DNA from: an uncultured Collinsella sp.
GTDB taxonomy: Bacteria > Actinomycetota > Coriobacteriia > Coriobacteriales > Coriobacteriaceae
Direction: 5' to 3'
DNA: 37,118 nucleotides
Assembly: GCA_949287065.1 (NCBI GenBank)
Contig: CASEEV010000050.1
Coordinates: 1 to 37,118 of the forward strand
In this document: one piece after another, positions 1-37,118 of the stretch
Numbering within the stretch: the stretch's first letter is position 1
Layout: every line of letters begins with the position of its first letter
Made by a program: the position numbers and the translations under genes
The notes under the pieces: generated by a model
What the model was told of the DNA's origin: nothing
What the model saw: the letters and a program-made list of their open reading frames with translations, nothing else
The model's database searches: none

Positions 1-272
1 CCCGAGGCAGCGCGGGACCTGCGGCGCCTGCGGCCGGAGGCGCCCTTCTCGCCCGCCGCGCGCTTCTCGCGGGCAGACGCGGCCTTGCCGGACTTCTCGG
101 AGCTGACGCCGCCGGCAGGATCGCTGCCGTCGCCGCCGTCGCCGTCGTCGGGGTCGTCTATCTGCGCGTCAACGGGTATGGCGCCATCGTTGCCCTCGTC
201 GTCAGGGCGCGGGAAGCGCATCCCGAACATCTGGGCTACGAGGTCCTCGAGGTCCTGGTCTCTGCGGGCCAT
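1..272 (-). CDS. Unknown protein, 5' part (runs off the left edge)
   Basis: I read an open frame on the minus strand from ATG at 272 to the window edge, 90 codons without a stop. The start is set by AAGGAG about 6 nt upstream. The N-terminus (MARRDQDLEDLVAQMFGMRF) looks like a short helix. It is followed by an acidic Asp/Gly-rich stretch (about residues 40-55) and then a Lys/Arg/Ala/Ser-rich basic stretch reaching the edge. Low-complexity charged linkers of this kind often join a short N-terminal motif to a domain, but the rest is missing and I recognise no family. The gene is divergent from nothing visible: the next gene rightward, thpR, points the same way and ends in its own terminator, so this gene probably has its own promoter at 273-400. 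Confidence 0.6.
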   Translation of the reverse strand, partial: MARRDQDLEDLVAQMFGMRFPRPDDEGNDGAIPVDAQIDDPDDGDGGDGSDPAGGVSSEKSGKAASAREKRAAGEKGASGRRRRRSRAAS

Positions 273-402
273 GGGGTCTCCTTCCGCGCACGGCGCGAGC
301 CGGCGCGACGCAACTCAACACGATGAGCTGCTTGTACCCCCGATCATTTGGCGGCATTCGCGCCGGGCGGCGCAGACCGCCTCCGCAAGCAGCTTGCAAC
401 AA

Positions 403-435
403 AAGGCGGCCTTCTCCGCACGAGAAGACCGCCTT
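403..435 (-). terminator. Rho-independent terminator of thpR
   Basis: Inverted repeat with arms AAGGCGG-C-CTTCTC and GAGAAG-A-CCGCCTT (13 pairs, one mismatch, 5-nt loop). Read on the minus strand it is followed by TTTTGTT. It lies about 60 nt past the thpR stop codon, in the right orientation to end that transcript. Confidence 0.8.
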
Positions 436-493
436 CGATGGAACGGACATTTGCCGGGGCGCGCCGGCACCCCGCCGTGATGCGCTCCTGCCC

Positions 494-1024
494 CTAAACC
501 GGCAGGTCCACGGTGTAGAGCGGCTTGTAGAGCGCGCCTTCGGGCGTGAGCGTGCTCTTGTAAAGCGTGGCAGACGCGGCAACGCACGCATGGGGAAACG
601 GCAGGTCGGGCAGAAACGGGGCCTCCAAGCGAGCGCGGCGCACGAGCGAGATATGGGGCGAGAAGCGCTTCTCGTCATAGGCCACGCCCTGTGCGCGCAG
701 CCCGCTCCTGAGATTCTCCGCCAGCCCCACGAGCCCAGGGTCGGCTTCGAGCGCGAGCGCGAGAAGCCCTTCGCGCCGATGGCCGAACCGCTCGAATCCC
801 TTCGGCTCGAGAAGCACGGGCGCGCTCAGCGCGCAGGCGCGCTCCAACGCGTCGATGGCGCGCCGCGCATCGGCCTCGTTGATCTCGCCCAAAAAGGCAA
901 GCGTCACATGGTAGGTCTGGCGCTTGAGAAACCGCCCTTCAACACAAGCGTGCAGGCTCCGCGCGAGCGCCGCCACCTCGTCCTCAAACTCCGCCGGCAG
1001 ATCAACCGCCACAAACGCCCTCAC
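494..1024 (-). CDS. thpR: RNA 2',3'-cyclic phosphodiesterase (LigT/ThpR, 2H family)
   Basis: 176 residues, the usual size for bacterial ThpR. Members of this 2H phosphoesterase family open 2',3'-cyclic phosphates (and 2'-5' linkages) on RNA ends in the cytoplasm. The first catalytic motif is HVT at 39-41, within YHVTLAF. The second is HIS at 124-126, within FSPHISLVRR; Ser in place of Thr is common in the family. The start is GTG at 1024, with GGAGGAG 5-8 nt upstream and the frame beginning MRAFVAVDLP as in relatives. It appears monocistronic: a hairpin with a T-run follows the stop, and the ABC operon on the other side is divergent. Family assignment is secure; the physiological substrate is unknown. 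Confidence 0.9.
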   Translation of the reverse strand: MRAFVAVDLPAEFEDEVAALARSLHACVEGRFLKRQTYHVTLAFLGEINEADARRAIDALERACALSAPVLLEPKGFERFGHRREGLLALALEADPGLVGLAENLRSGLRAQGVAYDEKRFSPHISLVRRARLEAPFLPDLPFPHACVAASATLYKSTLTPEGALYKPLYTVDLPV

Positions 1025-1230
1025 GCCGCTCCTCCTCTCGCCAAGCGACTTCTCAAGCCCATTCTACGCGCCCGAGTAACGTTGCTCGCCTAAGGATGCG
1101 GCGCCGTCGCATTCTTCGTCGCACCGTTGGCCATTTTACGTGCCGTCATTTTTCGCGGCGGGCAGAAAGCTATCATGGAACGGTGACCGCGCCGCTTGCG
1201 CTGCCGATAAGAAGAGAAACGAGTCGTTGC

Positions 1231-2463
1231 ATGCGCCCACACCGCCCTGAGTATTCGCGCCGGACCGTCCTTCGCCTCGCGGGGTACGGCCTCGCAGCCG
1301 CTTGCACCTCGGCCCTCGGCGGATGCGGCGCACCTTCAGGCCCCGCGCGCGGCAGCAAGCGCGTGGGCAGCGCGCCGGCTAACGTCACCGTGGGCACGAC
1401 GACGTTTCGCAACACCGACCTCGGCTGCGGCTGGGAGCCGACCGGCTCGCTCGACCTCGTCTACGCCAGCCAGTTCTCCGTCGACTACTACGACGGCGGC
1501 TACCAGCTCGTATGCGTCTCAAACGGCGAGCGCTTCTTACTCGTGCCCCACGACGCCGCCGCGCCAGAGGGCTTGGCGCCAGACATCGCCCCGGTGCAGT
1601 TGCCGCTCGAGAACATTTACCTCGTCTCAACCAGCATGATCTGCTTCGTCGACGAGCTGGACGCGTTCGACGCCGTTGCTGTGACCTCGGTCACGGCCGA
1701 AACGAGCCCCAACGCGCGCCTCGCCGCTGCCGTCGACGAGGGCCGCGTTGCGTTTGGCGGCCGCTACCGCGACCCCGACTACGAGCTTATCGCACAGACT
1801 GGATGCCCCTTCGCGCTCGAGAACACCAAGATCAACCACGTGCCCGAGGCCAAGCAGAAGCTCGAGGAGCTCGGCGTTGTGGTTATGACCGAGCAGTCGA
1901 GCGCCGAGACGCAGGCGCTCGGACGCCTTGAATGGATCAAGCTCGTCGGCACCCTCTTGGACCGCGCGGACGAGGCGGAGAGGCGCTTTGACGAGATCGC
2001 CGCGCGCGTTGAGTCGGTCGCCGCGCAGGAGCCCACGGGCAAGACCATTGCCTTCTTCTACATCAACGAGGACGGCGCCGCCGCAACCAGGCGCTCGACC
2101 GATTACTTCTCGCAGATGGTGAGCCTTGCGGGGGGCACCTACCTGAGCCTCGACCCCGACGCGGGCAACGGAGCGTCCTCGGTCCAGCTTGTCGTAGACA
2201 TGGAGACGTTTTACCTTGAGGCCAAGGACGCCGACGTGATTGTCTACAACACCACCGTCGACGAGAGCGTTGCCTCGGTGGACGACCTCGTGGCGCGCAA
2301 CGCCCTCCTTGAAGATTTTGCCGCCGTGCGCGCAGGTGAGGTTTGGGCGTGCGACCACAGCATGTACCAGCAGATCTCGAGCATGGACCGCATCATCGCC
2401 GACATCCGCGCCGCCCTCACCGGAACCGAGGCGGCAAACGGCTTTCTCTGGAGGCTCGCATGA
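1231..2463 (+). CDS. ABC importer substrate-binding lipoprotein with Tat-type signal (Fe3+-siderophore/corrinoid class)
   Basis: 410 residues. I start at ATG 1231, because the sequence then opens with a twin-arginine motif (SRRTVLRLAG, residues 9-18) and a lipobox (LGGC). The 45 codons upstream in the same frame look non-coding. The protein would be exported folded by Tat and lipid-anchored at the outer face of the membrane. The body fits the TroA-like class III binding proteins (PF01497 type): a two-lobed fold, with a long central helix near EWIKLVGTLLDRADEAERRF and a C-terminal part ending in a helix (SMDRIIADIRAAL). The downstream FecCD permease and ATPase, joined by ATGA overlaps, complete an importer. 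The ligand could be a ferric siderophore, heme or a corrinoid; nothing decides between them, and I saw no cobalamin riboswitch at 1025-1230. Confidence 0.85.
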   Translation: MRPHRPEYSRRTVLRLAGYGLAAACTSALGGCGAPSGPARGSKRVGSAPANVTVGTTTFRNTDLGCGWEPTGSLDLVYASQFSVDYYDGGYQLVCVSNGERFLLVPHDAAAPEGLAPDIAPVQLPLENIYLVSTSMICFVDELDAFDAVAVTSVTAETSPNARLAAAVDEGRVAFGGRYRDPDYELIAQTGCPFALENTKINHVPEAKQKLEELGVVVMTEQSSAETQALGRLEWIKLVGTLLDRADEAERRFDEIAARVESVAAQEPTGKTIAFFYINEDGAAATRRSTDYFSQMVSLAGGTYLSLDPDAGNGASSVQLVVDMETFYLEAKDADVIVYNTTVDESVASVDDLVARNALLEDFAAVRAGEVWACDHSMYQQISSMDRIIADIRAALTGTEAANGFLWRLA

Positions 2464-3512
2464 CGGGGCGTTGCCGCAGCGGCTCCGACCGCCGGCAACC
2501 CATCGGCCGCAGGACGCGCGCCGCTCTCGTCTATGCCCTTCTCGCCTGCGCCCTTGCCGCCCTGTTTGCGGCAAGCGTCTGCGTCGGCAGCGCCGCAACG
2601 AGCCCCGCCGACGTGATCGCCACGCTGGCGCAGGGCCCGGGCGCCGGAAACCTCGGCCAGATCATCTGGCAGATCAGGCTTCCGCGCGCGATCATGACGG
2701 TGCTTTTGGGAGGCGCGCTCTCGCTTGCCGGCTTCTTGCTGCAGACGTTCTTTGCCAACCCCATCGCCGATCCCTTCGTGCTCGGCGTATCGTCGGGCGC
2801 GCGGCTCGCCGTGGCGCTCGTCATGATCGCCGTGCTCGGCGCCAACCAAGCGCTCAGCCCGGCCGCCTCGGTCGGCGCCGCGCTCGCAGGCTCGCTCGCC
2901 ACCATGTGCGTTGTGCTCGCCATGGCGCGGCGCGTGCGCAGCCAGGGCATGCTCATCGTCGCCGGCGTCATGGTGGGCTACGTGTGCCAGGCGGCAACCA
3001 ACTTTCTTGTGGCCTTTGCCGACGATCAGAGCATCGTGAACCTGCACAACTGGTCGCAGGGCAGCTTCTCGGGAACCGCGTGGCCCGAGGTTGCCGCGGC
3101 GGCGGTCACGGTTGCGACGGTGTCTGCCGCCGTGTTTGCGCTTTCCAAGCCTCTTGGCGCCTACCAGCTCGGCGAGAACTACGCGCGCAGCGTCGGCGTG
3201 AACGTCATGGCGCTCCGCATGCTCATCATCGTGGCGTCCACGCTGCTCGCGGCGTGCGTCGCCGCCTTTGCCGGGCCCATCTCGTTTGTGGGGATCGCCG
3301 CCCCTCACCTGGCAAAGCTCGCCGTAGGCTCTTCCAGGCCGATCGTCGTAACGCCCGCGTGCCTGCTCACGGGCGCGGTCTTCTGCTGCGGCTGCGATCT
3401 TGTGGCGCGCACGCTCTTCGCGCCTGTCGAGCTCTCGGTAAGCGCCGTGACCGCTGTCTTCGGCGCGCCCGTGGTCATAGCCCTCATGCTCAAGAAACGA
3501 GGCCTCAGATGA
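2460..3512 (+). CDS. FecCD-family ABC importer permease
   Basis: 350 residues, typical for the FecCD/BtuC family (about 330-350). The ATG overlaps the stop of the binding-protein gene (ATGA), implying translational coupling. After a short basic N-terminus (MTGRCRSGSDRR) come about nine to ten hydrophobic helices. Family hallmarks are visible: the LPRAIMTVLLGGALSLAGFL segment early on, the NPIADPFVLGVSSGA loop, and near the C-terminus GPISFVGIAAPHLA, the region that contacts the ATPase. Together with its neighbours it forms the membrane channel of an importer for siderophore, heme or corrinoid. Family call is secure; substrate is not. Confidence 0.92.
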   Translation: MTGRCRSGSDRRQPIGRRTRAALVYALLACALAALFAASVCVGSAATSPADVIATLAQGPGAGNLGQIIWQIRLPRAIMTVLLGGALSLAGFLLQTFFANPIADPFVLGVSSGARLAVALVMIAVLGANQALSPAASVGAALAGSLATMCVVLAMARRVRSQGMLIVAGVMVGYVCQAATNFLVAFADDQSIVNLHNWSQGSFSGTAWPEVAAAAVTVATVSAAVFALSKPLGAYQLGENYARSVGVNVMALRMLIIVASTLLAACVAAFAGPISFVGIAAPHLAKLAVGSSRPIVVTPACLLTGAVFCCGCDLVARTLFAPVELSVSAVTAVFGAPVVIALMLKKRGLR

Positions 3513-4690
3513 CGCCGCCAGCGAGAAGCGCGCACGCGCCCCAGCCAGCGCCGGCGCTCGCGCTGCGTAGCCTCGCCGTCGGGCACGGCAAACGGGCGCT
3601 CGCAAGCAATATCGACCTCGAGGTGCTCCCCGGCGAGCTCGTGGCGCTCATCGGGCCCAACGGCTCGGGCAAAACCACGATCTTAAGAACCGCCGCCGGG
3701 CAGCTCAAGCCGCTTGCCGGGCGTGTCGAGCTTCTCGGGCGCGACCTTGCCGAGACCCCCGGTGCCGAACGCGCACGCGTCCTCGCCGCGCTCTTCACCG
3801 GTCGGCCGCACACGGAACTTCTCACCTGCCAGGACGTGGTCGAGGCGGGTCGCTACCCCTTTACCGGGCGGCTCGGCGCGCTCGGCAGAGGCGACCGCGC
3901 CGTCGTGCGCTCCGTTATGGAAGCCGCCGCCATCTGGCATCTGCGCGACCGGGACTTTGCCCATATGAGCGACGGCCAGCGGCAGCGCGCCCTCATTGCC
4001 CGCGCGCTCTGCCAAGAGCCCCGCGTGCTCCTGCTCGACGAGCCGACCTCGTATTTGGACGTCGGCGCCCAGTTCGAGATGCTCCAGCTGCTGCGCGAGC
4101 AAGCGCAGAGCCGCGGCATCGCCGTGCTCGCTTCGCTGCACGATCTCACGCTCGCCCTGCGTGCGGCAGATCGTGTGGCGTGTGTTGCCAACGGCACGCT
4201 CGCGTCCGAGGGCGCGCCGGGCGAAATCCTGACCCCGCGCTCCGTAAGCGCCCTCTACGGGGTCGATGCAACGAGCTTCTCTCCCCTGTTCGGCACCGTC
4301 GAGATGCGCCGTCCCGAGGGCGCGCCGCGCGTGTTCGTGATCGCTGGAGAGCACAGCAGTGCGCCAACGTACCGTACGCTCGCGCGGTACGGCATCCCCT
4401 TTGCCGCGGGCGTGCTTCCCGAGCGCGATGCCGACGCCGAGCTCGCGCGGAGCTTGGCCTCCGCGCTCATTACCGAACGCCCCTTTGGACCGGTACGCAA
4501 CGAGACAACGGCGCGGGCGCGAGCGACGCTGCTCAGCTGCGCGGCGGTCATCTGCGCCAAAGAGCGCCTCGGAGCAGAGAACGCATGCGGCTCCGATCTT
4601 CTCGTCACAGCACGCAAAGCGAGCATTCCCGTTTATGTCAGCGCCGAGGACTATCTCAAAGGCGCACTCATCGGCACGCACGACACGTAA
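3509..4690 (+). CDS. FecE/BtuD-type ABC ATPase with extra C-terminal domain
   Basis: 393 residues, about 130 longer than a plain FecE/BtuD ATPase. The start overlaps the permease stop (ATGA). Walker A GPNGSGKT is at 49-56, the signature appears as MSDGQRQRALIARAL (from about 153; Met for the usual Leu), Walker B VLLLDEPTSYLD is at 173-184 and the switch His is at 211 (SLHD). Residues from about 273 to 393 form a second domain beginning RVFVIAGEHSSAPTYRTL and containing AAGVLPERDADAELA and ERPFGPV. From memory, a similar C-terminal domain with a G-rich start and a GVLN-x-x-D-x-D motif occurs on some archaeal and bacterial BtuD-like ATPases, which would favour a corrinoid substrate. That is a recollection and not a search result. 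It energises the importer from the cytoplasmic face. Confidence 0.9.
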   Translation: MTPPARSAHAPQPAPALALRSLAVGHGKRALASNIDLEVLPGELVALIGPNGSGKTTILRTAAGQLKPLAGRVELLGRDLAETPGAERARVLAALFTGRPHTELLTCQDVVEAGRYPFTGRLGALGRGDRAVVRSVMEAAAIWHLRDRDFAHMSDGQRQRALIARALCQEPRVLLLDEPTSYLDVGAQFEMLQLLREQAQSRGIAVLASLHDLTLALRAADRVACVANGTLASEGAPGEILTPRSVSALYGVDATSFSPLFGTVEMRRPEGAPRVFVIAGEHSSAPTYRTLARYGIPFAAGVLPERDADAELARSLASALITERPFGPVRNETTARARATLLSCAAVICAKERLGAENACGSDLLVTARKASIPVYVSAEDYLKGALIGTHDT

Positions 4691-4737
4691 GCGCCTGGGC
4701 CGCCGCGCCGTCTGCAGCACGGCCGCGCTGCCCCTGC

Positions 4738-4743
4738 TACACT
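4738..4743 (+). promoter_or_regulatory. Possible extended -10 element for the SixA-like gene
   Basis: TGCTACACT (extended -10 with TGn before TACACT) lies about 28 nt before the ATG at 4771. No convincing -35 is present. Position and sequence are compatible with a promoter, but the evidence is one short motif. Confidence 0.3.
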
Positions 4744-4770
4744 AAACCCAGCAACTATTGAGGAGGACCC

Positions 4771-5283
4771 ATGGTCAAGACCCTTGTACTGGTGCGCCAC
4801 GGCAAAGCCCAAGACGCCGACCCCGAAATTCCCGATATCGAGCGCAGCCTTACGCCCGAAGGTCGCATGGCCCTCGGCGCGGCGCGCGGCTTCAAGCGCA
4901 CGTTCGGCCTGCTCAGTGCCGAAGAGCGCGAGAACGCCGTCATCTGGACCAGCCCGGCGCGGCGCGCACGGCAGACGGCACACGAGGTTGCCAAGGCCAT
5001 TGGCGAGCACACCATCCTGGGCGACCGCAAGGTCATCGAGAGCGAGAGCCTTTGGGAGCAGGACGAGGAGCCCTTCTTGGCCGAGCTCGATAAATGCAAC
5101 GCCTCCTGCCTCATCGTCGTGGGACATGCGCCGTTTGTCGGCAAGGTGACGAGCCGACTCTCGGGCGACGAGATCTCATTCAAGCCCGGCGCAGCTGCCG
5201 CCCTCAAGATGGGCAAGAGCCTGAAGCCCGGCAAGGCCCGCCTTACGTGGTTCGTCCAGGGTCCCAAGCCCAAGGACAGGTAA
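4771..5283 (+). CDS. SixA-like histidine phosphatase
   Basis: 170 residues. The RHG motif at 9-11 (LVLVRHGKAQD) holds the phospho-acceptor His10, and the second catalytic His is at 119 in IVVGHAPFV. Short proteins of this branch (SixA, about 160 residues) dephosphorylate phosphohistidine on signalling or PTS phosphocarrier proteins; some relatives act on small phosphoesters. An RBS (GAGGAGG) sits 5-7 nt before the ATG. It follows the ABC operon by 80 nt, probably under its own promoter, and faces glnK convergently. The C-terminus is basic (PGKARLTWFVQGPKPKDR). The family is clear; the substrate cannot be read from sequence. Confidence 0.85.
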   Translation: MVKTLVLVRHGKAQDADPEIPDIERSLTPEGRMALGAARGFKRTFGLLSAEERENAVIWTSPARRARQTAHEVAKAIGEHTILGDRKVIESESLWEQDEEPFLAELDKCNASCLIVVGHAPFVGKVTSRLSGDEISFKPGAAAALKMGKSLKPGKARLTWFVQGPKPKDR

Positions 5284-5307
5284 CGCGCTCCCCAACCCAC
5301 GAAAGAA

Positions 5308-5331
5308 GGGCGCCGCCCGCAGGCGACGCCC
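5308..5331. terminator. GC-rich hairpin between convergent sixA-like and glnK genes
   Basis: Arms GGGCGCCGCC and GGCGACGCCC pair with one mismatch around a CGCA loop. On the minus strand it is followed by TTCTTTC, so it may serve as a second stop for glnK. No T-run follows on the plus strand. It is directly adjacent to the palindromic repeat at 5338-5411. Confidence 0.5.
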
Positions 5332-5337
5332 CAACTC

Positions 5338-5411
5338 AAACGCAATCATCGGACATTTGGTTTTCGCAAATCCTGGGGGTTTGCCAAAACACGGTCCAGA
5401 TGATTGCGTTT
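5338..5411. repeat. ~75-bp palindromic intergenic element, copy 1
   Basis: The outer 13-nt arms AAACGCAATCATC and GATGATTGCGTTT are perfectly complementary. Inside them a second, imperfect arm pair (ATTTGGTTTTCGCAAA against TTTGCCAAAACA) closes on a TCCTGGGGG loop. A-rich on the left and T-rich on the right, it could act as a bidirectional terminator between the convergent SixA-like and glnK genes. A second copy with the same architecture lies at 7454-7529. Confidence 0.85.
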
Positions 5412-5417
5412 TTCTCG

Positions 5418-5756
5418 TTACAGCGCGTTCGGGCCGCGCTCTCCGGTGCGGATGCGCACCGCCTCGTCAACGGGCGCGACAAAGATCTTGCCGTCGCCCA
5501 CCTCGCCGGTGCGCGCCACCGAGCAGATGGTCTCGATAAGCGCGTCCACGTGGTCGTCGGCAGCGACCATCATGACCGTCACCTTGGGCACCATGTTGAG
5601 AAGCACCTCGGTGCCGCGGTAGTACTCTTTCCAACCGTGCTGCTGGCCGAACCCCTGCACCTCTGAGATCGTGGCGCCCGATACGCCCGCGTCGAACAGC
5701 GCGTCTTTGAGCGGCTCGAGCATCTCGGGCCTCACGATTGCGGTTATCTGCTTCAT
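5418..5756 (-). CDS. glnK: PII signalling protein GlnK
   Basis: 112 residues, exactly the PII length. It is cytosolic, senses 2-oxoglutarate and ATP/ADP, and by family precedent docks on AmtB to block ammonium uptake. I start at ATG 5756 (MKQITAIVRP); a longer frame exists upstream but does not match the family. The Q-loop and T-loop region reads EVQGFGQQHG...EYYRGTEV. Alignment by position to E. coli GlnB/GlnK gives Tyr46 but Val51, so the Tyr51 that is uridylylated or adenylylated in other bacteria is absent. C-terminal motifs are present (GEVGDGKIFV; VRIRTGERG). It follows amtB by 99 nt in the same direction, so the two are probably co-transcribed. No glnD-like gene is nearby, consistent with lack of covalent modification. 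Confidence 0.95.
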   Translation of the reverse strand: MKQITAIVRPEMLEPLKDALFDAGVSGATISEVQGFGQQHGWKEYYRGTEVLLNMVPKVTVMMVAADDHVDALIETICSVARTGEVGDGKIFVAPVDEAVRIRTGERGPNAL

Positions 5757-5855
5757 GGGGACACTCCCCTCTCTTCTCGATCGGAACACTCTGGAATGGA
5801 TGAACGTGACAGGCGGAGCCTTGCGCCTCGGCGCGTGCCGCCGCCGGTCGTTTGC

Positions 5856-7133
5856 TTAGGAGTCCAGGCCGGTGTAGGCGGGATACGCGCTCTCGCCGTG
5901 GTTCGCCACGTCGAGGCCGAGCGCCTCCTCGGGCTCGCTCACGCGCAGACGGCCGCGGAACAGCGCCTTGACCACGGCGATAAGCACCAGGTCAACCACG
6001 AGCACGAGGGCCACGGTTACTAGAATGCCCAGCACCTGGCTCACGAGCAGCGCGGGGTCGCCCGTGTAGATGAGGCCGCCGGCCTCGGTCCACGACAGCT
6101 CGGGCACGCAGAAGATGCCGGTCAAGATGCCGCCGAGGATGCCGCCCACGCCGTGGCAGCCGAACGCGTCGAGCGCGTCGTCGTAGCCGAAGCGCGCCTT
6201 GAGGTGCGAGATCGCAAAGTAGCAGACCGGGGATACGATGAGGCCCATGATGACCGCGGCCCACGGCTCCACAAAGCCCGCCGAGGGCGTCACGACCACG
6301 AGGCCCGCCACCAGACCGGTGCAAGCGCCGACAAGCGTGGGCTTGCCGGTGGCCACGCGCTCCACGATCATCCACGACGCCAGACCGGCCGCGCTCGAAA
6401 CGACCGTGTTGAGAACCGCCAGCGCCGCGATGCCGTCGGCCGCAAAGGCGGACGCGCCGTTGAAGCCGAACCAGCCGAGCCAGAGCAGACCCGCGCCGAG
6501 CGCCACGAACGGCACGTTGTGCGGTCGGTACGTCTTGAGGCCGAAGCCCTTGCGCGCGCCGAGCGCGATGCAGAGCGCAAGGCCCGTGAGACCGGAGCTG
6601 ATGTGCACCACGTCGCCGCCGGCAAAGTCGAGCGCGCCGATAACGCCGCCGATGAAGCTCGCGTCGCCGCCCCACACCATGTGCGCGAGCGGCGCGTACA
6701 CCGCGAGCGACCAAAGGCCGATGAACAGCGCGATCGCTCCGAAGCGCATGCGACCCGCAACCGAGCCGGTCACGATAGCGCAGGTGATGAGCGCAAACGC
6801 CATCTGAAACGTCACGTCGACGATCGAGGGGTACGCCGTACCGTCAGGAACGTCGGCCGCCTCGGCGAGCATGCCCTGCACCGTTCCCACAAGACCGAGC
6901 TGGTCGAGGCCGCCGATAAAGGGGTTGGTGCCGTCGCCGCCGTACGCGAGCGACCAGCCCGCGAGCACCCAGGTGAGTCCCACGATGCCGATCACCGCAA
7001 AGCACATGAGCATGGTGTTAACTACGTTTTTTCTCCGCGCGAGGCCTCCGTAGAAAAAGGCCAGGCCGGGCGTCATAAACAGCACGAGCATAGTGCCCAC
7101 AAGCATGAACGCCGTTGAACCAGAGTCGTACAT
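5856..7133 (-). CDS. amtB: Ammonium transporter AmtB
   Basis: 425 residues with about eleven membrane helices. The start is ATG 7133 (MYDSGSTAFMLV), with GGGAGG about 8 nt upstream, rather than the 7-codon-longer frame. Family hallmarks: FFYGGLARRKNVVN near the N-terminus, the pore His pair in GGDVVHISSG and DAFGCHGVGG, WFGFNGASAF, and a cytosolic tail with LGLDVANHGESAYP, the segment that contacts GlnK in relatives. It conducts ammonium/ammonia across the plasma membrane and heads an amtB-glnK unit. About 320 bp upstream is gene-free and presumably holds the nitrogen-regulated promoter; I could not identify a credible NtrC or GlnR site there. Confidence 0.97.
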   Translation of the reverse strand: MYDSGSTAFMLVGTMLVLFMTPGLAFFYGGLARRKNVVNTMLMCFAVIGIVGLTWVLAGWSLAYGGDGTNPFIGGLDQLGLVGTVQGMLAEAADVPDGTAYPSIVDVTFQMAFALITCAIVTGSVAGRMRFGAIALFIGLWSLAVYAPLAHMVWGGDASFIGGVIGALDFAGGDVVHISSGLTGLALCIALGARKGFGLKTYRPHNVPFVALGAGLLWLGWFGFNGASAFAADGIAALAVLNTVVSSAAGLASWMIVERVATGKPTLVGACTGLVAGLVVVTPSAGFVEPWAAVIMGLIVSPVCYFAISHLKARFGYDDALDAFGCHGVGGILGGILTGIFCVPELSWTEAGGLIYTGDPALLVSQVLGILVTVALVLVVDLVLIAVVKALFRGRLRVSEPEEALGLDVANHGESAYPAYTGLDS

Positions 7134-7453
7134 TGCCGTCGCCTCCCGTTGCAATAAAGCCGAGTCGTTGCATGGCCCCGAGCATCCGCCGTGCGTCCGC
7201 TCGCATGTGCACCTGCTCCGGATACAGCAAGACGTCGGGATAGGGCAAGCCTAGGGGCACGGACGCGGCGCAGGCGGCCAGAACGGCCGTGTTTATCGAC
7301 TTACAACGGCACCGAAACATCGGAAACGGACGCGCAACGGTCACGAAAGCGAACGTACAAGAAGGGGCAACACGCTCATAACATTACCCGCGGCGCCCCG
7401 CCCACGGTGGCTCAACTTCTACGCTGCGAAGCTGTAAAAACGCGTTGCACCCT
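7134..7453. other. Gene-free leader region upstream of amtB
   Basis: 320 bp between the amtB start and the second palindromic repeat. Frames on both strands look non-coding. Small imperfect dyads are present (for example GGCGCAGGCGGCCAGAACGGCC), but I see no clear -35/-10 pair, riboswitch fold or named operator. It most likely carries the amtB promoter. Confidence 0.4.
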
Positions 7454-7529
7454 AAAACGCAATCATCTGGCATTTGTTTTTCGCGAATCCTGGGGTTTTG
7501 CCAAAACAAGGCCGAGATGATTGCGTTTT
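7454..7529. repeat. ~75-bp palindromic intergenic element, copy 2
   Basis: The outer 15-nt arms AAAACGCAATCATCT and AGATGATTGCGTTTT are perfectly complementary. The inner arms and TCCTGGGG loop match copy 1 at 5338-5411, with scattered substitutions. It starts 16 nt after the stop of the patatin-like gene, read on the minus strand, so it is placed to terminate that gene. The two copies bracket amtB-glnK. Confidence 0.85.
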
Positions 7530-7544
7530 GCATGCTAGCAGCGC

Positions 7545-8480
7545 CTAGGCGAGGTATGCGCGCAGGGCGTCGAGCGTGCGTTCGGCATCGCGGCGGCCGA
7601 TCGCGTAGATGCGGTCGAGAACCTCCGGGTCGCGCACCACCGCCGGCACGCGCACCGGCTCCGAGGGGCACACCACAAAGACCTTGCCCGCGCGCTCGAG
7701 CTCAAAGAGCCTCTCGCGCTGGCGATTGTAGCGCTCGTGCCGGTTGGCGAGAAGCTCCACCATGGCCGGATAGCGGCGCAGCAGCACGCGGATGGCGGGC
7801 ATGAGGTTGTTGGGCTCCTTGCGGTACGCGGCGTCTTGCGTGAGCACCACCACGCAGCGGTCGTAGCCCTGGTCGAGCATCCAGGCGTAAGGGATGGAGT
7901 CCGACGTGCCGCCGTCCAAGAGCTCGCGGCCCTCGAGGCGCACCGGACGCGACAGCGCGGGGATGGACGCCGACGCGCGGATCCACTCGATGTCCTCCTT
8001 GCCGCCGCGATCGAGGTCGTGGTACACGGGCTCGCCGGTGTTGGCGTCGGTTGCCACCACCGTGAAGCGCATGGGGTTGGCCTGGAAGGTGGCGGTGTCA
8101 AAGACGTCGAACTCCCACGGCAGGCGCCCGTAGGCAAAGTCTTTGCTAAAGAGGTCGCCCGTGGTCAGGAGGTTCTTCAACCCCGCGTAGCGCGGGTCGC
8201 CGCAGAAGCGCTTGTTGTAGCGCAGAGCGCGCCCCGCCTGCAGCGACTTGAAGTTGCAGCCGAACGTGGTGCCTGCCGACACGCCCATCGTGGCCGTGGC
8301 GGTAATGCCGTTCTCCATCCACACGTCGGTTACGCCCGAGGTATACATGCCCCTAAAGCCGCCGCCCTCGAGCACCACGCCCACCGTCGGCGCGCCGGCG
8401 GGAACCGTAGGAACGGGCAGGCCGGGCGTGTAGACGCGCTCCAACGTCGCCCTTCTCGTCTTTGCACGCTTGCCCGCCAT
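7545..8480 (-). CDS. Patatin-like phospholipase
   Basis: 311 residues. The oxyanion-hole motif GGGFRG is at 39-44, the nucleophile elbow GVSAG at 66-70 (Ser68), and the Asp of the Ser-Asp dyad at 189 in LLDGGTSDSIP. The order and spacing fit the bacterial patatin group (YjjU/RssA-like). No signal peptide or membrane helix is seen, so a cytosolic or membrane-peripheral acyl hydrolase acting on lipids is likely. The ATG at 8480 has a modest GAGG 4-5 nt upstream. It is transcribed alone and ends at the 7454-7529 palindrome. Basic N-terminal residues (MAGKRAKTRR) could help membrane association, but that is a guess. Confidence 0.9.
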   Translation of the reverse strand: MAGKRAKTRRATLERVYTPGLPVPTVPAGAPTVGVVLEGGGFRGMYTSGVTDVWMENGITATATMGVSAGTTFGCNFKSLQAGRALRYNKRFCGDPRYAGLKNLLTTGDLFSKDFAYGRLPWEFDVFDTATFQANPMRFTVVATDANTGEPVYHDLDRGGKEDIEWIRASASIPALSRPVRLEGRELLDGGTSDSIPYAWMLDQGYDRCVVVLTQDAAYRKEPNNLMPAIRVLLRRYPAMVELLANRHERYNRQRERLFELERAGKVFVVCPSEPVRVPAVVRDPEVLDRIYAIGRRDAERTLDALRAYLA

Positions 8481-8719
8481 GCGCCTCGCCCCGATTCTGT
8501 GCCTGCATCAGATATGCAAGGCAGTATACCCCTCCCGCAAGATTCCGCAGCCGCCCGCATTTACAGACCGTTTTTCTCGACTACGTACGCCGGGATGCGT
8601 AATCTTGTGGTACATCCGGCCGCTTGTGTAATCTTGCGGCCAGCCAAGCAACCAGCCGCCGACGGCAAACATCTGCCGCCAGCAACCAGCCGCAGCACCG
8701 CATCGACAAGGAGAAGCGC
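8481..8719. other. Divergent spacer with a repeated 10-mer
   Basis: The gap between the patatin and acetyltransferase genes. The 10-mer CCGCAAGATT (8535-8544) recurs inverted as AATCTTGCGG (8631-8640), and nearly so as AATCTTGTGG (8602-8611), a possible operator array. On the minus strand TATACT (8523-8528) could be a -10 for the lipase gene; the -35 is poor. No coding potential seen. Confidence 0.3.
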
Positions 8720-9169
8720 ATGATCCGTACGGTTACCGACCGCACACCCCCCGCCGTCAACGAGCTTGTGTCCCTTTGGGAGCGCTCGGTGCGTGCTACG
8801 CACGCGTTTCTTACTGAAGCCGAGATCTTTAAGATCAAACCGTTCGTGCCCCGGGCAATCGTCAACGTCGGCACGCTCGTCGTTGCTGAGAAAAGCGGCG
8901 CCCCGGTGGGCTTTATGGGCGTACAGGACGGCCGCCTCGAGATGCTCTTCCTTGATCCCGAGGCGCGCGGGCAAGGCCTTGGTCGCAAGCTGCTGAGCTA
9001 CGGCATAGAGAACCTCGGCGTGGAGGAGCTCACCGTAAACGAGCAGAACCCGCAGGCCGTAGGGTTCTACGAGCATCTGGGCTTCAGAACCCACCGCCGC
9101 ACCGACCTCGACGAAGAGGGCCGCCCCTACCCCCTGCTCTACATGCGCCTTGCGTCCGTGCGAGCATAA
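8720..9169 (+). CDS. GNAT acetyltransferase, YjaB-like
   Basis: 149 residues, starting at ATG 8720 with AAGGAG 6-7 nt upstream; an in-frame extension further upstream looks non-coding. Motif A for acetyl-CoA binding is RGQGLGRK (83-90). The second half carries NEQNPQAVGFYEHLGF (107-122) and ends near RPYPLLYMRL (135-144). These last two segments closely resemble E. coli YjaB, an N-acetyltransferase of uncertain physiological substrate. It is a cytosolic single-domain enzyme. Two small tandem hairpins follow the stop directly (9170-9201). Confidence 0.88.
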   Translation: MIRTVTDRTPPAVNELVSLWERSVRATHAFLTEAEIFKIKPFVPRAIVNVGTLVVAEKSGAPVGFMGVQDGRLEMLFLDPEARGQGLGRKLLSYGIENLGVEELTVNEQNPQAVGFYEHLGFRTHRRTDLDEEGRPYPLLYMRLASVRA

Positions 9170-9201
9170 GGGACCGTGTCCCAGCCAAGGGGCCGTGCCC
9201 C
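9170..9201 (+). repeat. Two tandem mini-hairpins after the acetyltransferase gene
   Basis: GGGAC-CGT-GTCCC (9170-9182) and GGGGC-CGT-GCCCC (9189-9201) are related units in which the two paired positions changed together (A-T to G-C). They begin right after the stop codon at 9167-9169. No T-run follows, so a terminator role is uncertain. Confidence 0.45.
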
Positions 9202-9264
9202 AGCTCCGCCATCTCGCCGTTTTGCCCCGCCGAGCACGCCGGGCGCGCAGTTGGACAACCAGCG

Positions 9265-9303
9265 GCGGATAGCATCGGTACCTCAGCCGTCGATGCTATC
9301 CGC
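9265..9303. repeat. 13-bp perfect inverted repeat over the pseudogene end
   Basis: Arms GCGGATAGCATCG (9265-9277) and CGATGCTATCCGC (9291-9303) around a 13-nt loop. It overlaps the last codons and stop of the decayed acetyltransferase gene. No T-run follows in either direction. Confidence 0.7.
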
Positions 9304-9551
9304 CTCCGTAAGAGCGTGCAGAATCTTCACGGGCACGCCTGCTGCGACAACGCCCGAGGGAACGTCCCGCGTGACGACGCTGCCGGCTCAGACGGACTCG
9401 TCGCGTTGAACTCAAAGGCGAGCTCGCTCGCACGCCGACGCGCGGCGCGCAAGCCCCTCTCGCCCGGATCGTACCAAAGCCCGCGCGCGAGCTTCTCCTG
9501 CTCCCCCATATCGGTCATATCGCTTCCTGCCTCAAACATGCGACCATACAA
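9283..9551 (-). pseudogene. Sugar O-acetyltransferase (Maa/LacA-like) with internal deletion
   Basis: Read on the minus strand, the 5' part (from a TTG at 9551; GGAGG 8-9 nt upstream) encodes an N-terminal Maa-type maltose acetyltransferase domain: EQEKLARGLWYDPGERGLRA, then ELAFEFNATSPSEP. Directly after this the frame changes. A different frame then encodes GSVVTRDVPSGVVAAGVPVK and HALTEADSID before a stop at 9283, the typical end of the left-handed beta-helix acetyltransferase domain. The middle (on the order of 120 residues, including the hexapeptide repeats and catalytic His) is missing. Intact relatives are about 190-200 residues. The gene is therefore a relic left by an internal deletion plus frame change. 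Confidence 0.88.
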
Positions 9552-9598
9552 GCGCTGCGCCTCCCTCCGTCGGGCCTGGCCCCGCGTCGCTGCCGCGG

Positions 9599-10603
9599 CT
9601 ATGCGCCTTCTCCGCTCCCTGCGCGCGCGTCGAGCGCGCAGGCGAGCATCCCCGCCCGGTACAGATCGTCAAGCGACTGCCGGTAGGCAAAGCGCGGCAG
9701 GTACTCGCGAGGTATGCGCTCGGCGCAGAGGCGCTCGATCACAGCGAGCTCCCCCTCGTCAACCAGGTCCCCCGTGCAGACGACAAGCCCCGGGTCGAGC
9801 ACGGCGATGAGCGAGCACAGACCCTGGGCGATGAGCCTTCGCGCAGAGGGGCGTTCGAGCCGCGCGCGATACTCCTCACGCGCCATGCCGTAATCGATGA
9901 AGCCGATCATGCCGGCAAACCGATGGGCGCCGCGAAGCACCCTTCCGTCCGCAACGGTCGCGGTGCCCGGCAGCACGCGCGCGGGAAAGTTCGCCAGCGT
10001 CACGGTCTCGGCGTCGACGCCAAGCTCCCGGTAGCACCCGTAGGCCTTGTGGTGCATGTCGTTCTCGGCATGCACGGGCAGGCCGCTGCCCTGGGCAAGG
10101 ACGTCTACAAGCGGCGCGCCGTCGAGCTCCGGGGCATCGCAGTGGCGCAACCTACCCTCGCACACAATGGCGGGAACCCCGAGCACCACCTGGCGCACGT
10201 CGAGCCCACCGTCGAGCACGGAGCGAGCCGCGTCGAGAAGCGCCTCGCACGACAGCTGCTCGGAAGCGCCCTCCCGCGCCCTGAGCACCGTCCCGAGGAC
10301 ACCGACGACCTCGGCGCGCCAGACGCGCTTCCCCGAAGCGACGACCTCGAACGAGAGCTCGAGCACCGGCCCGTGCTGCTCGTTCGCTCGATACGCGAGC
10401 GCCGTGCGCCCCGCCCTGCCGTTGGGCGCCTTGCTGGACACCACCTCGCCCGAACGGGCCATTTCGTTGAGGAGGGTATTCGCCGTCGGCAAGCTGATGC
10501 CCGCCTCGCGCGCGATCTCCTCCTTGGTCCTGGCGCCCCCGCGCCACAGGACGCGCCGCACGTGCCCCCTATTTGCCCGACGGACGTCACCGGTATCGCC
10601 CAT
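9599..10603 (-). CDS. ROK-family transcriptional regulator (degenerate sugar-kinase domain)
   Basis: 334 residues. The start is ATG 10603 with GGAG 7 nt upstream, preferred over ATG 10615, which lacks an RBS. An N-terminal winged helix (TKEEIAREAGISLPTANTLL, about 27-46) precedes a ROK-type ATPase-fold body. The ROK core looks worn: the usual glycine-rich DxGGT phosphate loop is not recognisable in LELSFEVVASGKRVW, and the HxxxxxxCxCGxxGC zinc motif is absent, although AENDMHHKAYG retains the NDxNxxA-like segment. This suggests a ligand-responsive repressor that no longer phosphorylates sugar. It is divergent from the DUF1349 gene, sharing an AT-rich promoter/operator spacer, and it likely regulates that gene and itself. 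Confidence 0.85.
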   Translation of the reverse strand: MGDTGDVRRANRGHVRRVLWRGGARTKEEIAREAGISLPTANTLLNEMARSGEVVSSKAPNGRAGRTALAYRANEQHGPVLELSFEVVASGKRVWRAEVVGVLGTVLRAREGASEQLSCEALLDAARSVLDGGLDVRQVVLGVPAIVCEGRLRHCDAPELDGAPLVDVLAQGSGLPVHAENDMHHKAYGCYRELGVDAETVTLANFPARVLPGTATVADGRVLRGAHRFAGMIGFIDYGMAREEYRARLERPSARRLIAQGLCSLIAVLDPGLVVCTGDLVDEGELAVIERLCAERIPREYLPRFAYRQSLDDLYRAGMLACALDARAGSGEGA

Positions 10604-10605
10604 GC

Positions 10606-10633
10606 TTGACTCCATTATTATGACTATTATAAT
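10606..10633 (+). promoter_or_regulatory. Sigma70-type promoter for the DUF1349 gene
   Basis: TTGACT (10606-10611), 16-nt spacer, TATAAT (10628-10633): a near-consensus pair, about 102 nt before the ATG. The same AT-rich patch reads TATAAT on the minus strand too (10626-10631), so the divergent ROK gene could initiate from an overlapping -10, although its -35 is weak. Confidence 0.75.
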
Positions 10634-10638
10634 AATTT

Positions 10639-10656
10639 CGATTGTAATCGATCACA
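10639..10656. promoter_or_regulatory. Candidate ROK operator
   Basis: Overlapping dyads: CGATT-GT-AATCG (10639-10650) and TGTAATCGATCACA (10643-10656; 12 of 14 positions self-complementary). The site starts within a few bases of the predicted plus-strand start point, about 10640, and would cover the -35 region of a minus-strand promoter. One bound dimer could thus repress both directions. Confidence 0.5.
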
Positions 10657-10735
10657 TACATGTGTCAACGCACAGGGCCCTGCCGCGCGCCGCAGAGGCC
10701 CGGCGCGGCCACAGCGGCAGAAGAGAGGAAGCGCG

Positions 10736-11347
10736 ATGGACTTCAACGCAGGCGATCTCATCTGGACCCGGCAACCTAAAAGCTGCTCCGTCTCCCCCGA
10801 TCGGATCGAAATCGTCACCAACCCGCACACCGACCTCTGGCAGCGCACGTACTACCGTTTTCGCAACGACAACGCGCCGGTCCTGCAGATGACCACAGAC
10901 GAGAAGTTCTTCTCCTTCACGGTAAAGACGGACTTCGCCGAGAGCCGCCATCGGTTTGACCAGTGCGGCGTTGTTGTGTACCTCGACAGCGAAAACTGGC
11001 TCAAAGGCTCGATCGAGTATGAAAACGATCGGTTCCAGCACTTGGGAAGCGTCGTGACCAACCACGGCTACTCCGACTGGGCGACCACCGAGATCCCCGC
11101 CTCGGTCACGTCGATGTGGTACCGCCTGAGCCGCCGCGAAGACGACTTTTGCCTCGAATGCTCCGAAGACGGCGTGACCTTCCACCAGATGCGCATCTGC
11201 CATATGCACGAGGCAGCCGGAAAGATCAGCTTTGGCGTCTACGCGTGCAGCCCCGAGGACTCGAGCTTTCGCGCGGTCTTCACCAAAATGGAGCTCACGG
11301 AGTGCAAATGGCTCGCGCACAACGGCCAAGCTCCCGACGAGGAGTAA
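10736..11347 (+). CDS. DUF1349 (concanavalin-like fold) protein
   Basis: 203 residues, starting at ATG 10736 with GAGGAAGCG upstream. The sequence fits the DUF1349 family, small jelly-roll proteins of the concanavalin A-like lectin/glucanase fold. Typical segments are TDLWQRTYYRF, FDQCGVVVYLDSENWLKGSI, SMWYRLSRREDDFCLECSED and GKISFGVYACSP. No signal peptide, so it is cytosolic. Enzymatic activity in the family is unproven; members accompany sugar-utilisation genes, and the divergent ROK regulator agrees with a carbohydrate-linked role. The end is 18 nt from the end of the convergent ZIP transporter gene, with no hairpin visible between them. Confidence 0.85.
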   Translation: MDFNAGDLIWTRQPKSCSVSPDRIEIVTNPHTDLWQRTYYRFRNDNAPVLQMTTDEKFFSFTVKTDFAESRHRFDQCGVVVYLDSENWLKGSIEYENDRFQHLGSVVTNHGYSDWATTEIPASVTSMWYRLSRREDDFCLECSEDGVTFHQMRICHMHEAAGKISFGVYACSPEDSSFRAVFTKMELTECKWLAHNGQAPDEE

Positions 11348-11365
11348 CCTGGAACGGCGCCCAGC

Positions 11366-12187
11366 TCAGCCCAGCGCCACGTCGAGCACCATCATGACCA
11401 CGAAGCCGGCCACCACGCCAAGAGTCCCCACGTTGGAGTGCTCGCCCAGATGCGCCTCGGGGATAAGCTCCTCAACCACCACGTAGATCATGGCGCCGGC
11501 GGCAAACGACAAAAGCCACGGCATGAAGGGCGCGATCCAGCCGCTGGCGAGAACCACCGCGACCCCGAAGATCGGCTCCACGATGCCCGAGAGGCTGCCC
11601 GCCAAAAAGGCACGTCCGCGCGAAAACCCCTCGCGGCGCAGCGGCAGCGAAACGGCGGCGCCCTCCGGGAAGTTCTGCAACCCGATGCCCGCGGCGAGCG
11701 CAAACGCCATCCCCAGATACGCCCCGTCTGAGCCGTCGTAGCCCTGAGCCGCCATGGCAAAGAGCAGCCCCACGCTCATGCCCTCGGGAATGTTGTGCAG
11801 CGTTACCGCCGACACCAGAAGCGTCGTGCGCTTCCAGTCGCTCGGCAGGCCCTCGGGATCCTTCGCATCGGCATGCAAGTGCGGCAGCAGCGTGTCGAGC
11901 AAGATGAGAAACGCCACGCCCAGCACAAAGCCGCCTGCGGCTGGGACCCAGCCGATCTGCCCCTGCTCCTCCGCCTGCTCGATGGCGGGATTCAGAAGCG
12001 ACCACACGCTTGCGGCGATCATGACGCCGGCAGCGAACCCTAAGAAGATGCGCTGCGAAAGCTGCCCCTCGCGCGGCTCCCTGCGCATAAAGAGCACAAC
12101 CGCCGAGCCCGCCGTGGTCATGAGCCACGTGAACCCGCACCCCAGTGCCGCCCACGTCAGCGCCTGCAACGTCGCACCGTCCACCAT
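11366..12187 (-). CDS. ZIP-family metal (zinc) transporter, GufA-like
   Basis: 273 residues with about eight membrane helices. The binuclear metal site of ZIP proteins is visible: HNIPEG at 131-136 and NFPEG at 172-176 in helices 4 and 5, with EELIPEAH at 239-246. A His-containing cytosolic loop (LPHLHADAKDPEG, from 101) lies between helices 3 and 4. It would carry zinc or another divalent metal into the cytoplasm. The ATG at 12187 has GGGGGA about 6 nt upstream. No Zur-like dyad was recognised in the 108 bp upstream. Family call is firm; metal preference is inferred. Confidence 0.93.
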   Translation of the reverse strand: MVDGATLQALTWAALGCGFTWLMTTAGSAVVLFMRREPREGQLSQRIFLGFAAGVMIAASVWSLLNPAIEQAEEQGQIGWVPAAGGFVLGVAFLILLDTLLPHLHADAKDPEGLPSDWKRTTLLVSAVTLHNIPEGMSVGLLFAMAAQGYDGSDGAYLGMAFALAAGIGLQNFPEGAAVSLPLRREGFSRGRAFLAGSLSGIVEPIFGVAVVLASGWIAPFMPWLLSFAAGAMIYVVVEELIPEAHLGEHSNVGTLGVVAGFVVMMVLDVALG

Positions 12188-12295
12188 GCCGTCCCCCGAT
12201 CTATCTCGGTCGTTTGATCAGATCGTATACCAATCGGTACCTGCATCGGCAAACATCGCGCCCAGGCCTTCAAGGCGGCGCACTCCCCCGGCGCC

Positions 12296-13591
12296 TCAGC
12301 TTCTCTTTCTGAGCCGGGCAGCCACCAGGCGGCAGAGCGGGACGGCGTAGAGAAACACGGCGAGCGCCATGCTCTCGACGGGCGCGCCCATCGACGCGAG
12401 CGGCACACCGCCCGCGATGGACCAGGGCACGAGTCCCGCAACCAGAACGACCGAGTCCTCCAGATCGAGCGCGTGCTCCTGCGCGGTGGGCGCAAGGTCG
12501 CGGCTGAGCTGGTGCGTGAGCATGATGGCGAGCGTCTGGTTGCACGAGATCATCGACGCGAGCACCGCAACGTCCAGCGTCGCCGTAAAGGACGACACAC
12601 GCGCGGCAAACGCCGACACGGCGGCCCCGACGCCGCGCAGAAGGTCCGTCTCCTCAAAGATGCCCGCGTACATCGACGTGACGACCACGATCTCGACCGC
12701 CGAAATCATCGAGGCGATACCGCCACCCGCAAGCGCCGAGGTACCTGCCGAGGGCGCGGCAAACCCGAGAACCGCCGTGCGCGCCACCTCGTAAACGCTC
12801 ATCCCCTGCACGCCCAAACAGAGCGGCACGGCACACGCAATGCCTGCCACGATAACCGCGAGAATGTCGACGCGCAGCGCCGCGAGCGCAAGCACCAGGG
12901 CACAGGGTGCGAGAACCACCGGGTTGAGATCGAAGACCTTGTCGAGCTCGCCGACAAGCGCCGCCGACCCCGAACCTGCCGGAACCAAGGCGCCGAGGGC
13001 GAGGTACACAACGCAGGCAAGCGCAAACGGCGCGATGGCCGTGCGCAGCATGCGTCGCAAGTTGCCGTAAAAGTCGGTACCGGTGACGTTTGCCACCAAG
13101 AGCGCGCTCGTGGAGATAGGCGACCACCGATCGCCGAAAAACGCGCCCGAAAGCGCCGCGCCGCCCGCAAGCACCGGAGGCACCCCCATGCCCGCCGCAA
13201 GCGACAGGCAGATGGCGCCCATGGTTGCCGCCGTGCCGAACGAGGTGCCCGTGAGCACCGAGACGAGGCAGTTGAGCAAAAACGTCATGACCAGAAAGAG
13301 CGCCGGCGTGATGAAGGGAACCGTGTAGGCAACGATGGCCGGAATGGTACCCGCCGCGCGCCAAAGGCCCGTGAGCACGCCCACGGTCACGAGCATGCCG
13401 AGGATGCGGCGTATGGGCCTGATGCCGTGCCAGCACATGGCTGCGATCTCATGGACGCTGCTCCCCGTGCGCCACGCGTACCCGCAAAACAGCGCAAGGC
13501 CCACGATCAGCGCGCAGATCGTGGGCACACCGAGCGCCACGCACGCCACGAGCACCGCAACGAACAGTCCGAGTATGAGCGGCTCAAGCAC
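12296..13591 (-). CDS. NhaC-family Na+/H+ antiporter
   Basis: About 431 residues if the GTG at 13591 (VLEPLILGLF) is used, with AAGGGG about 8 nt upstream; GTG 13600 is a less well spaced alternative. The upstream in-frame sequence is Arg-rich and looks non-coding. Some 10-12 hydrophobic segments are present. The NhaC-type core is clear: LTGTSFGTAATMGAI, then SGAFFGDRWSPISTSALL, followed by GTDFYGNLRRML. It exchanges Na+ (or a coupled organic acid in some relatives) for protons across the plasma membrane. It is transcribed toward the ZIP gene 108 nt away, possibly as an operon of two membrane transporters. Confidence 0.88.
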   Translation of the reverse strand: MLEPLILGLFVAVLVACVALGVPTICALIVGLALFCGYAWRTGSSVHEIAAMCWHGIRPIRRILGMLVTVGVLTGLWRAAGTIPAIVAYTVPFITPALFLVMTFLLNCLVSVLTGTSFGTAATMGAICLSLAAGMGVPPVLAGGAALSGAFFGDRWSPISTSALLVANVTGTDFYGNLRRMLRTAIAPFALACVVYLALGALVPAGSGSAALVGELDKVFDLNPVVLAPCALVLALAALRVDILAVIVAGIACAVPLCLGVQGMSVYEVARTAVLGFAAPSAGTSALAGGGIASMISAVEIVVVTSMYAGIFEETDLLRGVGAAVSAFAARVSSFTATLDVAVLASMISCNQTLAIMLTHQLSRDLAPTAQEHALDLEDSVVLVAGLVPWSIAGGVPLASMGAPVESMALAVFLYAVPLCRLVAARLRKRS

Positions 13592-13770
13592 CCCGGTCAC
13601 CCCTTGCCAACAAACGACCACCAAGCGCCGCCCATTGTCGCACAACCGCGTGCCGTGTCGAGCCCTACCGCCTCCAGCGCAGATCCGCGGCGATGCAGAA
13701 CGCCGCGCAAAGGGGCGACTCGCGCGCCTCACCGAAAAAAAGATATCTCCATGCGAGAAAGGCGCATGCT

Positions 13771-14245
13771 ATGGCTGCATCGGTTTCTCTGTTTACCATG
13801 AGCAACGGCCTTATGATCCCCGCCATGGGCTACGGCGTGTACATGATGAGCTCCGAAGAGGTCGAGCGTTGCCTCCCCCAGGCAATCGAGCTCGGCTACA
13901 CGCACATCGACACCGCCAACGTCTACTTCAACGAGGTCGCCGTGGGCCGCGCCATCAAGGCCTCGGGCGCTTCTCGCCGAGCCTGTTCTGAGCGAGATCG
14001 CCGCAGCGCACGGGAAGACTCCGGCGCAGGTAGCGCTGCGCTGGAGCGTCCAAGAGGGCAACGCGGTCTTTCCTAAAACGCTCAACCCCGAGCACATGCG
14101 CGAGAACCTCGAGATCTTTGACTTCGAGCTCACGGCGGACGAAATGGCGCGCATAAACGCCCTGTCCCAGCGCCCCTACTACGACGTCCCCGAAGAACCG
14201 CCCGCCTTCGTGCTCGCTCAGAACGACTACTCCCGGCAGGCGTAA
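13771..14245 (+). pseudogene. Aldo/keto reductase with internal deletion
   Basis: From ATG 13771 (AAGG 8 nt upstream) the frame encodes a normal AKR N-terminus: FTMSNGLMIPAMGYGVYMM, then HIDTANVYFNE with the Asp and Tyr of the catalytic tetrad, then GRAIKASG. At about 13968 the frame changes and the sequence jumps to the C-terminal third: EPVLSEIAAAHGKTPAQVAL, RWSVQEGNAVFPKTL, ENLEIFDFELTADEM, to a stop at 14243-14245. Only about 67 + 91 residues of a normal 270-290 remain, and the catalytic Lys and His are lost. It cannot make a working reductase. It is the same kind of lesion as at 9283-9551. Confidence 0.9.
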
Positions 14246-14335
14246 ACGCTCGATGAGCTGCCCGTCACGGGGCACCGCAGCTTCGTTCAGTTCGAGGGCG
14301 AGCCACTGAACAGCTGGGAAACCGTGGCATCATAG
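14246..14335 (+). pseudogene. Possible C-terminal fragment of an unknown gene
   Basis: Immediately after the AKR stop, the same frame stays open for 29 codons with a balanced, protein-like composition (LDELPVTGHRSFVQFEGEPL, NSWETVAS) to a stop at 14333-14335. I do not recognise the family. It may be the tail of a neighbouring enzyme lost in the same decay, or chance. Confidence 0.3.
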
Positions 14336-14363
14336 GATTCAACGTATGTAAAGGAGGAACCCC

Positions 14364-14963
14364 ATGTCCAAACTCTATCTTATGCGCCACGGTCAGACCC
14401 TCTTCAACGTGCTCAAGCGCAAACAGGGATGGTGCGACTCGCCCTTGACCGAGCTGGGCATCGAGCAGGCGCGAGGAGCTGGTCGCTGGTTTGCCGAGCA
14501 CGGTGTGACGTTCGACCATGCCTACAGCTCCACCTCCGAGCGCGCCGTTGATACGCTCGAGCTCGTGCTTGCCGAGAGTGGACAGAGCCGCCTTGCCTAC
14601 GAGCGCGCAAAAGGCCTCAAGGAGTGGAACTTCGGCTCGTTCGAGGGTCTCACCGAAGACGTGAACCCGCCGCTTCCCTACGGCGACTTCTACGTGCCCT
14701 TCGGCGGCGAGGGCGAGATGGCGTTTCGTGCGCGTCTCGTCGAGACCATCACTGAGCTCATGCAGCGCCCCGGTCACGGCAGCGTCCTCATGACGAGCCA
14801 TGGCGCTGCGGTAGCACAGTTTTTGCGCGCGCAGGGACTTGAGGCCGAGCAGCGCCTGCGCGGCGATGGGCGCCGCATTGGCAACTGCGGCATCACCGTG
14901 TATGACTTTGACCCGGCAACCGCGCACTTCGAGGCACTCGAACTTATCAATCCCAACGAATAA
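14364..14963 (+). CDS. Histidine phosphatase (phosphoglycerate mutase-like)
   Basis: 199 residues with a strong RBS (AAAGGAGG, 7 nt spacing). RHG is at 8-10 (His9 is the phospho-acceptor), the acid Glu lies in LKEWNFGSFEG (86-96), and the second His is at 146 in MTSHGAAVAQFL. It belongs to the cofactor-dependent phosphoglycerate mutase superfamily, where most stand-alone proteins of this size are broad phosphatases (for example of sugar phosphates or cobalamin precursors) and not glycolytic mutases. It is cytosolic and monocistronic, ending in a GC-rich hairpin. Despite the shared family it is clearly different from the SixA-like protein at 4771. Confidence 0.88.
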   Translation: MSKLYLMRHGQTLFNVLKRKQGWCDSPLTELGIEQARGAGRWFAEHGVTFDHAYSSTSERAVDTLELVLAESGQSRLAYERAKGLKEWNFGSFEGLTEDVNPPLPYGDFYVPFGGEGEMAFRARLVETITELMQRPGHGSVLMTSHGAAVAQFLRAQGLEAEQRLRGDGRRIGNCGITVYDFDPATAHFEALELINPNE

Positions 14964-14985
14964 CGCAAACAGGCACCAGGCCGCA

Positions 14986-15027
14986 GCGAGGGGGCGCCCG
15001 CGCCAAACAGCGCGAGCGCCCCCTCGC
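14986..15027 (+). terminator. GC-rich hairpin after the phosphatase gene
   Basis: Perfect 12-bp arms GCGAGGGGGCGC and GCGCCCCCTCGC, with a further CGCG/CGCG pairing inside. It starts 22 nt past the stop codon at 14961-14963. No T-run follows, so termination may be inefficient or Rho-assisted. Confidence 0.55.
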
Positions 15028-15188
15028 CATCCGTCTCGGATGCGTTGGTAAATCGCACGTGGCGCAAAACAAATCAACCCGAGGCAAAGAAGTCAAAGAG
15101 TCACTCGTTTGTCCTGCATTTCAAATGTGCACGTGCCTGCTCTGTCTACTGCATATCGGGGCACCGTGAATGGCTCAGCCGGGTAAGT

Positions 15189-15593
15189 CTACAACTCCTT
15201 GTTGGTTGTCCTTGACAGCATGCGGACGATCACGACCACCGCACAAGCCAGTACCCCCCAAAACCCAAGCACGCAAGCAGCCACGCCCGAAGACAAGAGG
15301 CGCGCACGACCGCGTATGTGCTTGTCGTAATCACAAAGATCAGAACTGCCGGTACCCAAGGGCACGGCGAGCTCAGGAGAAGAAGGAAGATCCTCGACAT
15401 GCCCCCGAATCAGCTCGTCAAAGGAACAGCCGAAGATATCGCAAAGGCGCACCAACTTGTCCATCTCAGGATACGCCGTTTCGGACTCCCAGCGCGAAAC
15501 AGCCTGTCTGGAAACACCGAGCAACATAGCAAGCTGCTCCTGAGTCATGTTGCGACCCTTTCGTAGCAGATAGAGATTCTCGCCAAAGCTCAT
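15189..15593 (-). CDS. XRE-family regulator with a C-terminal membrane helix
   Basis: 134 residues. ATG 15593 has AAAGGAGG 5 nt upstream. Residues 5-62 form a Cro/CI-type helix-turn-helix (LRKGRNMTQEQLAMLLGVSR, QAVSRWESETAYPEMDKLVR). After a polar linker, residues about 101-125 form one membrane helix (SSGVAACVLGFWGVLACAVV). Similar XRE regulators with a membrane tail are common in Firmicutes and Coriobacteriia. Those I recall often have a longer membrane part, so this one may be a short version. The target is unknown; no partner gene is adjacent, since the repeat cluster at 15.7-16.1 kb lies upstream. Confidence 0.85.
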   Translation of the reverse strand: MSFGENLYLLRKGRNMTQEQLAMLLGVSRQAVSRWESETAYPEMDKLVRLCDIFGCSFDELIRGHVEDLPSSPELAVPLGTGSSDLCDYDKHIRGRARLLSSGVAACVLGFWGVLACAVVVIVRMLSRTTNKEL

Positions 15594-15750
15594 GAGGCCC
15601 TCCTTTATTCGTAGGTTGCTCCTGTCATGACCTTCCTCTCATACGATCGCAGCCCATCTCCCCTAATTCCATCACATTTGAGTTGCATTTCGGCCAGATT
15701 GGAAACGCAACCGTACGTTGCGAGCTCTGGAACGCAATGCGCCTGGCGCG

Positions 15751-15810
15751 GCCTGCGCAAAAACATGCACGCTACTGGCGACCTGCGCAAAATCGGTCGC
15801 GATACGGGTG
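15751..15810 (+). repeat. Two tandem 30-bp repeat units (orientation A)
   Basis: Units 15751-15780 and 15781-15810 align with exact 30-bp period (each begins N-CCTGCGCAA). The second, ending GATACGGGTG, is recognisably the reverse complement of the 30-bp units at 15911-16000. In one frame the block reads LRKNMHATGD LRKIGRDTGA. Confidence 0.7.
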
Positions 15811-15910
15811 CGCCGCCGTAGGTTGCTGCGGCGATGCTCCATATGAGTACCCTATCCGTAGAGTAAACACGGTCATTACGTGGGCTCTTTCTCGCCGGGA
15901 AGCAATTGGA

Positions 15911-16062
15911 CACCCGTATCGTGCCCCATCTTGCGCACGCCGCCCGTATCGAAGTCTTTTTTGCGCACGCCGCCCGTATCGAAGTCATTTCTGCGCAAAA
16001 ATCTCGCCGCGAACGTCGTTTTGCACAGCGTGCCCGCTACGAGCGGCACCGCTTGCGCCATG
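15911..16062 (-). repeat. Tandem 30-bp repeat units (orientation B)
   Basis: Three units with exact 30-bp period (15911-15940, 15941-15970, 15971-16000) share CCCGTATCG at the start and TGCGCA near the end; only the middle 10 bases differ. Two more decayed units seem to follow (about 16005-16030 and 16030-16062). On the minus strand they read VRKKDFDTGG and VRKMGHDTGV, the same 10-residue pattern as block A. There are no unique spacers, so it is not a CRISPR. The surrounding 15594-16165 has no convincing gene. Confidence 0.75.
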
Positions 16063-16165
16063 CCAGCTTTGGACGCGCTCTAGTGCAGAGCCCCACCCGC
16101 CGAGAGGCCCGAGTCGCGCGTCGCCGGGACGCCCGCTCGTCATGTGTCCTACGCCGAGAATGACA

Positions 16166-16205
16166 GCCGCGCCCGCACCTTATGCAAGGTGCGGGCGCGG
16201 CTTTT
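16166..16205 (+). terminator. Perfect 16-bp hairpin terminator
   Basis: Arms GCCGCGCCCGCACCTT (16166-16181) and AAGGTGCGGGCGCGGC (16186-16201) with a 4-nt loop. TTTTAG follows on the plus strand; only TGTCATTCTC follows on the minus strand. It lies 49 nt past the stop of the minus-strand glucosidase gene, so it probably ends that transcript, yet its T-run faces the plus strand, where no intact gene precedes it. Confidence 0.8.
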
Positions 16206-16249
16206 AGTCGTTGCGCGTCAAAGCGCAGCGCGCATCTTGAATGCCAGAC

Positions 16250-18453
<2,204 letters not shown>

Positions 18454-18462
18454 AACGACCTC

Positions 18463-18584
18463 CTAAAATGCCTGTTCGGTACGGTTGATGATCTCGTCTT
18501 GCAGGTCGCGTCCCAGGTTGCACCACTTCTCAGAGAAGCCCGCCACGTGCACGATAAGGTGCGGTAGGCCTCGGGATGCGCCTG
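18463..18584 (-). pseudogene. C-terminal relic of a glycyl-radical enzyme
   Basis: Between the S10 stop and the Nim-like gene, the minus strand encodes QAHPEAY, then, after a one-base deletion in a C-run (restoring one C gives YPHLIV), [19 protein letters not shown] followed by [13 protein letters not shown] and a stop at 18463. This is the C-terminus of the pyruvate formate-lyase/diol dehydratase/choline-lyase superfamily, including the radical glycine motif (VAGFS). Only about 40 of some 800 residues remain. It starts 5 nt after the S10 stop codon, and its own stop lies 9 nt before the next ATG. Confidence 0.85.
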
Positions 18585-18589
18585 CGCGC

Positions 18590-20086
18590 CTACTGCGCGT
18601 AGAACTCCGTCATATCGCGGCCGAGCGCCTCGAGCGTAGGCTCGTCGACATAGGCCATGTGGCCGGAGCTGTAGAGCTTGAACTCAACGCGGCGCTTGAG
18701 CTCCTCGGGCAAGAACAGGCACGAGATGTCGCGCACGGCGTTCCAATACGGCGTGGCCGCGTCGTAGCGACCGCCGAGAACCGCCACGCGCACGGTGGGG
18801 CTGTGCTTGAGCGCCACCGCGATGTCGTAGGCAACGTTGGGAGCCGAAACGCGCATGCCGGTGCCCGGAACCTCATGCGAACGGTCCCAAGCGAGACCCA
18901 CGCTCATGAAGTTGCTCAACGGGTACACGGGCGCGCCCTCGTAGCCGAGCTCGTTGAGGTGTTGGCGGAACGCCGCCGCCCACGCCGCCTCGACCGCGTC
19001 GGATGAGGCGTCACCGGCGATCTGCTGGCCGCCGCCGAGCGAGGTGCACGGCGCGTAGGTGGTAAAGCGCGTGTCAAAGCGGCCGGTCACGAGGCCCTCT
19101 TTAGCCAGGAGCTCGTTGCGGAAAGTGCTGAGGTCGATGCGCAGGTTGTTGCGCTCGATAAACGCCGCGTCGAGCCCGATGCGCTCGGAGAGCTCGCGTG
19201 CCACCGCGCCTTTCTCCTCAAGGCTCAGACGGTCGCCGCGCAAGAGCGCCGGCGCGTACACGCGCTCGGTGAAGTCCATCGCCTCGTCAAACCACGCCGC
19301 CTCGCTCGTGCCCGCGCCCGCCTTGCCGAAGTGGCGCGCCGTTGCGGCGTAGGTGGGCATGAGCCCCAGATAGCCCAGGTCGGAGCCCGGCATCTTCTGC
19401 ACCCAGTCAAACACCGACGAGAGCATCACCACGCCGGCAAGCGGCACGAAGCGCTCCGTGAGCAGCCGCATGAGCACGGCGTTGCGCACCGTGCCGTACG
19501 ACTCGCCGAACAGGTACACCGGCGAGCCCCAACGGTTGCTCTCGTTGAGCCAGGCCATGATCGCGCGGCAAAACGCGTCGGCGTCGCCGTCCACGCTCCA
19601 CAGGCGCGCCGTATCGGCGTCCTCCGCCACGACGGAGTAGCCGGTGCCCAGTGCGTCGAGAACCACGAGGTCGCTCACGCGCAGCAGCGTAGAGGGGTTG
19701 TCCTCAACGCGCGGCGGTGTTGCCAGATGGTTCAACCCGTCGGTGACCACGCGCTTGGGGCCGATACCGCCCATGTTGACGGGCACCGAAGCGCTGCCCG
19801 GACCGCCGTTGTAGCAAAACGTCACCGGACGCGGCGCGGCATCCGCCGGCGCGTCGGCCACATACGAGAGGAAGAACATCTTGCCCACGAGCGCGCCCGT
19901 GTCGGTGCGCACGTCAACATGCCCCGCAGAAGCGGTGTAGGCAATGCGCTCTTCTCCGCACTCCCACGCCATCTTGGCGCTTACCGGCTCCGGCAGCGGC
20001 AGCCGGCGCTCGGCGCCGACCGTGTAGAGCTCGTCGGGTTTTTGCGAACCTGCCGCGCAGGCGTCTTGCTCAAGCTTCTCAGCCAT
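18590..20086 (-). CDS. S10 serine carboxypeptidase-like protein
   Basis: 498 residues. ATG 20086 follows GAGGAGG by about 7 nt. The S10 hallmarks are in order: oxyanion region YNGGPGSAS (92-100), nucleophile Ser196 in LFGESYGT, Asp in [11 protein letters not shown], and His in SSGHMAYVD near the C-terminus. Eukaryotic and most secreted bacterial S10 enzymes have signal peptides; this one begins [20 protein letters not shown] with none, so a cytosolic peptidase acting on short peptides is likely. The family prefers acidic pH, making the location notable. It is transcribed with the Nim-like gene. Confidence 0.93.
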
Positions 20087-20189
20087 AGCGTCCTCCTCGA
20101 AGTTGCACGTTGCACAAGAACATACCACGCCCGCAGGCGCGCCACGCCCTGAACCGCTTGGCCCAGCCAACGAGGCGCATCTGCCCTCC

Positions 20190-20864
20190 TCAGCGCTCGC
20201 CCCAAGCGCCCCGTTTGAGCTCAAAGTAGCTGCGGCGCGTGACGATAAGGCCCTCGTGCTGCATCTTGGAGAGCTCGTGCGACAGCGCGCTGCGGTCGAC
20301 GCCGAGGTAGTCGGCGAGCTGCTGGCGCGAGAACGGCACGGTAAAGCGATCGGACCCCACGCGCGTCGCCTGGTCGGAGAGATACGAGAGCACGCGTTCG
20401 CGAATCGTGCGCGGCGCGATGTGCATCATGCGGCGCGCAAGCGCGAGCGAGCGCTCGGCCGACAGGCGCACGAGGTTCTCGATCGCCTCGTGATGGAAGG
20501 GGCACGACTTGCCGCAGGTCCTGATGAGCTTGGGCATGGCGACGAAGACCACGTCGGCGTCCTCGGCGGCAACGATGTCCACGAGCATGCGCCGCTTCGG
20601 CAGCGCGGCGTAGGTCTCGGCAAAGACCCGGCCCGCGTAGATGTGCCCAAAGATCGCGCGGTCGCCCCAGTAGTAGTTGACCACCACGTTGACGCTGCCC
20701 GAAACCACCACGCCCACGTGCTCGGTCACGTCGCCGGCGCGCATGATCTGCTCTCCGCGCGCATACGTGCGCTCGTACGCCCCGAGGCAGCCGAGAAGTG
20801 CCTCGACCTCGCGCGGCCCCAAACCCAAGAAGAGCTCGGTTTGTGCAAGAACCGTGTAGTCCAT
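20190..20864 (-). CDS. Crp/Fnr-family regulator next to hcp
   Basis: 224 residues. ATG 20864 has GGGAGGG 5 nt upstream. An N-terminal cyclic-nucleotide-binding-type beta-barrel (about 10-120) is followed by a long dimerisation helix and a C-terminal helix-turn-helix (SRQQLADYLGVDRSALSHEL). Cysteines at RTCGKSCPF in the middle could take part in redox sensing, but a classical N-terminal FNR Cys cluster is absent. Family members beside hcp (HcpR-, DNR- and NnrR-like groups) respond to NO or nitrosative stress, often through heme. It is divergent from hcp with a shared operator, so it very likely activates hcp and may repress itself. Confidence 0.9.
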   Translation of the reverse strand: MDYTVLAQTELFLGLGPREVEALLGCLGAYERTYARGEQIMRAGDVTEHVGVVVSGSVNVVVNYYWGDRAIFGHIYAGRVFAETYAALPKRRMLVDIVAAEDADVVFVAMPKLIRTCGKSCPFHHEAIENLVRLSAERSLALARRMMHIAPRTIRERVLSYLSDQATRVGSDRFTVPFSRQQLADYLGVDRSALSHELSKMQHEGLIVTRRSYFELKRGAWGER

Positions 20865-20878
20865 CGAACCCTCCCGTC

Positions 20879-20894
20879 TGTTGTAGAAACAACA
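20879..20894. promoter_or_regulatory. Crp/Fnr-type operator for hcp
   Basis: TGTTGT-AGAA-ACAACA is a perfect 6+4+6 dyad, the geometry of Crp/Fnr family sites. If transcription starts about 7 nt past the TATACC at 20916-20921, the centre falls at -41.5, the class II activator position. It also lies about 22 nt upstream of the regulator's own ATG, where bound protein would block that gene. Confidence 0.8.
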
Positions 20895-20915
20895 TACTCC
20901 TTTTGGGCGGCGCAG

Positions 20916-20921
20916 TATACC
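20916..20921 (+). promoter_or_regulatory. -10 element of hcp
   Basis: TATACC lies 53 nt before the hcp ATG, with no good -35, as expected for a promoter that depends on an activator bound at -41.5. Confidence 0.55.
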
Positions 20922-20974
20922 TGAGCCCCAAAGCCGCCCACCGGACGGCCCGGCTACAGAGCAGGGAGGCTCAC

Positions 20975-22537
20975 ATGGCGTTTTTCAACCCCCAGATGTT
21001 CTGCTATCAGTGCGAGCAGACCGCCCGTTGTGCCGCATGCACCGGACGTTCCGGCGTGTGCGGAAAACCCGCCGACGTCGCGCGGCTTCAAGACCAGCTG
21101 ACCGGCGCCCTCATCGGACTCGCGCGGTCCGTGGAACCCGACGAGGCGCCCGGACCCGTTGCCCAGATCACCGTCGAGGGGCTCTTTGCCACGGTAACCA
21201 ACGTCAGCTTCGACGCCGACGCCGTTCTCGAGCTTATCGACCGCGTGCACGCCGAGCGCAACGTCGTGGCGCCGCGCAACCCCGCCGAAGACGCGGATCT
21301 CTCGCTCGTCTGGACCGCCGACGAAGACATCCGCTCGCTCAAGTCGCTCGTGCTCTTCGGCATCCGCGGCATGGCGGCCTACGCCTACCACGCCTGGGTG
21401 CTCGGCTACATCGACCGCGAGCTCAACCGGTTCTTCCTCAAGGCCCTGCGCGCCATCGGCGACAACCTGCCCGCACGCGAGCTCTTTGACCTCGCTCTCG
21501 AAGTCGGCGAGAAGAACTACCGCTGCATGGAGCTGCTCGACCGCGCCAACACCGAGACGTTCGGGACGCCGCGTCCCACGAAGGTCTCGATGAAGGTCGA
21601 GGCGGGACCCTTCATCGTGGTCTCGGGCCACGACCTTCTCGACCTCTACGCCCTGCTCAAGCAGACCGAGGGAACGGGGGTGTCGGTCTACACCCACGGC
21701 GAGATGCTGCCGGCGCACGCCTACCCCGAGCTCGAGAGGTTCCCGCACCTTAAAGGGCACTTCGGCACCGCATGGCAAAACCAGCAGCGCGAGTTTGCCG
21801 GCATTCCCGGAGCGGTGCTCTTTACCACCAACTGCCTGATGCCGCCCAAGAAGAGCTACAGCGACCGCGTGTTCACCACCGAGATGGTCACGTACCCCGG
21901 CATCGAGCACGTCGGCCCCGACAAGGACTTCTCGCACGTCATCGAGTGCGCGCTCGAGCTCGGCGGCTACCCCGAGGATGTTCTGTTCACGGGCATCAAC
22001 GGCGGCGACATGCTCACCACCGGCTTCGGTCACGAGGCCGTGCTCTCGGTGGCCGGCAAGCTCATCGGGGCGATCTCGTCGGGCGAGGTGGAGCACGTCT
22101 ACCTCGTAGGCGGCTGCGACGGGGCGCGTCCAGGGCGCAACTACTACACCGAGCTCGTGGAGCAGGCGCCGAAGAACAGCATCATCCTCACGCTCGCGTG
22201 CGGCAAGTTCCGCTTCAACGACCTCGATCTGGGAACGGTCGCCGGCTTCCCCCGCCTCATGGACATGGGGCAGTGCAACGATGCCTACAGCGCGGTCCAG
22301 GTGGCGCTCGCCCTTGCCGACGCCCTCCAGTGCAGCGTCAACGACCTGCCGCTCACCATCGTGCTCTCGTGGTACGAACAGAAGGCCGTAAGCGTGCTGC
22401 TCACCTTGCTCGCTCTCGGCGTCAAGAACATCAAGATCGGACCGACGCTGCCTGCGTTTATCTCGCCGGGCGTGCTTGACTGCCTGGTCGAGGAGTTTGG
22501 GCTCGCGCCGATCTCGACACCTCAAGAGGACCTTTAG
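20975..22537 (+). CDS. hcp: Hybrid cluster protein (hydroxylamine / NO reductase)
   Basis: 520 residues. ATG 20975 has GGGAGG 5-6 nt upstream. The N-terminal cluster ligands are C10-x2-C13-x8-C22-x6-C29 (FCYQCEQTARCAACTG...GVCGK), a close variant of the class I spacing, with an extra Cys19. Ligands of the hybrid Fe-S-O cluster are visible: His in SGHDLLD, Glu in HGEMLPAHAYPEL, and Cys in TNCLMPP, GGCDGARPGRNYY, ACGKFRFN and MGQCNDAYSA, with the late Glu in SWYEQKAV. Hcp is a cytosolic scavenger of NO and hydroxylamine and can act as an S-nitrosylase. No hcr reductase follows, so an external electron donor is implied. Expression is likely driven by the divergent Crp/Fnr regulator. Confidence 0.97.
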   Translation: MAFFNPQMFCYQCEQTARCAACTGRSGVCGKPADVARLQDQLTGALIGLARSVEPDEAPGPVAQITVEGLFATVTNVSFDADAVLELIDRVHAERNVVAPRNPAEDADLSLVWTADEDIRSLKSLVLFGIRGMAAYAYHAWVLGYIDRELNRFFLKALRAIGDNLPARELFDLALEVGEKNYRCMELLDRANTETFGTPRPTKVSMKVEAGPFIVVSGHDLLDLYALLKQTEGTGVSVYTHGEMLPAHAYPELERFPHLKGHFGTAWQNQQREFAGIPGAVLFTTNCLMPPKKSYSDRVFTTEMVTYPGIEHVGPDKDFSHVIECALELGGYPEDVLFTGINGGDMLTTGFGHEAVLSVAGKLIGAISSGEVEHVYLVGGCDGARPGRNYYTELVEQAPKNSIILTLACGKFRFNDLDLGTVAGFPRLMDMGQCNDAYSAVQVALALADALQCSVNDLPLTIVLSWYEQKAVSVLLTLLALGVKNIKIGPTLPAFISPGVLDCLVEEFGLAPISTPQEDL

Positions 22538-22632
22538 TATTCAGCCTGTCGCTCAAACCAGCCCTCCCCTCCCCAAGCCCCAGGGACTACAATGGGTGGC
22601 GTCAGAAAGGCCGCATAGAACCGAAGGCTCAT

Positions 22633-24630
22633 ATGGGAATGGCATCCGTCAAGCACGGCAACACGCATCGCCGGAAGTCGCACGAGGCGTCGCATCTGCA
22701 TATGACTTCGAGGGGCTCACGCGAGCGCCGCATTGGCGCCATCGACGGCCTGCGTGCGATTGCCATCATCGGCGTCGTGCTCTACCACCTGCGCCCCTCG
22801 CTTCTGCCCGGCGGCTTTTTAGGCGTCACCGTCTTCTTTGCGATCAGCGGATTTCTCGCCACCGTCAGTATCACGCGGCACCGATCTTTTGGAGAGCCGT
22901 TCTCCTACCGCTCCTACATCGCCCGACGCATCACGCGTTTGGCACCGCCCGTGCTCGCGATCATCACGCTCACCGCGCTCGGCACCTACGCCGTGGCGCC
23001 GAGCCTTTTGCCCAAGGTCCAGGCCGACGCCCTACCCGCGGCCCTCTTCGTGAGCAATTGGTCCTATATCTTCCGCCAGGTGCCCTACTTTGCCGCCGCG
23101 GGCCTCCCCTCGCCGCTCACGCACCTGTGGTACCTCGGCGTGGTCATGCAGTTCTACCTCATCTGGCCGCCCGTGCTGCTCGCCGCCCGCAGCGCCCTCG
23201 CGTCGCGCAAGCGCGTGCTGGCGCTCATCGCAGGCCTCGTCCTGGCGTCGACCGCCCTCATGGCATGCCTTTTCAACCCCACCGGCGACACCGCGCGCGT
23301 GTACTACGGAACCGACACGCGCGCAGCCGAGCTTCTCGTCGGCGCCTTCGTGGCGCTCGCCCTTCCGCTTGCCGCCAAGTCGCGCTCTCAGCGCCTGCCC
23401 CGGCTGCGCGGGGCGCTCTCCACGCTCGCCGGCCTGCTCTGCCTCGCAGGGCTCTGCGCGGGCTTCGTCCTCGCCCGCGGCGACAGCGCGCCGCTCTACC
23501 GCGGCGGCTACCTCGTCGCCGCATGCGCCGTCGGCGTGCTTCTCGCCGGCGCCCAGCGACAGGAAGGCATCCTCAACCGCGCGCTCTCGTGCGCGCCCCT
23601 GCGCTACGTGAGCTCGCGGTCGTTCTCGCTCTACCTCGTTCACTACCCGCTGCTCATCCTCATGAACCCCGCCACGCGCACCACCGCGCTCGCAGGCTGG
23701 GAGGTCGCGCTCCAGCTCGTAGCGGTCCTCGTTGCCGCCGAGGTCTTCTACCGGCTCGTCGAGAAGCCCTGCGCGCGCCTCGGTAAAAAGCGCTCCAAGA
23801 TGCCGGCCCGCGGTGTACCCGCAGCCGTGCCCGTGTGCTGCGCCCTCGTAGGGGCCTGCGCGGTGGGAGCGTTTGCCGCCGCGCCGCTCGACTGGCAGGC
23901 CATCGCGCAGGAGCGTGCCGTTGCCCTCCGCCCCGAGCTCGTGAGCCGCCGCGCTGCCGCCGGGTCCGACGCCGCGCAGGCATCCGCCGGATCGGCGGAG
24001 CAAACGGCCGCCGCCCACGCCTCCGCAGACCAGGGGTCGGCCGAAACCAAGGCCGAACCCAAAAAGCCCAAGGAGCCTGAGAAGCCCAAGCCAGTGGCCG
24101 AGAAGGTGCCCAAGAACCTTCCCTATAAGTCGTGGACCTTCAACGCCAAGAAGGGCACCTGCGACGCGCACGTCCTCATCATCGGCGACTCCGTGACCGA
24201 AGGGGCCAAGCCGGCGCTCGAGAAGCTCCTGCCCAACGCGCTCGTAGACGGTCAGGTCAGCCGCCAGCTCTACGTAGGCCAAGACGTGTACGCCCAAGAC
24301 GTTGCCGGCGGCTACAAGCCCGACGCGGTGATCTTCGCGCTCGGCCTCAACGGCCTTATCCGCGACGAGTCGACCGTGCAGGCGCTCGTCGACGCCGTCG
24401 ACGGCAAGCCGCTCTACTTCGTCACCATCAGGTGCCCGCTCGAGCTGCAGGATCCCAACAACAAGGTGCTGCGCAAGTTCGCCGACAAGTACGACAACGT
24501 CGGCATCATCGACTGGCACGGCGCAAGCGAGGGCCACAGCGAGTACCTCGTCGACGACGGCATTCACCTCACGCCTGACGGCGCCGACGCCTTTGCGCTT
24601 CTCGTCCGCAAAGCGCTCTGCGGCGTGTAG
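22633..24630 (+). CDS. OatA-like membrane acyltransferase with C-terminal SGNH domain
   Basis: 665 residues. The N-terminal acyltransferase-3 domain (about 30-375, ten or so helices) starts RIGAIDGLRAIAIIGVVLYH with the catalytic His in YHLRPS, and contains YIARRITRLAPP and LTHLWYLGVVMQFYLIWP. An extracellular linker rich in Ala, Lys, Pro and Glu (about 430-490) leads to an SGNH hydrolase-type domain with IIGDSVTEG, ALGLNG and DDGIHLTPDGA. This is the OatA layout, in which the membrane half passes acetyl groups outward and the SGNH half O-acetylates peptidoglycan or another surface glycan, giving lysozyme resistance. The ATG at 22633 has only a weak AAGG; a start at 22702 is possible but has no RBS. 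The true acceptor glycan is unknown. Confidence 0.92.
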   Translation: MGMASVKHGNTHRRKSHEASHLHMTSRGSRERRIGAIDGLRAIAIIGVVLYHLRPSLLPGGFLGVTVFFAISGFLATVSITRHRSFGEPFSYRSYIARRITRLAPPVLAIITLTALGTYAVAPSLLPKVQADALPAALFVSNWSYIFRQVPYFAAAGLPSPLTHLWYLGVVMQFYLIWPPVLLAARSALASRKRVLALIAGLVLASTALMACLFNPTGDTARVYYGTDTRAAELLVGAFVALALPLAAKSRSQRLPRLRGALSTLAGLLCLAGLCAGFVLARGDSAPLYRGGYLVAACAVGVLLAGAQRQEGILNRALSCAPLRYVSSRSFSLYLVHYPLLILMNPATRTTALAGWEVALQLVAVLVAAEVFYRLVEKPCARLGKKRSKMPARGVPAAVPVCCALVGACAVGAFAAAPLDWQAIAQERAVALRPELVSRRAAAGSDAAQASAGSAEQTAAAHASADQGSAETKAEPKKPKEPEKPKPVAEKVPKNLPYKSWTFNAKKGTCDAHVLIIGDSVTEGAKPALEKLLPNALVDGQVSRQLYVGQDVYAQDVAGGYKPDAVIFALGLNGLIRDESTVQALVDAVDGKPLYFVTIRCPLELQDPNNKVLRKFADKYDNVGIIDWHGASEGHSEYLVDDGIHLTPDGADAFALLVRKALCGV

Positions 24631-24649
24631 ACGCACCCTCGCCTGCGTC

Positions 24650-25261
24650 CTACACCTCGTGCACGCCGCGCAGGCCGCTTTCGGTGAGGGTATTCGCCAG
24701 GTCGGCGAGCTCCTCGATCGGCACGGGTTCGCCCGAGGCAAGCCACCACCTGAAAAGCGCGAGCACGCCGCCCAGCACAAACGAGAGGCACGAGACGATC
24801 TTCTCGTCGGGAACGTAGCCGGCGAGCAGCCCGCTCTCGACGATCTGCCGCTCAAATGGGGCGAGCAGCCGCTCGAAGAGCATGTCGGCGGGCATGTTCT
24901 CAAAGTATCCTCGTTCCCGCTCGAGCCCTTGGCTCAGGTGCTCAACAAGCGCGCGGAAGAAGGTGCGCAGCGCCGCTGCGCGGTCCTCGGCAATGAGGGA
25001 ACGGTCGAAGCTCGCGCCGACCTCGTCCAGAATGCTCGCCACAAACGCCTCGGCGATGGCGTCGACAAGCCCGTCGACGCTCCCGAAGTGCTGGTAGAAC
25101 GTCTTGCGGTCAACGTCGGCCTCCTGCGCGATGGCGCTCACGGTGATCTTGTCGAGCGGTTTGGTGGCAAGCAGTCGGTCAAACGCCTCGACCATGGCGC
25201 GCCTGCTGCGCCGCACCCGCCGGTCCACGCGCGGGGCACCCGCCCTGCCTTCGCCGCTCAT
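24650..25261 (-). CDS. TetR-family regulator of the YhgE pair
   Basis: About 203 residues from ATG 25261 (GGGAG 9 nt upstream); ATG 25267 two codons earlier is an equal alternative with short spacing. The TetR helix-turn-helix is KITVSAIAQEADVDRKTFYQ followed by HFGSVDGLVDAI. The ligand domain has the FENMPADMLFERLLAPFERQ / LASGEPVPIEELADL pattern seen in TetR proteins paired with YhgE/Pip membrane proteins. It is divergent from the two YhgE genes with a dyad in the spacer, so autoregulation and repression of that operon are likely. The inducer is unknown. Confidence 0.9.
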   Translation of the reverse strand: MSGEGRAGAPRVDRRVRRSRRAMVEAFDRLLATKPLDKITVSAIAQEADVDRKTFYQHFGSVDGLVDAIAEAFVASILDEVGASFDRSLIAEDRAAALRTFFRALVEHLSQGLERERGYFENMPADMLFERLLAPFERQIVESGLLAGYVPDEKIVSCLSFVLGGVLALFRWWLASGEPVPIEELADLANTLTESGLRGVHEV

Positions 25262-25315
25262 CGTCATAATCTCCCGTTCTGTTGCCAAACTCACAGATCT
25301 TGCCGATCCATTGCT

Positions 25316-25330
25316 TAGACATAGAGTCTA
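25316..25330. promoter_or_regulatory. Candidate TetR operator
   Basis: TAGAC-ATAGA-GTCTA is a perfect 5+5+5 dyad in the spacer between the TetR gene and the first YhgE gene. A second AGTCTAT half occurs at 25348-25354. A TATAAA at 25352-25357 could be the -10 of the YhgE operon, close enough for the dyad to overlap its -35. Confidence 0.55.
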
Positions 25331-25397
25331 TTCCCCATATGTGGATAAGTCTATAAATGGGTAGTATTCCTGCCGATCAACACGAGAAAGGCAGGTC

Positions 25398-27989
25398 ATG
25401 AGCACCTTTTTACGCATCGTGCTGCGCGACCTCAAGCGCATCCTCACCAACCCTGTGGGGCTCGTCATCACCTTGGGTGTCTGCATCATCCCCTCGCTGT
25501 ACGCGTGGACCAACATCGTTGCCAACAACGACCCGTACGAAAACACCTCGACGGTTCCGGTTGCCGTTGCGGTTCTCGACCGCGGCGCCAACGTGGAAGG
25601 GCTCGGCAACATCAACGCCGGCAGCATGGTGCGCGAGCGCCTTGAGGAGAACCACCAGCTTGGCTGGACGTTTGCACCAAGCGCAGACGCGGCGCAGGAG
25701 GGCGTGAAGGCGGGCAGGTACTACGCCGCGTTCGTCATACCCGAGGACTTTACCGAAGGGCTCGCCGGGGTGCTCGACGGCCATGTTGAGCCGGCGCGCA
25801 TTGCCTACTACGTTAACGAGAAAGAAAACGCCGTCGCGCCCAAGGTGACCGACACCGGCGCCGGGGAGCTCGAATCGCAGATCGCCGACGAGTTTGCCTC
25901 GGTCGTGGGCAAAACCGTCACCGAGAAGCTCCAGGGTGCGCTGGGAGGCGCGTCGGAGGACCTCGACGCCGCGGGATCTTCAGCGCAGGACGATTTGACG
26001 CAGACCGCGGACCTCCTCGAGAACCTCGCCGACACGTTGGATGGGACGAAGGGCACCTTCGCGTCTGCCCGCACGTCGGTGGACGACGCCCGCGCGACGA
26101 TCGGCGAGCTTACCGGGGCGAGCGAGACCTTGGGAGCCGACCTGGCGCGCGGGCGCGACCTTCTCGGCACAGCGCGCTCTGAGGCGCAGGCGAACTTCTC
26201 GGCCCTCTCCGCTGCGCTCGGCACGGGCTCGTCTGCCATCGCCGGCATCTCGTCGACCGCAGCCTACGACATCGGCGCGCTCGCCGGCGACGTAGGCTGG
26301 GCCCAGGGCAAGCTCGACGCCGCTCTCTCGGAGCTCAGGTCGCTGAACGGCACCGTCGTCTCGCTCAAGGGATCGCTCGAAGACGTGCGCACGGTCGTTG
26401 CGAGCCTCGACGCTCCCACCGAGGACGCGGTCCAGATCAAAACCGAGATCGAGAAGGAGCTTGACGGCGAGATCGATGTTCTCGTGAGCCTTTCCGACAC
26501 GCAGCTCGCGCAGATCGACGGCCTTCAGCAGGCGTCCGACAACGTCAAGGCGTCGGCCGACAGCGTGCGCAACCTCGCCGACGCAGTCAACGACGCCGTG
26601 CGCACCTCCTCAGACGAGCTCGCCGCCCTGCAAAACGACATCGCCGCAACGGCTGCGCCCAAGGCGTCGGAGGGGCTCGACGCCTTCGCCGACGCCGGCG
26701 CCTCGGTATCTGCCGCAGCGAACTCCCTGCCTGCGCTTCTCGGCAACGCCGACACCTCGCTTAAAGCGCTCGACGGCCTGCTCGAGGAGGGGTCCGACGT
26801 GGCGCAGGACGCGGCGGAGTCGCTACGCGGCAACGCCGATGACATGCGCAATCTTGCCCATGAGCTCTCTGTGCTGCAAAACGCGCGGAACTTCTCGCAC
26901 CTCAAAGACGCGCTCGGCATCGACCCCGAGGACGTGGGCGCCTTCATGGCGTCGCCGGTGTCCGTGCGCAGCGACGCGGTCTACCCGGTGAGGAACTACG
27001 GTTCGGGCGTGGCGCCGTTTTACACGAACCTCGCGCTGTGGGTGGGCGGCTTCGTACTTGTTGCGATCTATCACCTCGAGGTCGACGAGGAGGGCGTGGG
27101 CGGCATCGCGCCGTGGCAGGCGTTTGCCGGGCGCGGCCTTTTGCTCGCACTGATCGGACAGGTGCAGGCGCTCATCTGCTGCGCGGGCGACCTCGCTCTC
27201 GGCGTCCAGTGCGTATCGCCTGCAGCATACCTGGGGACGGGCGTGGTCGCGTCGTTTGTGTACGTGGGGATTGTCTATGCGCTGGCAGCGAGCTTCAAGC
27301 ACATCGGCAAGGCGCTCGGCGTGCTGCTCGTGGTGCTCCAGATACCGGGCGCGTCGGGGCTCTACCCCATTCAGATGCAGCCCGGCTTTTTCCAAGCGCT
27401 GGGGCCTTGGCTGCCGTTCACGTACGGCATCAACGCCATGCGCGAAGCCGTGGCGGGCTTCTACGGTTTTGCGTACGCGCACGACCTGTTTGTGCTCTTC
27501 CTGTTTCTGCTTCCCGCGCTCGCGCTCGGGCTCGGCGTGCGGCGGCGCCTCGGCAACGTGGTGGGGCTCTTTGATCGCGAGCTCGCAGGCGGCGATCTCT
27601 TCATAGCCGAGCGGCAAACGGCTGCCGGGAACAGCCCGGGAATCGACGGCATCGTCCGCGCCCTCATGGCCACCAACGCCTACCGCGCGCAGACCATGAA
27701 GCGGGCAAAGCGTTTTGAGCGGTCGTACCCGCGCCTTGTGCGCCGCGGTTTTATCGGGCTTGCGGTCGCGGCGCCCGTGCTCGTGCTTCTCGGACTCGTC
27801 GTGCCGGGCAAGCTTGATCTTCTCGCCTGGTGGACGCTTGCGCTCACCGTCGGGTGCATGTACCTCGTCGTCGTTGAATACCTGCACGATCGGCTTGCGC
27901 GCGAGCTCGAACTTGCGCGCCGCACTCCGGCTCAGCTCAACGAGCAGCTGGGGCGCGCGATCGAGCGCCAGCGAAAGGAAGAACAGTGA
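25398..27989 (+). CDS. YhgE/Pip-family membrane protein 1
   Basis: 863 residues. ATG 25398 has AAAGGCAGG upstream. One membrane helix near the N-terminus (VGLVITLGVCIIPSLYAW) is followed by the typical YhgE start (NDPYENTSTVPVAVAVLD) and a long outside helical region (about 150-530) with repeated Asp/Ala/Leu heptad-like stretches, probably coiled coils. Five to six more membrane helices follow (about 545-740), then a further C-terminal pair near 790-840. This is the layout of B. subtilis YhgE, Lactococcus Pip (phage infection protein) and the T7SS component EsaA. The molecular role is unclear: receptor, transport or ABC-2/MmpL-like export. A GTGA overlap couples it to the second copy. Confidence 0.92.
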   Translation: MSTFLRIVLRDLKRILTNPVGLVITLGVCIIPSLYAWTNIVANNDPYENTSTVPVAVAVLDRGANVEGLGNINAGSMVRERLEENHQLGWTFAPSADAAQEGVKAGRYYAAFVIPEDFTEGLAGVLDGHVEPARIAYYVNEKENAVAPKVTDTGAGELESQIADEFASVVGKTVTEKLQGALGGASEDLDAAGSSAQDDLTQTADLLENLADTLDGTKGTFASARTSVDDARATIGELTGASETLGADLARGRDLLGTARSEAQANFSALSAALGTGSSAIAGISSTAAYDIGALAGDVGWAQGKLDAALSELRSLNGTVVSLKGSLEDVRTVVASLDAPTEDAVQIKTEIEKELDGEIDVLVSLSDTQLAQIDGLQQASDNVKASADSVRNLADAVNDAVRTSSDELAALQNDIAATAAPKASEGLDAFADAGASVSAAANSLPALLGNADTSLKALDGLLEEGSDVAQDAAESLRGNADDMRNLAHELSVLQNARNFSHLKDALGIDPEDVGAFMASPVSVRSDAVYPVRNYGSGVAPFYTNLALWVGGFVLVAIYHLEVDEEGVGGIAPWQAFAGRGLLLALIGQVQALICCAGDLALGVQCVSPAAYLGTGVVASFVYVGIVYALAASFKHIGKALGVLLVVLQIPGASGLYPIQMQPGFFQALGPWLPFTYGINAMREAVAGFYGFAYAHDLFVLFLFLLPALALGLGVRRRLGNVVGLFDRELAGGDLFIAERQTAAGNSPGIDGIVRALMATNAYRAQTMKRAKRFERSYPRLVRRGFIGLAVAAPVLVLLGLVVPGKLDLLAWWTLALTVGCMYLVVVEYLHDRLARELELARRTPAQLNEQLGRAIERQRKEEQ

Positions 27990-30211
27990 GCGGTTTTGGC
28001 AATCTTCTCCGCCATGACGTCCGGCGCATGCGGGCCAACGTCATCAGCCTTGTCGTGCTCTTCGGCATCGTGGTGGTGCCTTCGTTTTACGCCTGGTTCA
28101 ACATTGCCGGGAGCTGGGACCCCTACGGCAACACCAAGAACCTCGCGGTTGCCGTAGCGTCTTCGGACAAGGGGTACGCAAGCGACCTTCTCCCGGTGAG
28201 GCTGAACCTCGGCAAGCGCGTGGCCGCCGACCTCAGCACCTCGGAGAGCATCGGATACGTGTCGGTGAGCGAGGAGAAGGCACGCGAGGGCGTGCGATCG
28301 GGGGCGTACTACGCCGCCCTCATCATTCCCGAGGACTTTTCGGAGCGCTTGCTCACGGGGGCCGTGGACGGCGAACCCGCAGAGGTTGTCTTTTTGCAGA
28401 ACGAGAAGCTCAACGCCATCGCCGAGATCGTCACCAACAAGGCGGCGAGCGCCGTGAAACGCGACATCAACGCGAGCTTTGCCCGCGCGGTGGCCGACGT
28501 GGGAACCGGCGCGCTCGACGAGCTCGGCAACGTGCTCGGCGACGACGAGCTCGAGCGCTTTGCGGGCAACCTCAACCGAGCGCTCGAGACCTCCGCCGAC
28601 GCGCTTGACCGTGCGTCGGCGGATATGCGCGGGGCAGACGAGCTGCTCGCCTCGACGCAGGGGCTTCTCGGGTCGAGCTCGACGGGTTATCAGGACCTTG
28701 CCGCTCCCGCCAACGACGCAGCCGACGCGCTTGCCAGCACGGCCGACGGCATCCGCGACGCGCAAGACGCACTCGATGCCGCCGAGACCTCTGCCGGCAA
28801 CGCGTTCACGACGAGCGCGCAGGCCCTCGGTAGCGTAAACGATGCCATCGACCAGGCGTTTGCCACGGCTGAAGGGCAAGCAAACGGCATCGGCGACGGC
28901 CTTGCCAAGGCGCAGGCCGCCTGCGACGAGCAGATTGCCGCATTGCAGAAACTGGCCGACCGACTCGACGGTCAGGACGCGCTCACCAAGCGTTTTGAAA
29001 AGCACTACGAGGTGGGCTCGGTCGAGTACGATCGCGTGCACGAGGTGACGCTGACGATCGAGGGCCTCGCCGATCGCGTACAGCAGGCCATCAACGAGCT
29101 GACCGAGCTTTCGGACGCTCTGCAGAAAACGCAGGGCAACCTCGAGCAGGGAACCACCGATGCAAAAGGCGCGCAGGAGGAGCTCAAGCAACTCGCAGGC
29201 AACGCCGGCAAGGACCTCGCTGAGCTGAAGGACAGCTTCGACGGCTCAGTGGCACCCGCGCTCGAAGACCTGGCAGGCATGGTGGAGCAGGCTTCCGCTC
29301 AAACCAGGACAATTGCCGGCAACCTTGCCGGCACGCTGGAAAGCGCCGACGCTGCTGCTACCGACGCACGCGACGATCTTGGCGCTGCGCGCGCTACGCT
29401 TGCCGACACCGCCGAAGCGCTCGATCAAAAGGCAACCGATCTGCGCGACCTACACGACCGTCTCGGATCCGCGCTCGAAGGGCACGATACCGATCAGATT
29501 CGCTCGATCCTCACCGCCGAGCCCGCTGAGATCGGCGCGTTTATCGCCGAGCCGGTAAAGATCGACCGCACGCCGGTGTTCCCCGTCGAAAACAACGGGT
29601 CCGCCATGGCGCCGTTTTACTCAACGCTCGCCATCTGGATCGGAGGCGTGGTCATGGCGGCGCTTCTCAAGGCGGTTCCCGGAACAGGCGTGCGCGAAAG
29701 CCTCGGCACGGGCGAAACCGCTGCCTACCTGGCACGTCTTGGCCTGTTCGCCGGCATCGGCCTTTTGCAGGCAACGCTTATCTGGGCCGGCAACGCGCTC
29801 TTTCTCGGGGTGCAATGCGCCCATCCGATGCTTGCGTTTCTCGCCGGCTGGGTCGCATCGTTTGTGTTTGTGAACATCATCTTCTCGCTTACCGCCTCGT
29901 TTGGAGACGTGGGCAAGGCGGCGGCGGTCGTACTCATGGTCGTGCAGGTAGCTGGGGCAGGAGGCACCTTCCCGCGGCAGATGCTTCCGTCTGTTTTTCA
30001 GGCCATCTACTCTTGGCTGCCCTTTGTGCACGCCGAGAACGCTTTCCGCGCCGCCCAGTTCGGCATCTGGAACAACGACTTCTGGCTCGAGCTTGCTCGG
30101 TTAGGCGCTTATGTGGTGCCGGCGCTCGTGCTCGGCCTTGTGCTGCGCCGCCCCCTCATTGGCCTGAACGAAAAGGTGGAAGAAAAACTCGCGGCGACCA
30201 AGGTCATGTAA
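27986..30211 (+). CDS. YhgE/Pip-family membrane protein 2
   Basis: 741 residues. The GTG start overlaps the stop of the first copy (GTGA), so the two are translationally coupled and probably form a heteromer. It has the same plan: N-terminal helix (NVISLVVLFGIVVVPSFYAW), SWDPYGNTKNLAVAVASSD, a long outside helical stalk with coiled-coil-like repeats (about 150-520), and six C-terminal helices (FYSTLAIWIGGVVMAALL onward). It lacks the extra C-terminal helix pair of copy 1 and is about 120 residues shorter. It ends 42 nt before a good terminator. The divergent TetR gene implies inducible expression. Confidence 0.92.
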   Translation: MSGFGNLLRHDVRRMRANVISLVVLFGIVVVPSFYAWFNIAGSWDPYGNTKNLAVAVASSDKGYASDLLPVRLNLGKRVAADLSTSESIGYVSVSEEKAREGVRSGAYYAALIIPEDFSERLLTGAVDGEPAEVVFLQNEKLNAIAEIVTNKAASAVKRDINASFARAVADVGTGALDELGNVLGDDELERFAGNLNRALETSADALDRASADMRGADELLASTQGLLGSSSTGYQDLAAPANDAADALASTADGIRDAQDALDAAETSAGNAFTTSAQALGSVNDAIDQAFATAEGQANGIGDGLAKAQAACDEQIAALQKLADRLDGQDALTKRFEKHYEVGSVEYDRVHEVTLTIEGLADRVQQAINELTELSDALQKTQGNLEQGTTDAKGAQEELKQLAGNAGKDLAELKDSFDGSVAPALEDLAGMVEQASAQTRTIAGNLAGTLESADAAATDARDDLGAARATLADTAEALDQKATDLRDLHDRLGSALEGHDTDQIRSILTAEPAEIGAFIAEPVKIDRTPVFPVENNGSAMAPFYSTLAIWIGGVVMAALLKAVPGTGVRESLGTGETAAYLARLGLFAGIGLLQATLIWAGNALFLGVQCAHPMLAFLAGWVASFVFVNIIFSLTASFGDVGKAAAVVLMVVQVAGAGGTFPRQMLPSVFQAIYSWLPFVHAENAFRAAQFGIWNNDFWLELARLGAYVVPALVLGLVLRRPLIGLNEKVEEKLAATKVM

Positions 30212-30253
30212 ACAGGCACGTCGGACCTCTCGCCTGCCCCTACGAGCCTTACC

Positions 30254-30288
30254 GGGTGCGCGGTCCCAAGCCGCGCGCCCGACGTTTT
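30254..30288 (+). terminator. Terminator of the YhgE operon
   Basis: Arms GGGTGCGCGG (30254-30263) and CCGCGCGCCC (30271-30280) pair fully, with one G-T pair and a 7-nt loop, followed by GACGTTTTATT. It lies 42 nt past the stop codon of the second YhgE gene. Confidence 0.85.
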
Positions 30289-30338
30289 ATTGCCCCGTTC
30301 GGACCCGTCCCATCCTGAATGCCAGCCTTGTCTCACCC

Positions 30339-30419
30339 ACGCCACGCTTCCGACAATCCGCGGCCACCGGCGCCACGCTTCCAGCACTTCAGGGCCCCGT
30401 TTTGTCGGAATTGTGGCGT
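30339..30419. repeat. Inverted repeat A of the structured region
   Basis: Left arm ACGCCACGCTTCCGACAA (30339-30356) and right arm TTGTCGGAATTGTGGCGT (30402-30419) agree at 16 of 18 positions. A partial direct copy of the left arm (CGCCACGCTTCCAGCA) begins at 30371 inside the loop. Confidence 0.7.
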
Positions 30420-30524
30420 CGGTCGCGAAGCGGGGGGGCGCCGCGCCGTCGGGCGCGGGCCCGGCATCGCCGGACAGGGGCCCGCCGCGGCGGGACGAAC
30501 CGGTTCACGCACGCCGGCCCCCGC

Positions 30525-30669
30525 AGGTTTTTCCGGTTATTCGAGTACTTTTAAGGAAACCCCGAGTAGACCGGGGTTCACGGCTCGCGTTTCCGCAGGT
30601 CAGAGCGTCGCCGGGTCCCGGTCTACCCGGCAGGTCCCGAAAAGTGCTCGAATATCCGTCGAAACCCGG
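30525..30669. repeat. Inverted repeat B, about 145 bp
   Basis: The left side (30525-30578) contains TATTCGAGTACTTTT and GTAGACCGGG. The right side, reverse-complemented, contains TATTCGAGCACTTTT and GTAGACCGGG in the same order, with GGTTT-like ends beyond. The arms are about 50-55 bp with scattered mismatches. Both strands translate to a similar GYSSTF(R/K)-like peptide simply because of the symmetry. Confidence 0.75.
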
Positions 30670-30818
30670 GAGGAAGACTGGGCCCGACGTCCTCCCTGCC
30701 GCCCGGCGCCCTTTCGAGCCGTGCCCCAACCCCTCCGGGCCCGGCGCCCGCCCCTCGCGACGCCCCTCGCCCCGGTGCCCCCGCGCCCCGCGCGGCGGTC
30801 GCTCCGCTATTCCGGCCG

Positions 30819-30977
30819 GAACTGCTCAAAAAATCAAATAATAAGTCGTTACTGAGTGCCCGGGACAGGATGGTCGCATATCGCCATATCCGCATCCTGG
30901 GCGAACGCGCACGGATGCATGCGCCCGGAGGCCCCCGGCGCCGGAAAAGACTGATTATCCGATTTTTTGAGCAGTTC
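30819..30977. repeat. Inverted repeat C with 29-bp arms
   Basis: The left arm (30819-30847) begins GAACTGCTCAAAAAATC. The right arm (30949-30977) read in reverse matches 26 of 29 positions. A smaller dyad sits inside (CAGGATG at 30876 against CATCCTG at 30893), nested within the 100-bp loop. The A/T tracts stand out from the GC-rich surroundings. Confidence 0.8.
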
Positions 30978-31025
30978 GCCGCGGAAACTCCGGGCATGCG
31001 CGCCGCAGGCCGGTTGGAATAGAGC

Positions 31026-31055
31026 GAGGCCGGCTCCCCGAAGGAAGCCGGCCTC
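31026..31055 (-). terminator. Hairpin downstream of the NifX-like gene
   Basis: GAGGCCGGCT and AGCCGGCCTC pair perfectly (10 bp, continuing past one mismatch). It lies about 120 nt after the NifX-like stop on the minus strand. Only TCGCTCTATT follows, so the T-run is weak. Confidence 0.5.
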
Positions 31056-31174
31056 AAAGCGGACCAGGTTATGCACGCGGAAGCGAGGGCGCCCGCAGCG
31101 TCGAGCCCGAGTCATGGCCGAAGAGCGAGGGCCGAGGCGCCCGCTGGACGCGGCCGCAGCGTCTGACCCGAACG

Positions 31175-31537
31175 TCAGTGATGGCAGGCTTGGTCAGAAC
31201 CCATTATCGGAAGCTCGCCGGCGGCAGCCATGCGAGCGACCTCGCCCACGTTGGGCGTCTGGTTTTCAAAGAACACCGTAATGCCCGCCTGGGCAAATCC
31301 CATCATCGGACGCATGCCCATGCCAGCTGCCACAATAGCATCGATCCCGTTGTCGGCAAGAATGCCCACCGGACGCATGCAGCCGCCCTCCTCATGAGGC
31401 GGATTCTCGATGATCTCGGTAGCGGTGATGTCGCCGCCCTCAACAGTCACAACGGTAAAGCAATCGCAGTGGCCAAAATGGCCGGAACGCTCGCACTCCA
31501 TGCCACCAGCGCCCATGGTCGGAATCGCGATCTTCAT
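31175..31537 (-). CDS. NifX/NifB-type iron-molybdenum cofactor-binding family protein
   Basis: 120 residues. The start is ATG 31537, because AAGGAG is 7 nt upstream; the ATG two codons earlier would sit almost on the RBS. It begins MKIAIPTMGAGG and has the family pattern ERSGHFGHCDCFTVV, then NPPHEEGGCMRPVGILAD and VAAGMGMRPMMGF, ending GSDQACHH with metal-binding-like Cys/His. These stand-alone dinitrogenase-iron-molybdenum-cofactor-domain proteins are frequent in anaerobes without nitrogenase and are thought to bind an Fe-S or metal cluster; their role is not settled. No nif genes are in the window. It is monocistronic, with a plausible promoter at 31607-31634. Confidence 0.9.
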   Translation of the reverse strand: MKIAIPTMGAGGMECERSGHFGHCDCFTVVTVEGGDITATEIIENPPHEEGGCMRPVGILADNGIDAIVAAGMGMRPMMGFAQAGITVFFENQTPNVGEVARMAAAGELPIMGSDQACHH

Positions 31538-31606
31538 ATGCATGCTCCTTGATTTGCGTATCGGTGCGCGCTTCTCTTCCGCACGCACCTTGTGCTACGA
31601 GTCCAC

Positions 31607-31634
31607 ATTCTAACGCTGTGGCAAAACGCCGCAA
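31607..31634 (-). promoter_or_regulatory. Possible promoter of the NifX-like gene
   Basis: On the minus strand TTGCGG (31634-31629), a 16-nt spacer and TAGAAT (31612-31607) lie about 70 nt before the ATG. The -10 is good; the -35 matches only its first three bases. Confidence 0.4.
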
Positions 31635-31648
31635 CGCAACGCACGCGA

Positions 31649-32758
31649 TCACGAGGCACGCGGCTCCTCAAGTCGGCCGCCGAACCAGTCCTCGATCATA
31701 TGGCGCGCAATCGACGCGCGACCGGGCAGTTCAAGTTCGCCCGACGCAACGGCACGCGTCAGCTCCTCGCGCGTGAACCACCGCGCCGCGCCCACTTCCT
31801 CGTGGTCAACGCGAATGTCCGGGCTGAGCGCCCGGGCGCGAAACCCCAGCATGATCGACGCGGGAAACGGCCACGGCTGCGATCCGAGGTAGCGCACCTC
31901 TCCCAGCTCGATGCCGACCTCCTCCATGGTCTCGCGGCGAACCGCACGCTCGAGGCTCTCCCCTGCCTCGACAAACCCCGCCGAAACCGAGTGAAACGCC
32001 GGTCGCCACGCCGTGTTGTGCTGCAGCAGCAGGCGGTCCTGGTCGTCGACGATCGCCGTGATAACGGCGGGTTCGATGCGCGGAAAGAGCAGCCGATTGC
32101 CGTCGTCGGCGTTGGTGCAGGTCTGCGCCCAACCAGCAAGCGCCGGCCGCACGGGCGCGCCGCATGCGGGACAGTAGCGCTGCATGTTCTGCCACATGCT
32201 CACCGCAACTGCGCTCGTGGCAAGACCAGCGTCGCGCGCCGAGGCACAGGGAGCAAACGACCTGAGCTCGACCCAATCGAACGCGCCCAGCGCTCGGGAA
32301 GGAAAGGTATCGTACTGGCAGCCAAACTCACGGTCTACGCTCGTCCGCCCGCGTCGAGGACCGTTCGTGGCACGCGTAATATCAAGAGCTACGTAGCTGA
32401 CCGGCGGATCTACCGTGCGGTCGGTACCCAAAAAGACGAACAGCCGCCCTGTCTCGTTGAGCTCGGAACGCACCTCTTTGCTGCCGAGAAGCGCGAGCTG
32501 CATGGCGCCTCCCGGAGCGGACGCGTCGGGGCGCGGCGCGGCAGGGTCGTACGTGCAATCCAACGCACCAGGCGAAACGTCCGCGCTGCGTTTGGGCACC
32601 GCCAGAAGCCCGTTGTTTACCAGAAGCACCTTTGTTGCATCGTCAGCAAGGAGGTGCTCGATCAGCCCCTCTTCGCCGCGTCGGTTAACATCGTAGTCAA
32701 CCGCCGACTGGGCCAAGAGCAGCCGCTTCATAAAGCCCGATTCATGCGACGAGAACAT
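31649..32758 (-). CDS. nudC: NAD+ diphosphatase / NADH pyrophosphatase (NudC)
   Basis: 369 residues from ATG 32758 (AAAGGA 5-6 nt upstream), preferred over ATG 32788, which has no RBS. The C-terminal Nudix box begins GFVEAGESLERAV at 261 and continues RRETMEEVGI. It is followed by the NudC-specific SQPWPFPAS at 293-301, which binds the NADH substrate. Before it is the zinc ribbon, with Cys196, Cys199 and Cys214; the expected fourth Cys (position 217, CTNA) is Ala. The N-terminal domain is long, as in actinobacterial and eukaryotic NudC. It hydrolyses NAD(H) to NMN(H) and AMP, and homologues remove NAD caps from RNA. The missing Cys could weaken zinc binding. Confidence 0.92.
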   Translation of the reverse strand: MFSSHESGFMKRLLLAQSAVDYDVNRRGEEGLIEHLLADDATKVLLVNNGLLAVPKRSADVSPGALDCTYDPAAPRPDASAPGGAMQLALLGSKEVRSELNETGRLFVFLGTDRTVDPPVSYVALDITRATNGPRRGRTSVDREFGCQYDTFPSRALGAFDWVELRSFAPCASARDAGLATSAVAVSMWQNMQRYCPACGAPVRPALAGWAQTCTNADDGNRLLFPRIEPAVITAIVDDQDRLLLQHNTAWRPAFHSVSAGFVEAGESLERAVRRETMEEVGIELGEVRYLGSQPWPFPASIMLGFRARALSPDIRVDHEEVGAARWFTREELTRAVASGELELPGRASIARHMIEDWFGGRLEEPRAS

Positions 32759-32809
32759 AGCGTCCTTTTCCACCGCTCCTCCGTCCATTCGGCACGCCCG
32801 TCAGCCGTC

Positions 32810-32878
32810 TTAGTCATGGAAAAACACAAAGAGCATGTACCCGAGCATGCTCAGCACCAAACAAGAGACCTTCCACAT
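32810..32878 (-). CDS. Possible 22-residue membrane peptide upstream of nudC
   Basis: On the minus strand ATG 32878 opens a 22-codon frame (MWKVSCLVLSMLGYMLFVFF, then HD), ending TAA at 32810. It is almost entirely one hydrophobic helix, and the next gene in the same direction (nudC) starts 51 nt later. The RBS is poor (a GGGG directly at the ATG), and the frame lies just after the terminator of the neighbouring gene. It may be a small membrane protein or chance; the composition is unusual for this GC-rich DNA. Confidence 0.35.
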   Translation of the reverse strand: MWKVSCLVLSMLGYMLFVFFHD

Positions 32879-32894
32879 CCCCGCACAAAACAAC

Positions 32895-32924
32895 AGCGCC
32901 GGAGCCCACACGGACCCCGGCGCT
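32895..32924 (-). terminator. Terminator of the anchored repeat-protein gene
   Basis: AGCGCCGG (32895-32902) and CCGGCGCT (32917-32924) form the stem. On the minus strand GTTGTTTTGTG follows it. It lies 57 nt after the stop at 32981, in the right orientation. Confidence 0.75.
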
Positions 32925-32980
32925 CAGTTAATGCCCTTGCCACCAAAGAACAGGCCTTGCTTTAGATCGAGCTGGCAAGT

Positions 32981-34105
32981 CTACGATTCCGACGCGTCAA
33001 TCTTCTGCTGAACCTGTGCGAGCTTCGCCGTAATGCGCGCCGTCACCTCGACGTAGTAGTACTGATCTGCCGTTGAGAGCGAGTCCTGGTCAATGCTTTG
33101 GATCGCTTCCGTAGTCTTTGCATATTGCGCCATCATGGTCGCGTACTGAACGTACATGCTCGGATCATTTGCGTCGTATTTCTCGAAGAACTTAACAAAT
33201 TCGTCGAAGAACTTCTCGTATTCGTCCATCTGAGACTTGAATTCAAGCGACACGCCGTTGGCGTCGGTTTGCCCTGCTTTGGACTCGGCGCCCGAAGACT
33301 CCTTGCCTTCGGCCTTCTTTTCGGCATCGTCGCTCTTCTTGGGTTCCTCGGCAGGCTCGGGTTCCTCTTCGGCGGCGTTGTCTTCAGCTTCTGCCTCCGC
33401 GTCGTCGGGCAGGTCAACCGTAACGCCCATGGTGTTGAAGCCCTCGTAATCGAGCGCAAGCGACACGCCTTCCGCGTTCTCTGCACGATAGCGCTCGGAG
33501 CTGCGATCATAATCAACCGTAAAGCCGGCGTCGGCGCAGGCATCGATATACGCCTGGAACGCATCGGAATCTGTCTCGCCAACTCGAGCAACGAAGCGAT
33601 CGCTGCTGTCGGAGGCAATCTCGCCAACCGTAGACTCGGGCGCGGGAATAAGCGCGCCCGCACCGCTCTTGGGCCAGGAGATCGTGCCCATCTCTACGGG
33701 CGCGTCCAGCGTTATGGAAAACTCGTCTTGGGACTCATAGTAATACAGGTCCAGATGCGCGCCCTCTTCGGAATACGCACTATACGAGCCCGCATCGCTC
33801 TTCGCGTCAATCGTGAAGCCGATTTCTTTGCAGTCCTCGACATATGCCGCAAAGTCGCTCGACGAGCATTCCTCAACGTTTGCGCTCAGATAGTCATCGC
33901 TGCTGGAGATAATCTTGCCCTTGTCCGTCGGCGGGTCGGGCAAAAGCGTTGCCAACCCGGACGTGGGCCACTCGAGCGGCTCGGGGCGCGAGGTCACGCA
34001 GCTCATGATCTGAATCACCAGCACCACAACGGCCAGTATTGCAATGATCCTCAGGCACCCACGCTTCTTGCCGGCCTTCTTGGATTTAACGGGCTCCCAC
34101 TCCAT
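32981..34105 (-). CDS. Secreted/anchored protein with two tandem repeats and a helical C-terminus (DUF6591-like)
   Basis: 374 residues from ATG 34105 (GGAGG 5-7 nt upstream). A basic N-terminus and membrane segment (LRIIAILAVVVLVIQIMSC, 18-36) end in Cys36, a possible lipobox (IMSC). Two homologous repeats follow: 45-135, starting EWPTSGLATLLPDP, and 143-232, starting SWPKSGAGALIPAP. Each has the pattern of an acidic loop, a CKEIGFTID / CADAGFTVD segment and a SYSAYSEEG / RYRAENAEG segment. An acidic/Lys linker (234-283) leads to a helical tail (EFKSQMDEYEKFFDEFVKFF, 288-307, continuing to 374). It resembles DUF6591-type lipoproteins of Firmicutes as I remember them. Function unknown. It is divergent from the PH-like/SPFH pair. 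Confidence 0.8.
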   Translation of the reverse strand: MEWEPVKSKKAGKKRGCLRIIAILAVVVLVIQIMSCVTSRPEPLEWPTSGLATLLPDPPTDKGKIISSSDDYLSANVEECSSSDFAAYVEDCKEIGFTIDAKSDAGSYSAYSEEGAHLDLYYYESQDEFSITLDAPVEMGTISWPKSGAGALIPAPESTVGEIASDSSDRFVARVGETDSDAFQAYIDACADAGFTVDYDRSSERYRAENAEGVSLALDYEGFNTMGVTVDLPDDAEAEAEDNAAEEEPEPAEEPKKSDDAEKKAEGKESSGAESKAGQTDANGVSLEFKSQMDEYEKFFDEFVKFFEKYDANDPSMYVQYATMMAQYAKTTEAIQSIDQDSLSTADQYYYVEVTARITAKLAQVQQKIDASES

Positions 34106-34179
34106 GCGCGCCTCCTCGAGGATCGATCGCCGCCAGCTTGCGGCACTGGCCTCATTGTGGATTTGGCCGAAGCGCCTTT

Positions 34180-34228
34180 CATCAGTTGCCAACTGAATTT
34201 TCAGCACCGATTCAGCTGGCAACTGATG
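34180..34228. repeat. 19-bp inverted repeat in the divergent spacer
   Basis: CATCAGTTGCCAACTGAAT (34180-34198) and ATTCAGCTGGCAACTGATG (34210-34228) agree at 18 of 19 positions around an 11-nt loop. It sits between the starts of the anchored repeat protein and the PH-like gene, about 60 nt before the latter. It could be an operator shared by both genes or a small palindromic insertion. No T-run follows. Confidence 0.75.
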
Positions 34229-34287
34229 CAAAAATCCAGCCCCTTCTTACGATAAAAACATCGATCTCCATCTACTAGGGAGCCCTT

Positions 34288-34884
34288 ATGGCAAAGCTCA
34301 AGCTCGCAAAAAACGAGCTTCTCATACTTCAAGAACGATCCGTCATCTTGAACGACGGAGGCACCGACCAGAATCTCGACGAGCTTGTTCTCACCAGCAA
34401 GAACCTCATTCTCGTCGATACGCGGAGAGAAGGCCTCTTTCGCTCTGCAACCTACTGCAAGCGATTCCCCCTCACGACCCTCCAGCACGCCGCCGATGGT
34501 CCGCAGGCGCTCGTTGCCAAGCTCAACGGAACCTATTGGCTGCAAGTTCTCTTTGACAGCGAAGTCGTGAGGCTTCGTTTTCCCAACGGCTCGCGAAGAA
34601 CCTGCGAGCGCTGGGCATATGCCGTGCGCCAGGTTGCCTCTGGAAACACCACCAACATCCCGAGCGAAGACTCGCTGCCGCCCGATATCGCCAACCTCGT
34701 AGACAGCGCTAAAGACCTTGTCGGCGGTTTCGTCGTCGGCGGCAAACCCAAGATCGACCAGAAGGCAGCCCCCGCGAGACCTGCCCTTAGGAGCATCCGT
34801 TGCCCCGGGTGCCATGCACCGCTCACCGGCAAGCAGGGCAGCGCCGCAACATGCCCGTACTGCGACACCGTCACAACGCTCTAA
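34288..34884 (+). CDS. PH-like domain plus C-terminal zinc ribbon protein
   Basis: 198 residues. ATG 34288 follows AGGGAG by about 6 nt. Residues 1-115 alternate strands and end in a helix (SRRTCERWAYAVRQV), resembling a bacterial PH/GRAM-like domain: KNELLILQERSVILNDGG, ELVLTSKNLILVDTRREG, WLQVLFDSEVVRLRFP. A linker (about 120-168) leads to a zinc ribbon with CPGC and CPYC (about 173-194). No membrane helix. It is followed 18 nt later by the SPFH gene, so the two form an operon. The pairing recalls B. subtilis ydjG/ydjI, where zinc-ribbon and SPFH proteins accompany a PspA homologue; no pspA is visible here. The domain call for the N-terminus is tentative. Confidence 0.75.
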   Translation: MAKLKLAKNELLILQERSVILNDGGTDQNLDELVLTSKNLILVDTRREGLFRSATYCKRFPLTTLQHAADGPQALVAKLNGTYWLQVLFDSEVVRLRFPNGSRRTCERWAYAVRQVASGNTTNIPSEDSLPPDIANLVDSAKDLVGGFVVGGKPKIDQKAAPARPALRSIRCPGCHAPLTGKQGSAATCPYCDTVTTL

Positions 34885-34902
34885 GCAGATTCGGAGTAAA
34901 CC

Positions 34903-36087
34903 ATGGGCCTCTTTGACGCAGCGTTCGACTCCATCGGCGGCGTGCTTTCCGATCAATGGAAAGACATCGTCACCTCCGCTCCCTTCGACGAGCACACGCT
35001 CGTAGCGCCCGGCATTCGCAAGCGTACGCAAGACGGGCACGGCAACAATTTCGGGTCGGAGGACATCCTCAGCAACGGTACCGTTATCTTTGTGCCCGAG
35101 AACACCGCCGCCTTCGTGTTTAGCCAATCGGGAATCGAGCAGGTCATCACCACGCCGGGCGGCTACGAATACCGAAACGGAGAGGCATCAGTCTTTGACG
35201 AGAAGGACCGCAAAGAAACAGGCGTCGGGCAGATTCTTTTCGATCAGGCAGCCGAGCGCTTCGGGTTCTCCGGCATCGCTCCCGAAGAGAAACGCGTCGC
35301 GTTCGTCAACTTGAGGGAGATCCGAAACGTCAAGTTCGGCACGCGCGGACCCCTTGTCTATCACGATCTGTTCTACGAAACCGATCTCGAGCTGTTTGCG
35401 TACGGGTCGTTTACCGTTCGCGTGACGAACCCGACTCTGTTTGTCCGCAATTTCGTCCCTGCCGGAGTCATCTCCTACTCGTTCGACGACCGCACCGTGC
35501 GCGAGCAGATGATCGCCGAGTTTCTCCACTCCTTCAACGTTGCCGTGAACGAGCTCTCCGCAGAACACCGCATCTCGGAGCTTCCGTCCCAAGCCAACGA
35601 CATCCGCAACCGCATCTCGTCCGACGAAGGCAACGCGGGCACCTGGGCTTCGCGGTTCGGCATGGAACTTGTCGCCGTTGCCGTAGAGAACATCGAGTTC
35701 TCCGACGAGTCCCGCGAACTCGTCAGGCAGTTCTCTGAGAAGAAGATGAGCGTCGCCGCGTACGAGGACGTTTCCGAGCACGCCGCGAACGTGGCCGCCC
35801 AGCAGATGATCGCGCAGGGCGTGCGCGACAATGGCCTCGGCGATGCGGGCGGGATGATCTTTGGCATGAACCTCGCTGACGGCTTGAGTCCGAGAAACGC
35901 CTCGCAGGTATCCCCGCAGGCTGCCAGCATCCCAACAGAGACCGCTGCTGCAAAACCGGAAGCACATGCCGCGGCAAGCCTCTCCGATCAAATTGCCCTC
36001 GTCAAGCAGCTCAAGGAGCTTCTTGACGCCGGGATTCTGACTGAGGAAGAGTTCGAGAAAAAGAAGCGAGACGTACTCGGACTCTAA
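34903..36087 (+). CDS. SPFH-domain protein (YdjI / virion-core-like) with C-terminal SHOCT
   Basis: 394 residues, starting MGLFDAAFDSIGGVLSDQWK, the typical opening of YdjI-like proteins (an N-terminal amphipathic helix rather than a membrane span). The SPFH region (about 60-260) includes SNGTVIFVPENTAAFVFSQS, NLREIRNVKFGTRGP, YGSFTVRVTNPTLFV and GMELVAVAVENIEFS. A Gly/Ala/Pro-rich linker (about 300-360) leads to a short SHOCT motif (LVKQLKELLDAGILTEEEFE) at the end. Such proteins assemble on membranes, and relatives link to envelope stress and PspA. It is co-transcribed with the PH-like/zinc-ribbon gene and probably terminated by the hairpins at 36140-36268. Confidence 0.88.
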   Translation: MGLFDAAFDSIGGVLSDQWKDIVTSAPFDEHTLVAPGIRKRTQDGHGNNFGSEDILSNGTVIFVPENTAAFVFSQSGIEQVITTPGGYEYRNGEASVFDEKDRKETGVGQILFDQAAERFGFSGIAPEEKRVAFVNLREIRNVKFGTRGPLVYHDLFYETDLELFAYGSFTVRVTNPTLFVRNFVPAGVISYSFDDRTVREQMIAEFLHSFNVAVNELSAEHRISELPSQANDIRNRISSDEGNAGTWASRFGMELVAVAVENIEFSDESRELVRQFSEKKMSVAAYEDVSEHAANVAAQQMIAQGVRDNGLGDAGGMIFGMNLADGLSPRNASQVSPQAASIPTETAAAKPEAHAAASLSDQIALVKQLKELLDAGILTEEEFEKKKRDVLGL

Positions 36088-36139
36088 AAGGGTCTCCCAA
36101 TCCGTGCCCGCCGCCGGTCTTTCTCGTGGACGATGAAAT

Positions 36140-36179
36140 CTCTGCCAAATAACGCTGTTAACGGCGTTATTTGGCAGAG
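36140..36179. repeat. Perfect 16-bp hairpin after the SPFH gene
   Basis: CTCTGCCAAATAACGC (36140-36155) and GCGTTATTTGGCAGAG (36164-36179) around an 8-nt loop. No T-run on the plus strand; ATTTCATC on the minus strand. Its 32-nt core (36144-36175) is a diverged copy of the hairpin at 36237-36268. Confidence 0.8.
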
Positions 36180-36236
36180 GTACAACAGCGTGTCTGACCT
36201 GGTGTTTTATCTTATTCTCGCAGGTAGATTAGGGTA

Positions 36237-36268
36237 GCCAAAAAACGCCGTCAGCGGCGCTTTTTGGC
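36237..36268. terminator. Bidirectional terminator between convergent genes
   Basis: GCCAAAAAACGCCG (36237-36250) and CGGCGCTTTTTGGC (36255-36268) pair with one mismatch around a TCAG loop. The A-run on the left and T-run on the right let it act in both directions, between the SPFH gene (plus) and the partial gene at 36350 (minus). Confidence 0.75.
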
Positions 36269-36349
36269 TTGGGCCGCGCGGGAAGAGGAAGGGACGCCGA
36301 GAAGGACAGGGCGGAGCCGAAGGCCGAAGGGCACGAAGGCGGCGCGGCC

Positions 36350-37118
36350 TCACCAAACCTGGGCGTATACCTCGATCGCAGCATGGTCGGGAGCGTTGGG
36401 GAGAACCACCTCGAAGGGGGCCGCCTCGCCCACGGCAGGGCGATCCACAAACGCGGTTCCGCCGTACACCGGACGCCCCGCCGCGTCCACGAGAACCGCG
36501 GTCACGGCCACCTGACCGGCACCGGCGGCAGCACGGACCTCCTCCTCAACCGCCACGGACCCCGTCACGCTCAACCCGCCCGCGCCGTCAGACGCCTCGC
36601 GCGCATCATGCACGGCAAACGGCGACTCGGCAACGTTCGAAGCCACCAGCTGCGTCGCATCGGGCTTCTCAAGCTCAAACTCGACCGTCTCGGGCGCTTC
36701 GCCCGCGCCGGCGAACCCGCCAAAATACACGGTCTCGCCCGGCAGGACCGCCATGAGGGTCATAGTCTCCGAGAAGAGCGTCGCCCCGTCCGCGTCGCGC
36801 CCGGTAATAACGACCTCGGGATAGTCGACCTCAAACTCCCCGCTCTTGTTCGCAATGCCAAAGACGTAGTTCACCACGCCCCCGGGCTCGGGCGACCAGC
36901 TCTGCGCCACGAGCTCGAGAGCGCTCGCCGCGGCGCGGGAGACCTCTCCGCCCTGGGCGAGAAGCGCATCGGAGTCTGCGCCGTCGCCTGCCTGCCCACC
37001 GGCGCTGACCGCGGGCGCGCCGCCCTCGGCTGCGGGGACCTCTCCCCCGCCCGTTGCATGCCACACGGCAACGGCGCCCAAGCCGAGAAGCACGGCGCAG
37101 CCCGCCGCTACCGCAACG
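36350..37118 (-). CDS. Membrane-anchored extracellular protein, C-terminal part (runs off the right edge)
   Basis: The frame is open to the window edge, so the true start lies outside. The visible beginning is hydrophobic (VAVAAGCAVLLGLGAVAVWH), a signal anchor or lipoprotein segment. It is followed by an Ala/Gly/Glu-rich linker and then a beta-rich outside domain: VVNYVFGIANKSGEFEVDYP, EVVITGRDADGATLFSETMT, AVLPGETVYFGGFAG. This pattern is like FxLYD-type domains, which are common in actinobacterial lipoproteins. The C-terminus (DHAAIEVYAQVW) is intact. A start at GTG 37093 inside the helix is unlikely. Function unknown. Confidence 0.7.
   Translation of the reverse strand, partial: VAVAAGCAVLLGLGAVAVWHATGGGEVPAAEGGAPAVSAGGQAGDGADSDALLAQGGEVSRAAASALELVAQSWSPEPGGVVNYVFGIANKSGEFEVDYPEVVITGRDADGATLFSETMTLMAVLPGETVYFGGFAGAGEAPETVEFELEKPDATQLVASNVAESPFAVHDAREASDGAGGLSVTGSVAVEEEVRAAAGAGQVAVTAVLVDAAGRPVYGGTAFVDRPAVGEAAPFEVVLPNAPDHAAIEVYAQVW

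Follow-up and report, generated by a model that had tools for sequence, protein, structure and literature searches.

The stretch of DNA analyzed here (the window, 37,118 nt of an uncultured Collinsella sp.) carries, between two convergent genes, a block at 30334-31175 in which three palindromes, A, B, and C, stand in succession and are followed by a repeated 3'-end element, D/E. Below, G000 designates the own genome, G001 its sister genome, and other G numbers the further genomes compared. The features are the following:

27986-30211, + strand: flanking gene encoding a membrane protein of 741 aa; identity to G001 is 97% as far as the G001 contig extends
30334-30423, + strand: module A, three 17-nt units (ACGCCACGNTNCCGACA) at a spacing of 31 nt, two of them direct and one inverted
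30424-30525, unstranded: A-B linker, which travels with A and B in A-B mosaics (query positions 46-459 matched unbroken at several loci)
30526-30667, + strand: module B, palindrome of about 141 nt with outer arms GGTTTTTCCGGTTATTCGAGTACTTTT, inner stem CGAGTAGACCG/CGGTCTACCCG, and dyad center CC-GCA-GG
30816-30980, + strand: module C, palindrome of about 165 nt with arms GAACTGCTCAAAAAATCAAATAAT... and dyad center TCCTGG
31003-31175, + strand: module D/E, G+C-rich hairpin (31026-31055) and 3' tail running to the convergent gene's stop codon; further copies exist elsewhere
31175-31588, - strand: flanking convergent gene, 137-aa ORF (gene called at 31175-31543)

A preliminary description of this region had reported a gene-free block of three successive imperfect inverted repeats, with arms differing by substitutions rather than by gaps and with a further dyad inside the loop of one repeat, and each of these points is borne out. 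Indeed, no gene is called between 30211 and 31175, and a repeat search found the three repeats where they had been placed, with arm pairs that all align ungapped: A (30335-30365/30393-30423; 31 nt, 81% complementary), B (30519-30575/30617-30673; 57 nt, 74% complementary), and C (30784-30850/30946-31012; 67 nt, 70% complementary, with a 32-nt core 87.5% alike), the 95 nt between the arms of C containing the further dyad, which is conserved. The block extends beyond the limits first drawn, as the repeated D/E reaches the stop codon at 31175. Folding had been suggested as a check and, computed as single-stranded DNA, B (z = -5.66) and full C (z = -6.71) fold far better than shuffled sequence, with 0/200 shuffles as good in both cases, while A does so less markedly (z = -2.70, 2/200 shuffles as good); both strands of the block fold alike.

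With regard to its surroundings, the block sits at a synteny boundary: the left flank is 97% identical to G001, whose contig also stops near there, and positions 31176-36100 of the window have no match in G001, G002, or G003. The D/E element recurs in a constant setting, with 15 of the 16 D hits of G000 facing the 3' end of a neighboring gene (the other lies at a contig end), as do 11 of 13 in eight G001 loci (one exception, one contig end). Its hairpin is G+C-rich without a T run, and D/E is possibly a terminator.

The block is not due to chance, since it is repeated: with 30289-31057 as query, blastn returned 53 matches in the own genome. Homologous copies, which the preliminary description had proposed to seek genome-wide and in relatives, were thus found, the same repeat families being present in G001; in a plain DNA search, 5 of 40 genomes gave a match, the own genome included, three of the five weakly. 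Contig C65 of G000 carries an A-B-C copy (87%), and loci elsewhere in this genome hold A-B, A-C-D, C-D, or A-B-C-D mosaics or lone modules. Profile and motif scans of the G000 loci examined counted 18 B, 13 C, 16 D, and 75 A units, the last figure allowing up to three mismatches and including some units, inside genes, that are there by chance. Nearly all of the A, B, and C units are intergenic: set against the called genes, hits of B and of C fall between them, except that a C in L175 shares 38 nt with the end of one gene, and none of the 19 B-like elements of G004 overlaps a called gene. Rather than a single RNA or a single transposon, the block represents several independent repeats, each dispersed in the genome, combined in a mosaic. 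The compound miniature element that had been suggested comes close to this: three palindromic families, dispersed independently of one another, are stacked here and occur in other combinations elsewhere.

Orthologous loci of the two sister genomes also differ in arrangement: B is inverted relative to A between L153 and L184, and the A units differ in number and orientation between L152 (6431-6509) and L182 (11705-11807). The G000-G001 comparison, in which the G001 stretches had been chosen as element-bearing, did not reveal, for any individual B or C, a clean empty site accompanied by a target duplication. A candidate clean insertion of B at L160/L180 was set aside, as an intergenic stretch is replaced there, not simply inserted.

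The geometry of the modules is regular. The A units keep a strict spacing of 31 nt, which corresponds to about three turns of the helix, whether they are in direct or in inverted order, and this spacing holds for 22 of the 24 same-strand neighbors closer than 80 nt in G000 and for 15/16 in eight G001 loci; B half-sites listed as pairs are 87 nt apart. The exact dyad centers, CC-GCA-GG in B and TCCTGG in C, are among the best conserved positions.

The large structured RNA that had been offered as the other reading of the block fares worse. An RNA, or a bidirectional terminator, conserved for its RNA fold would agree with the strong folds, although these were computed as single-stranded DNA, and with the orientation of D/E toward gene 3' ends, but no Rfam covariance model matches the block at gathering score (weak miRNA and sRNA hits fell below gathering and were disregarded), and the two strands fold alike. 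Moreover, the arm covariation whose absence across strains had been named as counting against the first interpretation is absent from the own-genome B family, the B copies of G000 and G001 giving 0.821 within a copy versus 0.831 between copies, with A-C mismatches in 4/20 at one arm pair. This makes it unlikely that an RNA stem is being maintained in the own-genome B type, and we regard the RNA reading as a whole as highly improbable.

Across the family, a B covariance model found full-length matches in 50 of 65 family genomes and a C model found matches in five of the 65; these matches were counted on both strands, so that true copy numbers are lower, down to about half. The B-like elements of other genera keep the length, the inner stem (CGAGTAGACC or CGAGCACACC), and the center CCGCAGG. 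Their outer arms of 20-30 nt are lineage-specific and quite different between genera, yet self-complementary within an element: the outer-arm match is 0.90 to the partner arm, 0.75 to another copy of the same genome, and 0.35 to another genus. This comparison comprises 73 rows, that is, 72 elements of 21 genomes (L111 and L224 being one element), and leaves out L095 and L099, where the locus is cut, and L098, which is the element of L218. Simple clustering sorted the B-like arms into 16 types, a single G055 row joining the G000/G001 type by loose linkage. Covariation does appear in the arm type of G004, G009, and G013 (0.942 within versus 0.864 between, 0/5000 permutations), a figure that pools three genomes. 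Further palindromes of 114-159 nt with other arms occur in Collinsella aerofaciens (L292 8188-8346 and 22593-22706; L293 33554-33702) and could represent additional families of this type.

Each of A, B, and C adjoins a nuclease-type gene of about 350 aa in G000. The nuclease gene of locus L170 runs to 2932 with B at 3034-3174, and the nuclease match of L150 runs to 2633 with C at 2681-2841, the element being present on one side only in both cases, while on contig C80 (L165) a 364-aa ORF lies between two A arrays. This last locus provides the one A-array/nuclease presence difference of the G000-G001 comparison: the orthologous locus of G001 has one A array and no 364-aa gene, which fits a unit of array plus gene having been either inserted or lost. 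In G004, a 353-aa gene, reached via a 1.4-kb half-site pair, lies between two B-like elements in inverted orientation (L258), and a scan of the retrieved loci placed the nuclease family beside B-like elements in G000 (L170), G055 (L266), and G008 (L267) and beside C-like elements in G000/G001 (L150/L197), G009, and G004. In longer flanks, L266 and L267 each have a second B-like element, 94% identical to the first and in direct orientation in L266, 84% identical and inverted in L267, so that flanking on both sides is seen in three other genera (L258, L266, and L267). Because most nuclease loci were encountered through their proximity to an element, the hairpin-nuclease adjacency is partly ascertained, which is the chief weakness of the association; the second palindromes of L266 and L267 played no part in locus selection, and the background of such palindromes is 6 in 131,655 bases (other loci and window) and 3 in 100 kb of C. 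aerofaciens. No palindromes were seen at the family member of G016 (L268), a genome also without B or C covariance-model matches.

Starting from the protein instead, relatives of the nucleases were found (tblastn, PLSDB) only in C. aerofaciens and, distantly and for the A type, in Tsukamurella; viral contigs and phages yielded no nuclease relatives. Across five Collinsella places, hairpins adjoin 3/3 intact genes and 0/2 truncated ones. The intact C-type gene H12 has a palindrome 47 nt downstream, found automatically; intact H11 has an imperfect palindrome about 30 nt downstream, recognized by eye after failing the automatic criteria; and intact A-type H13 has 6 and 4 hairpin arm sites on its two sides, with no such site elsewhere in 100 kb or in L287-L289. 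No palindrome lies beside either of the truncated genes H9 and H10, nor was one found at Tsukamurella H14; a second Tsukamurella match is H18.

As for the identity of the proteins, intact members of the B/C nuclease family are 332-396 aa long. Their matches to Pfam MTES_1575 are weak (E-values from 6e-6 to 9e-4, all below the curated cut-off, several members matching nothing), those to DUF559 are weak and below cut-off or absent, and NCBIfam gave nothing specific for the family. MTES_1575 and DUF559 are restriction-enzyme-like PD-(D/E)XK families. In an alignment of nine members (A3), residues D252, E267, H274, and D283 are invariant in 9/9, in the expected region. Judging from these sequence features, the partner of B and C is probably a small, DNA-cutting PD-(D/E)XK (Vsr/DUF559-like) nuclease. 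PDB 4p99 (E-value 1.3e-4) was set aside as a relative, as no stretch passes on its own. The A-type protein has no Pfam family, matches AbiEi weakly, and resembles the B/C nucleases only faintly by profile comparison (hhalign probability 4%); its PDFYW...GEFDG motif suggests that it is a nuclease as well. When 13 proteins were placed in a maximum-likelihood tree, the B-associated nucleases, joined by the two truncated Collinsella proteins, formed a clade (support 99/99) and the C-associated nucleases a separate one (100/99), L288 and L268 having long branches and an unsure place; G000 and G004 each have one nuclease of the B kind and one of the C kind.

The catalytic region of the B/C nucleases also matches, weakly (E-value 0.016), PDB 3r3p, annotated "Mobile intron protein," which we take to be I-Bth0305I. 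The nuclease might also be a selfish or defense endonuclease for which the hairpins serve as sites of binding, autoregulation, or termination and which does not move them. The position of the hairpin 47-155 nt downstream of C-type genes, the CCGCAGG motif upstream of two of them, and the weak AbiEi match of the A-type protein would fit such a role. However, this explanation accounts neither for tens of copies far from the gene nor for B-like elements on both sides of it, and we judge it quite unlikely. Unlike Vsr/EDxHD endonucleases, the nucleases described here do not split a homing site but have whole hairpins on their flanks, and they possess a long extra N-terminal region. The two upstream CCGCAGG motifs (L269 2818 and L270 2819) lie outside any detected palindrome.

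Miniature inverted-repeat transposable elements (MITEs) such as Correia, RUP, and ERIC are 100-200 nt long, bear inverted repeats, and lie between genes, all of which recalls the present elements. If A, B, and C were ordinary MITEs, their terminal inverted repeats would once have been moved by a DDE transposase, and the nuclease genes would be passengers or frequent intergenic neighbors. The inverted arms, the intergenic dispersal, and the mosaics would follow, as would the independent variation of arms within the own family, expected of terminal repeats, and IS256 elements do occur in relatives. No transposase was found between cognate arms, however, and no target duplication or DDE partner for the elements; half-site pairs flanking a gene, sought as a sign of an autonomous element, were absent from G000/G001, the search in G004 and G009 covering one arm type only. 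In addition, length and center stay while the ends change between lineages, which is the reverse of a MITE, and the nuclease clades follow the element type. On balance, we consider this explanation unlikely. A 1.57-kb arm pair of G009, a candidate autonomous element, proved to result from the insertion of an IS256 into a B-like element; this IS256-family insertion (L259 1713-3310) has an 8-nt duplication, GGGCCTAC, at the inner stem, read from the sequence.

The closest parallel is offered by REPINs and their RAYTs. RAYT is the enzyme class named for the spread of such palindromes (PMC3116915, PMC2817692): RAYT genes are flanked by cognate REPs (PMC2817692), and three REPIN flavors exist within one genome, each beside its own RAYT (PMC3116915). 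The repeats of the block are likewise multi-copy extragenic inverted doublets forming hairpins, the feature by which REPINs are recognized. REPIN/RAYT systems and BIMEs share with the present case dispersed extragenic hairpins, mosaics, and several families per genome, each with an enzyme gene, and in REPIN/RAYT as here this gene is flanked by cognate hairpins and changes together with them. The differences are that the enzyme here is PD-(D/E)XK/Vsr-like rather than a Y1 HUH transposase, and that the elements are 140-165 nt long, combine a conserved core with exchanged arms, and number tens rather than hundreds of copies.

The repeats could also be REPINs whose RAYT (Y1) transposases have since been lost from the own lineage. 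Y1_Tnp genes are found in 53 of 65 family genomes, mostly as frames of 250-350 aa, and in 5 of 14 control genomes, and the hairpin form and intergenic habit of the elements fit. Against this reading, G000 and G001 have no Y1_Tnp gene despite their many copies, and among the 18 comparable RAYT-type loci (of 20), same-genome elements flank none of the genes and no shared stretch exceeds 13 nt, which makes such a history very unlikely in our view and leaves RAYT unsupported as the partner enzyme. Since the enzyme that defines REPIN/RAYT was searched for and is not the one present, we do not file the system under that name.

On the whole, we favor, with a probability of roughly one half, the reading in which A, B, and C are non-autonomous dispersed hairpins, each with a cognate PD-(D/E)XK (Vsr/DUF559-like) nuclease of about 350 aa adjoining or lying between its copies, in a REPIN/RAYT-like arrangement with a different enzyme. 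The repetition and intergenic position of the hairpins, their regular geometry, the constant core with lineage-specific arms, the neighboring nuclease genes, and the nuclease clades specific to element type are all observed, while binding, cutting, and mobilization of the hairpins by the nuclease are what we infer from this arrangement. The nuclease would bind the arms and inner motif of its own hairpin, folded in single-stranded or cruciform DNA, and would then cut at the hairpin or at a target, after which repair would copy the hairpin into new intergenic sites; between lineages, arms and nuclease would change together, much as RAYTs and REPINs do. Counting against this reading are the lack of a clean empty site for an individual B or C, the one-sided elements of L170 and L150, the palindrome-free genes L268, H9, and H10, the independent variation of arms in the own-genome B family, the weakness of the nuclease family matches, and the faint similarity of the A-type protein to the B/C nucleases. 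More tentatively, and with a somewhat lower probability, this would be a second, independently evolved equivalent of REP/RAYT, in which hairpins are spread family-wide by cognate PD-(D/E)XK nucleases, with three pairs in one genome, their repeats stacked in the window, and arms diversifying in step with the nuclease while the core stays the same. We found no paper on this repeat-nuclease pair in the open-licence PMC literature.

The spread and persistence of short palindromes in bacterial genomes still await an explanation. If our reading is true, a nuclease family equipped with cognate hairpins would be a case independent of RAYT that could be examined in vitro using a single protein and a single oligonucleotide, and it would give a meaning to uncharacterized nucleases of gut Coriobacteria that are now "hypothetical proteins."

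Follow-up and report, generated by a model that had tools for sequence, protein, structure and literature searches.

What does a locus encode in which an anchored repeat protein of the DUF6591 family is divergent from an operon for a PH-like/zinc-ribbon protein and an SPFH-SHOCT protein, and do these parts form one envelope module? The locus lies in a 2.08-Mb draft genome of an uncultured Collinsella sp., and the stretch analysed, referred to as the window, is the 37,118 nucleotides of contig C50. The SPFH protein of the window falls with Collinsella in the tree (support 99/96), and no known RNA families or tRNAs were found in the window. The three genes were located where an earlier note on this sequence had placed them: a DUF6591 protein of 374 aa (32981..34105, minus strand), a protein of 198 aa consisting of a PH domain and a C-terminal zinc ribbon, here called PHZn (34288..34884, plus strand), and an SPFH protein of 394 aa with a C-terminal SHOCT domain (34903..36087, plus strand). 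The start of the DUF6591 gene was corrected to the ATG at 34105, since the TTG at 34231 sits upstream of the predicted promoter. The Nudix gene at 31649-32788 does not consistently accompany this set in relatives and was excluded from the module.

An XRE-type gene and a transmembrane kinase beside the module

The last open reading frame of the window (36353-37006) shares 40% identity with residues 339-556 of a kinase found beside the modules of relatives, and the start of contig C51 shares 60% identity with residues 2-288 of the same kinase. Contigs C50 and C51 overlap by 20 bp with a continuous reading frame, and the window therefore ends inside the gene for a transmembrane Hanks-type Ser/Thr kinase. 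The C-terminal half of this kinase, comprising the membrane helix and ectodomain, occupies 36350..37118 on the minus strand and is truncated where the contig stops. The catalytic half (C51:2-976, minus strand) was placed by the translated-search match and the contig overlap and matches Pkinase with E 6.7e-25. It carries the motifs VRK, HRDIAPQN and DLG, such that the catalytic Lys, HRDxxxxN and D[FL]G of a Hanks-type kinase are all present on C51. The succession of kinase domain, single membrane helix and outside domain is that of the PknB/Stk1-type transmembrane Hanks kinases. The window kinase differs from these in its ectodomain, which gives a weak FxLYD match instead of PASTA domains, and in the XRE-type gene alongside; the kinases of relatives score 108-114 bits against the PASTA kinase (PknB/Stk1) model, below its cut-off of 450.

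The XRE-type gene lies upstream of the kinase, after the catalytic half on the contig (C51, 1118 to ~1558, minus strand), and matches HTH_26 at 22.5 bits against a cut-off of 22, a match above the threshold but borderline. The HTH region is well conserved in loci bearing the operator described below. Almost every DUF6591 locus of the Coriobacteriales has an XRE-kinase pair alongside, as do five loci of Bifidobacterium, and the pair is missing within 6 kb at several module loci (for example L211 and L164). This pair, which is treated here as part of the system, had been missed in the earlier note.

Predicted structures of the PHZn, SPFH and DUF6591 proteins

The structure model of PHZn (51 sequences, pLDDT 86.5) predicts a PH fold for residues 1-123, with a Z of 12.0 over 107 residues to 2hth, the EAP45 GLUE domain. 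Many further PH chains lie above Z 10, consistent with membership of the PH superfamily by fold. The PH domain is followed in the model by a low-confidence linker and then the zinc ribbon, whose cysteines C172, C175, C189 and C192 are invariant across 51 PHZn relatives. Together, the predicted fold and the four cysteines uphold the original reading of the 34288 product as a PH-like/zinc-ribbon protein. No Pfam PH match was obtained for the window PHZn itself, with bPH_3 matching one relative at E 0.008, and no membrane helix was found in PHZn.

The SPFH protein matches PF13421 (E 7e-11, 42.6 bits against a cut-off of 24) and, at residues 368-392, SHOCT (E 5.4e-9, 36 bits against a cut-off of 27), in agreement with the SPFH-SHOCT identity first assigned to it. 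The combination of PF13421 with PF09851 is the commonest setting of SHOCT, and this two-domain architecture is common to the window protein and other SPFH-SHOCT proteins (PMC3581485). Among these proteins the window SPFH belongs to a subfamily of its own, which regularly has PHZn beside it. A search of solved structures by sequence gave no convincing relative for either the SPFH or the DUF6591 protein.

The DUF6591 protein matches the whole of the PF20234 model at positions 1-228 (E 9.9e-90, 300.7 bits against a cut-off of 27.1) and is thus a full-length match to the family, although it has two repeats before its tail where the Pfam model has one. The structure model (30 sequences, mean pLDDT 82.9) predicts, after a short cytosolic N-terminus and a membrane helix (18-34), a pair of similar extracytoplasmic alpha/beta domains (43-134 and 142-231), from which a disordered linker leads to a three-helix tail (287-373). 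The two tandem repeats and helical tail originally described are recovered in this model; both repeats match PF20234 and are predicted as separate domains, with limits close to those first given (45-135 and 143-232). Foldseek returned no known fold for the repeats below E 0.02. A second structural look gave DcrB as the best match (Z 7.0), then BamC and the PknH ectodomain, with Flpp3, DUF4853 and Mog1 also within the range of Z 4.3-7.0, which in the model hints at a Mog1/PsbP-like arrangement too weakly to be claimed. The term lipoprotein, used for this product in the earlier note, is doubtful, because the Cys after the membrane helix lies outside a standard lipobox; its context, read from sequence alone, is IMSC in the window and ISRC or others in relatives, some of which have no such motif. 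No paper on DUF6591 was found in the literature searched, and the family has no described function.

A conserved operator in the shared control region

The inverted repeat reported for the shared divergent region was found with arms at 34177-34198 and 34210-34231, each of 22 nt and 91% complementary. Each arm holds a palindromic or near-palindromic 13-mer, and the repeat is made up of two copies of the 13-bp palindrome CAGTTGNCAACTG, namely operator 1, CAGTTGCCAACTG (34183..34195), and operator 2, CAGCTGGCAACTG (34213..34225), which together account for the repeat at 34177-34231. That this repeat is a recurring operator had previously been overlooked. Operators 1 and 2 are the sole CAGYTGNCARCTG sites in the window genome, and when 11 module-bearing genomes were searched throughout, 27 of 29 CAGYTGNCARCTG sites lay inside the module. 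All 17 divergent intergenic regions examined contain one or two operator copies within one mismatch. In collinear Collinsella loci the operator stands before both PHZn and DUF6591, in many loci it also precedes the kinase gene, and exact copies are present in two Bifidobacterium loci (L161 and L214).

Of 50 operator-promoter pairs, 49 have a -10-like hexamer, defined as having A at position 2, T at position 6 and at least three of six matches, whose first base lies 29-31 bp from the operator centre; comparable windows elsewhere give a mean of 2.3 such rows and a maximum of 7. The promoter rows were picked by eye through the operator and the neighbouring gene, and not through the -10. Within the window, the operator 1 centre lies 30 bp from the start of the predicted -10 hexamer of the DUF6591 promoter, CACAAT (34154..34159, minus strand), and the operator 2 centre lies 29 bp from the start of that of the PHZn-SPFH promoter, TACGAT (34248..34253, plus strand). 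Both hexamers are at positions kept in relatives, and transcription is predicted to begin near 34147 (minus strand) and 34260 (plus strand). The kinase promoter of the window genome has a degenerate operator copy with two mismatches and a TACAAT 30 bp away. Neither a -35 consensus nor a consensus sigma-70 promoter was found in the control region. The matching operators and the fixed -10 spacing before both PHZn-SPFH and DUF6591 bear out the proposal that the divergent genes share control signals.

A spacing of 29-31 bp puts the operator at about -42, where it overlaps the -35 region. Activators that contact the polymerase usually sit here, and the operator placement, as far as the sequence can tell, is as expected for such a protein. 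By its linkage, the XRE protein from the gene next to the kinase is the natural candidate to bind the operator. The overlap with the -35 region would equally suit a repressor site, with the module held off until a kinase signal releases it, and many XRE proteins are repressors. This reading is considered somewhat unlikely, as the control region has no -35 consensus and the single fixed distance of ~30 bp from operator centre to -10 is that of an activator.

Linkage and distribution of the module genes

Full-length DUF6591 matches (E below 1e-55) were found in 24 of the 398 genomes of the class that were searched, and a PF13421 SPFH gene was located within ~5 kb in 22 of these 24. In 15 of the 22 the arrangement is divergent and the SPFH is of the window type. 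Chance would place the two together in ~1% of loci, by our own estimate from one to a few SPFH genes per 2-Mb genome, and the 22 of 24 rule out chance linkage of DUF6591 and SPFH. The claim that the three families are recurrent neighbours, which a lack of recurrence would overturn, therefore withstood the neighbourhood search. An exception is genome G328, which has no SPFH and keeps the operator, DUF6591 and the kinase together with a PHZn that is shortened. The distribution is patchy, with neither PHZn nor a window-type SPFH in three other genomes of the genus.

A scan of the SPFH alignment over 84,980 species yielded 80 loci from Actinomycetota and Bacillota, in 74 of which PHZn lies directly upstream of SPFH, a count that, like the others given here, overstates independence because many of the loci are from close relatives. 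The PHZn-SPFH pair ranges from Olsenella, Bifidobacterium and Gardnerella to Streptococcus, Clostridium and Microbacterium. DUF6591 lies close to SPFH in roughly 30 of the 80 loci, many of them in Bifidobacterium. Phage or plasmid cargo was also considered and set aside, the module matching no more than a handful of such records, small or distant ones. No description of the gene combination was found in a literature search.

Loci with PHZn-SPFH commonly lack DUF6591 or the kinase, so this core works in other settings. The two sides of the locus could accordingly have independent functions under one regulator, PHZn-SPFH being a general membrane-domain scaffold and DUF6591 a separate surface protein, with no complex across the membrane. 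Tail-only DUF6591 lipoproteins, which accompany the XRE-kinase pair and SPFH genes of other types, would fit such a division. Against it, divergence from one operator region is conserved, and the linkage extends to other families and to Bifidobacterium. In addition, the DUF6591 membrane segment is preceded in some relatives by a fused cytosolic domain, a SHOCT in L204 and a zinc ribbon in L211, L087 and L086, and these fusions suggest a tie between the outside domain and the inside complex. Independent functions are thus judged unlikely. The same fusions, together with parts predicted on both sides of the membrane, favour the inside/outside arrangement that the earlier note had put forward. 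On these sequence grounds, the linkage and shared control of the module are well supported.

Relation to PspA and the Bacillus YdjFGHI system

The absence of pspA that had been noted at the locus holds genome-wide, with no match to PspA (PF04012) in the window genome and matches in 9 of 14 control genomes. A PspA-dependent PSP system is thereby ruled out for the window genome. Only 1 of the 80 SPFH loci has pspA within 6 kb, and PspA is absent or below the cut-off in 27 of 50 module genomes. Its absence here and in these genomes indicates that the module is independent of PspA.

The pspA-ydjGHI locus of B. subtilis also combines a cytosolic SPFH protein with a zinc-ribbon partner, and a link between outside signal and membrane state has been proposed for it. 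YdjI, the Bacillus SPFH protein, reaches the membrane only with membrane partners, lowers membrane rigidity and is required for PspA localisation at the membrane (PMC8581546). YdjG is described as combining an NTF2-like domain and a membrane segment with two zinc ribbons, and Band-7 systems have been proposed by Ravi et al. to couple outside sensing with inside membrane dynamics (PMC11237479). The window locus differs in having no pspA, in the SHOCT on its SPFH protein and in the added outer DUF6591 protein and XRE-kinase pair. Its PHZn lacks the architecture of a YdjG-type partner, being a PH domain with a single C-terminal ribbon and no membrane helix. The window SPFH scores 42.6 bits to PF13421 (Band_7_1) against ~170 for the best members and is, by this score to the model with YdjI itself unaligned, distant from the core Band_7_1 type. 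Of the likeness to ydjG/ydjI first suggested, the general plan therefore stands, whereas the partner architecture does not.

The module could nonetheless descend, without PspA, from the YdjFGHI membrane repair system (PSP, ESCRT-III-linked), PHZn having replaced YdjG/YdjH and the SPFH protein doing the work of YdjI. An operon of SPFH and zinc-ribbon genes, the reliance of YdjI on membrane partners and its effect on rigidity, the outside-inside link of Ravi et al. and the presence of PspA elsewhere in about half of the module genomes would all agree with such descent. It is regarded as quite improbable in view of the missing PspA, the near absence of pspA from the SPFH loci, a PHZn with neither YdjG architecture nor membrane segment, and an SPFH far from the core type. 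The window set shares the plan of the systems described by Ravi et al. and not their parts, and it is not a YdjFGHI/PSP system.

A proposed two-sided envelope module

The best explanation of the locus, and on balance a probable one, is a five-gene XRE-kinase regulon that builds a two-sided, PspA-less envelope module. The transmembrane Hanks-type kinase would sense the envelope through its outside domain and signal to the neighbouring XRE-type protein, probably by phosphorylation. The XRE protein would bind the CAGTTGNCAACTG operators, which are centred at about -42 relative to the transcription starts, and switch on the PHZn-SPFH operon and DUF6591 together, with feedback on the kinase gene. 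SPFH may then form an oligomeric scaffold at the inner face of the membrane, which the PH/zinc-ribbon protein would dock to lipid or partner proteins, while DUF6591 would be the membrane-anchored outer half, binding a wall or surface ligand. Through contact across the membrane, the three proteins together might stabilise or monitor the membrane without PspA, in a role that may be linked to envelope stress or to sensing at the surface. A stronger form of this model is plausible but held more tentatively: that the path from kinase through XRE activator to 13-bp operator sets the inner SPFH/PH scaffold and the outer DUF6591 protein as one PspA-independent transmembrane complex, previously undescribed, in Coriobacteriia and bifidobacteria. 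An anti-phage defence system based on the Ser/Thr kinase, to which the patchy distribution in the family and matches of a relative's kinase domain to the PD-T4-6 and MAD6 kinase models (E 2e-39 and weaker) might point, is highly improbable, these being generic kinase-domain matches and DUF6591, PHZn, SPFH and XRE having no PADLOC match at all.

SPFH proteins are widespread, and the module bears on how those that act without PspA are controlled and anchored. In one set it unites a defined operator with an outside partner and with candidates for the activator and the receptor kinase, which makes this question directly testable, and the PHZn-SPFH core is also present in genetically tractable streptococci, bifidobacteria and bacilli. 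For DUF6591 the module provides a first functional setting. The conserved gene set looks like a previously undescribed means by which some gut bacteria watch or stabilise their envelope.

Inverted repeats near the end of the window

The SPFH and kinase genes converge, and the interval separating them contains two strong inverted repeats, a near-perfect palindrome of 40 bp (36140-36179) and a hairpin with 15-nt arms (36236-36269), which may act as terminators.

Additional XRE genes

A second XRE-kinase pair is present in the same genome on contig C65 (locus L232, 5290-6675); its HTH has diverged, and no operator was found near the pair. The Collinsella An7/An268 loci carry a second XRE gene (L080, 8931-9344, minus strand; L081, 8389-8802, plus strand), which lies on the opposite strand flanked by SPFH and DUF6591, with the operators positioned between this gene and DUF6591.

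Variation of the module among relatives

DUF6591 lipoproteins in loci L084, L094, L144 and L145 are grouped with an XRE-kinase pair, a zinc-ribbon protein and a different, YdjI-like type of SPFH protein carrying a GYF_2 domain; the lipoprotein is full-length in L084 and reduced to the tail in the other three. In the Bifidobacterium loci L161, L206, L214, L217 and L219, the DUF6591 proteins possess a long additional N-terminal region, with several predicted membrane segments, that precedes the outside part, and the one such region searched gave no Pfam match.

Within Streptococcus pneumoniae (L179, 4907-7110) and related streptococci, the genes for SPFH and PHZn, the PH domain and zinc-ribbon protein, are found downstream of rbfA-like and lipoprotein genes. 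The lipoprotein, of 167 aa, occupies the DUF6591 position, and the XRE-kinase pair is absent from these loci.

In loci that lack PHZn or contain another SPFH type, SPFH is adjoined by small proteins (L170, Neobacillus, 7129-7725; L083, 7871-9040) that combine membrane segments with a zinc ribbon at the C-terminus and may represent alternative anchors.
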